Assembly: GCF_000744835.1 (NCBI RefSeq)
Contig: NZ_JQMS01000001.1
Coordinates: 930,001 to 994,000, forward strand
Length of the DNA: 64,000 nucleotides
DNA from: Flavobacterium sp. 83
GTDB lineage: Bacteria > Bacteroidota > Bacteroidia > Flavobacteriales > Flavobacteriaceae
Direction: 5' to 3'
Under the pieces are notes generated by a model, which saw only the letters and a list, made by a program, of their open reading frames with translations, was not told the DNA's origin and searched no databases. The position numbers and the translations under genes were made by a program. Below, in pieces: positions 1-64,000 of this stretch (its first letter is position 1; every line of letters starts with the position of its first letter).

Positions 1-2535
1 AACGGTATCTCCTCCTTTTCTAAAACCGATTAACTTTCGGTATTTTAATTCCGTTTCTTTCAATTCCTCTTCCATTTGTTTGTATTTACTGATGTCCTTT
101 ATGGTTACAACAGCTGCAACAACATTATTGTCCTGATCAACTAATGGCCTGCCACTAATGAGAACCCGTCTCTTTTGCTGAGCAACAGGATTCCAAAGGA
201 CCAAATCGATATCATTTGTTTCCTCTCCGTCCAGCGCTAGTTCCATGGGTAATTTTTGAGAAGGAAAAACCGTTTTTTCATCAGGAAAATACAGTTCAAA
301 ATGATCTGTTAAATCAGATGATATTTTATCATCCTCTTCAATTCCAAAAATTTCATTGGCCATATAATTCGCCATTACTACTTTTTTATCGGCATTAGCG
401 ACAATAACGCCCTCGCTAATATTCTCTAAAATTAAACGTAACTTTTCTTCATTCTCATACAATTCATCAACGGCTTTTTTACTTTCAGTAATATCTCTTA
501 CAAAACCAATAAAAAGATATTTTTCACCCCTTTTAATAGGCGAAACACTTATAGACACAGGAAATTCAGCGCCCGCTTTATTTACAGCTTCTATCTCATA
601 TGTTTTATTTATGATATTTCCTTCACCAGTGGTTAAAAAGTGTTCCATGCCTTTTTTATGGGATTCGCGATGCTGCGTTGGAATAATAAATTCATACAAC
701 GGTTTCCCTATAATTTCGGTTGTTGTCCATCCAAAAACAAATTCTGCCTTTGCATTCCATCTTAAAACATTGCTTTCACTATCAATTACAATTACCGGAT
801 CAGGAGCGCCATCAAAAATGGTTTGTATCTGTTGTTCATTATCTTTTAATTTCTGGGTGTAATTAGTTAACATTTCATCATCAAGCCTTTTTTGGGTAAT
901 ATCTCGTAAAACTGCATATATCATTCCTTCTTTAATATCTGTTGCTACAACTGATTCCGTCCATTTATAGGAACCGTCTTTGCATAATAATGGAAAAATA
1001 ACATCTGATTCTACCTGCTCTCCTTTCAACCTTTTTTCTCTTCTTTCACTGACAATTTTCACATAATCTGGATGCAACAGATCCAAAAGTGATATTTTCT
1101 CTAAATCTTTTTGATCATAGCCTAAAATTTTAGTGAAAGCAGGGTTGATTTTTATGATTTTATTACCTTTTTCAACAAAAAAAGCATCAAATGACATCTC
1201 AAAAAAATTGTTGACTAATTTTAGCGACTCTTCATTTTTAATCTTTTCGGTTATATCCCGTGCAACTGAATACAGTATGCCTTGTTCTACATCGATAGTA
1301 CTATGCCAGTTCAGCCATTTATAGGTACCATCTTTACAGCGAACACGATCTTCAAAATTTACAACTTCATCCCCTCGTAGTAGTTTAGCTAGCACTTCAT
1401 CGGCTATATTTTTATCATCGGGATGCGTTAATTCCATAAATTTTAAGGTATTCATATCCTCTTGGGTATAACCCAATGTTTTGGTAAAAGCCGGGTTTAT
1501 TTTTATAAAATACTCCCCTTTTGCAACGACAAGTAAGTTATTGGACATATTGAAAAATTTATCGGCAACAACCAGAGAGTCTTCCGTTACTTTTTGTGCG
1601 GTAACATCCCGCGCCACAGCATATAATAAACCTGTCGAAAGTTCAGGTGAAATGGACCATACAAGCCATTTTATTGAACCGTCTTTACAAACAAATCTAT
1701 TTTTAAACTGAATCATTAAAGCACCCGTTTGCAGTTTAGCAACTTCTCTTTTTGTGATCTCTAGGTCATCCGGATATACAAAAAAAGTGTAGGGTTTATT
1801 CAACAATTCCTCTTCTGAGTAACCCAAAATCTTAATAACGGCAGGGTTAACTTTACCAAATTTTTCTTTGGTTCCAATAATCATCAAATCCGAAGACATA
1901 TTAAAAAACTTATCCGTTACTTTGAATGACTCTTCCAGTTTTTTTCTTTCAGAGATATCTGTCGAAATTCCGCCAATAGCATAAATCCTTCCGGTTGAAT
2001 CATACAAAGGAAATTTTACCGCGAGATAGGTATGAGGACCATCTGGTTGTTGGATGATTTCTTCTGTTTTTAGTTCTCTTAATGCTTTTGCCACTTCAAG
2101 ATCAGAATTTCGATACACATCAGCCACTTCTTTTGGTAAAAAATCATGATCTGTTTTCCCTATTATTTCCTCATTCGGAATTTGAAATAAAGATCCAAAT
2201 TGTTTATTAATCAATAAATACTCCCCATTTATTTTTTTTATAAAGATGGGATTCGAAGTGTTATCAATGATAGACTGAAGCAACTGTTTGTTTTCTAAAA
2301 GTAGATTTTGCGAAATATTTTTAGCACGTAATTGCCCCTTGATTATAAAATAGACGATGGTCAGTAAAACAATGGAAAGTACAAACAAGGAAAGTTCGAT
2401 CCAATTAAATAGGGAATCATTTGTTTGATCTCTTTGCTTATCAAACCGAGAAATAAAAACCCATCCTGAAGCAATGACCACTAATAAATTGACAATAAAC
2501 CCTAGTAGTATTTTTTTTTCAAAGGAAATTTTCAT
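1..2535 (-). CDS. Membrane-anchored six-PAS sensor protein, C-terminus cut by window edge
   Basis: The frame runs unbroken on the minus strand from an ATG at 2535 to the window edge, so 845 N-terminal residues are visible and the output domain is missing. Two hydrophobic stretches (about residues 9-27 and 47-67) predict a membrane anchor with only a short loop between them. Six PAS domains follow, starting near residues 84, 210, 326, 443, 569 and 699. Domains 2-4 open with the pattern FFxMSxx and lie 116-117 residues apart, which suggests tandem duplication. PAC-type endings such as RDITQKR and RDITESK separate the domains. Proteins of this shape usually end in a histidine kinase, but that part lies outside the window, so the output is inference. 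The small sensing loop suggests that the PAS domains read a cytoplasmic or membrane-permeant signal. Confidence 0.85.
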   Translation of the reverse strand, partial: MKISFEKKILLGFIVNLLVVIASGWVFISRFDKQRDQTNDSLFNWIELSLFVLSIVLLTIVYFIIKGQLRAKNISQNLLLENKQLLQSIIDNTSNPIFIKKINGEYLLINKQFGSLFQIPNEEIIGKTDHDFLPKEVADVYRNSDLEVAKALRELKTEEIIQQPDGPHTYLAVKFPLYDSTGRIYAIGGISTDISERKKLEESFKVTDKFFNMSSDLMIIGTKEKFGKVNPAVIKILGYSEEELLNKPYTFFVYPDDLEITKREVAKLQTGALMIQFKNRFVCKDGSIKWLVWSISPELSTGLLYAVARDVTAQKVTEDSLVVADKFFNMSNNLLVVAKGEYFIKINPAFTKTLGYTQEDMNTLKFMELTHPDDKNIADEVLAKLLRGDEVVNFEDRVRCKDGTYKWLNWHSTIDVEQGILYSVARDITEKIKNEESLKLVNNFFEMSFDAFFVEKGNKIIKINPAFTKILGYDQKDLEKISLLDLLHPDYVKIVSERREKRLKGEQVESDVIFPLLCKDGSYKWTESVVATDIKEGMIYAVLRDITQKRLDDEMLTNYTQKLKDNEQQIQTIFDGAPDPVIVIDSESNVLRWNAKAEFVFGWTTTEIIGKPLYEFIIPTQHRESHKKGMEHFLTTGEGNIINKTYEIEAVNKAGAEFPVSISVSPIKRGEKYLFIGFVRDITESKKAVDELYENEEKLRLILENISEGVIVANADKKVVMANYMANEIFGIEEDDKISSDLTDHFELYFPDEKTVFPSQKLPMELALDGEETNDIDLVLWNPVAQQKRRVLISGRPLVDQDNNVVAAVVTIKDISKYKQMEEELKETELKYRKLIGFRKGGDTV

Positions 2536-2783
2536 AGTAAAAATGGCGTTAAATTTAACATTCATCAACGGCAAAAAACCGAATAATCATTTACTTATAC
2601 ACATGAAAGTTAGTGAATTATATTCAATTAGCAAAAACGATTTTAACATCTCCACACTGAACGACGCACTACATCGCAAAAGAGTCATTTGTCTCCTAAA
2701 CCGAACAAATATACCACTGGAAATAAAAGTAATACTCACCATAAGAAACGTTAAAATCTGTCCTTTTTTTGTTTGGAACAATT

Positions 2784-2849
2784 TCCCGCTATCCATTACA
2801 ATCCATCTCGTAAAAAAACGAGATGGGATTTCCTCTTCTATCGGGGCTA
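2784..2849 (-). repeat. Dispersed palindromic element, copy 1
   Basis: Read on the minus strand, the element begins TAGCCCCGATAGAAG, continues GGAAATCC, has a perfect 9-bp stem (2803-2811 with 2818-2826, 6-nt loop), and ends GATTGTAATGGATAGCGGGA. A second copy at 13128-13222 has nearly identical ends and an unrelated hairpin core. Conserved ends with a variable core suggest a mobile or structured intergenic element rather than a simple terminator. Confidence 0.7.
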
Positions 2850-2892
2850 GGCATTTGGGATTAAGAAATTATTTCATTTCCAAATTAATACT

Positions 2893-2900
2893 TACTTTTG
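2893..2900 (+). promoter_or_regulatory. Promoter -7 box for trhO
   Basis: TACTTTTG matches the Bacteroidota -7 consensus TAnnTTTG. It predicts a transcript start near 2906 and a leader of about 60 nt. No clear TTTG -33 box lies at the usual distance. Confidence 0.5.
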
Positions 2901-2968
2901 CAGCGTTCAAGAAAATTGACTTGAATATTTTATCGAAAATAAATTTCTCAACTTAAACCGTTTATAGC

Positions 2969-4324
2969 ATGCAACTGTATAACACCTTAAGCGCAGAAGA
3001 AAGAGCCATCATGATTGATGATGCCGGAAAACAAAGACTTACTTTGTCTTTCTATGCTTATGCGCAAATTCAAGATCCAACACAATTTCGTAACAATTTA
3101 TTCCTAGCTTGGAACTCCCTGGAAGTCCTTGGCCGAATCTATGTAGCTCATGAAGGAATTAACGCTCAGTTATCACTTCCGGCTGATAATTTCTATGCAT
3201 TTAAAGACACCATAGAAGTTTATGATTTCATGAAAGGAATCCGATTGAATATAGCCGTGGAGCATGATGATCACTCTTTCTTAAAACTGACCGTAAAAGT
3301 GCGCGATAAGATTGTTGCTGACGGATTGAATGATGACACTTTTGATGTAACCAACATTGGGGTTCACCTAAAAGCAAAAGAATTCAACGAAATTTTAGAA
3401 AACCCAAATACAATTGTTGTCGATTTTAGAAACCATTACGAAAGTGAAATAGGCTATTTTAAAGGCGCTATTACTCCTGATGTAGATACTTTTCGCGAAT
3501 CATTGCCTATTATCAACGAACAATTACAAGATTTTAAGGAAGATAAAAACTTAGTAATGTACTGCACTGGAGGAATCCGTTGCGAAAAAGCTTCTGCCTA
3601 TTTTAAACACCAAGGATTTAAAAATGTGTACCAGTTAGAAGGTGGTATAATTAATTATGCCAAACAAATTAAGGAAGAAAATCTAGAGAGTAAATTCATA
3701 GGTAAAAACTTTGTATTTGATCACCGCTTAGGCGAAAGAATTACAGATGATATCGTCTCACAATGCCATCAATGTGGAACGCCATGTGATGTGCATACAA
3801 ATTGTGTGAACGAAGGCTGCCATTTACTTTTTATTCAATGTGAGTCTTGCAAGGAAAAAATGGAAGGCTGTTGTTCAACTGAATGTGTGAGTGTGATTCA
3901 TTTGCCTGAAGAAGAACAAAAAGCCATTCGCAGAGGAATTAAAAACGGGAATAAGATTTTCAAAAAAGGAAAATCAGACGTTTTGACTTTCAAAAATAAC
4001 GAAGAAACACATGGTATTTTTGTTGCTGAAAAACCAAAAACTGCCATCAAGAAAGAGCCGAAAATTAAGAAAATGTACATTGGAAAAGGAACACATTTTT
4101 TTCCAAAACCAAGCATAGGACAGTTTTTAATCGAAGACAACGAAATCAAAATTGGCGATACCATTCTGATCAAAGGAGCAACAACTGGCGAACAAAAAAT
4201 AGTAATCAAAGAAATGCTTGTTAACGATTTGGCTCAAGATACAGCTGTTTCTGGAGACACTTGTACTTTTAAACTGCCATTCAGAATTAGATTGTCAGAT
4301 AAATTATATAAAATTTTAGAGTAA
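2969..4324 (+). CDS. trhO: tRNA uridine-34 hydroxylase TrhO with extra C-terminal barrel domain
   Basis: TrhO (YceA family) hydroxylates uridine at the tRNA wobble position to 5-hydroxyuridine using oxygen. The protein has an N-terminal ferredoxin-like domain (about residues 20-110), a rhodanese domain (about 125-235) with the active-site loop CTGGIRC (Cys199 and Cys205), and a cysteine-rich, probably zinc-binding segment (about 266-305, including C266, C269 and C273). At 451 residues it is about 100 longer than the enterobacterial protein. The extra part (about 369-451, starting MYIGKGTHFFPK) has the alternating pattern of a small beta barrel and resembles the C-terminal barrel of U32-family proteins. 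The family call is firm; the domain assignment of the tail is inference. The gene is a single transcription unit closed by a strong terminator. Confidence 0.9.
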   Translation: MQLYNTLSAEERAIMIDDAGKQRLTLSFYAYAQIQDPTQFRNNLFLAWNSLEVLGRIYVAHEGINAQLSLPADNFYAFKDTIEVYDFMKGIRLNIAVEHDDHSFLKLTVKVRDKIVADGLNDDTFDVTNIGVHLKAKEFNEILENPNTIVVDFRNHYESEIGYFKGAITPDVDTFRESLPIINEQLQDFKEDKNLVMYCTGGIRCEKASAYFKHQGFKNVYQLEGGIINYAKQIKEENLESKFIGKNFVFDHRLGERITDDIVSQCHQCGTPCDVHTNCVNEGCHLLFIQCESCKEKMEGCCSTECVSVIHLPEEEQKAIRRGIKNGNKIFKKGKSDVLTFKNNEETHGIFVAEKPKTAIKKEPKIKKMYIGKGTHFFPKPSIGQFLIEDNEIKIGDTILIKGATTGEQKIVIKEMLVNDLAQDTAVSGDTCTFKLPFRIRLSDKLYKILE

Positions 4325-4330
4325 AAATTA

Positions 4331-4420
4331 GCATAAAAGCACCATGAAATTAACCCATTACAAACCAAATTGTAATGGGTTTTTTTATTAAATATTTATG
4401 AATTATTGGTGCTTTTATGC
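4331..4420 (+). terminator. Nested hairpin terminator after trhO
   Basis: The inner hairpin is an 11-bp perfect stem (4352-4362 with 4371-4381) followed by a T tract, a good intrinsic terminator. It is enclosed by a second perfect 14-bp inverted repeat, GCATAAAAGCACCA at 4331-4344 with its complement at 4407-4420. The outer pair is not needed for termination. Confidence 0.85.
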
Positions 4421-4421
4421 G

Positions 4422-4453
4422 TTGCGACTTAAAACTAAAAAATACTATCTTTA
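4422..4453 (+). promoter_or_regulatory. Probable promoter for ricT-gldH
   Basis: TTG at 4422-4424 and TATCTTTA at 4446-4453 are 21 nt apart and approximate the Bacteroidota pattern TTG-N19-23-TAnnTTTG, with a final A instead of G. The predicted start is near 4460. The outer arm of the trhO palindrome ends directly upstream. Confidence 0.4.
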
Positions 4454-4510
4454 CACATTAAACGTTTTAAGAACTTAAGTTGTGCAAGTCACAACACTAC
4501 ATATAAGATT

Positions 4511-5842
4511 ATGGCATGTACAAGTTGTTCAACTTCTGATGGTGGCGCACCTAAGGGTTGTAAAAGTAATGGGACTTGCGGCACCGATAGCTGCAATAAA
4601 TTAACGGTTTTCGATTGGCTTTCTAATATGAGTTTACCTAATGGCGATGCTCCCTTTGACTGTGTTGAAGTACGTTTCAAAAATGGAAGAAAAGAGTTTT
4701 ACCGCAATACCGAGAAAATAACATTAAGCATAGGCGACATAGTTGCCACCGTTGCTTCACCTGGACACGACATAGGAATTGTAACTTTGACAGGTGAATT
4801 AGTCAAAATTCAAATGAAGAAAAAAGGAGTCAATCATTTAAGCAATGATGTTCCTAAAATTTATAGAAAAGCATCCCAAAAAGATATTGATATTTGGTCA
4901 ACAGCAAGGGATCGTGAAGAACCTATGAAGGTTCGCGCCCGTGAACTAGCAATTACCCAAAAACTGGAAATGAAAATTTCGGATATTGAATTTCAAGGTG
5001 ACGGATCAAAAGCTACTTTTTATTACACAGCAAATGAGCGTATCGATTTTCGTGCTTTAATTAAAGATTTCGCTAAAGAATTCAGTACCCGAATCGAGAT
5101 GAAACAAGTAGGTTTCCGTCAGGAAGCAGCGCGATTAGGAGGAATTGGTTCCTGCGGAAGAGAATTGTGTTGTTCTACTTGGTTAACTGATTTTAGAAGT
5201 GTAAATACCTCTGCAGCGCGTTACCAACAACTATCTTTGAATCCTCAAAAACTTGCCGGACAATGCGGAAAATTAAAATGCTGCTTGAACTATGAGTTAG
5301 ATACGTACATGGATGCGTTGAAAGATTTTCCAGATTTTGAAACAAAATTAGTTACCGAAAAAGGAGATGCTATTTGTCAAAAACAAGATATTTTCAAAGG
5401 TTTAATGTGGTTTGCTTACACCAATAATTTTGCTAATTGGCATGTTTTAAAAATAGACCAGGTCAAAGAAATTGTTGCCGAAAACAAATTAAAAAACAAA
5501 GTTTCTTCACTTGAAGATTACGCAATTGAAATTATAGTTGAACCGGAGAAAAATTTCAATAACGCTATGGGTCAAGAAAGTTTGACGCGTTTTGACCAAC
5601 CAAAATCAAAGAAAAAACCAAATAAAAAACGCAAAATTTCTGGTGAAAATGCTATTGTAGCAAACAATAACAAACTTGTAAGCAACAATAAACCTGCAAA
5701 CAATAATAAACCTGTAAGCAGTAATAAACCTGCAAACAACAATAATAACCGTCAGGCTCCAAATGAAAAAAAGCCAGTAGCTGCAAAACCTACTGAACCA
5801 AGAAAACCTATAATTATTACTAAAAATGAGGCTAAAAAATAG
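4511..5842 (+). CDS. ricT: PSP1-domain protein, RicT/YaaT family
   Basis: Proteins of this family (RicT/YaaT in Bacillus) belong to a small iron-sulfur complex that affects RNA processing; the role in Bacteroidota is less clear. The N-terminus is cysteine rich (MACTSCSTSDGGAPKGCKSNGTC spans residues 1-23). The PSP1 core follows at about 50-330 with conserved pieces GIGSCGRELCCSTW and GQCGKLKCCLNYE, whose paired cysteines are probable cluster or metal ligands. After about residue 360 the chain becomes basic and low complexity, with a six-residue repeat of the form PVSNNK (383-412). The coding region overlaps gldH by 17 bp, so the two are probably translated from one message. The overlap with gldH is the usual Flavobacterium arrangement as far as I recall. 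Confidence 0.85.
   Translation: MACTSCSTSDGGAPKGCKSNGTCGTDSCNKLTVFDWLSNMSLPNGDAPFDCVEVRFKNGRKEFYRNTEKITLSIGDIVATVASPGHDIGIVTLTGELVKIQMKKKGVNHLSNDVPKIYRKASQKDIDIWSTARDREEPMKVRARELAITQKLEMKISDIEFQGDGSKATFYYTANERIDFRALIKDFAKEFSTRIEMKQVGFRQEAARLGGIGSCGRELCCSTWLTDFRSVNTSAARYQQLSLNPQKLAGQCGKLKCCLNYELDTYMDALKDFPDFETKLVTEKGDAICQKQDIFKGLMWFAYTNNFANWHVLKIDQVKEIVAENKLKNKVSSLEDYAIEIIVEPEKNFNNAMGQESLTRFDQPKSKKKPNKKRKISGENAIVANNNKLVSNNKPANNNKPVSSNKPANNNNNRQAPNEKKPVAAKPTEPRKPIIITKNEAKK
5657..5746 (+). repeat. 18-bp tandem repeat inside ricT
   Basis: Five imperfect 18-bp units encode six-residue repeats of the form (P/L)(V/A)(S/N)(N/S)NK in the ricT tail. The reading frame is kept because the unit is a multiple of three. 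Copy number could vary between strains. Confidence 0.7.
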
Positions 5843-6305
5843 CGCTTTACTTCTTTTGGTGGCAATTCTTTTTTTCTCTTGTGATAAAAAAAGAGTGTTT
5901 GATGAATATAAATCAGTTGGTAGTGCTTGGCATAAAGACAGTATTGTAACTTTCAATTTGCCAGAATTGGACACTACTAAACATTATAATTTGTATATTA
6001 ACCTGAGAGATAATAACAACTATCAATACAACAATATATTTTTAATTGTTGCTATGGAGAAACCGAATGGCTTCACTAAAGTAGATACATTAGAATACCA
6101 AATGGCAAATCCAGACGGAACATTACTTGGCGATGGATTTTCTGATATAAAAGAAAGTAAATTGTTCTATAAAGAAAATGTAACCTTTAATGGAAAATAC
6201 AAAATCCATATAAAACAAGCCGTCAGAGAAACTGGTAAAGTTCCTGGTATAACTCTTTTAGATGGAATTACAGACGTAGGTTTTAGAATAGAAAAAAAAG
6301 ATTAA
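5826..6305 (+). CDS. gldH: Gliding motility lipoprotein GldH
   Basis: GldH is one of the lipoproteins needed for gliding in Flavobacterium. The 159-residue protein starts with a lipoprotein signal: a charged start MRLK, a hydrophobic core LLLLVAILFFS, and Cys19 as the probable acylated residue. The rest is a beta-rich domain with the family pattern WHKDSIVTFNLPELDTTKHY. Its start lies inside the 3' end of ricT (17-bp overlap in another frame), and a penicillin-binding protein follows after 9 bp, so ricT-gldH-PBP probably form one operon. Confidence 0.92.
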   Translation: MRLKNSALLLLVAILFFSCDKKRVFDEYKSVGSAWHKDSIVTFNLPELDTTKHYNLYINLRDNNNYQYNNIFLIVAMEKPNGFTKVDTLEYQMANPDGTLLGDGFSDIKESKLFYKENVTFNGKYKIHIKQAVRETGKVPGITLLDGITDVGFRIEKKD

Positions 6306-6314
6306 GAACGTATT

Positions 6315-8627
6315 ATGGCTATCAAAAAAAACAACAATCAGACAAAAAACATTGATAAGGATGTCACTTACTACAAAAAGAAATTTTGGAAAATTTTCTT
6401 TTATGGAATGGGAATTATCGCTCTGTTTTTCTTATTTGCTTCATGGGGACTTTTTGGCTCAATGCCTTCTTTTGAAGATTTAGAAAATCCAGATTCTAAT
6501 TTAGCTACAGAAATTATCTCAGCTGACGGAGTGGTTTTGGGTAAATATTTTGAAAAAAACAGGTCACAATTAAAGTATTCTGACTTACCAAAAAATCTTG
6601 TCCAGGCATTAGTAGCTACTGAAGACGCCCGTTTTTATGAGCATTCAGGAATTGACGGTAGAGGTACTTTGAGAGCTATTGCCAGTTTAGGAACAAGTGG
6701 AGGAGCGAGTACATTAACACAGCAATTAGCCAAACAATTATTTCACGGTGAAGGTTCTAAATTTTTGCCTTTTAGAATTGTTCAAAAAGTCAAAGAGTGG
6801 ATTATTGCCATTCGTCTAGAAAGACAATACACTAAAAATGAAATCATTGCTATGTATTGCAACGTGTATGATTTTGGAAATAATTCTGTTGGTGTGAGCT
6901 CTGCTGCTAAAACTTATTTTTCAAAAGAACCCAAAGATTTAACCATTGACGAGTCAGCAATATTAGTGGGTATGTTCAAAAATTCTGGATTGTACAATCC
7001 GGTAAGAAATCCGCAAGGTGTAAAAAACCGCAGAAATGTAGTGCTTTTGCAAATGGAAAAAGCGGGTATAATCACTGATCCTCAAAAATTACAATTACAA
7101 AGTTTACCAATTACTTTACATTTTAAATTAGAAACGCATAAAGATGGTACCGCAACTTATTTTAGAGAATACTTACGTGATTACATGAAAAAATGGGTTG
7201 AGGAAAATAAAAAACTGGATGGTTCTGATTATGATATCTATAAAGATGGATTAAAAATCTACACTACTATAGATTCAAGAATGCAGTTGCATGCAGAGGA
7301 AGCAGTTTCCGCTCACATGGCAAACCTTCAAGAAGAATTTTTTATTCAATCTAAAGACAATAAAAACGCACCTTTTGTTAATATTTCTGAAGTAGAAACG
7401 CAACGAATTTTAAATCAGGCGATGAAATCTTCTCACCGTTGGGAAGTTATGAAATCAATGGATAAAAGTGACGAAGAAATACTAGCTTCATTTAAAGAAA
7501 AAACAAAAATGAAAGTCTTTACCTGGAAAGGAGAAAGAGATACTATCATGACACCACTAGATTCTATCCGTTATTACAAGCATTTTTTACAATCTGGATT
7601 GATGGCAATGGAACCACAAACAGGAAATATCAAAGCATGGGTTGGCGGTATCAACTACAAATATTTTCAATACGATCACGTAGGGCAAGGTGCCAGACAA
7701 GTAGGTTCTACTTTCAAACCATTTGTTTATGCAACTGCTATTGAGCAATTGAATATGTCTCCTTGTGATTCTATTTTAGATGGTCCGTTTATGATTCACA
7801 AAGGACGTCATCACGTTACCGAAGACTGGGAACCAAAAAACTCTGACAATAGATACCGCGGAATGGTAACTTTAAAACAAGGTTTGGCAAACTCTATAAA
7901 TACGGTATCGGCAAAATTAATTGATAAAACCGGTCCAGAAGCCGTGGTAGAATTGACTCATAAATTAGGAGTTAAATCCGAAATTCCTGTACAACCATCC
8001 ATTGCTCTTGGAGCTGTAGAAATTACCGTTCAGGACATGGTAGCTGCTTACAGCACTTTTGCTAATCAAGGTGTCTATATGAAACCGCAATTTATAACTA
8101 GAATCGAAGATAAAAGTGGTGTTGTAATCTATGAACCAATACCTGAATCACATGACGTTTTAAATAAAGACATTGCTTTTGCAGTAATTAAATTACTAGA
8201 GGGTGTTACTGAAGGCGGATCTGGAGAACGCTTACGTACAACCGGCGGTGGTAACGGAGACAATCGATGGACAGGCTATCCTTACTCGTTCAGAAACCCA
8301 ATAGCAGGAAAAACAGGTACAACTCAAAACCAGTCTGATGGATGGTTCATGGGAATGGTTCCTAATCTTGTAACCGGCGTTTGGGTAGGTTGCGAGGATC
8401 GTTCAGCTCGTTTCAAAAGCATCACTTATGGTCAAGGAGCTACAGCGGCTCTTCCTGTTTGGGGTTATTTCATGAAACTTTGCTACGATGACCCAGGTCT
8501 TCATGTATCCAAAAGTGATTTTGACAGACCCGCAAATCTTTCCATCAAAGTAGATTGCTACACTCACAGAGCTGTAGTAAAAGACACGACTGACATCCAA
8601 CAAGATACCGAAGAATTCGAATTGTAA
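6315..8627 (+). CDS. Class A penicillin-binding protein (PBP1A type)
   Basis: This bifunctional enzyme polymerises glycan strands and cross-links peptides in the periplasm. A cytoplasmic tail and one membrane segment (about residues 30-52) precede a GT51 glycosyltransferase domain with EDARFYEHSG (catalytic Glu103) and STLTQQLAKQ. The transpeptidase domain shows all three motifs: STFK (Ser465 to Lys468), SIN (527-529) and KTGTT (666-670). The length of 770 residues is normal for the family. It follows gldH by 9 bp. No frame damage was seen. Confidence 0.95.
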   Translation: MAIKKNNNQTKNIDKDVTYYKKKFWKIFFYGMGIIALFFLFASWGLFGSMPSFEDLENPDSNLATEIISADGVVLGKYFEKNRSQLKYSDLPKNLVQALVATEDARFYEHSGIDGRGTLRAIASLGTSGGASTLTQQLAKQLFHGEGSKFLPFRIVQKVKEWIIAIRLERQYTKNEIIAMYCNVYDFGNNSVGVSSAAKTYFSKEPKDLTIDESAILVGMFKNSGLYNPVRNPQGVKNRRNVVLLQMEKAGIITDPQKLQLQSLPITLHFKLETHKDGTATYFREYLRDYMKKWVEENKKLDGSDYDIYKDGLKIYTTIDSRMQLHAEEAVSAHMANLQEEFFIQSKDNKNAPFVNISEVETQRILNQAMKSSHRWEVMKSMDKSDEEILASFKEKTKMKVFTWKGERDTIMTPLDSIRYYKHFLQSGLMAMEPQTGNIKAWVGGINYKYFQYDHVGQGARQVGSTFKPFVYATAIEQLNMSPCDSILDGPFMIHKGRHHVTEDWEPKNSDNRYRGMVTLKQGLANSINTVSAKLIDKTGPEAVVELTHKLGVKSEIPVQPSIALGAVEITVQDMVAAYSTFANQGVYMKPQFITRIEDKSGVVIYEPIPESHDVLNKDIAFAVIKLLEGVTEGGSGERLRTTGGGNGDNRWTGYPYSFRNPIAGKTGTTQNQSDGWFMGMVPNLVTGVWVGCEDRSARFKSITYGQGATAALPVWGYFMKLCYDDPGLHVSKSDFDRPANLSIKVDCYTHRAVVKDTTDIQQDTEEFEL

Positions 8628-8665
8628 AATTTTTATTTGAAGCTATTTCCAGCTGTACACTATAT

Positions 8666-8708
8666 CTTTTTATCCAGCCTCGTTTCAAAAACGATACTGG
8701 ATAAAAAG
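8666..8708 (+). repeat. Strong inverted repeat between PBP gene and scoA
   Basis: A perfect 12-bp stem (8666-8677 with 8697-8708) encloses a second 6-bp stem (8680-8685 with 8689-8694). No T tract follows on the plus strand, so it is not a classic intrinsic terminator. It could end the upstream message, protect its 3' end or act in the scoA leader. Confidence 0.6.
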
Positions 8709-8742
8709 GATGCCGTTTCCATCTGGGCTAAAAAAAAACATC

Positions 8743-9444
8743 ATGATCAACAAAAAAGTAAATACCGTCCAAGATGCTCTTCAAGGTATTCAAGACGGAA
8801 TGACCATTATGCTAGGTGGTTTTGGACTATGCGGAATCCCAGAAAACTCCATAAACGAATTAGTTAAAAAAGAAAACAAAAACTTGACCTGTATTTCCAA
8901 CAATGCAGGCGTAGATGATTTTGGCCTTGGATTACTTTTGCAAAAACGTCAAATCAAAAAAATGATTTCTTCCTATGTAGGAGAAAATGCTGAATTTGAA
9001 CGTCAAATGCTTTCTGGAGAACTTGAAGTAGACCTTATTCCTCAAGGAACACTTGCGGAACGTTGTCGTGCTGCACAAGCAGGAATCCCAGCTTTTTTCA
9101 CCCCGGCAGGTTATGGAACTGAAGTGGCCGAAGGTAAAGAAGCACATGAATTTAACGGAAAAATGCATATCATGGAACTCGCTTTCAATGCTGATTTCGC
9201 CATTGTAAAAGCGTGGAAAGGCGATACTGCAGGAAACTTAATCTTCAAAGGAACTGCCAGAAATTTCAATCCATGTATGGCCGGAGCAGCAAAAATTACT
9301 ATTGCAGAAGTAGAAGAACTTGTCGAAGCAGGAACTTTAGATCCTAATCAAATACATATACCTGGAATATTTGTACAACGCATCTTTCAAGGAGAGCAAT
9401 ACGAAAAGAGAATTGAGCAACGTACAACCAGAAAAAGAGACTAA
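8743..9444 (+). CDS. scoA: 3-oxoacid CoA-transferase subunit A
   Basis: The A subunit of succinyl-CoA:3-oxoacid CoA-transferase moves CoA between succinate and acetoacetate. It carries the glycine-rich family block [11 protein letters not shown] near the N-terminus and the segment [16 protein letters not shown]. The start at 8743 ([13 protein letters not shown]) gives 233 residues and matches the family; an in-frame ATG at 8710 would add 11 atypical residues and lies next to the hairpin arm. The B subunit begins 2 bp after the stop, so the two are translated as a pair. The enzyme would serve ketone-body or branched-chain acid use. Confidence 0.92.
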
Positions 9445-9446
9445 TC

Positions 9447-10106
9447 ATGGCATTAGATAAAATAGGAATCGCAAAACGAATCGCACAAGAATTAAAAGAC
9501 CGTTATTTCGTTAATCTTGGAATCGGAATTCCAACATTAGTGGCAAACTATATCCCAAAAGGAATTGATGTCGAATTTCAAAGTGAAAACGGCGTTCTGG
9601 GCATGGGCCCATTCCCATTTGAAGGAGAAGAAGACGCAGATATCATTAATGCCGGAAAACAAACCATTACCACCTTATCGGGCGCATCCTTCTTTGATTC
9701 GGCTTTGAGTTTTGGAATGATACGTGGGCAGCATGTTGATTTGACAATTCTTGGCGCTATGGAAGTTGCTGAAAATGGTGATATTGCTAACTGGAAAATT
9801 CCAGGTAAAATGGTCAAAGGCATGGGAGGCGCAATGGATTTAGTGGCTTCTGCCGAAAATATTATTGTGGCTATGATGCACGTTAACAAAGCAGGAGAAT
9901 CAAAAATTCTTAAAAAATGTACTTTACCCTTAACAGGTGTAGGATGTGTTAAAAAAATAGTTACTGAACTAGCTGTTCTTGAAATAACTCCAAAAGGTTT
10001 CAAACTATTGGAACGCGCACCAGGGGTAACTGTAGAACACATCATTGCTTCTACTGAAGCTGATTTAATCATTGAAGGTGAAATCCCTGAAATGGTGATT
10101 GATTAA
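9447..10106 (+). CDS. scoB: 3-oxoacid CoA-transferase subunit B
   Basis: This is the catalytic partner of the preceding subunit. It has the N-terminal block VNLGIGIPTLVANYIP and the active-site segment QSENGVLGMGPFP, in which Glu47 is the residue expected to form the glutamyl-CoA intermediate. The 219-residue length is typical. The gap to scoA is 2 bp. A strong hairpin follows at 10129-10170. Confidence 0.94.
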   Translation: MALDKIGIAKRIAQELKDRYFVNLGIGIPTLVANYIPKGIDVEFQSENGVLGMGPFPFEGEEDADIINAGKQTITTLSGASFFDSALSFGMIRGQHVDLTILGAMEVAENGDIANWKIPGKMVKGMGGAMDLVASAENIIVAMMHVNKAGESKILKKCTLPLTGVGCVKKIVTELAVLEITPKGFKLLERAPGVTVEHIIASTEADLIIEGEIPEMVID

Positions 10107-10128
10107 ACTAAATTTATTTAAATAAATA

Positions 10129-10170
10129 AAAAGGCACAATCTGAATTACTATTCAAATTGTGCCTTTTTA
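10129..10170. terminator. Bidirectional terminator between scoB and the SpmAB-like gene
   Basis: A 12-bp perfect stem (10129-10140 with 10157-10168) has A residues before it and T residues after it. It lies between two convergent genes and can serve both. Confidence 0.85.
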
Positions 10171-10239
10171 TATGTTCATTAACGGCTTTCAACAAAAACA
10201 TATTTCAATTTTGAACGCTCTCCAAAATATATTTTCCAT

Positions 10240-11679
10240 TTAGAAAAACCAACTCGCCACTAAAATAGCTGTAATCACACAAACTAAATCAACCAAAAGC
10301 ATTGTACCAAGCGTGTAACGGGTATTTTTAATTTTAATAGATCCAAAGTAAACGGCAATCACATAAAACGTAGTTTCGGCACTGCATTGAAAAATAGAAC
10401 TCAATCTACCCGTAAATGAATCTGGTCCAAATGTACGCATCGAGTCAATCATAAAACCTCTTGAACCACCAGAACTAAAAGGTCTAAGCATAGCCACCGG
10501 TAAAGAATCCGTGATTTCTTTGCTTACGCCAATATTTGAGAAAACAAAAGAAATTCCGTTACTGATGATTTCAAATAAACCACTGTTTCTAAAAAATGAA
10601 ATCGCAACTAACATGGTCAAAACATAAGGAAAAATGGTAACTCCAGTCTTAATTCCATTGTTTGCTCCAATAATAAAAGCATCAAAAATAGTGGTGTTTA
10701 ATGCCGTGAATTTTTTCTCATGTACGAATGAAAACACTAACGTAAAACCTATAATCCCTACTAACATCAATCCTGAAAGATTAGAAGTAAAAAAATTTTT
10801 ACCTATTAAATCCAATCCATTGATATAAAACAACAATCCTGCAATCGCTGCAATTATTGTGATTAATGCAACCACTATAGAAGCGCTTTTGAAGTTAATT
10901 TTTTGTCTGATCCCTACAATTAAGAACGCAGCAATTGTTCCTATGAACGAAGTTAAAATACAAGGCAACATTACATCGGCAGGATTCGCGGCGTTTTCGG
11001 CTGCGCGGTACCCGATAATAGAAGTTGGTATCAAAGTCAACCCTGCTGCATGCAAACACATAAACATGATTTGGGCATCGCTGGCTCTATCCTTATCTGG
11101 ATTAAGGGTTTGCAAACTCTCCATGGCTTTTAATCCAAAAGGAGTTGCAGCCGAGTCTAGTCCAAGAAAATTAGCCGCAAAATTAAGAGTCATATAGGAA
11201 ATCGATTCGTGATTTTTTGGAACGGTCGGGAATACTTTCACAAAAACAGGACTTAGCATTTTAGCCAATTTTTCGGCTGCACCAGAGTCAATCAGCAATT
11301 GCATCAATCCACAGAAAAAAGCCAAATAAGCAATTAACGGAATGATTATGTCAAGCAAACTGTTTTTGCAAGTAGGCAATAAACCATCTGATTTTTGAAC
11401 ACCGCTGTATATTTTTACCGTCTTACTTTTATAAACATAAGTAGTATCGGCATTGATAGTGTCTCTATTGATAATCATGGTCTGATCTGGCGCTTTTTTG
11501 ATACTGTCGCGGATAAAAGCGGGTACTTGCTCTATGTATTTTTCGGAAAGTAAAACAGGATCGTCTTTTTTTCCGTTCAAAATATAATCAATAGTATAAC
11601 TATTTCCCGAAAACAAACTAATAACCACAAATACAATTGAAGAAATAAAAATAGCCAACCAAAATCTACTCAATACCAT
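10240..11679 (-). CDS. Nucleoside-recognition (Gate) domain membrane protein, SpmA-SpmB fusion type
   Basis: The 479-residue protein is a polytopic inner-membrane protein with two Gate/nucleoside-recognition domains, matching spore maturation proteins A and B joined in one chain. The first half includes LNFAANFLGLDSAATPFG and LCLHAAGLTLIP-like segments (residues about 165-220), typical of SpmA. The second half, from about 320, includes NGIKTGVTIFPYVLTMLVA and LRPFSSGGSRG, typical of SpmB. A soluble insert (about 30-105) follows the first membrane segment. The organism is not expected to form spores, so the role is unknown; transport of a small solute is inferred from the fold family. It stands alone on the minus strand. 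Confidence 0.8.
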   Translation of the reverse strand: MVLSRFWLAIFISSIVFVVISLFSGNSYTIDYILNGKKDDPVLLSEKYIEQVPAFIRDSIKKAPDQTMIINRDTINADTTYVYKSKTVKIYSGVQKSDGLLPTCKNSLLDIIIPLIAYLAFFCGLMQLLIDSGAAEKLAKMLSPVFVKVFPTVPKNHESISYMTLNFAANFLGLDSAATPFGLKAMESLQTLNPDKDRASDAQIMFMCLHAAGLTLIPTSIIGYRAAENAANPADVMLPCILTSFIGTIAAFLIVGIRQKINFKSASIVVALITIIAAIAGLLFYINGLDLIGKNFFTSNLSGLMLVGIIGFTLVFSFVHEKKFTALNTTIFDAFIIGANNGIKTGVTIFPYVLTMLVAISFFRNSGLFEIISNGISFVFSNIGVSKEITDSLPVAMLRPFSSGGSRGFMIDSMRTFGPDSFTGRLSSIFQCSAETTFYVIAVYFGSIKIKNTRYTLGTMLLVDLVCVITAILVASWFF

Positions 11680-11757
11680 AATCTATAATTTTTGTAAATA
11701 TAAAAATTTATTAGCAAACGCTATCAAGGTTGCAAACTCTGACAGGATTACGACAAG

Positions 11758-12471
11758 TTACACATGAATAATTTCCTCCTCAATCAACAAATCTTCTCTT
11801 CGCAAGCGGAGGAAAATTTGCGCCACGGCAATGGTGTCTTTTTCACAATACGTTACAATGCGGTCAATGTCTTTTTCTACATAAAAAACATGTCCCACCT
11901 GACTGCCGTCAATATCACCTTTTGGAGAAGGGATTCCAAGTACTTTACACATTAACTTTAAAGATGTGTAATGTTTATAGTCGCCAAATTTCCATAATTC
12001 CAACGTATCTAAATGCGGAATTTCCCACGGTTTTTTTCCAAATAAATTCAGCTTGTTTGGAATTGCAATTTGATTGATAATCATACGTCGCGCAAGGAAC
12101 GGAATATCAAATTCCTTGGCATTGTGGCCACATAACGCATGTTGCGGCTGATTGAAATGATTGTTCAACAAATTATTGAAATCAAGCAAAATTTTCTTTT
12201 CTTCTCCAAAAAAAGAAGTCACCCTAAAATTCCGAATATCTCCTTTGATGGTAAAATACCCTACCGAAATACAAACTATTTTACCAAATTCAGCCCAAAT
12301 TCCGGCACGATCATAAAAATCTTCCGGAGTGTATTCATCTTTGCGCTGGTATTGGGTTTTGTTCTCCCAAAGGTCTTTCATTTCAGAATCTAACGCATTG
12401 AAATCTTCGGCTTCCGGAACCGTTTCTATATCAAGGAATAGAATGTTATTAAGGTTTATTTTATCTATCAT
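11758..12471 (-). CDS. PolB-related DEDDy 3'-5' exonuclease
   Basis: The protein matches the family of stand-alone exonucleases related to the proofreading domain of DNA polymerase B. Motif I is LFLDIETVPE with Asp14 and Glu16, motif II is GHNAKEFDIPFLARR, and motif III is YCEKDTIAVA with the Tyr and Asp of the DEDDy class. At 237 residues it is an exonuclease domain with no polymerase. The next gene upstream on the same strand is a DNA alkyltransferase, which fits a repair setting, but the 80-bp gap gives no proof of an operon. Confidence 0.85.
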   Translation of the reverse strand: MIDKINLNNILFLDIETVPEAEDFNALDSEMKDLWENKTQYQRKDEYTPEDFYDRAGIWAEFGKIVCISVGYFTIKGDIRNFRVTSFFGEEKKILLDFNNLLNNHFNQPQHALCGHNAKEFDIPFLARRMIINQIAIPNKLNLFGKKPWEIPHLDTLELWKFGDYKHYTSLKLMCKVLGIPSPKGDIDGSQVGHVFYVEKDIDRIVTYCEKDTIAVAQIFLRLRREDLLIEEEIIHV

Positions 12472-12552
12472 TTTATGGCACGCAGATGACGCGGATTTTA
12501 CAGATTTGCACGAACTTTCTTAAACGAATATAAGAAATTTATTCATAAACAA

Positions 12553-13023
12553 CTAAAACAAACTTTGTTGCGTGGTTGGATTTTCATGTTCCAACAACCA
12601 TTTTTTGCGCCATAATCCGCCTGCATATCCCGTTAATGAACCATCTGTCCCAATGACTCTATGACAAGGAACAACTATCCAAAGGGGATTTTTCCCATTA
12701 GCTGAAGCGACAGCTCGAATGGCTTTGACATCACCTAATTTTTTAGATAAATCCATATACGACATGGTTTTTCCAAATGGTATTTCCAGTAATCCTTTCC
12801 ACACTTTCTGTTGAAAATCAGTGCCTTTTGGATTTAATTTAAAATCGAAATCGTTTCTTTTCCCATCGAAATACGCAGTGAGTTGCGAAACGGCATCCTG
12901 CAAAATTGTTGGGATCTCATTTGAAATTTCGCCTTCATCAGAAACTGAAATTACTGAAATTCCATCTTCATCCCCAATGATTGTAGCGATTCCTAAAGGC
13001 GTTTTGATGTAAGCTGTTTCCAT
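12553..13023 (-). CDS. ogt: Methylated-DNA--protein-cysteine methyltransferase
   Basis: This suicide repair enzyme removes alkyl groups from O6 of guanine. The acceptor motif IVVPCHRVIG is complete, with Cys120 as the acceptor. The helix-turn-helix DNA-binding part precedes it (FGKTMSYMDLSKKLG). The 156-residue length fits the Ogt type without an Ada domain. A TATCTTTA box at 13028-13035 lies only 4 nt before the ATG, hinting at a very short or absent leader. Confidence 0.93.
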   Translation of the reverse strand: METAYIKTPLGIATIIGDEDGISVISVSDEGEISNEIPTILQDAVSQLTAYFDGKRNDFDFKLNPKGTDFQQKVWKGLLEIPFGKTMSYMDLSKKLGDVKAIRAVASANGKNPLWIVVPCHRVIGTDGSLTGYAGGLWRKKWLLEHENPTTQQSLF

Positions 13024-13094
13024 GTTTTAAAGATAAAAAAATTAACCACCATGTTCATGAAGAAGTAAAAAATGGACGTTCATTAAAAATAAAA

Positions 13095-13118
13095 AACCAT
13101 CCGATTATACGAATGGTT
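13095..13118 (-). terminator. Minus-strand terminator after the cytochrome c gene
   Basis: A 9-bp stem with one wobble pair (13095-13103 with 13110-13118) is followed on the minus strand by a long T tract. It lies beyond the palindromic element and probably ends the cytochrome c transcript. Confidence 0.6.
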
Positions 13119-13127
13119 CTTGTATTT

Positions 13128-13222
13128 TAGCCCCGATAGAAGGGAAAATCCTTTCTAGTCCTGAACTTGTTTCAGGATCCCGAAACAAGTTCAGGACTAG
13201 AAAGATTGGAATGATAGCGGGA
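13128..13222 (+). repeat. Dispersed palindromic element, copy 2
   Basis: The ends TAGCCCCGATAGAAG and ATAGCGGGA match copy 1 at 2784-2849. The core is a perfect 23-bp stem (13151-13173 with 13182-13204) with an 8-nt loop. The outer ends can pair imperfectly with each other, so the whole 95 bp can form one long interrupted hairpin. It lies downstream of the cytochrome c gene. Confidence 0.8.
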
Positions 13223-13258
13223 TTAGCTCCTTATTTTGATTATTATAAGAATAAAAAT

Positions 13259-13675
13259 CTATTTCAGATTTGAATACACATACGCTTCTAATCCTTTTAA
13301 CTCTTCGTCAGTCATTGTTTTTGTAAGGACAATATTTGGTTGCATTAATGCATATTGAGCTGGATCTACAATAGGTTTGCTTTCTCCTTTCAAGAAAGTA
13401 ATAATGTTACCATTTTTCTCTTTGTACATTTTGGCAATGTCTTGTAAGCTTGGCCCTATTAGCTTTGAATCCGTTTTATGGCAAGAAACGCAAGTTCCTT
13501 TTCCTTTAAAAATTGACTCTCCTAATTGTTCCGGCGTTTGAACTTCTACTGGCATTCCTTCAGAAGGTGCCGCTTCTGTTGTTGTTGGTTCTGTTTGTTT
13601 TTCAGCTGATTCCCCTTCTTGCTTTTTACAAGAAAAAGCTAAAAATGCGACTGCAATTATTAATACTCTTTTCAT
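13259..13675 (-). CDS. Lipoprotein c-type cytochrome
   Basis: The 138-residue protein has a lipoprotein signal (MKRVLIIAVAFLAFSC, acylated Cys16), an acidic Thr/Glu-rich linker (about 17-48), and a class I cytochrome c domain with CVSCH (Cys62, Cys65, His66) as the heme site. A methionine in QYALMQPNI is the likely sixth ligand. It would be an electron carrier tethered to a membrane on the periplasmic side. It sits just downstream of the heme operon on the same strand, 92 bp beyond hemB, so co-expression with heme synthesis is possible but not shown. Confidence 0.9.
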   Translation of the reverse strand: MKRVLIIAVAFLAFSCKKQEGESAEKQTEPTTTEAAPSEGMPVEVQTPEQLGESIFKGKGTCVSCHKTDSKLIGPSLQDIAKMYKEKNGNIITFLKGESKPIVDPAQYALMQPNIVLTKTMTDEELKGLEAYVYSNLK

Positions 13676-13767
13676 TTTAGTTTTTTTAGTTTTCTCAAAA
13701 ATAATTTATTTTTTGAAATTAAAATCAAAAAACAGAATTAAAATTATTAGAATCAAAAATCTAGATC

Positions 13768-14760
13768 TTATTTGTTTAAAAGTATAGCAGCTTCTTTAGC
13801 AAAATAAGTCGAAATCAAACTTGCTCCTGCTCTCTTGATACACATTAATTGTTCCATCATGATTTTATCGTGATCTAGCCAGCCTCTTTCGGCAGCAGCT
13901 TTAATCATCGCGTATTCTCCCGAAACATGATATACGGTTACTGGAACATTTACCGCATTTTTGACTTCACGAACAATGTCTAAATAAGCTATCCCTGGTT
14001 TTACCATGACCATATCAGCGCCTTCTTCTACGTCCCACAACGCTTCTTTGATAGCTTCGATACGATTGGCATAATCCATTTGGTAAGTTTTTTTGTCTTT
14101 TGGAATTTCAGTGGCGTCAACAGGAGCGCTGTCTAATGCATCACGGAAAGGTCCGTAAAATGCAGAAGCGTATTTTGCCGAATAACTCATGATACCTACG
14201 TTATGAAAACCCGCAGCATCCAGACCTTCGCGCAAACGCAACACGCGTCCGTCCATCATGTCAGATGGTGCAACAAAATCGGCGCCGGCTTGCGCATGAG
14301 AAACGGCCATTTTCACCAAAGCATCATTCGTCGAATCGTTTTCTATATCACCGTTTGCAATAATTCCGTCATGACCATAAATAGAATAAGGATCTAAAGC
14401 TACGTCAGGCATTACAATCATTTCCGGACAAGCGGCTTTGATGGCACGAATGGCATTTTGCATCAATCCGTTTGGGTTCCATGCTTCCAGTCCGGTATTG
14501 TCTTTTAAATTTTCACTTACTTTTACATAAAGATTCACCGCACGAATTCCCAATGCAAATATTTCTTTGACTTCTTCTACGGTTAAATCTATCGAACGAC
14601 GGTAAATTCCAACCATAGAAGGAATTTCTACCTTTATATTTTCACCTTCTGTAATAAACATAGGAAACATAAAGTCCGCCGGACTTAAACTAGTTTCACG
14701 AACTAAACTTCTAATCGATTCGTTTGTTCTTAATCTTCTGCCTCGTTGTAATGGGAACAT
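13768..14760 (-). CDS. hemB: Porphobilinogen synthase
   Basis: HemB condenses two 5-aminolevulinate molecules to porphobilinogen. Both active-site lysines are visible: Lys196 in SYSAKYASAFYGPFRDA and Lys254 in MVKPGIAYLD. The metal loop reads DVALDPYSIYGHDG, so the three cysteines of zinc-type enzymes are replaced (Ala121, Asp123, Asp131). This is the pattern of magnesium-responsive, zinc-independent enzymes. The 330-residue length is normal. It is the last heme gene on the minus-strand run, 80 bp after hemF. Confidence 0.95.
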   Translation of the reverse strand: MFPLQRGRRLRTNESIRSLVRETSLSPADFMFPMFITEGENIKVEIPSMVGIYRRSIDLTVEEVKEIFALGIRAVNLYVKVSENLKDNTGLEAWNPNGLMQNAIRAIKAACPEMIVMPDVALDPYSIYGHDGIIANGDIENDSTNDALVKMAVSHAQAGADFVAPSDMMDGRVLRLREGLDAAGFHNVGIMSYSAKYASAFYGPFRDALDSAPVDATEIPKDKKTYQMDYANRIEAIKEALWDVEEGADMVMVKPGIAYLDIVREVKNAVNVPVTVYHVSGEYAMIKAAAERGWLDHDKIMMEQLMCIKRAGASLISTYFAKEAAILLNK

Positions 14761-14840
14761 CTATTTTTGTTTAAAGTTTCAGGTTTAAAAGTTTAAAGTT
14801 AAACCCATTTAAAATTTAAAATTCAGAATTTAAAATAAAT

Positions 14841-15743
14841 CTAAAGCCAATCTCTTGGACTCTCTAATACGTTTACTAATTTTTCTTCTTCGCTTCCCGC
14901 TTCTGCGTGATGGTCATATACCCATTGCACGTGCGGCGGTAAACTCATTAGGATACTTTCGATTCTTCCGTTGGTTTTTAGTCCAAATAAAGTGCCTTTA
15001 TCGTGAACCAAATTAAACTCTACATAACGCCCACGACGGATTTCCTGCCAGGTTCTTTGTTCTGGAGTATATGGCAAATCTTTTCTTTTTTCTACAATTG
15101 GAACATACGCTTCGAGGAAACTATTTCCAACTTCAGTTACAAAGTTGTACCAATCCTGCATACTCATGTCATCTGTTGCTTTACAATAATCGAAAAACAA
15201 TCCGCCAATTCCTCGTGCTTCATTACGATGTGCATTCCAAAAATAGGCATCACATTGTTTCTTGTATTTTGGATAAAACTCCGAATTATGTTTGTCGCAA
15301 GCGGTTTTACAGGTTTGATGAAAATGAATCGCATCTTCTTCAAACAAATAATACGGTGTTAAATCTTGTCCGCCTCCGAACCATTGCTGAATCACGTTTC
15401 CATTATCATCGTACATTTCGAAATAACGCCAATTGGCATGAACAGTTGGAGTCATTGGGTTTTTTGGGTGCAAAACCAAACTCAATCCACAGGCAAAAAA
15501 ATCAGCTTCACCCACGTTGAACATCTTTTGCATCGCTTCGGGTAATTTCCCGTGAACTGCCGAAATATTAACGCCGCCTTTTTCGAAAACTTTTCCGTTT
15601 TCTATCACGCGTGTTCTTCCGCCACCACCTTCCGGACGTTCCCAAAGGTCTTCACGGAATTTAGCTTCACCTTCAACTGCTTCCAATCCTTTACAGATTT
15701 GGTCTTGAAGGTTTTGTATGTAAGTGTAAAATTTATTTTTCAC
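14841..15743 (-). CDS. hemF: Oxygen-dependent coproporphyrinogen III oxidase
   Basis: HemF decarboxylates coproporphyrinogen III to protoporphyrinogen IX with oxygen. Family blocks VHANWRYFE, FGGGQDLTPYY and EARGIGGLFFDY are intact in 300 residues. The start is a GTG whose first base is also the last base of the TAG stop of the upstream unknown gene (TAGTG), which implies translational coupling. The next methionine is far inside the conserved region, so GTG is the only sensible start. No oxygen-independent HemN is seen in the window. Confidence 0.95.
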   Translation of the reverse strand: MKNKFYTYIQNLQDQICKGLEAVEGEAKFREDLWERPEGGGGRTRVIENGKVFEKGGVNISAVHGKLPEAMQKMFNVGEADFFACGLSLVLHPKNPMTPTVHANWRYFEMYDDNGNVIQQWFGGGQDLTPYYLFEEDAIHFHQTCKTACDKHNSEFYPKYKKQCDAYFWNAHRNEARGIGGLFFDYCKATDDMSMQDWYNFVTEVGNSFLEAYVPIVEKRKDLPYTPEQRTWQEIRRGRYVEFNLVHDKGTLFGLKTNGRIESILMSLPPHVQWVYDHHAEAGSEEEKLVNVLESPRDWL

Positions 15744-16123
15744 TATAAATTTGTTTTTGCAGAAGCTATTTTACTATTGATTCCAAATGAAAACACTTTA
15801 CTTTCCTGCTGAATGTAATTGTAAATCGCAATCGCTTTTTCAGAAAAATTAAACGGATTGTCTTTCGAAGCAATCACTAAAAAATCGGCAAATTGCTCTA
15901 GCTGATTCCAATCCAAATGGCAACGCAACAAATGCGTAATTAAATCCTTTTCATTTGAATCAATCAGACTTTGAATGTTCAATCCAAAGTCTTTTAATTG
16001 CTCTTCTATGTTTATTTTATCTTCTAAATCCCAAAACTTAGGCACAAAGACGATGGAAAGCAATGTTTTCAATACATTGTCTATTCGAATATTTTCCTGA
16101 TCTCGTAATCCTTTGTTTAGCAT
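15743..16123 (-). CDS. Unknown protein in the heme operon
   Basis: I do not recognise this 126-residue protein. It is predicted to be mostly helical, soluble and without signal peptide or membrane segment, with a central motif LLRCHLDWNQLEQFADFLV. It starts 12 bp after hemE and its stop overlaps the hemF start by one base, so it is translated within the heme operon. This position suggests a role in porphyrin handling or an unrelated passenger. There is no metal or heme motif beyond the single Cys-His pair. Confidence 0.75.
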   Translation of the reverse strand: MLNKGLRDQENIRIDNVLKTLLSIVFVPKFWDLEDKINIEEQLKDFGLNIQSLIDSNEKDLITHLLRCHLDWNQLEQFADFLVIASKDNPFNFSEKAIAIYNYIQQESKVFSFGINSKIASAKTNL

Positions 16124-16135
16124 TTCTATGAAATC

Positions 16136-17161
16136 TTATTGATTGTACTCTTTTACTGCATCGATAAATGCTTTCGCGTGATCCACAGGAATATTTGGTA
16201 AAATTCCGTGACCTAAATTCACTATATATTTGTCTTTTCCGAATTCGTCGATCATTTCGTGCACCATTTTCTTGATAACCGGAATTGGAGATAATAATCT
16301 TGATGGATCAAAATTCCCTTGTAAAGTGATATTTCCACCTGACAAGTATCTTGCATTTCGCGGCGAACAAGTCCAATCCACTCCTAATGCTGATGCTCTA
16401 CTTTTCCCCATTTCGCCTAATGCAAACCAACATCCTTTTCCAAAAACAATTACCGGTGCATCATCAGCTAAAGCTTCAATGATTTGGTTGATGTATTTCC
16501 AAGAAAATTCCTGGTAATCTACTGGAGACAACATTCCGCCCCAAGAGTCAAAAATTTGAACTGCATTTACTCCTGCTTTTACTTTTTCTTTTAAATATAA
16601 AATAGTGGTATCGGTAATTTTTTGCAATAAAACATGAGCTGCTTCTGGATATTGGAAACAGAATCCTTTGGCCATATCAAAACTTTTAGAACCTTTCCCT
16701 TCTACTGCATAACACATAATTGTCCAAGGTGAACCTGCGAAACCAATTAATGGCACCTCATCATTCAGCATTTCTTTAGTCAATTTGATAGCATCAAAAA
16801 CGTAACCTAAAGTTTCATTTACATTTGGAACGATTACTTTCTCCACATCTTGAATCGTACGAATAGGATTTGGTAAATACGGACCAAAATTAGGTTTCAT
16901 CTCCACTTCAATTCCCATTGCTTGTGGAATTACTAAAATGTCTGAGAACAAAATGGCAGCATCTGGAGCAATTCTTCTTATTGGTTGTACTGTTATTTCA
17001 GCAGCTAATTCTGGCGTTTGACAACGGGTGAAAAAATCATATTTATCACGCAAAGCGATGAATTCCGGTAAATATCTTCCGGCTTGACGCATCATCCAAA
17101 CTGGTGGACGTTGTACAGTTTCTCCTTTTAGTGCTCTTAAAAATAGGTCGTTCTTAATCAT
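16136..17161 (-). CDS. hemE: Uroporphyrinogen decarboxylase
   Basis: HemE removes four carboxyl groups from uroporphyrinogen III. The signature [16 protein letters not shown] is near the N-terminus and [16 protein letters not shown] and [14 protein letters not shown] are intact. I choose the ATG at 17161 ([14 protein letters not shown]), giving 341 residues; an in-frame ATG at 17224 would add 21 basic residues and overlap hemD. The gap to hemD is then 22 bp. Confidence 0.94.
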
Positions 17162-17183
17162 GTATTTAAATTTTAGCAGATTG

Positions 17184-17867
17184 CTAGATGCTTTCCGTTT
17201 TATAATATTCAATAACTTCCTCAATCACCTCTTCGATAGTTGGTGTTTCGGCAATTACTATGTTTTTAATTTTCTTTGTTTCTAATGCTGAAGCTGTAGT
17301 GGTACCTATGCAAAAACAAACTTCATTCTTTATTTTATTGTTTGTCAGATAACTTTCAACGGCAGATGGGCTAAAAAATAGAATTCCGTCAAAATTTTCT
17401 TGATCTGATATTTTAAAAGGCGCAAGTGTTGTTTGATACACTTCGATTTCATTAAAAGTTATTCCTGCGCTTTTTAAAGCTTCAGGTAATGTTTCTTTAC
17501 GCAAATTTCCACTAAAAAAAGTATAACTTTCCTTATTGTAAATTAAAGTGATTATTTCAGCTAATTCAGATGCGTAATCCAAATAAACATCAACTGTAAA
17601 TCCATGTGACTCCAGTAATTCCTTGGTTTTGATGCCTACACAAAAAACTGGTTTAGTCTTTAAAACTTCCCAACCGTTTTGTTCTATCAAACTTAAAACA
17701 GCATTTTGGCTGCTAAAAATCAAGTTGTTGTTGATTGTTTTCAGTTCAAAAAGGTTGTTTTTAATTTCGATGAAATCCTGTTCTAAAAGATCAAAATTAG
17801 CATCAAGAAATACTTGCCTTTGTTCTGCCGACAATGTTTTGGTGGATAAAATGCTTGTTTGGCTCAT
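17184..17867 (-). CDS. hemD: Uroporphyrinogen-III synthase
   Basis: HemD closes hydroxymethylbilane into uroporphyrinogen III with inversion of ring D. The sequence is divergent, as is normal for this family, but shows [14 protein letters not shown] and [11 protein letters not shown], the usual C-terminal pieces, in 227 residues. Its ATG overlaps the hemC stop by one base (TAATG), which supports both the start and the identity. Confidence 0.9.
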
Positions 17868-18784
17868 TATTTCTTCAAATTATTTTTAATTTCTGTCATC
17901 AATTCTACTCCGCCATTTTCTAGAATTTCTTTGGCACAATAAAAGCCTAATTTCTTCCATTCTTGCATCGCAACGGTTTTTTCAATTTCGATTTTTTGCT
18001 TTCCATCGATAGAAAACAAAACACCTTTAAACAAAATATCATCTTCTACAAAAACTGCTAAAGCGCCAATTGGTGCCGTACAACCGCCTTCGAGTGTTTT
18101 TAAAAACTGTCTTTCGATATGTGTACAAACTTCGGTATCAATATCATTCAATTCAGAAACCGCCTCTCTACAAAATTCATCATTTGCCATGGCAACAACT
18201 ACCATTGCACCTTGAGCCGGCGCCGGAATCATCCAGTCCAAATCGATATAATTAGAAGGTTTCAAGTTGATTCTTTCCAATCCTGCTGCCGCAAAAACAG
18301 CTCCGTTCCAATCGCTTTCCTGCAATTTTTGCATTCTGGTATTCACGTTTCCGCGTAAATCAACTACTTTATGATTGGGATATTTATTTAACCATTGTGC
18401 CTGACGACGCAAACTTCCAGTGGCAATTGTGCCTTCTCCATCAAGAAAATCAAGGTTTCCTTTATGTACCAAAATATCCAACGTATTCGCTCTTTCCAGA
18501 ACGGCCGCCTGTACAATTCCTATTGGCAAAGCCGTAGGAACATCTTTCATGGAATGCACTGCAATATCAACCTGACCATTTATCATGGCGATATCGAGGG
18601 TTTTAGTAAAAATTCCTGTGATTCCTAATTCGTAGAGTGGTTTGTCAAGGATAATATCTCCTTGTGATTTTACTGCAGTAATTTCGGTTTTATAACCTAA
18701 ATCATTTAGTTTTTTTTCGACGGTGTGGGCTTGCCAAAGTGCGAGTTCACTGTCGCGGGTTCCTATGCGTATAATTTTGCTCAT
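17867..18784 (-). CDS. hemC: Hydroxymethylbilane synthase
   Basis: HemC polymerises four porphobilinogens. It has the opening IRIGTRDSELALWQA, catalytic Asp81 in SMKDVPT, the arginine-rich ATGSLRRQAQ segment, and Cys235 in LEGGCTAPIGA, which carries the dipyrromethane cofactor. The 305-residue length is typical. It overlaps both neighbours by one base (hemA stop upstream, hemD start downstream). Confidence 0.96.
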   Translation of the reverse strand: MSKIIRIGTRDSELALWQAHTVEKKLNDLGYKTEITAVKSQGDIILDKPLYELGITGIFTKTLDIAMINGQVDIAVHSMKDVPTALPIGIVQAAVLERANTLDILVHKGNLDFLDGEGTIATGSLRRQAQWLNKYPNHKVVDLRGNVNTRMQKLQESDWNGAVFAAAGLERINLKPSNYIDLDWMIPAPAQGAMVVVAMANDEFCREAVSELNDIDTEVCTHIERQFLKTLEGGCTAPIGALAVFVEDDILFKGVLFSIDGKQKIEIEKTVAMQEWKKLGFYCAKEILENGGVELMTEIKNNLKK

Positions 18785-20040
18785 TATTTTGTAGTCGCTC
18801 CTATTTTGAAAACTTTCTCAATCCATTCAATACTTTCATCTACCATAGTATCATCATCTTTCAAATGGTTTGCAAAATGTGTGGTTATTTTTTGGATAAT
18901 TCTATTGCTGATAATTTCAGCTTGTTCTTCATTGAAATTCGAAATTTTCTTGCTTTGAAAATCCAATTCGGATGTTTTTATCGCGTTCAATTTTGCTTTC
19001 AAGGCATTGATTGTAGGGGCAAATTTTCTGCCTTTGGTCCAAGTAATAAATTCTTCTTTTATTTCTTCAATGATAGCTTCGGCAGCAGGAATATGTTTTT
19101 TTCTATTTTCTAAAGTCTCGTCTGTAATTTGAGACAAATAATCCATATGAATTAGCGTAACGCCTTCCATTTCTTCCACATCTTCATTCACATTTTTCGG
19201 AATGGATAAATCCAGAATCAATAATGGTTTTTTCAAATTCAGAATGGCTTTATCGACAGTAGGATTTTGAGCACCTGTAGCCACTACAACAACATCTGCT
19301 TTTTGCAATTCAAGATGCAATTCTGAATAATCTTTTACAATTAAGTTCAACTTTCCGGCTAATTTTTCCGCTTTAGCTTTCGTTCTGTTGATTAAAGTAA
19401 TATGTTCGTTTTTAGTATGTTTTACTAAATTTTCGCAGGTATTTCTACCTATTTTTCCTGTACCAAATAATAGAATATTTTTGTTTCCTATCTCTTCTAC
19501 ATTCTTAATGATATATTGAACAGCAGCAAATGAAACCGACGTAGCTCCAGAGCTAATTTCCGTATCCGTTTTTATTTTTTTGCTGGCTTGTATAACGGCA
19601 TTAACCAATCTTTCCATAAAAGCATTGGATAAACCCAAAGATTTCGACTGTGAAAAACTTGATTTTATTTGTGCAATAATTTCAAAATCACCCAGGATCT
19701 GACTATCTAAACCCGTTCCTACTCGAAACAAATGACTGATTGCTTCTTGATTTTTATACACAAAACCAACCCTTTGAAATGCTTCAACGGATCCTTGACT
19801 ATTCTCACAAATTAATTTGATTAATTGAAATGGATGTTCCGCATAACCATAAATCTCAGTACGGTTGCAGGTAGATGTAACTATTAAACTCTCTATTCCT
19901 TCGGTTTTAGCTTGTTCCAGTAAACGCGTTTTTGCAGCGGCATCTAAACTAAACTTACCTCTAATCTCAGCATCTGCTTTTTTATAACTCAATCCAACGG
20001 AGTAAAAATAGTGATGCTTTGATGTATTGTTGTTTTCCAT
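18784..20040 (-). CDS. hemA: Glutamyl-tRNA reductase
   Basis: HemA reduces glutamyl-tRNA to glutamate-1-semialdehyde, the first step of the C5 pathway. The catalytic cysteine lies in VTSTCNRTEIYG, and the NADPH-binding domain has NILLFGTGKIGRNTCENL. I choose the ATG at 20040 (MENNNTSKHHYFYSVG; 418 residues); an ATG at 20055 is possible. It is the first gene of the run hemA-C-D-E-orf-F-B. The aminotransferase HemL that must follow is not in the window. Confidence 0.95.
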   Translation of the reverse strand: MENNNTSKHHYFYSVGLSYKKADAEIRGKFSLDAAAKTRLLEQAKTEGIESLIVTSTCNRTEIYGYAEHPFQLIKLICENSQGSVEAFQRVGFVYKNQEAISHLFRVGTGLDSQILGDFEIIAQIKSSFSQSKSLGLSNAFMERLVNAVIQASKKIKTDTEISSGATSVSFAAVQYIIKNVEEIGNKNILLFGTGKIGRNTCENLVKHTKNEHITLINRTKAKAEKLAGKLNLIVKDYSELHLELQKADVVVVATGAQNPTVDKAILNLKKPLLILDLSIPKNVNEDVEEMEGVTLIHMDYLSQITDETLENRKKHIPAAEAIIEEIKEEFITWTKGRKFAPTINALKAKLNAIKTSELDFQSKKISNFNEEQAEIISNRIIQKITTHFANHLKDDDTMVDESIEWIEKVFKIGATTK

Positions 20041-20065
20041 ATTTGCACTTTTCAAGAAAGTGGAA

Positions 20066-20073
20066 CAAAATTA
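20066..20073 (-). promoter_or_regulatory. Probable promoter -7 box of the heme operon
   Basis: On the minus strand this reads TAATTTTG, a match to TAnnTTTG, 25 nt upstream of the chosen hemA start. No convincing -33 box was seen at the usual distance. Confidence 0.45.
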
Positions 20074-20167
20074 TCACTATAGTATTTATAAAAGTAACGC
20101 TAGAAGTTCTTTTTGTATCGCTAAGGGATTTTTTAATTCTAATTGCTTATTTTATTGTAAAAAATTC

Positions 20168-20223
20168 TATTTTTGTAGTGAAATCAAGTTGTTTGAATCG
20201 CTCTATTTAGAGCTATTCTAAAT
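20168..20223 (+). promoter_or_regulatory. Promoter box and palindrome upstream of the AraC gene
   Basis: TATTTTTG at 20168-20175 matches TAnnTTTG and predicts a start near 20182. A 7-5-7 inverted repeat, ATTTAGA (20205-20211) with TCTAAAT (20217-20223), lies in the predicted leader and could be an operator. It is between the divergent hemA and AraC genes, so it could affect both. The operator role is inference. Confidence 0.4.
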
Positions 20224-20268
20224 AAAAAGGTCTGATAATTATCATTTTCATATTAAAAAAATATCGCT

Positions 20269-21144
20269 ATGAGTTCACACGAAACTATAACAATCGAAGA
20301 TGATTTTACCCTACTTCGTTTTCAAAATGATAGTTCAGAGCTTTTTCATGCACAACGCGAAGTAGGTAGTGGGCTGATTCAGTTTCATTTTGGATTAAAA
20401 GGAAGTGCTAAATTCATTTTCAATCAAGGGAATTATGCTTTGGAACTAAAAGAAGAGAAATCATTGCTTTTATACAACCCTCAGAAAGAATTACCTTTAA
20501 ATTTAGAACTTGCGCCAAATTCCTGGGTAATTTCAGTAATTATTTCAATTAAAAAGTTTCACGCTTTATTTTCGACCGAAGCCGATTATATTACTTTTTT
20601 AAGTGCCGATAACAAAGACAAAAAATATTATAACGAAGGAAATATCAGTCCGTCTATGGCAATTGTCTTATCCCAATTGTTCCATTACAGTTTGCATCCT
20701 TCTATAAAAAACCTTTATTACAAAGGAAAAGGATACGAATTATTGAGTTTGTATTTTAACCGAACTGAAGATCCAAACGCGGAACAATGTCCGTTTTTAA
20801 TTGATGAAGATAATGTGATAAAAATAAAAAAAGCCAAAGAAATTATCATTGCCAATATGGCTGAACCACCCGGTTTACAGGAATTAGCGGATGAAATAGG
20901 TTTGAATTTAAAGAAACTAAAAATGGGTTTCAAACAAATTTATGGCGATACGGTTTATGGTTTTCTATTTGACTACAAAATGGATTTTGCGCGAAAATTA
21001 CTCGACAGCGGCTCTTATAACGTAAACGAAGTGGGATTAAAAATTGGGTATAGTACCGGAAGCCATTTCATCGCAGCATTCAAAAAGAAATTTGCCACTA
21101 CGCCAAAGAAATATTTGATGTCAATAAACCCAAATATGGAGTAA
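20269..21144 (+). CDS. AraC-family transcriptional regulator
   Basis: The C-terminal third (about residues 190-288) is an AraC DNA-binding domain: LQELADEIGLNLKKLKMGFKQIYGDTVYGF is the first helix-turn-helix region and VNEVGLKIGYSTGSHFIAAFKKKF the second. The first 180 residues are a cupin-like sensing region with no clear ligand motif. It diverges from hemA and precedes hemH by 99 bp, so it is a good candidate for controlling the heme genes. Related regulators in other bacteria respond to iron or siderophores, which would fit, but the signal here is unknown. Confidence 0.88.
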   Translation: MSSHETITIEDDFTLLRFQNDSSELFHAQREVGSGLIQFHFGLKGSAKFIFNQGNYALELKEEKSLLLYNPQKELPLNLELAPNSWVISVIISIKKFHALFSTEADYITFLSADNKDKKYYNEGNISPSMAIVLSQLFHYSLHPSIKNLYYKGKGYELLSLYFNRTEDPNAEQCPFLIDEDNVIKIKKAKEIIIANMAEPPGLQELADEIGLNLKKLKMGFKQIYGDTVYGFLFDYKMDFARKLLDSGSYNVNEVGLKIGYSTGSHFIAAFKKKFATTPKKYLMSINPNME

Positions 21145-21215
21145 ACAATTGATTTCGTATATTAAACAATAAATAAAAAATAGTTAATCGCAATTTATAA
21201 AAAAGTAAGTTTAAT

Positions 21216-21223
21216 TACTTTTG
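21216..21223 (+). promoter_or_regulatory. Promoter -7 box for hemH
   Basis: TACTTTTG matches TAnnTTTG and lies 20 nt upstream of the hemH ATG. It suggests hemH-MATE-hemJ has its own promoter, separate from the AraC gene. Confidence 0.5.
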
Positions 21224-21243
21224 TACCAACAAAAAAAGACAAC

Positions 21244-22263
21244 ATGAAAGGTGTATTATTAGTTAATTTAGGTTCTCCGGAAAGTCCAACTCCTAAAGAT
21301 GTAAAACCATATTTAGATGAATTTTTAATGGACAAATACGTAATTGACGTTCCGTTTTTGTTACGAGCCCTATTGGTTCGTGGAATAATTTTACAAACAA
21401 GACCTAAAAAATCAGCTGCCGCTTACGCAAAAATATGGTGGGACGAAGGTTCTCCGCTTGTCGTGATTTCGAAAAGAATGCACGCCAAAGTAAAACAACT
21501 TGTTGACATTCCTGTTTCCTTAGCAATGCGTTACGGAAATCCATCTTTATTGTCTGGTTTACAAGAATTACATGATAAAGGGGTAAATGAAGTATTGCTT
21601 TTTCCATTGTATCCACAACATGCGATGGCTTCTACGACTACCATTCTGGAATTAGCCGAAGACTTGCGTAAAAAGCACTTTCCGGAAATGAAATTTACGA
21701 TCGTTCCCGCATTTTATAACAAACCCGATTATTTAAAAAACCTAGCCGATTCTATCAAAGGTCATTTAAAAGGTTTTGATTACGATCATTTGTTATTCTC
21801 CTACCACGGAATTCCGGAGCGTCACATTCGTAAGACGGATATCACCAAATCACATTGTAAAATTGACGGTTCTTGTTGCAACACGCCTTCACCGGCGCAT
21901 GAATTTTGTTACCGCCATCAATGTTACGAAACCACAAAACAAGTGGTGAAATTACTGGGAATTCCAGAAGGAAAATACAGCCAGACTTTTCAATCTCGAT
22001 TAGCGGGAGATAAATGGTTGACACCATACACGGACGTTGAAGTGAATAAAATGCCCGAAAAAGGAATTAAAAAATTGGCCGTTGTAACGCCTGCCTTTGT
22101 ATCTGATTGTTTGGAAACTTTGGAAGAAATTGCCATGGAAGCCAATCATGAATTCAAAGCTCATGGTGGTGAGGAATTTTTAGCAATTCCTTGTTTGAAC
22201 GACAGCGACGATTGGTGTAAAACAGTAAGCAATTGGATTACGAATTGGTCAAACGCATCTTAA
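21244..22263 (+). CDS. hemH: Ferrochelatase
   Basis: HemH inserts ferrous iron into protoporphyrin IX. The signature LLFSYHGIPERHI contains the catalytic His188, and LFPLYPQHAMASTT is intact. A cysteine-rich stretch (Cys205, Cys211, Cys212, Cys222, Cys227) follows; it may bind metal, but I cannot assign a cluster. The 339-residue length is typical. The use of ferrochelatase together with HemF and HemJ places the organism in the protoporphyrin-dependent branch. Confidence 0.96.
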   Translation: MKGVLLVNLGSPESPTPKDVKPYLDEFLMDKYVIDVPFLLRALLVRGIILQTRPKKSAAAYAKIWWDEGSPLVVISKRMHAKVKQLVDIPVSLAMRYGNPSLLSGLQELHDKGVNEVLLFPLYPQHAMASTTTILELAEDLRKKHFPEMKFTIVPAFYNKPDYLKNLADSIKGHLKGFDYDHLLFSYHGIPERHIRKTDITKSHCKIDGSCCNTPSPAHEFCYRHQCYETTKQVVKLLGIPEGKYSQTFQSRLAGDKWLTPYTDVEVNKMPEKGIKKLAVVTPAFVSDCLETLEEIAMEANHEFKAHGGEEFLAIPCLNDSDDWCKTVSNWITNWSNAS

Positions 22264-22299
22264 TCTGTTAAAGTTGACTCTGAAAAAATAAAGGCTTAA

Positions 22300-23655
22300 A
22301 TGGCTGTTACCGCCGATGAACTAGGAACTCAGGACATCAAAAAACTCTTGATAAAACAAGCAGTTCCGTCTTCTATTGGGATCTTATTCATGTCAGTCAA
22401 CATCTTGATTGACACCATTTTTGTTGGACAATGGATTGGTTCTTTAGCTATTGCGGCGGTAACCGTTGTATTGCCCATTACTTTCTTGATTTCATCATTG
22501 GGAATGGCAATTGGTGTGGGCGGAGGTTCTGTTCTTTCTAGAGCTTTAGGATCCAATCATAAAGAAAAAGCATTGCACACTTTTGGAAATCAAATCATGA
22601 TGACGTTTTTATTGTCCTCTGTTTTTGTGATTTTTGGTGTATTTTTTAGTGATGAAATGCTACTACTTTTTGGCGCCAAAGGCGAAATAATGAAACCTGC
22701 CAAGGACTTTTTCTTTCCCATTATTCTATCAGTTCCATTTCTTGCACTTTGCATGATGGGCAACAATATTATCCGTGCAGAAGGCAAAGCTAAATTTGCC
22801 ATGATTGCCATGATTATACCTGCTTTTGTCAATATTGCACTCGATATTCTTTTTATAAAAGTGATGAATTTAGGAATGTTCGGTTCGGCAATGGCAACGG
22901 CGATTTCCTATTTCATGTGCTTTTTGTTTGTCCTTTGGTTTTTTGTTTTTAAAAGCGAATTAAAACTCCGAGCGCGACATTTTAAGTTTAAACTTCCAAT
23001 TGTAAAAGAAATCACGGAATTAAGTTTCGTCACCTTTTCCAGACAAGGAGTGGTGAGTATTTTATCCATAATTTTAAATCATACTTTATATACCTACGGA
23101 GGCGAACATTCTGTTGCAATTTATGGAATTATCAGCCGAATGCTGATGTTTGCTTTGTTTCCAATATTAGGAATTACGCAAGGTTTTCTACCTATTGCTG
23201 GATTCAATTATGGAGCAATGAATTATGAAAGAGTTAAAGAAAGCGTACTACTTTCGATAAAATACGCTGCAGTTTTAGCCTCGCTGATTTTTGTGGTTAT
23301 TTTAATTTTTGCCAAACCTATAGTCGCTATTTTTACTACAGACACACTCGTAATTGCTCAAACTCCTGAAGCTTTACGTTGGGTTTTTGCAGCTTCGCCA
23401 ATTATTGCCGTTCAACTCATTGGTGCAGCTTATTTTCAAGCTGCTGGAAAAGCTAAAAAAGCCTTACTATTGACTTTGAGTAAGCAAGGATTTTTCCTGA
23501 TTCCGTTAGTGCTGATTCTACCAAATTTTTTAGGTATTTTTGGAGTCTGGATTGCATTCCCAATTGCCGATGTACTTTCAACAATACTCACTGGTTATTT
23601 TCTAAAAAAAGAAATGAACACAAAATTGATTCAAAAAAACGATGGAATACTATAA
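22300..23655 (+). CDS. MATE-family efflux transporter
   Basis: The 451-residue protein has about twelve membrane segments and MatE repeat features (PSSIGILFMSVNILIDTIFVGQWIG at residues 22-46; GGGSVLSRALG; a second half starting near 240). MATE proteins export organic cations in exchange for sodium or protons. It lies 36 bp after hemH and overlaps hemJ by 14 bp, so it is translated with heme genes. Export of a porphyrin or related molecule is an inference from position only. Confidence 0.9.
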   Translation: MAVTADELGTQDIKKLLIKQAVPSSIGILFMSVNILIDTIFVGQWIGSLAIAAVTVVLPITFLISSLGMAIGVGGGSVLSRALGSNHKEKALHTFGNQIMMTFLLSSVFVIFGVFFSDEMLLLFGAKGEIMKPAKDFFFPIILSVPFLALCMMGNNIIRAEGKAKFAMIAMIIPAFVNIALDILFIKVMNLGMFGSAMATAISYFMCFLFVLWFFVFKSELKLRARHFKFKLPIVKEITELSFVTFSRQGVVSILSIILNHTLYTYGGEHSVAIYGIISRMLMFALFPILGITQGFLPIAGFNYGAMNYERVKESVLLSIKYAAVLASLIFVVILIFAKPIVAIFTTDTLVIAQTPEALRWVFAASPIIAVQLIGAAYFQAAGKAKKALLLTLSKQGFFLIPLVLILPNFLGIFGVWIAFPIADVLSTILTGYFLKKEMNTKLIQKNDGIL

Positions 23656-24196
23656 TTACCTGAAATCTTTACACCTCATCTTTGTAATCACATGGTTTGC
23701 AGGACTTTTTTACATTGTTCGTTTATTTGTTTACCAAATAGAAGCGGCTCAAAAACCATCTCCAGAGAAGGAAATTCTGCAAAAACAATACAAAATAATG
23801 AGCTATCGCCTGTGGTATATCATTACTTGGCCATCGGCAGTTTTAGCAAGTATATTTGCTTTTTGGATGTTGTTATTTACTGATTTAGGTCATGCTTGGT
23901 TGCAAATGCCTTGGATGCACGTAAAACTTGGCTTCGTATTTGTACTGTATTTGTATCATGGAAAATGCCAGCAAATATTCAAACAATTGCAGAACGACGA
24001 AATAAAATACACGACAAATTTCATGCGTTTATGGAATGAAGGAGCAACTATAATACTTTTTTCGGTGGTTTTTTTAGTTATTCTAAAAAATGCCTTTAAC
24101 TGGATTTATGGGGTAATAGGAATTATTCTATTCTCTGTATTGATCATGCTTGGATTTAGATTTTATAAACGAATTCGGGAGCGAAATCAATCTTAA
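23642..24196 (+). CDS. hemJ: Protoporphyrinogen IX oxidase HemJ
   Basis: HemJ oxidises protoporphyrinogen IX to protoporphyrin IX in the inner membrane. The family signature is present: His11 in LKSLHLIFVITWFAGLFY and Lys95 in PWMHVKLGF, the two residues conserved in HemJ. About four or five membrane segments fit in 184 residues. No hemG or hemY gene is in the window, so HemJ completes the pathway. The start overlaps the MATE gene by 14 bp. Confidence 0.88.
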   Translation: MEYYNYLKSLHLIFVITWFAGLFYIVRLFVYQIEAAQKPSPEKEILQKQYKIMSYRLWYIITWPSAVLASIFAFWMLLFTDLGHAWLQMPWMHVKLGFVFVLYLYHGKCQQIFKQLQNDEIKYTTNFMRLWNEGATIILFSVVFLVILKNAFNWIYGVIGIILFSVLIMLGFRFYKRIRERNQS

Positions 24197-24198
24197 TT

Positions 24199-25671
24199 AT
24201 GTTCAAAAACTTCAAAATATCGATGCTTTCTTTACGAATCAGGATTTTCCTTTCGATGATTGTATTGATAGTTATGGCATCTATATTACTAGCGTCTATT
24301 TCTATTATTCAATTTAAAAATGAAGCTAAAGAATACCATCAAGAACGTTTAGAACGAAAAGAAGATGCTATAAAAGAACATATCAATTATGTACTTTCTA
24401 CTACAACATATCCATTAACAACGAAGAATTTAGGTTTAATCTTCAAAGACAAAATTCACGAATTAGCGCAAATTCACAATATTGAAATCAATATTTACAG
24501 TCTTGACGGGAAACTGCTAAAATCATCCAAAGAATCCTTTTCAGTAGACAAAGTCTCCCCACCGATACCAAAATACATTCTTAAACTGGTACGATCTTCC
24601 ATAGAAAAAAGATACGTTGATATTAAAACTATCGATGGAATCAAGAACCGTTCTTCCTACAGCCAAATTAAAGATGATAAATTCAAGCCTTTAGGTGTTT
24701 TAAATTTACCTTATGTAGAAGATGACGGTTTTTATGAAAATGAATTAAACAGTTTCCTCATCCGCCTGGGACAAGTATATTCATTTATGTTGATTGTTGC
24801 ATTCGCATTGGCCTATTTCCTATCTACTTACATCACAAAATCTTTAAAAACAATTTCTGATAAACTTAGTGAAACGAGTTTAAATCAAAAAAACGAAAAA
24901 ATCCTATTAGAAGCCAGCAGTAAAGAAATCAATTTATTGATAAAGGCATACAACGGAATGGTGGACGAATTAGAGAAAAGTGCCATAAAATTAGCCCAAA
25001 GCGAAAGAGAAGAAGCTTGGCGCGAAATGGCAAAACAAGTGGCACATGAAATCAAGAATCCACTTACGCCAATGCGACTGACGGTACAAAGTTTTCAAAG
25101 AAAATTTGACCCAAATGATGTTGATGTCAAACAAAAAATGAAGGACTACTCAGAGACTTTAATACAACAAATTGATACGATGAGTGCCGTCGCTTCGGCT
25201 TTTTCGAATTTTGCTTCTATGCCCGCACAACAAAATGAAACGTTGAATGTGGTGGAAGTTGTAGAACTTGCCATGGATATTTTTAATGAAGACTATATTG
25301 TGTTCCAAAGTGATTCGCCTGAAATTATTTCGAAAATTGACCGAACACAACTCATTCGAATTATTACAAATTTAGCTAAAAATGCTATTCAGTCCATTCC
25401 TGAAAATCAAGAAGAAAAATCAATACTTGTTTCTATAAAAAAAGTATCAGATAATGTCTTGATTACTTTTGCCGATAATGGAATTGGTATTCAAACTAAA
25501 GATATTGACCGCATATTTGAACCTAAATTCACCACCAAAAGTAGCGGAATGGGTCTTGGTCTTGGTATTATTAAAAACATTATCGAAAATTATAAAGGAA
25601 CGATTACCTTTGATACTGAATATGGAAAAGGAACCACTTTCACGGTTTCACTTCCAATAATTAATTCCTAA
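24199..25671 (+). CDS. Sensor histidine kinase, NtrY-like
   Basis: The 490-residue protein has a first membrane segment (about 13-37), a periplasmic sensing domain (about 38-190), a second segment (about 191-212) and a HAMP-like linker. The phosphoacceptor box is VAHEIKNPLTPMRL with His283. ATP-binding boxes are NLAKNAIQSIP (N), ADNGIGIQTKDIDRIFEPKFTT (G1/F) and GMGLGLGIIKN (G2). The NPLTPMRL form is typical of NtrY-type kinases. It follows hemJ by 2 bp, and no response regulator is adjacent, so its partner is unknown. Confidence 0.9.
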   Translation: MFKNFKISMLSLRIRIFLSMIVLIVMASILLASISIIQFKNEAKEYHQERLERKEDAIKEHINYVLSTTTYPLTTKNLGLIFKDKIHELAQIHNIEINIYSLDGKLLKSSKESFSVDKVSPPIPKYILKLVRSSIEKRYVDIKTIDGIKNRSSYSQIKDDKFKPLGVLNLPYVEDDGFYENELNSFLIRLGQVYSFMLIVAFALAYFLSTYITKSLKTISDKLSETSLNQKNEKILLEASSKEINLLIKAYNGMVDELEKSAIKLAQSEREEAWREMAKQVAHEIKNPLTPMRLTVQSFQRKFDPNDVDVKQKMKDYSETLIQQIDTMSAVASAFSNFASMPAQQNETLNVVEVVELAMDIFNEDYIVFQSDSPEIISKIDRTQLIRIITNLAKNAIQSIPENQEEKSILVSIKKVSDNVLITFADNGIGIQTKDIDRIFEPKFTTKSSGMGLGLGIIKNIIENYKGTITFDTEYGKGTTFTVSLPIINS

Positions 25672-25681
25672 AATTAAAATC

Positions 25682-26464
25682 ATGAATTACGATACTATTT
25701 TAATTACAACAGAGAATAATACTGCAACGATTACCATAAATCGTCCAACAAAACTCAATGCCTTAAACAAAGCTACTATTACTGATTTGTACAAAGCATT
25801 CAAAACGTTAGGTAAAAACAATGAAATTCGTGCTATTATTCTAACTGGAAGTGGCGAAAAAGCTTTTGTAGCCGGAGCTGATATTGCTGAATTTGCTAAT
25901 TTTTCTATCGAAGAAGGAATGCAGTTAGCCGCTGAAGGACAGGAAAAATTATTTGATTTTATCGAAAACCTTAAAACTCCTGTAATTGCAGCAATCAATG
26001 GTTTTGCATTGGGTGGCGGACTAGAATTGGCAATGGCATGTCATTTCAGAGTCGCTTCAGAAAATGCAAAAATGGGTTTGCCTGAAGTTTCTCTAGGACT
26101 TATTCCTGGTTATGGCGGAACGCAACGTTTACCACAATTGATAGGAAAAGGACGCGCCATGGAAATGATCCTGACCGCAGGAATGGTAACTGCACAAGAT
26201 GCCTACAGAACAGGATTGGTGAATCACGTCGTACCTGAAGCAGAACTTTTAGATTACTGTATAAGTGTAGCAAATAAAATAATAAAGAATTCGCCTTACG
26301 CTATTGGCAAAGCTGTAAAAGCAGTTAATGCCAGTTTTAAAGAAGGCAAAAATGGCTATGAAACCGAAATAAAAGCTTTTGGAAAATGTTTTGGAACCCA
26401 AGATTTTAAAGAAGGGACAACCGCATTTCTAGAGAAAAGAAAAGCAGTTTTTACCGGAAAATAA
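25682..26464 (+). CDS. Enoyl-CoA hydratase (crotonase family)
   Basis: The 260-residue protein hydrates trans-2-enoyl-CoA in beta-oxidation. The oxyanion hole pieces AFVAGADIAEF and GFALGGGLELAMAC and both catalytic glutamates (Glu115 and Glu135 in GLPEVSLGLIPGYGGTQRL) are present, which supports true hydratase activity. It follows the kinase by 10 bp, so the two may be cotranscribed. Confidence 0.93.
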   Translation: MNYDTILITTENNTATITINRPTKLNALNKATITDLYKAFKTLGKNNEIRAIILTGSGEKAFVAGADIAEFANFSIEEGMQLAAEGQEKLFDFIENLKTPVIAAINGFALGGGLELAMACHFRVASENAKMGLPEVSLGLIPGYGGTQRLPQLIGKGRAMEMILTAGMVTAQDAYRTGLVNHVVPEAELLDYCISVANKIIKNSPYAIGKAVKAVNASFKEGKNGYETEIKAFGKCFGTQDFKEGTTAFLEKRKAVFTGK

Positions 26465-26523
26465 GAAAAAATAAGCAAATTTGCAGAATTTTAAAAATTC
26501 AATACAACATCTAAAATATAATT

Positions 26524-26928
26524 ATGTCCTTCCAGCCTGTATTTGCCCAATTTTGGGGAAAAGTAAAAGAAAGTATCGAAAATAAAACCTACGCCAAATT
26601 AACTTTGGCAAAAACCATAGGCGACACTGAATTGAAAAACATTTATGTGCGTCCTGTTTTATTAGAAAATGACGTTTTCAGTCTTTCAGTTACGGCGCGT
26701 TACAAAACCGAAGAAATTGAAAGTTTCCATTCCTTGGAAGAAGCTTTTTTTGTTTTGGCTCCTTATATGAATAACCCGTTTTTAACCGCTTTACTGTTTA
26801 CAACAGAGAACGATGTCACCTTTAAACTTAACAAAAAAAGAGTAGGAAGCATTATAGAACAAGCACCAACTTTCAAGAATGCTTCGGATGTAATTCTGGA
26901 AATGAAAGAAAAAGGAATTTCTATTTAA
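26524..26928 (+). CDS. Conserved protein of unknown function
   Basis: I cannot name this 134-residue protein with confidence. It is soluble, with a pattern of alternating strands and helices (KLTLAKTIGDTELKNIYVRPV; SFHSLEEAFFVLAPYM; FLTALLFTTENDVTFKLNKKR). From memory it resembles the short N-terminal region that precedes the SAM-binding domain in some Bacteroidota class I methyltransferases, here standing alone, but I cannot check this. It follows the crotonase gene by 59 bp. Confidence 0.7.
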   Translation: MSFQPVFAQFWGKVKESIENKTYAKLTLAKTIGDTELKNIYVRPVLLENDVFSLSVTARYKTEEIESFHSLEEAFFVLAPYMNNPFLTALLFTTENDVTFKLNKKRVGSIIEQAPTFKNASDVILEMKEKGISI

Positions 26929-27022
26929 GATTTTTGATTAACGATTGCTGATTTTTGAATTAAAAAACCAGCAATCAATAAACATCTGAAATTTAAAATC
27001 GTTAATCTGCAATCAAAAATCT
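26928..27022. terminator. Long imperfect palindrome between convergent genes
   Basis: Outer arms AGATTTTTGATT (from 26928) and its complement (to 27022) enclose a second imperfect 19-bp stem built on GATTGCTG (26943-26950) and CAGCAATC (26970-26977). The region lies exactly between two convergent genes and contains A/T tracts on both sides, so it probably terminates both. Confidence 0.6.
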
Positions 27023-27675
27023 CATTTCTCTCCTTCCCATTCCGCATAAAACTGAGCGAGAAAACCTTCCATGTAACGGTGTCTTTCCTGTGCAATTTGT
27101 TTTCCGGTTTGGGTATTCATTTTATCTTTTAAAAGTAGTAATTTTTCGTAAAAATGATTCAAAGTTGGCGAATCGTTCTTCTTGTACTCCTCTTTTGTCA
27201 TGTTTGAATTTGGGGCAATTTCAGGGTCATACAGCGTTCTATTTTTAAATCCGCCATAATTGAATGCTCTAGCGATTCCAATGGCACCAATCGCATCCAA
27301 ACGATCCGCATCCTGAACGACATCGAGTTCTATTGAAGAAAATTTCTTTTCGAAATTCCCCCCTTTGTAAGATATATTTTCAATGATATTCCTAACATGA
27401 AGAATGATTTCTTGGTCAACCTTTTCAGATTCTAAGAATTCCCTTGCTATTCTTGGACCAATCGTTTCGTCACCGTCGTGAAACTTACTGTCAGCAATGT
27501 CATGCAGCAAAGCGCCTAATTGAACTACAGTAGTATCGCAAATTTCATTTTTAGCAATTAAAAGGGAGTTTTTATACACTCTCTCGATATGAAACCAGTC
27601 GTGTCCGCCTTCGGCATTTTCTAGTTTTGTTTTTACAAAAAGAATAGTTTTACTAATTAAATCGGCGTTGTTCAT
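27022..27675 (-). CDS. HD-domain phosphohydrolase
   Basis: The 217-residue protein has the HD metal-site set: His in GHDWFHIERVYKN, the HD pair in LLHDIADSKFHDGDE, and a late Asp in DADRLDAIGAIGIARAF. This matches small YedJ-like HD hydrolases that act on nucleotides. The substrate is unknown. It is a single gene, with the desaturase gene upstream on the same strand after 80 bp. Confidence 0.85.
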   Translation of the reverse strand: MNNADLISKTILFVKTKLENAEGGHDWFHIERVYKNSLLIAKNEICDTTVVQLGALLHDIADSKFHDGDETIGPRIAREFLESEKVDQEIILHVRNIIENISYKGGNFEKKFSSIELDVVQDADRLDAIGAIGIARAFNYGGFKNRTLYDPEIAPNSNMTKEEYKKNDSPTLNHFYEKLLLLKDKMNTQTGKQIAQERHRYMEGFLAQFYAEWEGEK

Positions 27676-27755
27676 TGTTATATTTTGTAAAAAAAATGTT
27701 GATTTTCAAAGACGAGCTTTAAAAATCAACATCAATTAATCTTAAATCAAAAATT

Positions 27756-28742
27756 TTAAAGTCTGGCAGGTTCTACCCATTTAAATTGAAATGATTCTTT
27801 AGGAATCACCAATCGCTCAGAAATCTTAGCCATTCTAGCTGGTAATTTCATCAAATAATCTCTAGCTTTTTCTGCTTCATCGGTCAATCCAGAAATTTTG
27901 TCAATTTCCCATTTGTCAATCAGTTTTTGCATGATATCCACATAATCATTTGCAGTATAAACACCAATACGTTGCGCTGAATCAGAAAAATGTTCAAAAG
28001 CACTGCTAATTTTCCCTCCAGATTCTCTCAAGAAATGCGCTGGCATAACAATTTTAGCTTTCATCATATATTGAAAAGCAAGCATCATTTCACTTGGATC
28101 AACTTTAAAAATTTGAGTCACAAACTCGCTATAAGCATGATGATGACGCATTTCATCCCCGGCAATCATTTTGCACATTTTTGATAATTTCTTATCTCCG
28201 TAACTTTTGGCTAATTGCGAAACTCTGTTGTGAGAAACATATGTTGCTAATTCTTGAAAACTGGTATATACAAAGTTCTTATAAGGATCTCTGCCTGTGC
28301 CAATATCAAAACCGTCATTGATAAGGTGTTGCGTTGTCATTTCGATTTCACGCATGTTCACACGACCTGATAAATATAAGTATTTGTTCAATAAGTCTCC
28401 GTGACGATTTTCTTCACCAGTCCATTGACGTACCCATTTTGACCAACCGTTTCTTTCAAGATTATCTACTCCTTCCACTTCCATTAACCAATTTTCATAG
28501 GTTGGTAAAGCTTCTTCGGTAATCATATCACCTACCATTGCTACCCAAAAATCATATGGTAGATCTTTAGATATTTCACGTAATTCTTTAACTTCCTCTA
28601 AAAAATTATCGCTTTCTGAATTTGGTAAAAAATCAGAAGGTTGCCATATTTGTTCTACAGGTATTAGATATTGATCAACAAAACCGTCAACCTTATTTTC
28701 TAAAAATTGCATTACTTCTAATCGAATATTTTTTATTGACAT
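27756..28742 (-). CDS. Acyl-[acyl-carrier-protein] desaturase
   Basis: This soluble di-iron enzyme introduces a cis double bond into acyl-ACP. Both ligand helices are intact: EENRH (Glu111, His114) and DEMRHHH (Glu197, His200), with Glu164 in SFQELATYV as another ligand. The 328-residue length fits. Ten bases separate it from the upstream acyltransferase gene, so the two form a membrane-lipid operon that makes and installs unsaturated chains. Confidence 0.93.
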   Translation of the reverse strand: MSIKNIRLEVMQFLENKVDGFVDQYLIPVEQIWQPSDFLPNSESDNFLEEVKELREISKDLPYDFWVAMVGDMITEEALPTYENWLMEVEGVDNLERNGWSKWVRQWTGEENRHGDLLNKYLYLSGRVNMREIEMTTQHLINDGFDIGTGRDPYKNFVYTSFQELATYVSHNRVSQLAKSYGDKKLSKMCKMIAGDEMRHHHAYSEFVTQIFKVDPSEMMLAFQYMMKAKIVMPAHFLRESGGKISSAFEHFSDSAQRIGVYTANDYVDIMQKLIDKWEIDKISGLTDEAEKARDYLMKLPARMAKISERLVIPKESFQFKWVEPARL

Positions 28743-28752
28743 TATATATAAA

Positions 28753-29487
28753 TTAAATTTTTATTCCTTGAACAACTGCTGTTTCTGTTTTTTCCATTAA
28801 TTCAGCAAAACCATACTCTTTAACGGCTAAAGGTTTGTGTACTACAAAGGTAAGATGATTTCCTAAACCTAAAGGAAAAAATCCGTATTTAACCATTTTC
28901 CAAGAGTTGTTTATACTTATTGGAACCACATATGCCGATGGCGCATATTTACACAAAATTTTAAATCCGCTTTGAGCAAATTCTTTTGGCTTCCCTGTTT
29001 TACTTCTCGTTCCTTCCGGAAAGATAACTGCCGTACGGTTGTGCTTTTCAACATATTCTGACAATCCTTTGATGGCCGGAATAGCTTGTTTTGGATCTTT
29101 TCTATCAATAAGAACAGAACCACCGTGACGTAAATTAAAAGAGACACTAGGAATGCCACTTCCTAATTCTTTCTTACTAACAAATTTACAATGAAATCGG
29201 CGAAAAAACCAAATCATAGCAATAATATCGTACATACTTTGATGATTAGAAACAAAAATCAAAGGAACATTTTTAGGAATACTTTCCATATTTTCAACTT
29301 TATAGGTTGTTCCTAAAAGGTTGGTACATTTTAACAAGAAAAAATTCAGGTAATCAACGCTTATTTTATGCGCTTGATAGCCAAAAACATGAAAGCAAAC
29401 CCATTGGATTGGGTGAAAAATAACCAAGGTAAGACCAAAACATAAATAATAAATTATGGATATGGGATACGAAATTAGTTTTTGCAT
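28753..29487 (-). CDS. 1-acyl-glycerol-3-phosphate acyltransferase (PlsC family)
   Basis: The protein adds a second acyl chain to lysophosphatidate. The HX4D box is SNHQSMYDI and the substrate box is FPEGTRSKTG. One hydrophobic N-terminal segment (about residues 8-30) anchors it in the membrane. It is the first gene of a pair with the desaturase. A second PlsC-like gene lies at 44006-44761. Confidence 0.92.
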   Translation of the reverse strand: MQKLISYPISIIYYLCFGLTLVIFHPIQWVCFHVFGYQAHKISVDYLNFFLLKCTNLLGTTYKVENMESIPKNVPLIFVSNHQSMYDIIAMIWFFRRFHCKFVSKKELGSGIPSVSFNLRHGGSVLIDRKDPKQAIPAIKGLSEYVEKHNRTAVIFPEGTRSKTGKPKEFAQSGFKILCKYAPSAYVVPISINNSWKMVKYGFFPLGLGNHLTFVVHKPLAVKEYGFAELMEKTETAVVQGIKI

Positions 29488-29504
29488 GCTTTAAAAATTT
29501 GCGA

Positions 29505-29512
29505 CAAAAGTA
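29505..29512 (-). promoter_or_regulatory. Promoter -7 box for plsC-desaturase
   Basis: On the minus strand this reads TACTTTTG, 17 nt upstream of the plsC start. It forms a divergent promoter pair with the rnpA box at 29574-29581. Confidence 0.5.
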
Positions 29513-29573
29513 AGAAATATATTTTTAGCTCGATTTTAAATCCGAAACAATCTATGGACTCAACGTTTAATTG

Positions 29574-29581
29574 TAACTTTG
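29574..29581 (+). promoter_or_regulatory. Promoter -7 box for rnpA
   Basis: TAACTTTG matches TAnnTTTG and lies 31 nt upstream of the rnpA ATG. No clear -33 box was found. Confidence 0.5.
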
Positions 29582-29612
29582 CGGGTCAAAACCCTTGTCT
29601 TTTTTTCTATAA

Positions 29613-30050
29613 ATGAGCTTTACTTATCCAAAAACCGAAAAACTAAAAAGTAAAATTACCATTGGATTATTGTTTTCTGAAGGAAAATCAGTTTCAAAAT
29701 ATCCGTTGCGATTGGTTTATTATTCTAATGCTTTGGGCAATCCTGAATCCCGAAACTTAGAGACTGACGAAAAAATTAAAATGGGTGTTTCCGTTTCTAA
29801 AAAACACTTTAAGAAAGCCGTTGACCGCAATTATTTTAAACGTGTGTTGCGCGAAACCTACCGTCTTAATAAACACTTATTGATCGATAATCTGGAACAG
29901 CCTCATGCTTTTATGTTTTTTTACCAAAGTAAGGATCGGTTGAGTTATGAAGAAATCAATACCAAAACCATTCAACTGTTTGAGAAGTTTATTGCACAAA
30001 ATATTAAAAAGCCTTTACCTGAAAGCGACTCAAATTTAGAAAACAAATAA
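29613..30050 (+). CDS. rnpA: Ribonuclease P protein component
   Basis: RnpA binds the catalytic RNA of RNase P and helps mature tRNA 5' ends. The RNR signature is present in KKHFKKAVDRNYFKRVLRETYR (residues 68-89). The 145-residue length is slightly above average, with a polar C-terminal tail. It is not next to rpmH, its usual neighbour in many bacteria; a processing protease follows after 105 bp. Confidence 0.93.
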   Translation: MSFTYPKTEKLKSKITIGLLFSEGKSVSKYPLRLVYYSNALGNPESRNLETDEKIKMGVSVSKKHFKKAVDRNYFKRVLRETYRLNKHLLIDNLEQPHAFMFFYQSKDRLSYEEINTKTIQLFEKFIAQNIKKPLPESDSNLENK

Positions 30051-30155
30051 TTACTAATTTACTAAATACCTTAGAATTGCGTTTACACTTTATCCTATAT
30101 AATTATTTGGTGATTTATTCTTAATTTAGTAATCTCAAATTTAGTCCTAAAAGCC

Positions 30156-31793
30156 ATGAATTCCTTTTTCCGAAAAAAAATCATAATTCCTATTGTCGCT
30201 TCGGCATTTCTGTATGTTGGTGTGAGTTTCAAAGATGATTTTTTTGAAATCGCTAAACAAATAGAGATTTTCACCACCCTTTTCAAGGAATTGAACAAGA
30301 ATTATGTCGATGAAACCAATCCTGGTGACTTAATGGATAAAGCTATTAAAGGCATGCTAGCCAGTTTAGATCCTTACACTGTTTATTTTAACGAGCAAGA
30401 TGTGGTCAGTTTTAAAATAAACAATACGGGCGAATATACTGGAATAGGCGCTTTATTAACTAGAAAAGAAGGCAAACTGATCGTAAAAGAGCAATACAAA
30501 AATTTTCCGGCTGATAAAGCGGGACTTAAAGCCGGTGATGAAATCACTCAAGTGGGCGATATTCTTTTATCTGATTTTAAAGATGATGCATCAGAATTAT
30601 TCAAAGGTGCAAAAAACACTAAAATTGACATCAAATACATTCGTCAGGGAAAACCGTATACTACACAAATCGTTCGTGATGAAGTAGAAATAAAATCGGT
30701 TCCTTTCTTTGGTAAAATAGATGCCGAAACCGGTTATATCGTTTTGTCCCATTTCAATAACAAGGCTTCTGTAGAAACCAAAATGGCATTGGAACAATTA
30801 AAAAACGAAGGTGCCAAAAGAATTGTTTTGGATTTAAGAGGCAATCCTGGAGGACTTTTGAACGAAGCCGTAAATATTTGCAATCTCTTTGTACCAAAAA
30901 ATGAAATTATAGTTACTACAAAATCAAAGATTGAAAAATACAACAATACCTATAAAACGACCAAAGAACCCGTTGATACTGAAATTCCTTTGATTATTAT
31001 CGTAAATGGAAAAAGTGCTTCGGCTTCAGAAATTGTTTCAGGAGCTTTGCAGGATTTAGATCGCGCTGTAGTTTTGGGAAGTAGAAGTTTTGGAAAAGGA
31101 TTGGTACAACGCCCTATAGATTTAACGTACGGAACGCAACTAAAAGTTACTATTTCTCGTTATTATACGCCTTCTGGAAGATGCATTCAAGCTTTGGATT
31201 ATGCCCATAAAGACAAAAATGGTTTGGCTATAAAAACTGAAGAGAAGAATTACAATGCTTTTAAAACCCGAAAAGGAAGAACGGTTTATGACGGCGGAGG
31301 CATTCAGCCGGATGTGGAGCTTGAGGAAACAAAATTAAGTCCAATAACCAATGCATTGGTCAAAAATGATGGGATTTTTAATTATGTGACGCGTTATTAT
31401 TACAAAAATCCAACTTTAGGCAATACTATCCCAACGATTTCTGATGCGGACTATTTAGACTTTAAACAGTTTTTAAAAGCACAAAAATTCTCTTTTGACA
31501 CGGATACAGAGTTAGCTTTAAAAAACACTTTGGCTATTGCCAAAAAAGAAAAAATAGATGGTTCAATCACTGACGAATACCAACAACTGCTTTCAGCTTT
31601 ACAAAAAAGTGAAGATGCTTTATTGGATAAAAATCAAAAAGAAATCAAGAATTTAATTTTAGAAGAAATCATCAAACGTTACCAATACCAAGAAGGTTTG
31701 TATCAATATTACATAAAAAACAATTCTGAAATTAAGAAAGCAATAAGTATTTTAAACAATACTCCAGAATACAAATCCATTTTAAAGCTGTAA
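30156..31793 (+). CDS. S41-family C-terminal processing protease
   Basis: A CtpA/Prc-like serine protease. An N-terminal hydrophobic segment (about residues 8-24) exports or anchors it. A PDZ domain (about 90-170) precedes the catalytic part with SASASEIVSGALQD, in which Ser289 is the probable nucleophile, and Lys314 in SRSFGKGLVQ is spaced exactly 25 residues later as in the Ser-Lys dyad. It would trim or degrade periplasmic proteins. Its stop overlaps the next start by one base (TAATG). Confidence 0.93.
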   Translation: MNSFFRKKIIIPIVASAFLYVGVSFKDDFFEIAKQIEIFTTLFKELNKNYVDETNPGDLMDKAIKGMLASLDPYTVYFNEQDVVSFKINNTGEYTGIGALLTRKEGKLIVKEQYKNFPADKAGLKAGDEITQVGDILLSDFKDDASELFKGAKNTKIDIKYIRQGKPYTTQIVRDEVEIKSVPFFGKIDAETGYIVLSHFNNKASVETKMALEQLKNEGAKRIVLDLRGNPGGLLNEAVNICNLFVPKNEIIVTTKSKIEKYNNTYKTTKEPVDTEIPLIIIVNGKSASASEIVSGALQDLDRAVVLGSRSFGKGLVQRPIDLTYGTQLKVTISRYYTPSGRCIQALDYAHKDKNGLAIKTEEKNYNAFKTRKGRTVYDGGGIQPDVELEETKLSPITNALVKNDGIFNYVTRYYYKNPTLGNTIPTISDADYLDFKQFLKAQKFSFDTDTELALKNTLAIAKKEKIDGSITDEYQQLLSALQKSEDALLDKNQKEIKNLILEEIIKRYQYQEGLYQYYIKNNSEIKKAISILNNTPEYKSILKL

Positions 31794-32599
31794 TGAAAAA
31801 TTATTTTAAAATCGTTCTTTTTTTGTTTTTCGGATACCTTTCTGCACAAAAAAAACCAATACAAACTGTCTATTTTAATTTTGACAAATATGCACTTAAT
31901 GAGGCGCAAATCAAGAGTGTAATCGATTTTGCAAAAAAAGCAGACACTACAAAAATTGAATCAATTCAAATTTATGGCTATTGTGATGACAGAGGCGATA
32001 ATGATTATAATTATGAATTATCAAAAAATCGTGTACAAACAGTTCAGGATATTCTTACTGCAAATGGTTTCAGTAAAAATAAAATTGTAATTATCGAAGG
32101 AAAAGGACGTATTATTTTGACCAACGAGAATGAAGAAAACATAACCGAAATACGTTCTAAAAACAGGCGTGTCGATTTATTTATAGTTCCAAAAAATAGT
32201 TTTGGAAATGGCATTTACAATTCGTTTCAGGAAAAACATAAAGTTGGCGATCGTGTTTATCTAGAAAACATCTTATTTGCATTTGGGAGCAGCAACTTGC
32301 CATTAGAATCTAAAAAAGAATTAGACAAAATTGCAGCAATACTCCTGAAAAACGAAAAGCTAGAATTTGAAGTTAGAGGACACGTATGCTGTACTCCAAG
32401 TTATTATGAGGATGCAATAGATGAAGCCAGTCATGAAAGAAAACTTTCATTGAATCGTGCCCGAAACGTCTATCGTTACCTTATGTCAAAAAAAATAAAT
32501 CCGCAACGAATGTCTTACAAAGGTTGCGGAAATAGATTTCCTTTAGGAAAAGGCGATGCGCTGGATCGAAGGGTTGAGTTTCTTATTTTAAAAATATAA
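31793..32599 (+). CDS. Secreted protein with two tandem OmpA-like domains
   Basis: After a signal peptide (residues 1-19, ending SAQ), the 268-residue protein contains two OmpA/MotB-like peptidoglycan-binding domains: about 24-133 (VYFNFDKYALNEAQ, then SKNRRVDLFIV) and about 157-268 (ILFAFGSSNLPLESKKELDKI, then LDRRVEFLIL). Both keep the closing RRV segment, but the second has an insert with a Cys-Cys pair (RGHVCCTPSYYEDA). It has no barrel, so it is probably a soluble or surface-associated wall-binding protein. It is translationally coupled to the protease. Confidence 0.88.
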   Translation: MKNYFKIVLFLFFGYLSAQKKPIQTVYFNFDKYALNEAQIKSVIDFAKKADTTKIESIQIYGYCDDRGDNDYNYELSKNRVQTVQDILTANGFSKNKIVIIEGKGRIILTNENEENITEIRSKNRRVDLFIVPKNSFGNGIYNSFQEKHKVGDRVYLENILFAFGSSNLPLESKKELDKIAAILLKNEKLEFEVRGHVCCTPSYYEDAIDEASHERKLSLNRARNVYRYLMSKKINPQRMSYKGCGNRFPLGKGDALDRRVEFLILKI

Positions 32600-33046
32600 C
32601 TATACTTTCTGCATCTCAATATGTGGAATATCATCTTCTAAATACATTTCGCTGGTTTGCACAAAACCATGGCTTTCGTAGAATTTTTTTAAGTACAATT
32701 GAGCTCCGATGGTAATTTTGCTTTCGCCAAAATGAAATAAAATACCTGCAATAGCTTCCCGCATTAAGTCATGTCCCCATTTCCTGTCACGGTAATTTGT
32801 GGCAACGGTTACGCGGCCAATTGAAGCGTTATCAAAACTGATTCCTGCTTTGAAAAGTCGGGCATGAGCCACAATTTCACCTTCAAATTCTCCAAAGAGA
32901 TGCAAAGCGACTTTGTCCTTTCCGTCAAGATCAAGGTAAACACAATTTTGTTCCACTACAAAGATCTCGCTTCTTAGTTTGAGTATATCATATAGTTCAT
33001 GAACCGTAAGCGCCTCAAAGGGCTTTATTTTCCATTCTAATGCCAT
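32600..33046 (-). CDS. GNAT acetyltransferase, ElaA-like
   Basis: The 148-residue protein matches the ElaA branch of GNAT N-acetyltransferases: LRSEIFVVEQNCVYLDLDGKD near the start, the acetyl-CoA loop region GRVTVATNYRDRKWGHDLM, and YLKKFYESHGFVQTSEMYLEDDIPHIEM at the end. The substrate is unknown. Its stop abuts that of the OmpA-like gene with no gap. It may be the third gene of a run with the lytic transglycosylase and DUF4837 genes. Confidence 0.88.
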   Translation of the reverse strand: MALEWKIKPFEALTVHELYDILKLRSEIFVVEQNCVYLDLDGKDKVALHLFGEFEGEIVAHARLFKAGISFDNASIGRVTVATNYRDRKWGHDLMREAIAGILFHFGESKITIGAQLYLKKFYESHGFVQTSEMYLEDDIPHIEMQKV

Positions 33047-33094
33047 AGATTATTCCTTTTTTATATTAATTTTTAATTTAAAGTAATTTAGATA

Positions 33095-34075
33095 TTACCT
33101 TCTTTCAATTGCAACTGATTTTATAATAGATTCCAATTCATGCATCAGGTCTCGTTTTTCCTTTGACGGTGCATAACAAAAACCCTCCAAAACCAAAATT
33201 CTACTGTATTCCTTGTCTATAATTGCATAATTGATAAACGGGCCTGCCATAAAATCATTTTTTAATTCCCAAGTTCCTTTAGTCTCATAAGTATCTTTTC
33301 CGTCAAGGGTAATCTTTGAAAGGTAGGGCGCATAGGCTTCTTCAGTAATCATATTAGTATTGGGTTCTGTCCCGCTAATATATAAATTACCTATTGAATC
33401 CCGCATTTTTATGATATTGGAAATAAGGCTTGGATTTTTTTTAATGTAATTTAAAGGAACCTGATAAATTAACAAACTTGTATTTCCACCGTTGATTTCC
33501 TTTTTTAACCACATAAATTTACTTTTGTGAAGTACATACGTATAACCGGTAGGAATCTTTATGGAGATGTGAAATTTATTGTCGATTACTTGGGGATTCA
33601 GTAATGATTGATTGTTAATTTTCTGGCTTTCGGCAATTTCCATCTGCTTAATCAATTGGATCATCTGTGGTGCATTTTTTTCCAGACATGCAATAATATC
33701 GGCACCGGTCTTTCCTGAAATATGAAACACATTTTGAGGTGATGCATATTGATTTTTCTTTATTTCGAATTTATTTTGCTGTTCTTTCTTTACCACAATA
33801 ATGGCTCTGGTATCCGTCATGAAGCCTTCCAGAAGCTTAACCGGGTATTGATTTATGGTAAAAAGTGGTTCTTCCTGCGGCAATCCAATGACTGGTGATG
33901 CAAACTTATTTCGAATGCTGTCCCCTATTTCACCATTCCACAACTGATCATCAATAATAACGGAAATGGTATTGATTTTTCCGGTCGTTTTACGATGCAA
34001 ATCATCATTCTTCTTTTCGCAAGAAAAAACTAAAAGGGAAACTAGAAGCAATAAAAAATGGGTTTTATTCATCAT
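33095..34075 (-). CDS. DUF4837-family lipoprotein
   Basis: The protein has a lipoprotein signal (MMNKTHFLLLLVSLLVFSC, acylated Cys19; the start could be the second Met) and a 300-residue domain matching the Bacteroidota family DUF4837, whose function is unknown. It lies 45 bp after the lytic transglycosylase gene on the same strand, so an envelope role is likely. No enzyme motif was seen. Confidence 0.8.
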   Translation of the reverse strand: MMNKTHFLLLLVSLLVFSCEKKNDDLHRKTTGKINTISVIIDDQLWNGEIGDSIRNKFASPVIGLPQEEPLFTINQYPVKLLEGFMTDTRAIIVVKKEQQNKFEIKKNQYASPQNVFHISGKTGADIIACLEKNAPQMIQLIKQMEIAESQKINNQSLLNPQVIDNKFHISIKIPTGYTYVLHKSKFMWLKKEINGGNTSLLIYQVPLNYIKKNPSLISNIIKMRDSIGNLYISGTEPNTNMITEEAYAPYLSKITLDGKDTYETKGTWELKNDFMAGPFINYAIIDKEYSRILVLEGFCYAPSKEKRDLMHELESIIKSVAIERR

Positions 34076-34120
34076 AATTTAATTCTGAAATAAAACCCAA
34101 ATTTATAGAAGTTTATCGTA

Positions 34121-35977
34121 TTATCCGTTTATTTTTAACTTCATTCCGGGTTTAATACCTTCCCCGCGAATATCGTTCCATTTTTTAATATCCGAGATAG
34201 ATACTCCAGGATATTTTTTGGCAATGCTAAATAAAGAGTCTCCTTTTTTGACATAATATTCTGCTGACTCTTTTTTGGCTATTGCCGCCAAATTTGATTT
34301 TTTCTTGAAGGAATCAGATGTTGCATTATCAGTTGCAATTGCTATTTCATTCTTAGCTACAATCAAAGTAGCTCCTAAAGCTATAGTATGGTTCGGTAAA
34401 TTATTCCATTGTTGTAAATCCGTTAAAGTAGCTCCAAATTTCTTAGCGATATTCCCTAGATTATCCCCTTTTTGAACGACATATTCTATGTCTTTTCGCT
34501 CTGGATTAGATGCTAATTCTTCTTCTTTATTAACTTTAACTTCAGAAGTTGCAACTCTTTGATTTTCCGAAACAGCTTCAGTAGGGACCTCCTCTACTTT
34601 AGGTTCTTTCTTAACCGTTCTTACAATACTTTGTTCCGTAATGATTTTTAAACTTTTACCATATGGGACTGAATTGCTTCGGAGTTTATTCCACTTTTTC
34701 AAATCAGAAACAGCAACATCATATTTATCAGCAATTTCACTCAGGTTATCTCCGCGTAACACTTTATAATAGGAAGTTTTAGGAAGTTTTAATTGCTGTA
34801 CAGCATAATTAACAGTATCTCTTTTAAAAATAGGTTTTGTAACCTGAAATGGTTTTTCCCGAAGATTTAATTCGTGGTCCGCGTATGCATAAATTCGGTC
34901 TTCATTAGAAACAAAAACGGCTGCTTTTTCTTGTGGTAATCTCAAGAAATGGTTTTCATCATGATAAAATGGAATCACATTTAGTTTATACGACGGATTT
35001 AACAACTGCAATTGCGCCATTGGAACATCCAATAAATCAGATATTTGTTTGAACGACATTTGCTTTTTAATCAGGATTGTATCCGTTGCAAAATTCTTAA
35101 TTATCGCTCTGTCCGGTTTGATACCGTGTGCTGTGTGGTATTCATAAATGTACATTGTTGCTAAAAAAGCAGGAACATAGCCTTGCGTTTCTTTTGGAAG
35201 ATTTTTTCTGATATTCCAATAATTTTGCTGACCGCCAGAACGTCTGATCGCCTTAGAAACATTTCCAGGTCCAGAATTATATGAGGCTAAAACCAAGTCC
35301 CAATCGCCAAATATCTTGTACATATTAGACATGTATTGTGCTGCCGATTCAGAAGCTTTAAGCGCATCGCTTCGTTCATCAATATAGGAATCGATTTTCA
35401 AACCATATTGCTTTCCGGTTTGATACATAAATTGCCAAAGACCTGTTGCGCCAACTCTTGAAACTGCTTTTGGATTTAACGCAGATTCTACAACTGCTAA
35501 GTATTTTATTTCTAAAGGAACATTTTGTTTGGCCAGCGCTTCTTCAAAAAGCGGGAAGTAATACTCTGAAATTGCCATCAATCGTTCAAAAGATTTCTTT
35601 CTATATTTCAAGAATGATTTGATGATATTTTCCAGACCTTGATTATACTCAATATTGAAAGGTGATTTTGCATCCATTGCCGCCAGTCTTTCTTTTAAAA
35701 GAGCTGTAGGTAATTCATAATCCACTTTTTCGTCAATATTAATGTTTTTTATATCGTCGGTTATATTGTTGTATAAATCTAAATTGGTCAATTCCTTCAT
35801 CCACAAGCTATCAACGCAAGTGGCCATATCATCTTTCACGAAAGTTTTCTTGATAGAATCTAAATAGGATAATTTTGGTTCGATTTTTACAATATCTTTA
35901 TTTTCAACAAGTTCTTGCGAAAACGCAGTTATTGACAGCAATAGAAAAAACGATAAGGCGGTATTTTTTATATTCAT
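34121..35977 (-). CDS. Lytic transglycosylase with three LysM domains (MltD-like)
   Basis: The protein cleaves glycan strands in the cell wall. A signal peptide (residues 1-20) precedes an SLT domain (about 145-290) with catalytic Glu164 in AVVESALNPKAVS, then GATGLWQFM and LASYNSGPGNV. Three LysM modules follow, at about 403-447, 496-540 and 573-617 (the first opens YYKVLRGDNLSEIADKY). The 618-residue length and order fit MltD. It heads a minus-strand run with DUF4837 and a GNAT gene. Confidence 0.93.
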   Translation of the reverse strand: MNIKNTALSFFLLLSITAFSQELVENKDIVKIEPKLSYLDSIKKTFVKDDMATCVDSLWMKELTNLDLYNNITDDIKNINIDEKVDYELPTALLKERLAAMDAKSPFNIEYNQGLENIIKSFLKYRKKSFERLMAISEYYFPLFEEALAKQNVPLEIKYLAVVESALNPKAVSRVGATGLWQFMYQTGKQYGLKIDSYIDERSDALKASESAAQYMSNMYKIFGDWDLVLASYNSGPGNVSKAIRRSGGQQNYWNIRKNLPKETQGYVPAFLATMYIYEYHTAHGIKPDRAIIKNFATDTILIKKQMSFKQISDLLDVPMAQLQLLNPSYKLNVIPFYHDENHFLRLPQEKAAVFVSNEDRIYAYADHELNLREKPFQVTKPIFKRDTVNYAVQQLKLPKTSYYKVLRGDNLSEIADKYDVAVSDLKKWNKLRSNSVPYGKSLKIITEQSIVRTVKKEPKVEEVPTEAVSENQRVATSEVKVNKEEELASNPERKDIEYVVQKGDNLGNIAKKFGATLTDLQQWNNLPNHTIALGATLIVAKNEIAIATDNATSDSFKKKSNLAAIAKKESAEYYVKKGDSLFSIAKKYPGVSISDIKKWNDIRGEGIKPGMKLKING

Positions 35978-36168
35978 ATTTTTATGATCAACGACCTATA
36001 TTACAAATGATTACAAATCTAATTTTTACAAACTTAATAGGTTGAAACTAAAAATTTCTTTAAATATTGTTAAAAATGCAATATTTTGTTGAATTATGAA
36101 GAATTTTCCGTGGTTTCATTGTAAAAACTTCTTTTAAAATACAATTCATCAAATTTTAAAAATTAAAA

Positions 36169-36203
36169 AAACCTTAGCAACAAAAAGTTTATCACTAAGG
36201 TTT
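36169..36203 (-). terminator. Minus-strand terminator downstream of pgk
   Basis: A 9-bp perfect stem (36169-36177 with 36195-36203) is followed on the minus strand by a T-rich tract. It lies about 95 bp past the pgk stop. Confidence 0.7.
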
Positions 36204-36250
36204 CTTAATTAGTATAGTTAAGTCTTTTTTTAAACTGGATTACAGCTTAA

Positions 36251-36290
36251 AATCAAAGCAATTCAAAGCAATTCAAAGCAATTCAAAGCA
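36251..36290 (-). repeat. 10-bp tandem repeat after pgk
   Basis: Four units of ATTCAAAGCA (the first with one change) lie head to tail, ending 5 bp before the pgk stop codon. The unit is not a multiple of three and is outside the coding region. It may vary by slippage. Confidence 0.85.
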
Positions 36291-36295
36291 ATGTA

Positions 36296-37483
36296 TTAAT
36301 CAAGTATTGCAGCAATTCCCGGCAATACTCTTCCTTCAAGCATTTCTAACATAGCACCTCCGCCAGTTGAAACGTAACTTACTTTATCTTCAAATCCAAA
36401 TTGTTTTACCGCTGCTACTGAATCTCCACCACCTACAAGTGAGAATGCTCCGTTTGCAGTAGCTTCAGCAATAAAATTACCCAATTGAATCGTTCCATTT
36501 GCAAAACTCTCCATTTCAAAAACCCCCAATGGACCATTCCAAAGTATTGTTTTAGATTCCAAAATTACTTTTTTGAAGTTTTCCAATGATTTTGGTCCAG
36601 CATCAAGTCCTTCCCATCCATCAGGAATTTCTCTTACATCAACGATTTGAGTGTTTGCAGTATTTGAAAAATCATCTGCAGCAACCACATCAACAGGAAT
36701 ATGAATTTGAACCCCTTTTTCTTTAGCCAATCTCAATATTTCCAATGCCAATTCTTGTTTGTCATCTTCACAAATAGAATTTCCAACTTTACCTCCCAAT
36801 GCTTTCACGAAAGTAAATGTCATTCCCCCACCAATAATCATGTGGTCTACTTTATCAAGAATATTCTCGATAACAGTAATTTTAGAAGACACTTTAGATC
36901 CGCCAAGAACAGCTGTTACTGGTTTTTCACTGTTTTTCAAAACTTTATTTAAGCTTTCTATTTCTTTAGCTAATAATAAACCAAAACATTTTTCATTCGG
37001 AAAAAACTGAGCAATAATTGTAGTCGAAGCATGTGCTCTGTGAGCCGTTCCAAAAGCATCATTTACATAAATATCACCAAGTGACGCTAATTCTTTTGCA
37101 AAAGCAACATCTCCCGCTTCTTCTTCAGCGTGAAAACGTAAATTTTCCAATAATAAAACTTCTCCAGCTTGTAATTTTCCAGCAGCAGTTGTAGCTTCTT
37201 CACCAACACAGTTTGAAGCAAACTGAACTGGTACTCCAAGAATTTCTGAAGTAGTTTTCAGGATATGTTTCAACGAATATTTTTCTTCAACACCCTTTGG
37301 TCTGCCTAAATGTGACATCAAAATTACGCTTCCGCCGTCAGCAAGAATTTTATCGATTGTAGGTTTTGCTGCATCAATACGAGTGGTATCCGTTACATTG
37401 AAATTTTCGTCCAAAGGCACGTTGAAATCAACACGAATAATTGCTTTCTTATTTTTAAAATTAAAATCGTTTAAAGTTTTCAT
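36296..37483 (-). CDS. pgk: Phosphoglycerate kinase
   Basis: Pgk makes ATP from 1,3-bisphosphoglycerate in glycolysis. The signature RVDFNVPLD is at the N-terminus, [10 protein letters not shown] follows, and [14 protein letters not shown] near the C-terminus is the nucleotide-binding loop. The 395-residue length is normal. It is monocistronic, with its own promoter box and terminator. Confidence 0.97.
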
Positions 37484-37520
37484 TAAGTATATTTTTAGTT
37501 TGTTTTTTTTGAAAGAATAA

Positions 37521-37528
37521 CAAATATA
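37521..37528 (-). promoter_or_regulatory. Promoter -7 box for pgk
   Basis: On the minus strand this reads TATATTTG, a perfect TAnnTTTG match, 37 nt upstream of the pgk start. A leader of about 30 nt is predicted. Confidence 0.55.
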
Positions 37529-37662
37529 GAACTTTTCAGGAACTAAAAAATAAGAATAGTTTGAAAATTAGGGAAATCCACTAACGAAAACGTTGTAATT
37601 GTATCAATTTATTTGTTTTTTAGGATTAATTTTAAAGAACAGTCTTCACTAAAATCTTTACT

Positions 37663-37806
37663 TTACGGAATTTCTAAAACAAGCAATAGTGCATTTTGAG
37701 ATAACGCTTCCCATTCAAAGGAATCAATTCCAGATAAACTTAATCCGTCTTTTGATTCTAACAACCGATTTTCGACTTCGAAAGCACCATAATTACACCC
37801 AACGAG
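37663..37806 (-). pseudogene. Remnant of a pirin-family gene (C-terminal end only)
   Basis: Read on the minus strand, 47 codons end in a stop at 37663 and include the pieces GAFEVENRLLESKDGLSL and FEWEALSQNALLLVLEIP, which look like the last strands of a pirin-like bicupin. The N-terminal 80 percent of such a protein is absent. It is in frame with, and directly downstream of, the stop of the 60-codon fragment at 37807. This suggests a deletion that joined two gene ends. The family call is from memory of the C-terminal pattern. Confidence 0.5.
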
Positions 37807-37989
37807 TTAATTGAAGTAAAAGAAAAGCAATAACAGAAAATAGATCAGAAAATAAATTCTATCGTGACCATTACTTGCTAAATTAGGTAAACTAAAAACA
37901 CTTCCTGACGAAGTAAATGCATATGGTAAAAGCAGAAAAGCTAAGCACAAGCAAAAATGCAACACATAAAAGGAAATATCTTTTTTCAT
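37807..37989 (-). pseudogene. Remnant of a LytS-type sensor kinase (N-terminus), or small two-helix membrane protein
   Basis: The 60-residue frame has two hydrophobic segments (about 8-25 and 45-59), separated by a polar loop, and ends LLLLFFYFN. This is how the N-terminus of LytS/YehU-type histidine kinases of Bacteroidota commonly looks just before a YY(V/L)LIPRF-like continuation, which is missing here. The alternative is a genuine small membrane protein. No promoter was identified. Confidence 0.45.
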
Positions 37990-38169
37990 AAATCAAACTT
38001 AACCGTTCAAATTATTACGGTGAAAACGTTAATTACTGAGGTAATTTCAAATTATCTTAAACAAATATGGTATTTGATTATAAAATTCAACACCTTTTTA
38101 AGAATCATTTTGCAAACTTTCTAAGATGAAACTTTGCATCCTAAAATTTTAGACTAAACCATTTTCTGC

Positions 38170-38177
38170 TATCTTTG
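38170..38177 (+). promoter_or_regulatory. Promoter -7 box directly before holB
   Basis: TATCTTTG matches TAnnTTTG and ends only 4 nt before the holB ATG. The predicted transcript start would fall at or next to the ATG, giving a leaderless message. No -33 box is evident. Confidence 0.5.
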
Positions 38178-38181
38178 CTTC

Positions 38182-39330
38182 ATGCAATTTTCAGAAATTT
38201 TAGGACAAGAACACATTAAAAGTCATTTGACAAAAAGTGCTGATTTGGGTAGAATTCCCCATGCACAATTATTTGTTGGTCCAGAAGGATGTGGTACTTT
38301 GCCCATGGCGATTGCTTATGCACAATACATTATCTGCAGCAATCAAAGCTCAGAAAACACGGGTTCAAACGAAGCGTGTAATATCAAATTCCAAAAAACG
38401 TCCCATCCGGATTTGCATTTTATCTATCCTACCGTAAGTACTGAAGATGTAAAAACAAAACCAAAAAGTATTGATTTTATCACGGAATGGCGGGAGTTTT
38501 TAACCCAAAATCCATACGGAAGTTTGTTTGATTGGTATCAAATGTTGGGCGTTAAAAACAAACAAGGAGAAATAAGGGTTGACGATGCCCAGGAAATCTT
38601 AAAATCGCTTGCTTTAAAATCCTACGAAGGTGGATACAAAATAATGATTATTTGGATGGCGGATAAATTGAATATTGCCGCTTCAAATAAATTATTGAAA
38701 TTACTCGAAGAACCTACGGACAGAACGGTTTTTATCTTGATTTCAGAAAATGAAGAAGATATAATTCAAACCATTCGTTCCCGATGCCAAGTGTTACATT
38801 TTAACGGTTTGAGCGAAAAAGTCATCTCAGAAGCTTTAGTATCAAGAGAAAATATAGAATCTAAAACGGCTATAAAAATAGCGCATCAAGCACAAGGGAA
38901 TTATAACAAAGCACTACAATTATTGCAACCGGACAGTGAATCTGTTTTTTTTGAAAAATGGTTTGTTGACTGGGTTCGAGCCGCTTTTAGAGCCAAAGGA
39001 AATGCAGCGGCCATTCAAGATTTGATTCAATGGAGCGAGCAAATTGCCAGTTTAGGAAGAGAAACCCAAAAGAAATTTTTACACTTTTGTATCGATATGT
39101 TTCGTCAAGCCTTGTTATTGAATTATCAAACCGCAAGTTTGGTTTACATGGAACCACAAGTGGAGAAATTCAAACTGGAGAATTTTGCACCTTTTGTAAA
39201 TGGCAACAATATAAATGATATTTTTAAAGAACTTTCGGATGCCATGTATCACATTGAACGCAACGGAAACGCAAAAATTATTTTAACCGATTTATCTATA
39301 AAACTTACCCGTTTAATTCACAAAAAATAA
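38182..39330 (+). CDS. holB: DNA polymerase III subunit delta'
   Basis: Delta' is part of the clamp loader. The start MQFSEILGQEHIKSHL is the family's conserved beginning and the AAA+ region includes LFVGPEGCGTLPMAIAYAQ, IMIIWMADKLNIAASNKLLKLLEEPT and SRCQVLHF with the sensor arginine. The P-loop is degenerate, as expected for delta', which does not hydrolyse ATP. The 382-residue length is normal for Bacteroidota. A DoxX-like gene follows 4 bp later. Confidence 0.92.
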   Translation: MQFSEILGQEHIKSHLTKSADLGRIPHAQLFVGPEGCGTLPMAIAYAQYIICSNQSSENTGSNEACNIKFQKTSHPDLHFIYPTVSTEDVKTKPKSIDFITEWREFLTQNPYGSLFDWYQMLGVKNKQGEIRVDDAQEILKSLALKSYEGGYKIMIIWMADKLNIAASNKLLKLLEEPTDRTVFILISENEEDIIQTIRSRCQVLHFNGLSEKVISEALVSRENIESKTAIKIAHQAQGNYNKALQLLQPDSESVFFEKWFVDWVRAAFRAKGNAAAIQDLIQWSEQIASLGRETQKKFLHFCIDMFRQALLLNYQTASLVYMEPQVEKFKLENFAPFVNGNNINDIFKELSDAMYHIERNGNAKIILTDLSIKLTRLIHKK

Positions 39331-39334
39331 AAAC

Positions 39335-39718
39335 ATGAACAACATTACTTCTATTTTAATTTTGATTTTTCTGGCAATTACTTTTCTGCAATCCGGTTAC
39401 GACAAACTCTTTTATTGGAAAGATAATGTAGATTGGTTAAAAGGTCATTTTGCTAAAACACAATTAAAAAATCAAGTGCCTCTGGCATTACTGAATATTT
39501 TAGTTTTAGAATTAATCTCCGGTATTTTATGCGTGGTTGGCTGTATCGAATTATTGGTAAACAATGGAAGAATCTTTGGGTTTTACGGAGCGGTTTTCTC
39601 CTGTATCACTTTATTGATGCTGCTTTTCGGACAACGGTTAGCCAAAGATTATGACGGTGCCAGAACGATTGTTATCTATTTCATACCCGCCATATTAGCC
39701 GTTTACTGGTTAAACTAG
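39335..39718 (+). CDS. DoxX-family membrane protein
   Basis: The 127-residue protein has four predicted membrane segments and the DoxX opening LAITFLQSGYDKLFYWKDN. Members of this family are small inner-membrane proteins, some linked to redox balance; the role here is unknown. It follows holB by 4 bp and precedes an acyl-CoA thioesterase by 43 bp, so it is probably cotranscribed with holB. Confidence 0.82.
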   Translation: MNNITSILILIFLAITFLQSGYDKLFYWKDNVDWLKGHFAKTQLKNQVPLALLNILVLELISGILCVVGCIELLVNNGRIFGFYGAVFSCITLLMLLFGQRLAKDYDGARTIVIYFIPAILAVYWLN

Positions 39719-39761
39719 AACTGCATTACTTAAAAAAAACACTTACTTTTTATACAAAAAA

Positions 39762-40271
39762 ATGACTCCAAAACATCCTTCAGAATCCCTGACGATATTA
39801 ACCGATTTGGTTTTACCGAGCGAAACCAATCCTTTGAATAATCTTTTTGGTGGCGAATTGTTAGCCCGTATGGATCGCGCAGCGAGTATTGCAGCCGGAA
39901 GACATTCCCGAAGAATAACTGTGACCGCATCCGTAAATCACGTGGCGTTTAACAGAGCTATTCCACTGGGAAGTGTGGTAAATGTGGAGGCCAAAGTCTC
40001 CAGAGCTTTCAAAAGTTCAATGGAAATATTTATTGATGTTTGGGTAGAAGACAGACAATCAGGAAACCGTACCAAAGCCAATGAAGCCATTTATACTTTT
40101 GTAGCCGTTGATGATACCGGAAGACCTGTTGAAGTGCCCCAAATAGTCCCAGAAACTGATCTGGAAAAACAACGTTTTGATGCAGCATTACGACGCAAAC
40201 AGCTGAGTTTAGTTTTAGCCGGGAAAATGAACCCTCACGACGCTACAGAATTGAAGGCATTGTTCGCGTAA
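39762..40271 (+). CDS. Acyl-CoA thioesterase (YciA/BACH-like hotdog)
   Basis: The 169-residue protein is a single hotdog domain that hydrolyses acyl-CoA. The helix segment NPLNNLFGGELLARMDRAASIAAGRH carries the active-site Asn and Asp pattern of YciA-type enzymes, and VTASVNHVAFNRAIPLGSVV is the typical following strand. It is the last gene before the recA promoter region. Confidence 0.9.
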   Translation: MTPKHPSESLTILTDLVLPSETNPLNNLFGGELLARMDRAASIAAGRHSRRITVTASVNHVAFNRAIPLGSVVNVEAKVSRAFKSSMEIFIDVWVEDRQSGNRTKANEAIYTFVAVDDTGRPVEVPQIVPETDLEKQRFDAALRRKQLSLVLAGKMNPHDATELKALFA

Positions 40272-40475
40272 CAATCTTATATTAGCTTGTTATTTTTTAT
40301 TAAAATTTAGATTTGAAAATATTCTTGAAAGAGAAAATTTACATTGAAAAAAGAAGTATTTTTACGAAAATAAATGTTCTTACATAAACGAAATTTTCAG
40401 GATAATTAGTCATTCTGTCAGTTTCTTACAGTTATAAAATAATACAAATAGATGAAAGAAAAGGTAAAAGAGAAG

Positions 40476-41483
40476 ATGAGTACAGAGAAAGAATCTAAAT
40501 TAAAAGCGCTACAACTTACGCTTGACAAACTAGACAAAACCTACGGAAAAGGAACCGTAATGAAAATGGGGGATAAAGCCATTGAGGAAGTAGAAACTAT
40601 TTCTTCAGGGTCTTTAGGAATCGATTTAGCATTAGGGGTTGGAGGATACCCAAGAGGAAGAATCATTGAAATATACGGTCCAGAATCTTCTGGAAAAACA
40701 ACTTTGACGCTTCATGCTATTGCTGAGGCTCAAAAAGCAGGTGGAATAGCTGCTTTTATTGATGCAGAACACGCTTTCGATAGAAATTATGCAGAGAAAT
40801 TAGGTGTAGATATTGAAAACCTAATCATTTCTCAGCCAGATAATGGGGAACAAGCACTAGAAATTGCCGAAAACTTGATTCGTTCAGGAGCTATTGATAT
40901 TGTTGTTATTGACTCGGTCGCTGCTTTGACTCCAAAAAGTGAAATCGAAGGTGAAATGGGAGATTCTAAAATGGGGCTTCATGCACGTTTGATGTCTCAA
41001 GCATTGCGTAAATTAACAGGAACCATCAGCAAAACGCATTGTACCGTTTTCTTTATTAACCAGTTAAGAGAGAAAATTGGAGTAATGTTCGGTAATCCGG
41101 AAACTACAACGGGAGGAAATGCATTGAAGTTTTACGCTTCGGTTCGTTTAGACATCCGTCGTTCAACCCAAATAAAAGATGGTGATAACGTACTTGGAAA
41201 CAGAACCAAAGTAAAAGTGGTGAAAAACAAAGTCGCTCCGCCATTTAAAATCGCCGAATTTGACATCATGTATGGCGAAGGAATTTCAAAAACAGGAGAA
41301 ATTTTAGATCTTGCAGTAGAATTTGAAATCATCAAAAAAGCGGGATCTTGGTTCAGTTATGGTGAAACTAAATTAGGGCAAGGCCGTGATGCTGTTAAGT
41401 CTTTAATAAAAGACAATCCGGAATTAGCGGATGAATTAGAAGAAAAAATTAAAGCCAGAATAAAAGAATTAGCAGAAGCATAA
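40476..41483 (+). CDS. recA: Recombinase A
   Basis: RecA drives homologous recombination and the DNA-damage response. The Walker [10 protein letters not shown], the ATP-site glutamate block DAEHAFD, and the DNA-binding loop regions ([41 protein letters not shown]) are intact. I choose the ATG at 40476 ([13 protein letters not shown]; 335 residues); an in-frame ATG at 40452 would add eight residues. No LexA-like operator was recognised in the 200 bp upstream. A strong terminator follows. Confidence 0.97.
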
Positions 41484-41490
41484 AAACTAA

Positions 41491-41516
41491 AACCCGAATA
41501 ATTTCGGGTTTTTTTA
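41491..41516 (+). terminator. Intrinsic terminator after recA
   Basis: An 8-bp perfect stem AACCCGAA (41491-41498) with TTCGGGTT (41503-41510) is followed by a run of T. Confidence 0.9.
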
Positions 41517-41606
41517 TTTTTACACGCAACCTTTTTCAAAAATTTATATCTATTAAAAAACAACCTCAACTTCATTTGATGAAGCTGATTGTTTTAAATT
41601 TAAAAA

Positions 41607-42029
41607 ATGAAAAAAATGAAAAAATTTGCCCTGTTTATTCTGTTAATTACAACCCTGACAGGATGTACCCTTGAGGATGACAATCAAGATTCCTACACTT
41701 ATGAAGTCCTTCCTGTTGATAGTTATACCCTACCCGAAAAATTTATCTTGGGAAATACGTATGAGATAAAATTAAAATACACAAAACCTACTGAATGTCA
41801 TCTTTTTCAAGGTATTTATTATAATAAAGACCTCAATATACGAACCATAGCGATCCAAACAGCTCTAAACAACAATCAAGTTTGCACGCAATCAATACCG
41901 GTGCCATCAGAGGTATCTTTTAATTTTTATGTAACAAATACTGGTTCTTATATTTTTAAATTTTATAAAGGAAAAGATGCCGCTGGTACAGAACTTTTTA
42001 AAGAAGTAGAAATTCCTGTAGTCAACTAA
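41607..42029 (+). CDS. Small lipoprotein of unknown function
   Basis: The 140-residue protein has a lipoprotein signal (MKKMKKFALFILLITTLTGC, acylated Cys20) followed by a beta-rich domain with two further cysteines (about 71 and 94) that could form a disulfide. I do not recognise the family. It lies 17 bp before an ECF sigma gene and is probably expressed with it, so it may report on or belong to the stress that the sigma factor answers. Confidence 0.8.
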   Translation: MKKMKKFALFILLITTLTGCTLEDDNQDSYTYEVLPVDSYTLPEKFILGNTYEIKLKYTKPTECHLFQGIYYNKDLNIRTIAIQTALNNNQVCTQSIPVPSEVSFNFYVTNTGSYIFKFYKGKDAAGTELFKEVEIPVVN

Positions 42030-42046
42030 CAAATAGAACAAATTCT

Positions 42047-42589
42047 GTGGGATTAGATCAAATAATTAATGACTGTAAAAAAAATTGCTCCAAAGCTCAA
42101 GAACAATTGTATCAATTGTTTTCTAAAAAGTTTTTTGGAGTATGCTTGAAGTATTCCAGCAATTATGCTGATGCCCAAGACAATTTACAAGATGGTTTTT
42201 TAATTATTTTCAAAAAAATAGAACAGTTTAGCGGCAAAGGGTCTTTTGAAGGCTGGGCCAAAAGAATAATGATAAACAATGCACTCCAAAAATACAAAGG
42301 GGTACGGTATATGGAGATTATCAATGAAAATATTCCTGATACAATTATTGAAATTGACGACGAGAATATTCCAATTGAATATTTAATGCGAATTATCCAA
42401 GAATTACCTGATCAATATAGATTAGTATTCAGTCTCTATGTTCTCGATGGTTATTCTCATAAAGAGGTTGCAGAAATGCTTAAAATAACAACAGGGACCA
42501 CAAAATCCAATCTTGCCAGGGCACGGTTGATTTTAAAAGAGAAAATAGAAGCATATACAAGAATTGAAATAAAGTCATTGGCAAAATGA
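42047..42589 (+). CDS. ECF-type RNA polymerase sigma factor
   Basis: The 180-residue protein has region 2 (about 20-90; SNYADAQDNLQDGFLIIFKKIEQF and FEGWAKRIMINNAL) and region 4 (about 115-172; LPDQYRLVFSLYVLDGYSHKEVAEML and TKSNLARARLILK). The start is a GTG at 42047; no upstream ATG fits. It overlaps the next gene by 4 bp (ATGA), the usual coupling between a sigma factor and its anti-sigma factor. Confidence 0.92.
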   Translation: MGLDQIINDCKKNCSKAQEQLYQLFSKKFFGVCLKYSSNYADAQDNLQDGFLIIFKKIEQFSGKGSFEGWAKRIMINNALQKYKGVRYMEIINENIPDTIIEIDDENIPIEYLMRIIQELPDQYRLVFSLYVLDGYSHKEVAEMLKITTGTTKSNLARARLILKEKIEAYTRIEIKSLAK

Positions 42590-44022
42590 ACGATAAAAAA
42601 AATATAGACCGACTGTTTCAAGAAAGATTCAAGGATTTTGAAGGAGAACCAAACAATGAGGTTTGGATCAACATACAAGCGGCCTTGAAGGAAAAGGAAA
42701 AAAAACGAAAAATAATTCCGTTTTGGATGCAGTTTTCAGGAATTGCTGCTGCCTTTATTTTAGGCTTATTTGCTTTAAAGATGGTCTTCAAAACGAATAC
42801 TGAAACTAAAAACAGTATCGTTTTAGACACAAAAACTTTAGACAAAAAATCCAATCAAAATAAGTTAATTCCAAATAAAATTGAAAAAGAGAGAAAACCA
42901 TTCGAGATAAAAAATAGTCAACAAATAGTAATAACTAACCCCAAAATCGTTATAAACCATGAAAAAGAAACTACAACTTTTACTCCATCAAAAACCATTG
43001 CTGACAAAAAGAAAAATCAAAATAATACTAACCTTTATTTCTCAAAAAATCATTCACCGCTAAAACGACCAAAAACAGAGAAAGAGGCAAGCAATTACAG
43101 CTCATTAATTGCGGATAAAAAAAGTGTAGTAAACCCTAACACGTTTGAGAACATCCAAAATCAGGTTTTAGAAAAAAAAGTTCCACAAGCGTATCAGGAA
43201 GCTAAAACGGTGGTAACCGAATCTAAAAAACAGCCTTCAATTATTCTGGAATCTCCAAACGAATTAGAGGAAATTCTAAAAAAGAAAGCGACCGAAAAAC
43301 AAACGGTAGTTCTTAACAACAACAAATGGCAAATCGTCCCTAATGTAGGCGCAGTGTATCTGAACTCAAGTTCAGTTGGGTCAGCTATTGATCCTCAATT
43401 CACAAAAAATCAAAAAACGGCCGATAACAACCTAAGTTTTGGTATCGGGGTAAATTATGCTGTTTCGAAAAAAATTGCCTTACGATCAGGGATTAACAAA
43501 CTTACGTTAGGATACAACACTAATAACGTCGTCTATTCAGCCGGATTGTTAAACAAGAGTTTGACGTATATTAGTTATAGTTCAAACCAATTAATCGAAA
43601 TTAAAACCGAAACCTCCCTGAATACATTAATCAATTTTGAAAAAGGCATACAAAAAACAAATACAGGTTCATTAAATCAAAAAATGGGCTATTATGAAGT
43701 ACCACTGGAACTTTCATACGCCCTTTTAGACAAGAAATTTGGTATTAACATAATCGGAGGAATTAGTACGTTATTTCTAAATCAGAATAAAATATCATTA
43801 GTTTCCTCAGACACTAATTTGAAATTAGGAGAAGCTACAAATTTGAACGAAATTCATTTTAGTACCAATCTTGGGATGGGATTTAAGTACCAATTGGTGA
43901 AAGCATTTCAAATTAATTTTGAACCCATGGTAAAGTATCAATTGAATACTTATTCCAAAGACTATGGAGATTACAAACCCGTTTTTATTGGACTGTATTC
44001 CGGGATTATTTATAATTTTTAA
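42586..44022 (+). CDS. Anti-sigma-like protein with C-terminal outer-membrane barrel
   Basis: The 478-residue protein has a short cytoplasmic part (1-46; IDRLFQERFKDFEGEPNNEVW), a membrane helix (about 47-67; MQFSGIAAAFILGLFALKMVF), a long Lys/Asn/Thr-rich linker (about 70-245), and a beta-barrel-like domain (about 246-478) with alternating strands ending in a terminal phenylalanine (YSGIIYNF). It is coupled to the sigma gene by a 4-bp overlap. The N-terminus suggests an anti-sigma factor; the C-terminus resembles the outer-membrane barrel family of Bacteroidota. Topology is inference. Confidence 0.75.
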   Translation: MNDKKNIDRLFQERFKDFEGEPNNEVWINIQAALKEKEKKRKIIPFWMQFSGIAAAFILGLFALKMVFKTNTETKNSIVLDTKTLDKKSNQNKLIPNKIEKERKPFEIKNSQQIVITNPKIVINHEKETTTFTPSKTIADKKKNQNNTNLYFSKNHSPLKRPKTEKEASNYSSLIADKKSVVNPNTFENIQNQVLEKKVPQAYQEAKTVVTESKKQPSIILESPNELEEILKKKATEKQTVVLNNNKWQIVPNVGAVYLNSSSVGSAIDPQFTKNQKTADNNLSFGIGVNYAVSKKIALRSGINKLTLGYNTNNVVYSAGLLNKSLTYISYSSNQLIEIKTETSLNTLINFEKGIQKTNTGSLNQKMGYYEVPLELSYALLDKKFGINIIGGISTLFLNQNKISLVSSDTNLKLGEATNLNEIHFSTNLGMGFKYQLVKAFQINFEPMVKYQLNTYSKDYGDYKPVFIGLYSGIIYNF

Positions 44023-44761
44023 TGGAATCGAAAGCGATTAATTGGTTATAAATTATTTCTCGTACTTCCTCACGAATTTCTTTTCTATCCAATCCCGTTT
44101 TGCCTAAAGTGTCCACATGCGAATGAACTTTTACTCGCATAAGTCCCGGACCTCCACTGAAAAAGGTATAGGAAAATCTTTTTTTATTGTCTGCAAAAGT
44201 AACGGGAACAATTGGAATTTCATGTTCAATTGCCAATCTAAAAGCGCCATCTTTAAAAGAGTCCAACAAAACAGATTCATCGTCCGGAATGCCACCTTCG
44301 GGGAAAATACAGATGCTCAGTCCTTGATTGATTCTTTTTTGTGCCCGATTAAAAACTTCCATTTTACTTTTAGAACAACTTCTATCCACCAAAATACAGG
44401 TTCTTTTATAGAAAAATCCAAACAAAGGAATTTTTGATAATTCTTTTTTGCCAACAAAAACAAAAGGGTTTTTAATTGTGGCAAGCATCAGCATAATATC
44501 GGCCATTGAGGTATGATTGGCAACAATCATATAACTTTTATGAGATTCTAATGCTTGGTTTTTATCTATTTTATAATAAAAACCCATTCCAAAAAGAATA
44601 AATTTTGCCCAAATACGAGCCATCTTAAAAAAATAGGGATACCCGCTTTCCGTCAAGATTGATAGTACTAAAAAAGGAAACATTACGATTATTGGAATGG
44701 CCATCAAAACATAAAACCAAACGCGCCATAACGACCAAAAAATAATTTTTATTCCTCTCAT
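44006..44761 (-). CDS. 1-acyl-glycerol-3-phosphate acyltransferase (PlsC family), second copy
   Basis: The 251-residue protein has the acyltransferase boxes NHTSMADIM (HX4D), a VDR segment and FPEGGIPDDE, with hydrophobic segments near the N-terminus (about 10-40). The substrate box has GG where the first PlsC copy has GTRS. It could act on lysophosphatidate or a related lipid such as an ornithine lipid precursor. It converges on, and overlaps by 17 bp, the anti-sigma/barrel gene. Confidence 0.88.
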   Translation of the reverse strand: MRGIKIIFWSLWRVWFYVLMAIPIIVMFPFLVLSILTESGYPYFFKMARIWAKFILFGMGFYYKIDKNQALESHKSYMIVANHTSMADIMLMLATIKNPFVFVGKKELSKIPLFGFFYKRTCILVDRSCSKSKMEVFNRAQKRINQGLSICIFPEGGIPDDESVLLDSFKDGAFRLAIEHEIPIVPVTFADNKKRFSYTFFSGGPGLMRVKVHSHVDTLGKTGLDRKEIREEVREIIYNQLIAFDSIKNYK

Positions 44762-44897
44762 AAGATCAAAAATAAGGAATCATATGATACTATTATTAAA
44801 AAAATTAAATTTGAAAACGATTTAATACTATAAAAACTTAAAAAACCTTGTGAACTTTGCGAAAAACTTTGCAACCTTTGCGGTAAATAAAATCATA

Positions 44898-45875
44898 ATG
44901 GCAAAAATACTTACAGGTGTTCAAAGCACAGGAACACCACATTTAGGCAACTTACTTGGCGCAATCATTCCAGCAATAGCATTATCCAATAATCCCGAAA
45001 ATGAATCGTTTCTTTTCATTGCCGATTTACATTCGATTACACAAATAAAAAACGGGGAAACTTTAAGAACAAATACCTACAGTACGGCTGCCGCTTGGTT
45101 GGCTTGTGGTTTGAATGTGGATAACGTAGTTTTCTACAGACAATCTGATGTGCCACAAACGGCGGAATTATCATGGTATTTGAGTTGTTTTTTCCCTTTT
45201 CAACGCTTGACATTAGCGCATTCTTTCAAAGACAAAGCAGACAGGCTGGAAGATGTAAATGCCGGTTTGTTCTCCTATCCAATGTTGATGGCTGCCGATA
45301 TTTTATTATACGATGCCGAGTTTGTTCCCGTAGGAAAAGACCAATTGCAACACCTTGAAATTACACGCGATGTAGCGTCTCGTTTCAACCACCAAATGGG
45401 AGAAACTTTTGTACTTCCTGAAGCCAAAATTCAAGAAGACAGCATGCTTATTCCTGGAACCAATGGTGGAAAAATGAGTAAATCTGCCAATAATATTATC
45501 AATATTTTCTTGGACGACAAAGCCTTACGTAAACAAGTGATGAGTATTGAAACGGATAGCACCCCGCTTGAAGAACCTAAGAATCCAGATACCTGTAATG
45601 CTTTTGCTATTTATTCTTTATTAGCAAATGAAGAACAACTAGCCATTATGAGAGCCAATTATTTGGGTGGAAATTACGGTTACGGTCACGCCAAACAAGC
45701 CTTATTTGAATTGATAACAGAGACATTCAAAACCGAAAGAGAAAAATACAATTACTACATCAATAACCTTGATGAAGTAGACGCTTTACTCAAAAAAGGA
45801 GCAGAAAAAGCGACCGTTGTTGCCAATGGTGTTTTGAACAGAGTGAGAGAAAAATTGGGGTTTGAGGTTAATTAA
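44898..45875 (+). CDS. trpS: Tryptophanyl-tRNA synthetase
   Basis: TrpS charges tRNA-Trp. The start MAKILTGVQSTGTPHLGN carries the class I HIGH-like signature PHLG, and GGKMSKSANN is the KMSKS loop. I choose the ATG at 44898 (325 residues); an upstream in-frame ATG at 44850 adds 16 atypical residues and sits in the promoter-like region. It is monocistronic, with a terminator at 45911-45954. Confidence 0.96.
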   Translation: MAKILTGVQSTGTPHLGNLLGAIIPAIALSNNPENESFLFIADLHSITQIKNGETLRTNTYSTAAAWLACGLNVDNVVFYRQSDVPQTAELSWYLSCFFPFQRLTLAHSFKDKADRLEDVNAGLFSYPMLMAADILLYDAEFVPVGKDQLQHLEITRDVASRFNHQMGETFVLPEAKIQEDSMLIPGTNGGKMSKSANNIINIFLDDKALRKQVMSIETDSTPLEEPKNPDTCNAFAIYSLLANEEQLAIMRANYLGGNYGYGHAKQALFELITETFKTEREKYNYYINNLDEVDALLKKGAEKATVVANGVLNRVREKLGFEVN

Positions 45876-45910
45876 GACTTTAGTTTTAATTCTTAAACTT
45901 ATAAAATGAC

Positions 45911-45957
45911 AACCGCAGATTAGTAGATTTTAATTAATCCGTGTATCTGCGGTTTTT
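45911..45957 (+). terminator. Terminator after trpS
   Basis: A 10-bp perfect stem AACCGCAGAT (45911-45920) with its complement (45945-45954) has a 24-nt loop and is followed by T residues. It lies between convergent trpS and dprA. Confidence 0.7.
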
Positions 45958-45958
45958 A

Positions 45959-47059
45959 CTAAATCGCCTCAAACAATTTCCCCGGCAAAGGTCTAATTAC
46001 CCCTTTGAGTTCCATATTCAAAAGCATTCCTGAAATTTTATAAATGGGAAAATCACAACGCAAGGCAATAATATCCATTAACTCTTTTCCTGTTTTTAAG
46101 AGATAATCATATACTTTTTGTTCATCTTCTTCCAAAGTTACAAACAATTGTTTTTGTACCGGTTTAATTTCTTTTTGAAGGTCCCAATTCAAGATATAAA
46201 TCAAATCAGCCGCACTGGTGAGCACATTTGCCTTTTGGGTTTTTATGAGGTTGTTGCAACCTTGACTATATTTGTCCGTAACACGGCCCGGAACAGCAAA
46301 AACATCACGGTTATAATCATTGGCCATGTTAGCCGTTATCAACGAACCACCTCTATCGGCTGACTCAATTACGATAGTGGCTTCGGTCATGCCGGCAACG
46401 ATTCTGTTTCTTCGAACAAAATTTTCTTTATCTGGATTCGAGCTGCTCCAAAACTCGGTCATAAAACCACCGTTTTGTTCTACTTTGGCGACGTACTTTT
46501 TATGGGTTTTGGGGTAAATTTGGTTCAAACCGTGCGCAACAACGCCTATCGTTTGCAAATTGTTTTCCATTGCCAGTTGATGCGCCACGATATCAACGCC
46601 GTAAGCAAAGCCACTCACGATTATGGGATCCAGCGGTGCCAAATCTTCTATCAGTTTCCTACAGAATTCTATACCGTAAGATGTAATTTGGCGCGTTCCA
46701 ACGATGCTGATTATCTTTTTGTTTTTTAAGTTGATATTTCCCGAAGTAAATAACAAAAGTGGTCCGTCGATACAATGTTTCAACCGTTCCGGATATTCTT
46801 CATCTTGAAAATAAACAGCATTAATGTCATTGGATTTTATGTATTCAAGCTCTTGATTGGCTTTTTCGAAAACCGATTTCTCCTTAAAATTTTTCAGCAA
46901 CATAGAACCCACACCATCAATGGCAGAGAGTTGTCCAGTTTTTGTATGGAACACTTCTTCGGCACTTCCGCAATGCGTAATCAGTTTTTTGGACATAATA
47001 TCACCCACTCCTTCTACTCTTTGCAATGCCAATAAATAAAATAAATCTTGTTCTTTCAT
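45959..47059 (-). CDS. dprA: DNA-processing protein DprA
   Basis: DprA protects incoming single-stranded DNA and loads RecA during natural transformation. The Rossmann-like core shows SIVGTRQITSYG, SGFAYGVDIVAHQLA, FVRRNRIVAGMTEATIVIESADRGGSLITANMA and FAVPG. An N-terminal helix-hairpin-helix region (about 1-75) and a C-terminal winged-helix domain (about 300-366) complete a 366-residue protein. No other competence genes are in the window. Confidence 0.94.
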   Translation of the reverse strand: MKEQDLFYLLALQRVEGVGDIMSKKLITHCGSAEEVFHTKTGQLSAIDGVGSMLLKNFKEKSVFEKANQELEYIKSNDINAVYFQDEEYPERLKHCIDGPLLLFTSGNINLKNKKIISIVGTRQITSYGIEFCRKLIEDLAPLDPIIVSGFAYGVDIVAHQLAMENNLQTIGVVAHGLNQIYPKTHKKYVAKVEQNGGFMTEFWSSSNPDKENFVRRNRIVAGMTEATIVIESADRGGSLITANMANDYNRDVFAVPGRVTDKYSQGCNNLIKTQKANVLTSAADLIYILNWDLQKEIKPVQKQLFVTLEEDEQKVYDYLLKTGKELMDIIALRCDFPIYKISGMLLNMELKGVIRPLPGKLFEAI

Positions 47060-47224
47060 ATGCAGATAATACTTGTTTTTTATTGGAATATGGAATACAC
47101 CAGTTTAAAAAAAAACTTTATTTATGTTTGTCTAACGATTAAACATGGCTATTTCATGCTAATCATTTGTGAGTGAAATGTATAAAATATAAAGCGGATT
47201 GTTAATAAAAATTGTGAATAAAAT

Positions 47225-47254
47225 TTTGATAACTATTTTCGTTGTATAACTTTG
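47225..47254 (+). promoter_or_regulatory. Full promoter before the HU/SPOR gene, predicted leaderless
   Basis: TTTG at 47225-47228 and TAACTTTG at 47247-47254 are 18 nt apart, a good match to TTTG-N17-23-TAnnTTTG. The ATG at 47260 lies 5 nt after the box, where transcription should start. Confidence 0.65.
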
Positions 47255-47259
47255 TAAGT

Positions 47260-48207
47260 ATGAAAATCGAACTTTACATCGCACAACTTTTATACCGTTA
47301 TCAATGTGTAACCGTTCCTGGATTCGGAGCTTTTTTGACCGAAACTCAGTCGGCTCAACTCAATGAAAGCAAGAATTCATTTTCTCCACCCAAAAAAATG
47401 ATTTCTTTCAATGCTAATCTAAAGAATAATGATGGATTATTAGCCAATCATATTGCTCAAGCTGAAAAAACATCTTATGAATATGCCGTAAGCGCTATTC
47501 AATATGAAGTTTTTACTTGGAAAAAAACATTAGAAGAAAACAACGTATTTTCAATAAAAAACATAGGTGATCTTTGTTTGAATGCAGATAATAATTTGGT
47601 ATTCACACCTTACGATCAAACTAATTATTTAGCAAGTTCTTTTGGTTTAGCACCTTTTGTTTCTCCACTTGTAAAAAGAGAAATCTTCGAAAAACAAGTA
47701 GAAGCAATCGAAGAAAAAGAAACAATTCAATTTATTCCTGAAATAAGAACAGGAAGTCCGTATTTGAAATATGCCGCAATTTTAGTACTAGGATTAGGTC
47801 TTACAGGAAGTATTGGCTATTCTATTTACCAAAATCAAATAGAAACACAAACTCTTATCGTTGAAACTGCTGTTCAAAAACAAGTACAAAATAAAATTCA
47901 AGAAGCTACTTTTTTTATCAAAAGTCCTGTTCCTGCAGTAACATTATCCGTTAAGTCAGCCGTTAAGGAAGTAAAAATGCCATACCACATTATGGCTGGG
48001 GTTTACAGAGAAGAGAAAAATGCAAATAAAACATATAATCAGTTAATTCATTTAGGATACAAAGCCCGTCGCATTGCGCCTAACAAACACGGATTATTTC
48101 CTGTACTTTACGGAAGCTATTCTACTTATTCGGAAGCGCAAAAAGCACAATCTGAAATTCAAAAAAATCATAATCCCGAAGCTTGGATATTGATTGAATC
48201 ACTATAA
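47260..48207 (+). CDS. HU-CCDC81 and SPOR domain protein
   Basis: The protein has HU-like DNA-binding-fold regions at the N-terminus (about 1-130; IAQLLYRYQCVTVPGFGAFLTE), one membrane helix (about 166-184; YAAILVLGLGLTGSIGYSIY), and a C-terminal SPOR domain (about 238-315; YHIMAGVYREEKNANKTYNQL) that binds denuded peptidoglycan at division sites. The start at 47260 (MKIELYIAQLL) follows a promoter by 5 nt; an in-frame ATG at 47242 would lie inside that promoter. A role linking division and the nucleoid is plausible but inferred. Confidence 0.88.
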   Translation: MKIELYIAQLLYRYQCVTVPGFGAFLTETQSAQLNESKNSFSPPKKMISFNANLKNNDGLLANHIAQAEKTSYEYAVSAIQYEVFTWKKTLEENNVFSIKNIGDLCLNADNNLVFTPYDQTNYLASSFGLAPFVSPLVKREIFEKQVEAIEEKETIQFIPEIRTGSPYLKYAAILVLGLGLTGSIGYSIYQNQIETQTLIVETAVQKQVQNKIQEATFFIKSPVPAVTLSVKSAVKEVKMPYHIMAGVYREEKNANKTYNQLIHLGYKARRIAPNKHGLFPVLYGSYSTYSEAQKAQSEIQKNHNPEAWILIESL

Positions 48208-48211
48208 TTTA

Positions 48212-48245
48212 AAAACCTATTCTTAAACGAATAGGTTTTTTTTAG
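48212..48245. terminator. Bidirectional terminator
   Basis: An 11-bp perfect stem (48212-48222 with 48229-48239) with a 6-nt loop is followed by a T run and preceded by A residues. It serves the HU/SPOR gene and the convergent helicase gene. Confidence 0.9.
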
Positions 48246-48248
48246 CTT

Positions 48249-50519
48249 TTAATTCAAACTAGCTTTAAACATTTTCAATTCATCCCAAGTAAACTTCTCG
48301 CCTACTTGTTCCTTCAAATTATTCAAAGATTCCTCTTTATAGCCTCTAAAAGCTTCTGCGAGTTCTCGTAGTTTGTCTTCGGGTAAAACATCTTTAATGG
48401 CAATGGTTCCTGCTTGAATAAGCCTAACTAAATGTCCGTCGATAGTTTGTATCGTCAGTTTTCTGATGGCAGCGATTTCGGCAACTGAGTTCTTCTCCAA
48501 CCACAATTCATAGGTTTCCTGCACGGTAGATTTCTTAGGCTCTTTTGTATCTGATTTCTTTTTTGAAGTATAACGCTCAATATCTTTATCATCATCAATC
48601 AAAGTGATATTTAATTTCTTGAACTGATTTTGAATGGCTTCCGTTTTTCGGCTGATGTAGTTTTTAATTTCTGATGAAGTCAGTTTCTCTTTCGAGATGG
48701 TTTCACCTGCAACAACGGTTTCTATCAATAATTTGGCTTTCATTAATCGCAAAACGGCTTTGGTTTGCAATTCTTCCAGAACGATTAACTCATCATAAAA
48801 CGCTTTTACTTTCTTGATGCGCTTTACCTCTTCCAATTTCCAAAGGATTTCAAAAACTAAATCATCCATTGGCTCCAGAAAATAACCAAATGCCGCTTGA
48901 ATTCTTTCTGAAATATGGTTTAAATCGGCCGTTTCCTGACTAAATAATTTATTCAATTGAGATATGAATTTTTTGGATGGATCTAAAAGTTGTTCGATGA
49001 CCTCCGTTTGCTTTTTGGCCCAGACCGCATGTTTGGATTTCTCTGAACTTTCTGATTTCTCTGAATAACTAAATCTATGATTGCGCCATTCCTGAGCCAA
49101 ATCACCCCAATCGAAAGTGTTAATCAGATAATTATGGATGAAATTTTTGGTTTCAAAGTGCAGCGCATTTTCTAAAAATGAATCCGATGCTTTGTTGAGT
49201 GAATAATCCATCACATCCTGATCATTAGAAATTCCATTCATACGTAACGGAGAAAGCAAAATAAGCCCATTTAACGAGCGTAATCGGGATAATGCTACAT
49301 ATGCTTGTCCTGGAAGAAAAACTTGCGAAACATCGAGCGCAGCTTTGTCAAAAGTCAATCCCTGGCTTTTATGAACTGTTATCGCCCAAGCTAATTTTAT
49401 CGGATAATGTACAAAAGTCCCTAAAACCTCCTCTTCAATTTCTTTGGTCATTTCGTCTACTTTATACCGAATGTTTTGCCATTCGTACTTTTCGACTTCA
49501 ATCGTTTTATTTTCTTCCGGAAAATGAACCAGAATTTCATGACTGGAAAGTGATTTTACAATCCCCATTTTTCCGTTGAAATAGTTTTTATCAAAGGACA
49601 AATCATTTTTGACAAACATGATTTGTGCGCCTACCTTCAACTGCAACTGTTCTTCCACCGGGAAAATTTTATCAGGAAAATCACCTACAATTTCCGGCTT
49701 ATAAATCACCAACTTTCCCTCTAAATCTTGCAAAGCTTGTGCATTCATTGAATCCGCTTTGTTGTTATGCGTGGTTAAAGTAATGTATCCTTTATTGGCT
49801 TTTAAATCAAAATCCGGTTTTACGTATTGATTTAAAGTTTGTATGTCTTCTTGAGAAATTTGGTTGTTTCGCAGGTTGTTTAAAACAGCAATAAAAGTAT
49901 CATCGGTCTGGCGAAAAATCTTGGATAACTCAATATATAACGGTGGATTTTGCTGTACGACATGGGAATGGAAAAAGAATTTTCCTTTGTAATACGTTTT
50001 CAAAGTTCTCCATTCTTCATCCCGAATTACAGGAGGTAACTGTAATAAATCACCAATAAACAATACTTGAACGCCACCAAAAGGAGTGTTTTTTTTACGG
50101 ACGGTTTGCATCATATAATCCATGGCGTCCAATAAATCCGCGCGAAGCATACTGACTTCATCAATTATCAACAACTCCATATTCCGAATCACAGATTTCT
50201 TCAAACCGCTCATTTTGAAATGCCTGCGCAAAGTAGCTTTGGTTTCAAATTTCGTACTTTCTGAAAACTGAGGGGAAGAATTATCGGGAATAAATCCTCC
50301 AAACGGCAACTGAAACATGGAATGTATCGTTACACCGCCCGCATTTAACGCGGCAATTCCCGTAGGCGCAACAACAACGGTATTCTTGTGCGTAGTTTGG
50401 ATAATTTCGCGTAAAAGGGTGGTTTTTCCAGTTCCTGCTTTTCCGGTAAGGAAAACAGATCGGTGGGTTTGATTGATGAATCGTAAGGTGTAGGCAGCGG
50501 CTTCAGAAATGGTTTGCAT
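48249..50519 (-). CDS. Pif1-like helicase with C-terminal helix-turn-helix
   Basis: The 756-residue protein is a superfamily 1 helicase related to Pif1/RecD2. Walker A is LTGKAGTGKTTLL, Walker B is LLIDEVSMLRADLLDAMDYM, and KLAWAITVHKSQGLTFDKAALDVS is motif V, with YVALSRLRSLNGLILLSP as motif VI. The C-terminal third (about 500-756) is helical and ends in a winged-helix-like region (TVQETYELWLEKNSVAEIAAIRKLTIQTIDGHLVRLI). It would unwind special DNA structures or G-rich duplexes. It stands alone on the minus strand. Confidence 0.88.
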   Translation of the reverse strand: MQTISEAAAYTLRFINQTHRSVFLTGKAGTGKTTLLREIIQTTHKNTVVVAPTGIAALNAGGVTIHSMFQLPFGGFIPDNSSPQFSESTKFETKATLRRHFKMSGLKKSVIRNMELLIIDEVSMLRADLLDAMDYMMQTVRKKNTPFGGVQVLFIGDLLQLPPVIRDEEWRTLKTYYKGKFFFHSHVVQQNPPLYIELSKIFRQTDDTFIAVLNNLRNNQISQEDIQTLNQYVKPDFDLKANKGYITLTTHNNKADSMNAQALQDLEGKLVIYKPEIVGDFPDKIFPVEEQLQLKVGAQIMFVKNDLSFDKNYFNGKMGIVKSLSSHEILVHFPEENKTIEVEKYEWQNIRYKVDEMTKEIEEEVLGTFVHYPIKLAWAITVHKSQGLTFDKAALDVSQVFLPGQAYVALSRLRSLNGLILLSPLRMNGISNDQDVMDYSLNKASDSFLENALHFETKNFIHNYLINTFDWGDLAQEWRNHRFSYSEKSESSEKSKHAVWAKKQTEVIEQLLDPSKKFISQLNKLFSQETADLNHISERIQAAFGYFLEPMDDLVFEILWKLEEVKRIKKVKAFYDELIVLEELQTKAVLRLMKAKLLIETVVAGETISKEKLTSSEIKNYISRKTEAIQNQFKKLNITLIDDDKDIERYTSKKKSDTKEPKKSTVQETYELWLEKNSVAEIAAIRKLTIQTIDGHLVRLIQAGTIAIKDVLPEDKLRELAEAFRGYKEESLNNLKEQVGEKFTWDELKMFKASLN

Positions 50520-50609
50520 TAGGCGTGTATATATAAAGCTAAAGTATTGAAAATAGGTTTAATATTATAATTTTGGGAAGATAATTTATGTCGTAATTTC
50601 AATGTTTTT

Positions 50610-50681
50610 TAGCTCTGATAGCAGCTGAAATTCTCGAGATTTAGAAAGTGATTTTTTCTAAACGAGGGATTACTTCACTAT
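50610..50681 (+). repeat. Decayed third copy of the dispersed palindromic element
   Basis: TAGCTCTGATAGCAG at 50610-50624 resembles TAGCCCCGATAGAAG of the other two copies, followed by GAAATTC. The core pairs CTCG plus TTTAGAAA with TTTCTAAA plus CGAG, with a 3-nt bulge. The right end is not clear, so the boundary is approximate. Confidence 0.4.
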
Positions 50682-50741
50682 ACTTTTATATTAATTGGAG
50701 TTCAGTGAACGATGTTTACAGCAAATACTGGGAATTTGCTT

Positions 50742-50783
50742 CAAAAAAAAATGCCTCCAATCTAAACTTTAGACGAAGGCATT
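50742..50783 (-). terminator. Minus-strand terminator after the OmpH-like gene
   Basis: The stem AATGCCT (50750-50756) with AGGCATT (50777-50783) encloses a second stem TCTAAA (50761-50766) with TTTAGA (50768-50773). A run of nine T follows on the minus strand. Confidence 0.85.
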
Positions 50784-50803
50784 CATTTGAATTAATATAA
50801 AAA

Positions 50804-51370
50804 TTATTTTTTAGCTTCTTCTTTCGGAGTTGCTGATTTGTATTTGTCGTTCAATTCTTTAATGATCTCTTTTGTAATATCATATTTATCTTCAGCATAC
50901 AAAATTGAAGCTGCATCGCCTGTTCCGTAGATATAAGAATACCCTTTTTCTTTACCGTAATTTTTGATGAATTTTTTTACACCGCTAACCAACGAATCCA
51001 TTTCTTTACCGCTTTCCTGTTGCAATTCTTGAGCTAATTGTTGTTGTGCAGCACCCAATTGTTGTTCTCTTTTTTGCAATTCAGCTCCTTTTTGTTGTGC
51101 CCATGCTTGACCGTTAGCCTGCGCTTGTGCCTGAAAACTTGCTGCTTCTTGTTTGAAACGATTAATTTCAGCTTCCAGTTGTCTTCCTTTCTCTTCTGTT
51201 TTTGCTTTATATTTTGCTTCTAAATCTTTTGCTTCTGTATATTCTTTCATCAATACTGAAGTATCTACGTAAGCTGTTTTTACTTCCTTAACTTCCGTTG
51301 CTGGTTTGTTACAAGATACAAATGAAATTGAAATTGAAAGTGCGATAATTACTAATGCTTTTTTACTCAT
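50804..51370 (-). CDS. OmpH/Skp-family lipoprotein
   Basis: Skp-like chaperones hold unfolded outer-membrane proteins in the periplasm. I choose the ATG at 51370 (MSKKALVIIALSISISFVSC; 188 residues), which gives a clean lipoprotein signal with Cys20; the longer frame starts 45 bp upstream. A long Gln/Ala/Glu-rich coiled coil (about 45-130) is typical of the tentacles of Skp. The lipid anchor is common in Bacteroidota versions. Confidence 0.88.
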   Translation of the reverse strand: MSKKALVIIALSISISFVSCNKPATEVKEVKTAYVDTSVLMKEYTEAKDLEAKYKAKTEEKGRQLEAEINRFKQEAASFQAQAQANGQAWAQQKGAELQKREQQLGAAQQQLAQELQQESGKEMDSLVSGVKKFIKNYGKEKGYSYIYGTGDAASILYAEDKYDITKEIIKELNDKYKSATPKEEAKK

Positions 51371-51659
51371 ATTTTTAATATTTATTTTTTGGTATAGGTT
51401 AATCTTCGATTTCATTTTGTTGTATTTCTAGTTTTATGTATGGTTGACAAAAATATAAAAAAATAGATAGCATTGACATAAAGTTTTAAAAATGCAAAAT
51501 ATTTATGCTATAAGATTTTATTATTATGATTGATAAATGTATAATTTGTTACTATTAAAAACAAGCTTCATATCTTTTATTTAAGCTAATTAATTTTAAA
51601 ACCTGACAAACACATCAAATTACCTTAAAAAGACTGCTTAAATAAGCTTAAAATAGTTT

Positions 51660-52511
51660 TTAACTGTTTTTTAGGATGTAAATGTGTGAAGAATACTCAA
51701 ATTTACTCGTTGCCTCCCAATTAGATTGCAATCCAATAAAAAAGGCTTTAAAAAAATTCATTTTCCCAGTTTTGTATTTTTCGGAAAGTAGACTTACATA
51801 AAAAGAGTCAAATTTCATGGGAAGTACTTTTACCAATTTCATTTCTTTTTTTTCGAAAAGCATTTTTATTGCCTTTTTCGAAAAATGCCAAAAATGAATC
51901 GGCACATCATATGCTGCCCAAAACTTTCCGTAATATTTAGCATCGAAAGATTTGAAATTTGGAACCGCTATTATTAAAGTTCCGCCTGGTTTTAATAATC
52001 GTTTTAATTCTTTTAGTTGCTCGTCAAGATCCGGAACGTGTTCTAGAACATGCCACATCGAAATGATGTCAAAAGAATGACTTTCTAATTCGCTGGTTTC
52101 TCCAACAAATGAAACTCCTTTCTGTTTTGCAATCGCTTTAGCTTTATCGCTTGGTTCTACTCCTATAGCATGCCAACCGTTTTCTTTGGCGACTGATAAA
52201 AAATCCCCTGTTCCTGCACCAATATCTAAAATGCTGCCTTTACTGGGTTGCAAAGAATTAATTAAATTCAATTTGTTTTTCAGTGCAATACTTTTCACAA
52301 AATGATACGCTTTTTCAAACAAAGAACGTTTACTGTCTGTATGGGAAATATAATCCACACTTTCGTAATACTTCCCTAAGTTTTCTAAACTAGGTTGTGG
52401 ATACGTGATTAACATATCCAATTCTTCGTCATGATATAAATCAAATGTTTCTTGAGAAACGGAATAATCTTTAACGTTTAAAAAATGCTTTTTGTTTGAA
52501 ATATCCATCAA
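51660..52511 (-). CDS. Class I SAM-dependent methyltransferase
   Basis: The 283-residue protein has motif I SILDIGAGTGDFLSVA (about residues 91-106), a following acidic VEPSDKAKAI, and DIISMWHVLEHVPD as the post-motif region of Methyltransf_23-type enzymes. The N-terminal 80 residues look like the short domain that precedes many such enzymes acting on sugars or lipids (LITYPQPSLENLGKYY). The substrate is unknown. It follows mnmG on the same strand. Confidence 0.85.
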   Translation of the reverse strand: MMDISNKKHFLNVKDYSVSQETFDLYHDEELDMLITYPQPSLENLGKYYESVDYISHTDSKRSLFEKAYHFVKSIALKNKLNLINSLQPSKGSILDIGAGTGDFLSVAKENGWHAIGVEPSDKAKAIAKQKGVSFVGETSELESHSFDIISMWHVLEHVPDLDEQLKELKRLLKPGGTLIIAVPNFKSFDAKYYGKFWAAYDVPIHFWHFSKKAIKMLFEKKEMKLVKVLPMKFDSFYVSLLSEKYKTGKMNFFKAFFIGLQSNWEATSKFEYSSHIYILKNS

Positions 52512-52543
52512 TTAATGCTGCTTTAAATTTTATTTTTAAACTA

Positions 52544-52577
52544 AACCCTGAAAGTAAACTTTGATACTTTCAGGGTT
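52544..52577 (-). terminator. Hairpin after mnmG
   Basis: A 12-bp perfect stem (52544-52555 with 52566-52577) with a 10-nt loop lies between mnmG and the methyltransferase gene. The T tract on the minus strand is broken, so termination may be partial. Confidence 0.6.
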
Positions 52578-52626
52578 GAAATTCTTTATTTTGTGATTCT
52601 TCAAGTATAGCTAGGCTTCACACCAT

Positions 52627-52642
52627 AGTTTCACGTGGAACA
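52627..52642. other. parS-like site 1
   Basis: AGTTTCACGTGGAACA matches the bacterial parS consensus in 15 of 16 positions (first base A instead of T). It lies just beyond the mnmG stop and may load ParB. Confidence 0.75.
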
Positions 52643-52664
52643 AATTGATTTAAGATTATAGATC

Positions 52665-54536
52665 TTATCGTCCCATATAAATCAACAACACCGACACATC
52701 ACTTGGTGAAACACCGCTAATCCTTGATGCTTGAGAAATAGTTACGGGACGAATCTTGCTTAATTTTTGTTTTGCTTCAATTGACATTGATTTAATTTTA
52801 TTATAATCAAAATTCTCAGGGATTTTTACATCTTCCAAGCGTGTCAATTTATCTGCGTTGTTTCTTTCTTTTTCAATATAACCCGAATACTTTACTTGAA
52901 TCTCGGCTTGTTCCAAAATCTCCTGATCCAAGTTGTTCTCCGCAACATAAGCTGCTACCTTTTCGAATTTCATGATGTCTTCCAAATCAATTTGCGGACG
53001 AGAAAAAACTTTGAACATCTTATCTCCCTGAGTAATCAGCGCCGTATCTTTTGATTCTAAAATAGGATTTGCTTCCGCAATCGAAACACTCGTTTCTTTG
53101 AAGAAAGCCACCATTTTTTCGGATTCATTTAGTTTGTGCTCCATTCTGCGCAAACGTGCTTCAGAAGCCAAACCAATTTCATGCGACATTGGCGTTAATC
53201 TAAAATCAGCATTATCCTGACGAAGCAACGTTCTGTATTCTGCACGAGAAGTGAACATTCTATAAGGCTCTTCTGTTCCTTTAGTAATTAAGTCATCAAT
53301 TAAAACTCCAATATACGCTTCGTCTCTTTTTAAAATTAACGGTGCTTTTTCATGTACTTTTAAATGCGCATTTATTCCAGCCATCAATCCTTGAGAAGCT
53401 GCTTCTTCATATCCGGTTGTTCCGTTTATTTGTCCAGCGAAATACAATCCTTCAACAAGCTTTGTTTCCAAAGTATGTTTCAATTGTGTCGGTGGGAAAT
53501 AATCATATTCGATTGCATAACCTGGTCTAAAAAATTTTACATTTTCAAAACCTACTACAGAACGCAGCGCTTTGAATTGAATATCCTCAGGAAGAGATGT
53601 AGAAAAACCATTTACATAAACCTCGCACGTATTCCATCCTTCTGGTTCTACAAATAATTGGTGTCTTTCTTTATCAGCAAAACGGTTAATTTTATCTTCA
53701 ATTGAAGGACAATATCTTGGACCAAGACTTTTTATTCTGCCGTTAAACATCGGAGACCGATCAAAACCTTCTCTCAAAATGTCGTGAACATCGAGAGACG
53801 TATACGTCATGTGACACGATTTTTGAATAACCAACGGTGACGTTACATCTGAATACGAAAACTTATCTGGCTTAGCATCTCCTTTTTCTTCGTTCATTTT
53901 CGAATAATCTAAAGAACGTCCATCGACTCTCGGGGGCGTTCCTGTTTTCATTCTTCCTGCTTGAAAACCGGCATTCACTAAATCTTCGGTAATTCCATAA
54001 GCAGCACTCTCGCCTGCTCTTCCTCCACCAAATTGTTTTTCGCCAATATGAATCAACCCGTTTAGAAAAGTTCCATTGGTTAACACAACAGCTTTTGAAC
54101 GAATCTCCACTCCTAACGAAGTGCGAATCCCTTTTATTTTTCCGTTTTCAATAATCAACCCCTTTACCATCTCTTGATAAAAATCAAGGTTTGGAGTTCC
54201 TTCCAGCATCATTCTCCATTCCTCAGCAAAACGCATACGGTCACTTTGAACACGCGGCGACCACATTGCAGGTCCTTTGGACTTGTTCAGCATCTTGAAC
54301 TGAATAGCAGTTCTGTCTGAAACAATTCCAGAATATCCACCCAACGCATCAATCTCGCGCACAATTTGCCCTTTGGCAATTCCGCCCATCGCAGGGTTGC
54401 ATGACATCTGGGCAATGTTCTGCAAACTCATTGTTACCAATAAAGTTTTCGAACCCAAATTTGCAGCAGCGGCAGCAGCCTCAGAACCTGCATGTCCTGC
54501 GCCAACAACTATCACATCATATTCATCTAGAAACAT
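52665..54536 (-). CDS. mnmG: tRNA uridine-5-carboxymethylaminomethyl(34) synthesis enzyme MnmG
   Basis: MnmG (GidA) uses FAD with MnmE to modify the wobble uridine of several tRNAs. The FAD-binding motif is VVGAGHAGSEAAAAAAN near the N-terminus, GGIAKGQIVREIDALGG follows, and the C-terminal GidA-associated domain includes ISQASRISGVSPSDVSVLLIY. The 623-residue length is normal. In many bacteria this gene lies next to the replication origin, and here it is flanked on both sides by parS-like sites. Confidence 0.97.
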   Translation of the reverse strand: MFLDEYDVIVVGAGHAGSEAAAAAANLGSKTLLVTMSLQNIAQMSCNPAMGGIAKGQIVREIDALGGYSGIVSDRTAIQFKMLNKSKGPAMWSPRVQSDRMRFAEEWRMMLEGTPNLDFYQEMVKGLIIENGKIKGIRTSLGVEIRSKAVVLTNGTFLNGLIHIGEKQFGGGRAGESAAYGITEDLVNAGFQAGRMKTGTPPRVDGRSLDYSKMNEEKGDAKPDKFSYSDVTSPLVIQKSCHMTYTSLDVHDILREGFDRSPMFNGRIKSLGPRYCPSIEDKINRFADKERHQLFVEPEGWNTCEVYVNGFSTSLPEDIQFKALRSVVGFENVKFFRPGYAIEYDYFPPTQLKHTLETKLVEGLYFAGQINGTTGYEEAASQGLMAGINAHLKVHEKAPLILKRDEAYIGVLIDDLITKGTEEPYRMFTSRAEYRTLLRQDNADFRLTPMSHEIGLASEARLRRMEHKLNESEKMVAFFKETSVSIAEANPILESKDTALITQGDKMFKVFSRPQIDLEDIMKFEKVAAYVAENNLDQEILEQAEIQVKYSGYIEKERNNADKLTRLEDVKIPENFDYNKIKSMSIEAKQKLSKIRPVTISQASRISGVSPSDVSVLLIYMGR

Positions 54537-54599
54537 CTTCTTGTATGATTTAATCCTTCACTTGTGTTCCGGATTGTAATTTTGAAATCTATTTTATTT

Positions 54600-54615
54600 T
54601 GTTCCACGTGAAACA
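54600..54615. other. parS-like site 2
   Basis: TGTTCCACGTGAAACA is a perfect match to the parS consensus known from Bacillus and many other phyla. It lies in the 152-bp gap between ybeY and mnmG. Confidence 0.9.
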
Positions 54616-54645
54616 TTGCATTGTCAATTCTGCTAAATATAAAAA

Positions 54646-54661
54646 TGTTCCACGTGAAACA
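54646..54661. other. parS-like site 3
   Basis: A second perfect TGTTCCACGTGAAACA lies 46 bp from site 2, start to start, in the same orientation. Confidence 0.9.
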
Positions 54662-54688
54662 CTTTGGCTTTTGATATTAAAAACAGAC

Positions 54689-55108
54689 TTACTGTTCCAC
54701 GTGGAACAGTGCTAATTTTTCGTCTTCTTTACTGCGCATTAAAAGTTCGTCGGTCTCACCTTTGTCTTTGTATCCACAGTAGTGCAAAACACCGTGAACT
54801 AATACACGCTTCAATTCCTCTTCAAAAGGCACGTTAAAATCAACGGCATTGTCTTTTACCCTTTCGATAGAAACAAAAACATCGCCGCTTAACTCATTCC
54901 CCATCGTGTAGTCAAAACTAATAATATCAGTTAATGTGTCGTGATTAAGATATTCCAGATTGATTTTATGCAAATACTCATCGTCGCAAAAGATGTAGTT
55001 TATCTCTCCCTCTTTCTTGTTTTCTGAAGTAATAACATTAGACAGCCACAAAGCAACAGCTTCTTCATTGTCTAAAGTAAAGTCGGTTTCGTAATTAAAA
55101 TTGATCAT
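54689..55108 (-). CDS. ybeY: Endoribonuclease YbeY
   Basis: YbeY is a metal-dependent RNase that helps mature 16S rRNA. The metal site is HGVLHYCGYKD, close to the family HGxLHxxGYDH pattern. The 139-residue length is typical. The C-terminus LFHVEQ is encoded by the palindromic parS-like site 4, so a DNA-binding constraint and a protein end share the same bases. The start overlaps the DUF4175 stop by 4 bp (ATGA). Confidence 0.93.
   Translation of the reverse strand: MINFNYETDFTLDNEEAVALWLSNVITSENKKEGEINYIFCDDEYLHKINLEYLNHDTLTDIISFDYTMGNELSGDVFVSIERVKDNAVDFNVPFEEELKRVLVHGVLHYCGYKDKGETDELLMRSKEDEKLALFHVEQ
54691..54710. other. parS-like site 4, a perfect 20-bp palindrome
   Basis: ACTGTTCCACGTGGAACAGT is fully palindromic over 20 bp and contains the parS core TGTTCCACGTGGAACA. 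It lies inside the last codons of ybeY. Confidence 0.85.
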
Positions 55109-58100
55109 TTTTTATTAAAATATTCTTGAACCTTTTGATTAAAATTCGAGCGCAAAGGTAAGGATTGTCTATTTAATATTTCTATGCTATTTAAATAATC
55201 TAATAAAGCAGCTGGCAGTGCATTAGATTGATTATTAAACTCCTTTTTATTGGTTTCTGATTGGCGTTTATTTTCTTCCCCTTGTTGCTGCAAAGCCGTA
55301 TTCAATTTTAATAATTCCTGCTTCACATTTAGAATCTTTTGGAGCGTTTCGTTTTTAAACCCTTTGTTTAACAATTGCTTTTCGATTTGCTTCATTTGTT
55401 CCAAAGCACTTTGCCCATTACCACCGAAACCCTGCTTGTTAAGTTCATTTTGCAAAGACTCTCGCAGCTGTTTTTGCTCTTTGTAAATTTCCATTATAGA
55501 TTGGGCATCACCTTCTCCATCTCCATCCTGACTTTCCCCTTTACTAGATTTTCCGTCTTTACCGCTTTCCCCTTTTGAGCCATCACCAGGTTTTGGGCCT
55601 TTTTTAATTCCTTCTTTCATCTTCTCCCCCAATCCTTCATGCTTTTTAATAATATCTTGCAATTGCATTCCCTGTCCTTGACCCGGTTTCGGCTTTCCAG
55701 AACCCATACCAGACAATGACATTTGCATCGTGTTAAACATATCGCTAAGCATGTCTGCCAATTTATTTGCAGCAGCTATCGAATATTGCTGATGAGATAA
55801 TCCTTTTGGAACTTGAGCATCAGATAAACTCTCTAACGATTTATCTATATTGTAATGTACATTACCGATTTCTTTAGTCACCTCTTCAGCAATTTTAGGG
55901 TTTCTTAAGGACATTACAAATAAACTGTCATCAACATGTTTGAAGTGCTGTTTTAAATCCTGCTGGATTTTTATGTTTTTATTATAGCCGGGAGAACCTG
56001 CTTTATGCCCTATAAACTGATTCATTAAATCTTCTTGTGACAAAGAAAACGCTAATAAATTATCCAGAATCTGTCGCAACATAGCAACATCCTCTTGCAG
56101 TTCTTCCTTCTCATTTCCTTCCAAAGTTTGTGCCATTTTCGCCGCCATCTCTTTCATTTTTTTCGAGGCGCTTTTTTGATTTTGCTTAGCCTTCGCTTTA
56201 TTGTCTTTCTTCAATTCTTCAGAAGCCTTCTTTAAATCTTCATCGATACTTTTTTCTTTAGCAGCATCTTTAGGAAGATCCATCGGTGATTTTAATTCAT
56301 TATTTTCCTTTTCTAAATCTTTTAAATCTTCTTGAATCTTGTCAAAATCTGAATTGATGTTTTCTTGTTTATCCGATTTGTTTTCCTTTTCATCATCGGA
56401 TAATATATCTTGCTTTTCAGAAAGTTTGTCCAACTTATCACCTAATTGTTCCGCTTTCTTTTCTACATAATACTTCTTAGTCAACTCAACTAATTGTTCT
56501 AAATTTTTAATTTGATTTTTACTGTTTTGTTTAAATTTATCTAACTTAGAAAGTAGTTCTTCGTTTTTAATTTTATCGTTCAATTCTTTTAATTCATCCA
56601 ATAATTTTTGGTTCTTATTCAAATCTTTATCGGCTTTATCAATTCGTTTTTGCAATTCTTCTTTTAGCTTATCCTTTTCATCCGTTTTGAATTTATCTAA
56701 ATTATCTTTCATTTTCTCCGAAAACTGTTTCATCATTTCATCTTGTTGCTTTTGGCGTTTGATAAAATCATTTACTTTTTGTTGATCTTTAAATTCAAGG
56801 TTGTCTTTTTCTTTTCCTGTTTTTTGTATTTTTTCAATTTCGGCTATTTGCTTGTCTTGATTTTTTAAGGACTTCTCTAAACCATTAATATTATCATTTT
56901 GCTGTTGTAAAACTTCATCTTCTTTCTCTTCGTCCGTAGAAACACGATTCGAGAAAACGGAAGATTTTGTGCTTTTAAAATAATGAATGGCATCGTTGTC
57001 ATACACTTCAAAATAATAATCATACGACACTCCTTGCTCAACTGGAAGATTACTTGGGAACGAAAATACAAATTGATCGACTGCTGCTTTTTTAACAGCA
57101 ATTGTTCCACGTTTAGCAGATTGTGGTTTGTTTCTTTCGTAATAGACAATCTGAAGTTTAGACAATCCATAATCATCAGAGATTTGGCCTAAAACATAGT
57201 TTCTTACTGCCTTCAAACTGTCTGGCACATTGTTTACAGTAATTGCTGGAAACTGATCTTTGACAATTGTAAGCTGATAATTCAGTTTTTCGTAGTTTTT
57301 TACCTTATCATTCGAAGTAAGAATTTGATAATCTGTATTTTGAAGTATATTTTTAGATAAAGTGAAGCTATTTTCAGTTTTCGAAAAGGGAATATTAGAC
57401 TTTCCGTCCATCCAATCTACTTTTTGTGTTGCTTGGGTATCCATTTTCCAAGTTACACGAGTTCCTTCGGGAATAATGGCGTTACCACTTCCTTTGATTG
57501 TTTCCGATTTTTTATTCAAGTAGGAAGGAAAGTTCAATTGCATTTCGAAATTAGCAATCGCCGGCACCGTAATTACTTTCAATTCATAATCCGATGAAGA
57601 AACAGTATTTCCCTCCACGTGGAACAAAACAGCTGCAGAAGGCTTTAAAATTTTAAATTCAAACTCCCCTGCTTTCGTGTTTTCCATAAAATAACTTTCG
57701 TCACCAATGAAAATCATGGCATTCTCAGGAACAACTTTACCTACTGTTTTAACTCGAAGTATAAAATCTTTTCCTTGTTCGGTTTGCAGGTTTGAATTTA
57801 AAACCACAAACTTAAAAGGAGCCGGCGGTAAGAAAGCCGAATTGAAATGCACTACTCTATTAAAACTTTGCGAAATCACATTGCTGTTACCGGAAAAATA
57901 AAAGACAGCAAAAAACAAAATAGGAATAAATGCTAACGGTAAATATTTTTGGTTTGTATTAAAGTTTATAGCATTGCCAAAAGGGATTGGTTGTAACGCA
58001 TTGGCTTTTTGTGCAATTGATGCGAGTAACAATTCAGATTTATTCTGATGGTTATCAGAATCCGCCAGTTGCAGAAAATTCGTCAGCTTGTCGCTCACTT

Positions 58101-58434
58101 CCGTGAAATGATTTCCAATAATAGCCGAAGCCTGATTGTAATCAATACCTTTTTTGAGTTTGAATAATTTAAATATTGGAAATAAAATAAATCGGGACAA
58201 CAAGTACACTTCTACTCCCACAAAAACCCAAAATAAAATCGTTCTTCCCATTGGCTTAAGCCAAAGAAAATATTCGACAAAAAGCGTGAATAGAAAATAC
58301 AACAATCCTAAACCAATAAAGAAAATGATTCCTCGTATCAATTCATTGGTATAAAACTTTCGGATAAAAGCTTCCAGTTTCTGATAAATAAAATTTTGAT
58401 TTTCCAAAACGTAAACTTTGTTTGTTGTAACCAA
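55105..58434 (-). CDS. DUF4175-family large membrane protein
   Basis: The 1109-residue protein has two membrane segments near the N-terminus (about 30-52 and 60-80) and a third near 168-186, followed by periplasmic beta-rich regions (about 200-500). A very long Lys/Glu/Asp/Gln-rich coiled-coil section (about 505-790) and a Gly/Lys/Ser-rich low-complexity stretch (about 925-990; GKPKPGQGQGM) follow. This order matches the DUF4175 family of Bacteroidota, whose function is unknown. It is coupled to ybeY by a 4-bp overlap. A degenerate parS-like site lies in its coding region. Confidence 0.85.
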   Translation of the reverse strand: MVTTNKVYVLENQNFIYQKLEAFIRKFYTNELIRGIIFFIGLGLLYFLFTLFVEYFLWLKPMGRTILFWVFVGVEVYLLSRFILFPIFKLFKLKKGIDYNQASAIIGNHFTEVSDKLTNFLQLADSDNHQNKSELLLASIAQKANALQPIPFGNAINFNTNQKYLPLAFIPILFFAVFYFSGNSNVISQSFNRVVHFNSAFLPPAPFKFVVLNSNLQTEQGKDFILRVKTVGKVVPENAMIFIGDESYFMENTKAGEFEFKILKPSAAVLFHVEGNTVSSSDYELKVITVPAIANFEMQLNFPSYLNKKSETIKGSGNAIIPEGTRVTWKMDTQATQKVDWMDGKSNIPFSKTENSFTLSKNILQNTDYQILTSNDKVKNYEKLNYQLTIVKDQFPAITVNNVPDSLKAVRNYVLGQISDDYGLSKLQIVYYERNKPQSAKRGTIAVKKAAVDQFVFSFPSNLPVEQGVSYDYYFEVYDNDAIHYFKSTKSSVFSNRVSTDEEKEDEVLQQQNDNINGLEKSLKNQDKQIAEIEKIQKTGKEKDNLEFKDQQKVNDFIKRQKQQDEMMKQFSEKMKDNLDKFKTDEKDKLKEELQKRIDKADKDLNKNQKLLDELKELNDKIKNEELLSKLDKFKQNSKNQIKNLEQLVELTKKYYVEKKAEQLGDKLDKLSEKQDILSDDEKENKSDKQENINSDFDKIQEDLKDLEKENNELKSPMDLPKDAAKEKSIDEDLKKASEELKKDNKAKAKQNQKSASKKMKEMAAKMAQTLEGNEKEELQEDVAMLRQILDNLLAFSLSQEDLMNQFIGHKAGSPGYNKNIKIQQDLKQHFKHVDDSLFVMSLRNPKIAEEVTKEIGNVHYNIDKSLESLSDAQVPKGLSHQQYSIAAANKLADMLSDMFNTMQMSLSGMGSGKPKPGQGQGMQLQDIIKKHEGLGEKMKEGIKKGPKPGDGSKGESGKDGKSSKGESQDGDGEGDAQSIMEIYKEQKQLRESLQNELNKQGFGGNGQSALEQMKQIEKQLLNKGFKNETLQKILNVKQELLKLNTALQQQGEENKRQSETNKKEFNNQSNALPAALLDYLNSIEILNRQSLPLRSNFNQKVQEYFNKK
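57611..57626. other. Degenerate parS-like site 5
   Basis: CCCTCCACGTGGAACA matches the parS palindrome in 13 of 16 positions, with the intact core CCACGTGGAACA. It lies in the DUF4175 gene, where it encodes LFHVEG. It may bind ParB weakly or be a decayed site. Confidence 0.45.
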
Positions 58435-58537
58435 TAAAAGTAATAATTTATATGAACAAAGAAATGTTAAAAATCATCAAACTGATTAATCTTACATTAA
58501 CTCATTTTCAAATAATCCAATTGAGTAATCGAATTTG

Positions 58538-58545
58538 TATCTTTG
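58538..58545 (+). promoter_or_regulatory. Promoter -7 box for gltX
   Basis: TATCTTTG matches TAnnTTTG and lies 16 nt upstream of the gltX ATG, so the leader would be about 10 nt. Confidence 0.5.
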
Positions 58546-58561
58546 CAAAAAATTTACAGCA

Positions 58562-60073
58562 ATGTCTAAACAAGTTCGAGTGCGTTTTGCACCAAGTCCA
58601 ACAGGACCTTTACATATTGGCGGAGTACGTACCGCATTATTCAATTATTTGTTTGCCAAAAAAAACAATGGAGTTTTCTTTCTAAGAATTGAAGACACTG
58701 ACCAAAACCGTTATGTTCCCGGTGCTGAAGAATATATTATGGAAGCACTGGAATGGCTAGGAATTGCTCCTGATGAAACCATTGGAAAGAATGAAAAATT
58801 TGGTCCCTACCGTCAAAGCGAAAGAAAAGATTTGTACAAAGAATATGCTGATGCATTAATCAATTCCGGGAATGCGTATTATGCTTTTGACACCGCTAAA
58901 TCTTTGGACGCAGCAAGAAAACAGGAAGAAGAACAAGGAAAAACCTTTATATACAATCACCATAACCGAGAAAAACTTGACACTTCTTTGGTAATTTCTG
59001 ATGAGGAAACCACAAGAAGAATCGCTGATGGAGAACATTATGTAATCCGTTTTAAAACTCCAGTAAACGAAACCTTACATTTGCATGACATCATTCGTGG
59101 AGACGTAAAGTTTGAAACGAGTCTTTTAGATGATAAAGTATTGTTCAAAAGTGACGGAATGCCAACCTATCATTTGGCCAATATTGTAGATGATCATTTA
59201 ATGGAAACTTCACACGTAATTCGTGGTGAAGAATGGTTGCCGTCAATGCCTTTACACGTTTTATTATACAGAGCATTTGGTTGGGAAGCACCCCAATTTG
59301 CACATTTGCCATTGATTATGAAACCTGTTGGAAACGGAAAATTATCCAAACGTGACGGTGACAAAATGGGATTTCCAGTATTTCCATTGGATTGGAAAAC
59401 CGAAGAAGGCGTTTCATCAGGTTACAGAGAAAAAGGATTTTTTCCAGAAGCAGTTGTTAACTTCCTAGCTTTATTAGGCTGGAATGACGGAACCGAAAAA
59501 GAATTATTCACACTGCAAGAATTAGTTGAAGCTTTTGATTTGAGCAGAGTTCATAAATCCGGAGCTAAATTTGATCCAGAAAAAAACAAATGGTTCAATC
59601 ACCAATATTTAGTAAAACAAAAAGATGTCGATTTAGCAAAATCCTTTGCACCTATTGTTGAATGTAAAAATGTTAACCGATATTACTCTTTAGTAGAACT
59701 GACAAAGATTGTTTCATTAATCAAGGAACGTGCGCATTTTGTTTCTGAATTTTGGGAATTAAGTGATTTCTTTTTTATGGTACCAACAACCTATGATGAA
59801 AAAGCAAGGAAAAACTGGAAAGAAGAAACGCCAACATTGATGGAAGAATTAATTTCTGTTATAGAAGAAATAACCGACTTTACTTCCCTTACTATTGAAA
59901 CTATTGTAAAAGATTGGATGACGAAAAACGAAATTGGAATGGGTAAAGTAATGCAGCCTTTCCGTTTGAGTTTGGTTGGCGCACTCAAAGGCCCTCACCT
60001 ATTTGATATTGTTGAAGTACTTGGAAAAGAAGAAACAATCAAAAGACTTCAAAAAGCAATAGCTACTTTGTAA
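58562..60073 (+). CDS. gltX: Glutamyl-tRNA synthetase
   Basis: GltX charges tRNA-Glu, which also feeds heme synthesis through HemA. The HIGH signature is in FAPSPTGPLHIGG (His18 to Gly21) and the KMSKS loop is KLSKRDGDKMG. I choose the ATG at 58562 (503 residues); a TTG further upstream is in frame but overlaps the promoter box. It is monocistronic, followed by two terminator hairpins. Confidence 0.97.
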   Translation: MSKQVRVRFAPSPTGPLHIGGVRTALFNYLFAKKNNGVFFLRIEDTDQNRYVPGAEEYIMEALEWLGIAPDETIGKNEKFGPYRQSERKDLYKEYADALINSGNAYYAFDTAKSLDAARKQEEEQGKTFIYNHHNREKLDTSLVISDEETTRRIADGEHYVIRFKTPVNETLHLHDIIRGDVKFETSLLDDKVLFKSDGMPTYHLANIVDDHLMETSHVIRGEEWLPSMPLHVLLYRAFGWEAPQFAHLPLIMKPVGNGKLSKRDGDKMGFPVFPLDWKTEEGVSSGYREKGFFPEAVVNFLALLGWNDGTEKELFTLQELVEAFDLSRVHKSGAKFDPEKNKWFNHQYLVKQKDVDLAKSFAPIVECKNVNRYYSLVELTKIVSLIKERAHFVSEFWELSDFFFMVPTTYDEKARKNWKEETPTLMEELISVIEEITDFTSLTIETIVKDWMTKNEIGMGKVMQPFRLSLVGALKGPHLFDIVEVLGKEETIKRLQKAIATL

Positions 60074-60078
60074 AAAAG

Positions 60079-60155
60079 AACCCTTTCAAAATTTAAAAGT
60101 CTGAAAGGGTTTAATAATAAAAAGCTTCTAATCCGGAATCTGGATTAGAAGCTTT
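60079..60155. terminator. Two terminator hairpins after gltX
   Basis: A 10-bp stem (60079-60088 with 60102-60111) is followed by a 14-bp perfect stem (60121-60134 with 60142-60155) with a 7-nt loop and a T run. The second has A residues on its other side and can also stop the convergent gene. Confidence 0.9.
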
Positions 60156-60157
60156 TT

Positions 60158-60799
60158 TTATAAATAAAGAATCAAATCTCCATTGATAATTCCTGGATTT
60201 CCTTTGAAATTTACGCCTAAATTCTTCGTGTTCAAGTTACCCAGCATATTGTTAAGTCCATATTGATAGGAAACATTAAGTCTAAAATGACGTACTCCGG
60301 CAGTTATCCCTACCGTAGGATAAAAATTAAATTTAGAAATGTCTACTATGTCTTTTGCTAATAAAGTAGTTCCTGAAATGATGTTATTTTCGTTTTGATT
60401 ATCCACTTTCAATTTTCCATTTACTTGAACTAATGGACCAAACTCAACACTTAAATGATTTTCGATAAATTTATAACTCAACTGCAACGATATTTGAGCA
60501 GATGATAATGTATAATTTACATCTTTATTTCCTAAAAAAAGAGTTTTTGTAGCTACTGAAAAATTGTTTTCACTAAACTGCATTGCGTAAACCATATCCC
60601 AATTGTCATAGAAATTTCCTCGCATCGAAAGTCCGGCATTCCAGCCTGTGGAAGGTTTGGTGTGGAAATTAGTAGTGTTCAATGTAAATTGGTTAACACC
60701 TAAACTGATACCGATTCTGTTAGAATCCCTATATCCATATTGGGCAAAAGCAGTTAGAGTAATTAAAATAAAAACCGAAGTAAAATATATCCTTTTCAT
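60158..60799 (-). CDS. Outer-membrane beta-barrel protein
   Basis: The 213-residue protein has a signal peptide (residues 1-19, ending AFAQ) and a series of amphipathic strands typical of an eight-strand OMP barrel (for example IGISLGVNQFTLN, YTLSSAQISLQLSYKFI, FRLNVSYQYGLNN). I cannot assign a substrate. It is convergent with gltX and ends 3 bp beyond the terminator stem. Confidence 0.8.
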   Translation of the reverse strand: MKRIYFTSVFILITLTAFAQYGYRDSNRIGISLGVNQFTLNTTNFHTKPSTGWNAGLSMRGNFYDNWDMVYAMQFSENNFSVATKTLFLGNKDVNYTLSSAQISLQLSYKFIENHLSVEFGPLVQVNGKLKVDNQNENNIISGTTLLAKDIVDISKFNFYPTVGITAGVRHFRLNVSYQYGLNNMLGNLNTKNLGVNFKGNPGIINGDLILYL

Positions 60800-60876
60800 A
60801 AAATTAAATTAAACGAAGACAAACCTAAAGTTTTTTTGTAATTTAACGTTAATTTTTTAACTAAATTATTCATACT

Positions 60877-61866
60877 ATGGACATTCCATTGATTATTTTT
60901 CTTGTATTTGGGTTATTTATTTTTCTTTCTTCCTTCTTTACTGTAAAACAACAATCCTCAGTTATTATTGAGCGGTTTGGTAAATTCTTAAGTGTACGAA
61001 ATTCAGGCTTGCAATTAAAAATTCCATTGATTGACCGAATTGCAGGACGTGTCAATCTAAAAATTCAACAATTAGACGTTATCATTGAAACTAAAACCAA
61101 AGACAATGTGTTTGTAAAAATGAAAGTTTCTGTTCAGTTCAAAGTGATTCAGGAGAAAGTGTACGATGCCTTTTATAAACTGGAATATCCACACGATCAG
61201 ATTACAGCTTATGTATTTGATGTAGTTCGTGCCGAAGTTCCAAAATTAAAACTGGATGATGTTTTCGAAAGAAAAGATGATATTGCAATTGCTGTAAAAA
61301 GAGAATTAAATGAAGCGATGACTACGTATGGGTATGATATCATCAATACATTAGTAACCGATATTGATCCAGATATTCAAGTAAAAAACGCTATGAATAG
61401 AATCAATGCTGCCGACAGAGAAAAGACAGCAGCCGAATTTGAAGCGGAAAGTTCCAGAATCAGAATTGTGGCTAAAGCCAAAGCAGAAGCAGAAAGTAAG
61501 CGCTTACAGGGACAAGGAATTGCTGATCAAAGACGTGAAATTGCCCGAGGATTAGTAGAAAGTGTAGAAGTTTTAAATCGTGTGGGAATCAATTCGCAAG
61601 AAGCTTCGGCATTAATTGTGGTTACACAACATTATGATACGCTACAAGCCATTGGCGCAGACGCTAACTCTAATTTAATTTTATTACCTAATTCTCCTCA
61701 AGCCGGAAGTGATATGCTGAATAATATGGTGGCCTCATTTAGTGCATCTAATCAAGTGGGTGAAATGATGAAGAAAAACAACAAGAAGTTAAAAACAAAA
61801 ACAGAGGAACATCACACTGATTATCAAGCGCCACAACCACCAGAAAATCCTGAAATAGAAATATAA
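60877..61866 (+). CDS. SPFH/band-7 membrane protein (stomatin-like)
   Basis: The protein has one N-terminal membrane helix (about 4-22), an SPFH domain (about 25-200; VIIERFGKFLSVRNSGLQLKIPLIDRI) and a coiled region (about 180-230; NAADREKTAAEFEAESSRIRI) that mediates oligomers. Proteins of this type (QmcA, stomatin) scaffold membrane microdomains and bind proteases such as FtsH. The C-terminal tail is Lys/Glu rich. The 329-residue length is typical. Confidence 0.92.
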   Translation: MDIPLIIFLVFGLFIFLSSFFTVKQQSSVIIERFGKFLSVRNSGLQLKIPLIDRIAGRVNLKIQQLDVIIETKTKDNVFVKMKVSVQFKVIQEKVYDAFYKLEYPHDQITAYVFDVVRAEVPKLKLDDVFERKDDIAIAVKRELNEAMTTYGYDIINTLVTDIDPDIQVKNAMNRINAADREKTAAEFEAESSRIRIVAKAKAEAESKRLQGQGIADQRREIARGLVESVEVLNRVGINSQEASALIVVTQHYDTLQAIGADANSNLILLPNSPQAGSDMLNNMVASFSASNQVGEMMKKNNKKLKTKTEEHHTDYQAPQPPENPEIEI

Positions 61867-61886
61867 TTCTATAATTTTTTAAATAA

Positions 61887-61912
61887 AAAAAGAGGCTTAA
61901 TTGCCTCTTTTT
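61887..61912 (+). terminator. Terminator after the SPFH gene
   Basis: A 10-bp stem (61887-61896 with 61903-61912) with a 6-nt loop is flanked by A and T tracts. It overlaps the end of the convergent small gene at 61897. Confidence 0.8.
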
Positions 61913-62169
61913 CTTTTAGATAACCAATTTTTTATAAAAGGAATTGCTTTATTTATTAAAAATGGAACTGCCGTTGATACAATACTTCCATAGGGTAAAG
62001 CAGAACCATAATTACCTATTAAATCACTTACTATGTTTTGCGGCGTAAAGCTTTCTTTGGTTTTTTTAATGCCATAAACCAATTTTTGATAACTGATTTC
62101 TTTTTCAATCTTTAGTATTTCAAGTTCCCTTTCGATTTGAGCATAGGACGAATATTTTTTAGTTTCCAT
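61897..62169 (-). CDS. Small helical protein of the YtxH-holin cluster
   Basis: The 90-residue protein starts with a helix (METKKYSSYAQIERELEILKIEKEI), has a short hydrophobic stretch (about 55-75; LPYGSIVSTAVPFLINKAIP) and a basic end (WLSKRKRGN). It resembles Flavobacterial proteins annotated as DUF6327, but I cannot check. It is the third gene of a minus-strand cluster, 4 bp after the holin-like gene. Confidence 0.72.
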   Translation of the reverse strand: METKKYSSYAQIERELEILKIEKEISYQKLVYGIKKTKESFTPQNIVSDLIGNYGSALPYGSIVSTAVPFLINKAIPFIKNWLSKRKRGN

Positions 62170-62173
62170 AATT

Positions 62174-62524
62174 CTAGTCGTTAAAAAATATTTCTGAAAA
62201 TTTCTCTAATATTGGGCCTTCAACTATTTTGTCTTTAATTAAAAACAAAAGAACGGTTGCTACAAGATAGATTCCTCCAATAATTAAAAATCCAAGTGGA
62301 TAACTATTTAAAGAATTGCCTATTGCCATAGCAGCAGCTACAGAGCAAAATAATAAAACCATGCTGAAACATAAAAAAATCAATGAAAACTTAAGAATCA
62401 TCGTGGTTGATTTCATTGCTACCTTGAAACCCCATAATTTATAATAAGCCTTATTGGTTTTTAAATATTCCTGGATTTGATCCTGAATATCTTCGGTGTT
62501 TTCTTTTAATTCTTCAAAAGCCAT
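62174..62524 (-). CDS. Holin-superfamily-like small membrane protein
   Basis: The 116-residue protein has an acidic helical start and two membrane segments (about 42-66 and 73-95). It matches the small phage-holin-family proteins (Actinobacteria holin X type) found next to YtxH genes in Bacteroidota. There is no phage context, so a holin function in lysis is unlikely; membrane-stress protection is inference from neighbours. Confidence 0.8.
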   Translation of the reverse strand: MAFEELKENTEDIQDQIQEYLKTNKAYYKLWGFKVAMKSTTMILKFSLIFLCFSMVLLFCSVAAAMAIGNSLNSYPLGFLIIGGIYLVATVLLFLIKDKIVEGPILEKFSEIFFND

Positions 62525-62563
62525 ATTTATTTGTTTTTAATATCAATTAGTAAGTAACCAATA

Positions 62564-62896
62564 TTATTTTTGAAGTTTAGCATTTTGTTCTTTCAAATCA
62601 GCCAACTTTGATTCTAAAAAAGAAATCACATCTTCCGTTTTATGACTTACATTAGAAATTAAGTCTTCGTATGTTTCTTGCAGATTTTGTTTTTTACTGT
62701 CCAAAAATTTACTTTTCAATTCATCAGATGCTGTTTCAAATTTATGTTTTAAATCTTTTATGGCATCATCATAACCGTCTTTAAATTTTTCTCTTGTTCT
62801 CGTACCTTTATCCGGAGCAAATAAAATTCCTATCCCTGCTCCAATTGCTGCACCAGTTAATAAAGCCAATATTGTGTTTCCTGAGTTATTCGACAT
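62564..62896 (-). CDS. YtxH-domain protein
   Basis: The 110-residue protein opens with a glycine-zipper membrane segment (about 8-28; ILALLTGAAIGAGIGILFAPDKG) typical of YtxH, followed by a charged coiled helix. The start at 62896 (MSNNSGNT) is chosen over an ATG 51 bp upstream because the extra residues are atypical. YtxH proteins are general-stress proteins in other bacteria. It leads the cluster. Confidence 0.88.
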   Translation of the reverse strand: MSNNSGNTILALLTGAAIGAGIGILFAPDKGTRTREKFKDGYDDAIKDLKHKFETASDELKSKFLDSKKQNLQETYEDLISNVSHKTEDVISFLESKLADLKEQNAKLQK

Positions 62897-63146
62897 GATT
62901 TTTAATTTTTTAATGTTATTTATTAAAATTACGGATTTTATTAACATATCGCTGTTAACAAGCCGTTAATTTATTTTAAACAAGGCTAAAAATCAATATA
63001 AAACACGCTATTTAAATAAATAAAACCTAGGTATAATAGAACTCATAAAATTAAAAAAAAGGCTTTAAATCAAGTTTATATAAGTCGTTTTTAATTAGTA
63101 AATCTTATCAAAAGTTAAATTACAATATCAATATACTATAATAAAA

Positions 63147-63170
63147 AAAGCGCCTTATAAAAGGCGCTTT
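63147..63170 (-). terminator. Minus-strand terminator after glnS
   Basis: A 10-bp perfect stem AAAGCGCCTT (63147-63156) with AAGGCGCTTT (63161-63170) has a 4-nt loop; a T run follows on the minus strand. Confidence 0.9.
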
Positions 63171-63202
63171 TAATCAATAAAATCTATACTAAAGATTTAG
63201 TT

Positions 63203-64000
63203 CTAAAATTTCAGTTCCTTTAATAATTCTAAAACTTTTTCGTTTTTTTCATTCTTTATTAATTCTGAAAGCTGTGTTTCAAAAAGACTGAAATTATTTA
63301 AATCATTTTGTAAATTTTGAATAGCCAAAATTCGAACAGCAACCATTTGACTTTTTAATGACATCGTATACAATTTTGTCAATGACTCTTCTTCGATATC
63401 TTTTACTTGTACTTTATCAGAATAATGCAAAATCAAATTAGAAAATAACAACGAGTTATTATCATTTTTAATGTTTTTGACAATTGTCTGAATAATTAAA
63501 CTATAGTTATCAATACTTTTTATGTTATCAACAATGTTATTTAGAATCAAAACAGCATTATTTTCATCCTTTTCCTTCACGTATTTATTGATTTCTTTTT
63601 GGGTATTCATCAATAAATTTTCTTCTTTTTTGCCTTTTTCTTCCCAAGCATCTTTTAATCCAACGGTTTTATTAAAGACAATTTTATCTTCGGTTGTGTC
63701 TTTATCAACATTGAAATATCCTAAACGTTGAAACTGGAATTTTTCATCTGATTTTACAGTTGCTAAACTTGGTTCTACAAATCCTTTTACAATTTGTAAC
63801 GAATTAGGATTCATAAATTCTAAGAAATTTTTCTCCTTATGACTGTCTGGTGCTTCATCAATAAACAAACGATCATACAAACGAACTTCTGCTTCTAAAG
63901 CATGCTGTATAGAAACCCAATGCAAGGTTCCTGCCACTTTTCTTTGACTGGCTTCACTCCCACTTCCGCTTCGGCTGTCTTCATCATAAGTCACGTGAAT
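63203..64000 (-). CDS. glnS: Glutaminyl-tRNA synthetase, C-terminal part, with extension
   Basis: The frame is open at the window edge. The visible part begins in the anticodon-binding domain (TYDEDSRSGSGSEASQRK, then TLHWVSIQHALEAEVRLYDRLF and FQFQRLGYFNVDKDTTEDKIVFNKTVGLKDAW), which identifies glnS. About 140 residues follow that classical end and are absent from the E. coli enzyme. They are helical and Asn/Lys/Leu-rich, with repeats of hydrophobic residues suggesting HEAT-like or YqeY-like helices. The nature of the extension is inference. Confidence 0.9.
   Translation of the reverse strand: MHVTYDEDSRSGSGSEASQRKVAGTLHWVSIQHALEAEVRLYDRLFIDEAPDSHKEKNFLEFMNPNSLQIVKGFVEPSLATVKSDEKFQFQRLGYFNVDKDTTEDKIVFNKTVGLKDAWEEKGKKEENLLMNTQKEINKYVKEKDENNAVLILNNIVDNIKSIDNYSLIIQTIVKNIKNDNNSLLFSNLILHYSDKVQVKDIEEESLTKLYTMSLKSQMVAVRILAIQNLQNDLNNFSLFETQLSELIKNEKNEKVLELLKELKF

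What the first reader, a model, noticed from the sequence alone, without database searches (positions are those of the whole stretch)
52627..54710. Cluster of parS centromere-like sites around mnmG and ybeY
Four 16-bp sites of the type TGTTYCACGTGRAACA lie at 52627, 54600, 54646 and 54693; two are perfect consensus and one is a perfect 20-bp palindrome. A 16-bp near-perfect site is very unlikely by chance in AT-rich DNA, and four in 2.1 kb is a cluster. This is the pattern of ParB loading centres near replication origins. MnmG (GidA) is a frequent origin-side gene. No ParA or ParB gene is in the window, so the link to a partition system is inference.
Basis: partly seen in the sequence, partly recalled or inferred. 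Interest (0 to 1): 0.8.

Follow-up and report, generated by a model that had tools for sequence, protein, structure and literature searches.

The report
Bacterial centromere flanking mnmG
The window holds the chromosome's centromere-like parS sites, about 16 kb from the likely replication origin of a Flavobacterium-like bacterium; this is an ordinary kind of element, but its tight attachment to the tRNA-modification gene mnmG is strikingly conserved among relatives.

Summary
Three exact TGTTYCACGTGRAACA sites (54600, 54646, 54693) and one single-mismatch site (52627) bracket mnmG; they are the only matches with 0-1 mismatch in the 3.79-Mb chromosome. Third-codon-position GC skew flips from minus to plus about 16 kb away, at an AT-rich spacer between rnr and rpiB just beyond the window. 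The genome has one ParB over the family cut-off, beside parA, 0.82 Mb away, with the residues that mark parS binders rather than Noc; dnaA is 0.95 Mb away. So this is most probably the chromosome's parS centromere, near an origin that is not at dnaA. The layout is deeply conserved: in 79 of 79 named loci, mostly Flavobacterium, the ybeY-mnmG gap holds 2-10 sites, one of them always in the end of ybeY; 77 also have one past mnmG and none has one inside it. Outside the family 31 of 37 loci examined show the mnmG link. SMC over the cut-off and ScpA were not found. ParABS is a known kind; parS in Bacteroidetes is in print. I did not find the mnmG bracketing in my paper searches. ParB binding is untested.

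The parts
52627..52642 (.). parS-like site AGTTTCACGTGGAACA (1 mismatch), just 3' of mnmG
   Evidence: a site past this end of mnmG, 6-316 bp away, is found in 77 of 79 named loci
54600..54615 (.). parS site TGTTCCACGTGAAACA (exact), between mnmG and ybeY
54646..54661 (.). parS site TGTTCCACGTGAAACA (exact), between mnmG and ybeY
54693..54708 (.). parS site TGTTCCACGTGGAACA (exact), core of a 20-bp perfect palindrome 54691-54710; lies in the last codons of ybeY (...LFHVEQ-stop)
   Evidence: a site overlapping the ybeY end is found in 79 of 79 named loci, in the same register in 76
52665..54536 (-). mnmG (gidA), the gene bracketed by the sites
   Evidence: Pfam GIDA PF01134, 528 bits
54689..55108 (-). 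ybeY; its 3' end carries one parS site
   Evidence: Pfam YbeY PF02130, 100.3 bits
51660..52511 (-). methyltransferase gene on the far side, conserved neighbour (called from a TTG start)
   Evidence: Pfam Methyltransf_23, 100.9 bits; neighbour in relatives
55105..58434 (-). large ORF (1109 aa) upstream of ybeY, weak DUF4175 match, conserved neighbour
   Evidence: 20.4 bits, below the curated cut-off of 27.3

Best explanation
These are the chromosome's parS sites: loading sites for the ParB encoded 0.82 Mb away in a parA-parB pair. ParB binds each 16-bp palindrome and spreads on neighbouring DNA, so that mnmG and its surroundings lie inside a ParB-DNA complex, and ParA moves the two copies of this region apart soon after the nearby origin has fired. 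The origin is most probably the AT-rich rnr-rpiB spacer about 16 kb away. Shown here: sites, uniqueness, position near a skew flip, ParA and ParB genes, ParB specificity residues, conservation. Inferred from the known behaviour of ParABS: binding, spreading, segregation. SMC loading, another usual role of ParB, is doubtful here because no SMC over the family cut-off and no ScpA were found.
For: Sites real and confined to this place. Third-codon-position skew flips from minus to plus between the 5-kb bins at 0.995 and 1.000 Mb; in the coarse sample 9 of 9 rows before it are negative and 9 of 9 rows from 1.0 to 2.6 Mb positive; the opposite flip is at 3.02-3.05 Mb. One ParB over the TIGR00180 cut-off, with ParB_N, HTH_ParB and ParB_C domains and a ParA gene directly before it. 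At the four ParB/Noc specificity positions it has R-Y-K-G; [quoted passage not shown] Conservation: 135 of 149 family genomes have an exact site, with no reversed-pattern control hit; of the 14 without, 13 have sites within 2 mismatches on both sides of mnmG. In an alignment of the window with four relatives the sites are conserved islands in a diverged spacer.
Against: No binding data. parA-parB is 0.82 Mb from the sites. ParB is present in all 40 genomes tested, also in the 20 with no exact site, so a presence-absence test of the link was not possible; of 19 of those 20 searched at 1 mismatch, 6 had no site. Plain GC skew is noisier than third-position skew: several stretches in the minus half are slightly positive, and one of 8 bins past the flip is slightly negative. 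Of 8 genomes looked at, the flip is unclear in 2, G062 and G201.
Confidence: 0.95

Rival explanations
1. The palindromes are operator sites of a transcription regulator of mnmG, ybeY or their neighbours, not a centromere.
For: They sit at both ends of mnmG, and the upstream cluster lies in the spacer before the mnmG start codon.
Against: One site is inside the coding end of ybeY and one is downstream of mnmG; the sequence is the degenerate parS consensus used in PMC10197239 (passages); the sites are near the skew flip; in G017 three sites lie by the methyltransferase gene and none by mnmG, which is 0.28 Mb away.
Confidence: 0.03
2. The sites serve a Noc-like nucleoid occlusion protein rather than ParB.
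For: Noc sites differ from parS at two positions only (PMC7383237 passages).
Against: The genome's single ParB-family match has R and G, not Q and R, at the two switching positions; Noc sites are scattered round the Bacillus chromosome (PMC4331003, abstract), these are not.
Confidence: 0.01
3. The linkage to mnmG is only inherited gene order around the origin, without any function in the bracketing itself. (This is about why the sites are here; it is compatible with their being parS.)
For: The ybeY-mnmG-methyltransferase order is itself conserved; in six out-of-family loci without mnmG within 8 kb, ybeY or rnr is still nearby in 4, so the origin district as a whole is conserved.
Against: Sites keep to both edges of mnmG and stay out of it in named loci (77 and 79 of 79), while the spacer diverges.
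Confidence: 0.75

Closest known systems
Chromosomal parS sites of ParABS systems (Livny et al. 2007, cited in PMC10197239 and PMC7333895; itself not held here)
   Same: Same 16-bp palindrome, clustered, origin-proximal, with a parA-parB pair in the genome.
   Different: parAB and dnaA are both far from the cluster; sites bracket mnmG; up to 10 sites in one short spacer in relatives.
parS clusters of gut bacteria, two Bacteroidetes among them, in PMC10197239 (passages read)
   Same: parS clusters and skew mark the origin and dnaA does not always; no known condensin was found in the two Bacteroidetes.
   Different: That paper reports Hi-C on other genera; the passages I saw do not mention mnmG.
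Noc/NBS of Bacillus
   Same: Homologous protein family and near-identical 16-bp site.
   Different: Specificity residues and chromosome distribution do not fit.

Membership tests
parS / ParABS | 16-bp palindromic site close to TGTTTCACGTGAAACA | tested here: met
   3 exact and 1 one-mismatch match to the degenerate form
parS / ParABS | sites clustered, not scattered | tested here: met
   all 4 matches with 0-1 mismatch in the genome lie within 2.1 kb
parS / ParABS | origin-proximal | tested here: met
   third-position GC skew flip 16 kb away; the origin itself is inferred from skew
parS / ParABS | ParB with N-terminal, HTH and C-terminal domains | tested here: met
parS / ParABS | ParA ATPase encoded with ParB | tested here: met
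   L011 6490-7257 and 7262-8161, AAA_31 domain
parS / ParABS | ParB carries the parS-type residues R173 and G201 (Caulobacter numbering) | tested here: met
   R and G at the aligned positions (PMC7383237 passages); the numbering was transferred by offset from the shared motif
parS / ParABS | ParB binds the sites in the cell | not testable with these tools
   needs ChIP-seq or a binding assay
parS / ParABS | SMC-ScpAB recruited by ParB (common, not defining) | tested here: not met
   8 SMC matches, none over the TIGR02168 cut-off; no ScpA match at E 0.001; MukB- and MksB-type condensins not searched
Noc / NBS | Q173 and R201 equivalents | tested here: not met
   R and G instead
Noc / NBS | sites scattered over the chromosome | tested here: not met
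   (the parS pattern was searched; the NBS pattern itself was not)

The most novel reading that the evidence does not exclude
In Bacteroidota mnmG is held inside the centromere by selection: ParB loaded from both edges forms a complex over this one gene, coupling mnmG expression or the complex itself to origin duplication, in lineages that lack SMC-ScpAB and whose parAB and dnaA have moved away. Together with this, the origin uses variant initiator boxes of the type TTATTAACA in the rnr-rpiB spacer.
Probability: 0.12. Interest if true: 0.65.

Novelty: new member of a known kind. Interest (0 to 1): 0.4.

Why it matters
It gives a simple and widely shared landmark for the centromere and origin district in Flavobacterium and many relatives, where dnaA is misleading, and it points to ParB-parS systems that may work without SMC-ScpAB. 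The mnmG bracketing makes a testable question of why one tRNA-modification gene stays with the centromere.

Tried and rejected
Noc-type sites and operator sites were considered and set aside (see rivals). The three 3-mismatch matches in the window were dropped as chance level. Classical DnaA boxes: TTATCCACA with up to 1 mismatch occurs 32 times in the window against 19.95 expected (more than in any of 100 shuffles, largest 29), but only one match is exact and no 500-bp stretch examined holds more than 2; the candidate origin spacer has one. A ParB presence-absence test failed for lack of any genome without ParB among the 40 searched. GC skew in G062 and G201 gave no clear flip. Paper searches for parS with Flavobacterium, Bacteroidetes, gidA, mnmG or centromere and for oriC or DnaA box listed no title or abstract on mnmG-flanking parS or on a Flavobacterium origin; apart from the papers cited in the report only the listings were seen, and Livny et al. 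2007, the likeliest place, could not be read.

Full report
OBSERVATION. Three are exact matches to TGTTYCACGTGRAACA and one has a single mismatch. The site at 54693 is the core of a perfect 20-bp palindrome and lies in the end of the ybeY coding frame: the last codons read L-F-H-V-E-Q-stop. The chromosome is one contig of 3,790,620 bases and the window is bases 930,001-994,000 of it. Of 7 matches with up to 2 mismatches in the whole chromosome, these four are the only ones with 0 or 1; the other three have 2 mismatches, close to the reversed-pattern control with 2 matches.

ORGANISM. The nearest named relative by YbeY is Flavobacterium sp. AED (98% identity). Of the 80 loci listed, 74 carry Flavobacterium in the title; the other six are titled Flavobacteriaceae (4), Bacteroidetes (1) or [Flexibacter] (1) (my count). 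That the window is from a Flavobacterium is inference, and so is the phylum name Bacteroidota for what the tool calls only 'phylum'.

ORIGIN. I sampled 19 stretches of 20 kb and one of 18 kb plus the window, then 11 further stretches. Third-codon-position GC skew of the top strand is negative in 9 of 9 rows from base 1 to 0.994 Mb, positive in 9 of 9 rows from 1.0 to 2.6 Mb, near zero at 2.9 Mb, and negative in 3 of 3 rows from 3.2 Mb. Plain GC skew is noisier and is slightly positive in a few stretches of the minus half. In 5-kb bins 14 of 14 before 1.000 Mb are negative and 7 of 8 after it positive, so the first flip lies at 1.000 Mb, 16 kb from the sites and 6 kb beyond the window; the opposite flip is at 3.02-3.05 Mb, which makes the arms unequal (about 2.0 and 1.8 Mb). 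At the flip lies a 1,056-bp spacer of 22% GC (1,000,439-1,001,494) between divergent rnr and rpiB (gene names are my reading of the sequences). dnaA is at 1.938 Mb, 0.95 Mb from the sites, so it does not mark the origin; PMC10197239 makes the same point for gut bacteria (passages).

The divergent rnr-rpiB pair recurs in all 12 genomes that I chose (9 of the window's genus, 3 others of the family), 15.6-32.2 kb from the nearest exact site; in G102 and G309 the two genes are 2.8 kb apart. A flip from minus to plus at or near it is seen in G000, G102, G212, G309, G120 and G136, though in G102, G212 and G309 only one or two 4-kb bins lie beyond it; it is unclear in G062 and G201. The other four were not examined. 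The 8-mer TATTAACA is enriched about 49-fold over sampled genome in these 12 regions (41 copies, in 12 of 12; for G102 and G309 the 1,500 bp before rpiB were used). In the window's own spacer TTATTAACA with up to 1 mismatch occurs 11 times, against a mean of 2.5 and a maximum of 7 in 300 shuffles, and at most 8 in any equal window of the 662 kb of sampled genome (windows starting at a match). I read these as candidate variant DnaA boxes; that is inference.

PARTITION GENES. One ParB match is found, over the family cut-off, at 0.167 Mb, with parA directly before it. ParB has the N-terminal, HTH and C-terminal Pfam domains and matches solved ParB structures (best 7bnk, 2.9e-51). At the positions that separate ParB from Noc it has R, Y, K, G. 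According to passages of PMC7383237 R and G are absolutely conserved in ParB, and about 28% of ParB already have K or R at the third position. So the genome has a protein suited to bind these sites. SMC (TIGR02168) gave 8 weak matches, none over the cut-off, and ScpA (PF02616) none, in keeping with the report that two gut Bacteroidetes lack known condensins (PMC10197239, passages). MukB- and MksB-type condensins were not searched.

CONSERVATION IN THE FAMILY. Of 149 family genomes, 135 have at least one exact site, 1-3 each, and the reversed control has none. Of the 14 without an exact site, 13 have sites within 2 mismatches on both sides of mnmG. At 2 mismatches the reversed control has 0-6 matches per genome in these 14, so it is the position beside mnmG, not the count, that tells. 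The exception, G099, had no MnmG match at the threshold used. Around mnmG, sites within 2 mismatches and 700 bp lie on both sides in 30 of 30 loci nearest to the window's MnmG and in 18 of 20 loci taken from the most divergent end, with no reversed-control hit in either set. With the 13 above and 4 overlaps this is 57 of 59 distinct genomes, out of 147 with an mnmG match; the 59 were chosen by rank or by lack of an exact site, not at random. Exceptions: G017, where three sites lie around the methyltransferase gene and mnmG is 0.28 Mb away, and G103, where the one site found lies inside the mnmG frame. Going from sites to genes, 29 of 30 site-centred loci hold mnmG.

CONSERVATION IN NAMED LOCI. 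Of 80 named loci found through YbeY, 79 hold mnmG (the last is cut off by its contig end). All 79 have 2-10 sites (up to 1 mismatch) between the end of ybeY and mnmG; in all 79 one of them overlaps the coding end of ybeY, in the same register as in the window in 76. 77 have a site 6-316 bp past the far end of mnmG. Of the two that do not, one contig ends there (L298) and one lacks it within 920 bp (L272). At 1 mismatch no site lies inside mnmG or elsewhere in these loci of about 6.4 kb, and the reversed control has none at 2 mismatches. These 80 are the best of more than 587 relatives, so near kin are favoured. In an alignment of the window with four relatives the sites stand as conserved islands in a spacer that otherwise diverges; only one of the four covers the far site.

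BEYOND THE FAMILY. In a phylum sample 144 of 198 genomes have an exact site (one genome had a control hit). Of 19 phylum genomes without an exact site, 13 have a one-mismatch site (21 matches in all, against 5 for the control), and the locus given for each is beside mnmG in 13 of 13, with MnmG identity down to 46%; 6 have none. So 31 of 37 loci examined outside the family show the link. ParB is present in all 40 genomes searched for it, with or without exact sites.

HOW IT WORKS. By established knowledge of ParABS (review PMC7333895, abstract and passages), ParB nucleates on parS, spreads on neighbouring DNA and is moved by ParA, so that the origin region separates first. Applied here this is inference resting on sequence. 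What differs from textbook loci is that parAB and dnaA lie elsewhere while mnmG has stayed. In many bacteria gidA, parA and parB are neighbours at the origin (recalled); the present arrangement may be a remnant of that order.

VERDICT. The element is an ordinary chromosomal centromere of a known kind. The points of interest are the depth of the mnmG bracketing, the parS site written into the end of ybeY, the apparent lack of SMC-ScpAB, and the candidate non-classical origin next door.

Noticed in passing
L060 15875-16558 (just beyond the window's right end): A tRNA-Cys gene is followed by a tandem array of 6.9 copies of an 88-bp unit, each carrying a piece of the tRNA's 3' half.
   Followed up: no
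L060/L017, chromosome 1,000,439-1,001,494: Candidate replication origin between rnr and rpiB with TTATTAACA-like boxes instead of classical DnaA boxes; the gene pair and the motif recur in 12 of 12 chosen genomes.
   Followed up: partly
whole genome G000: No SMC over the family cut-off and no ScpA, although ParB and parS are present.
   Followed up: partly
window 57611-57626: CCCTCCACGTGGAACA inside the large ORF upstream of ybeY keeps 13 of 16 parS positions; possibly a decayed site, but at chance level.
   Followed up: no
L155 and L244 (genome G017): mnmG lies 0.28 Mb away from three parS sites that stay around the methyltransferase gene; a natural case that separates the sites from mnmG.
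   Followed up: partly
L254-L332: The number of parS-like sites between ybeY and mnmG varies from 2 to 10 among loci that are mostly of one genus, so centromere size can change fast.
   Followed up: no
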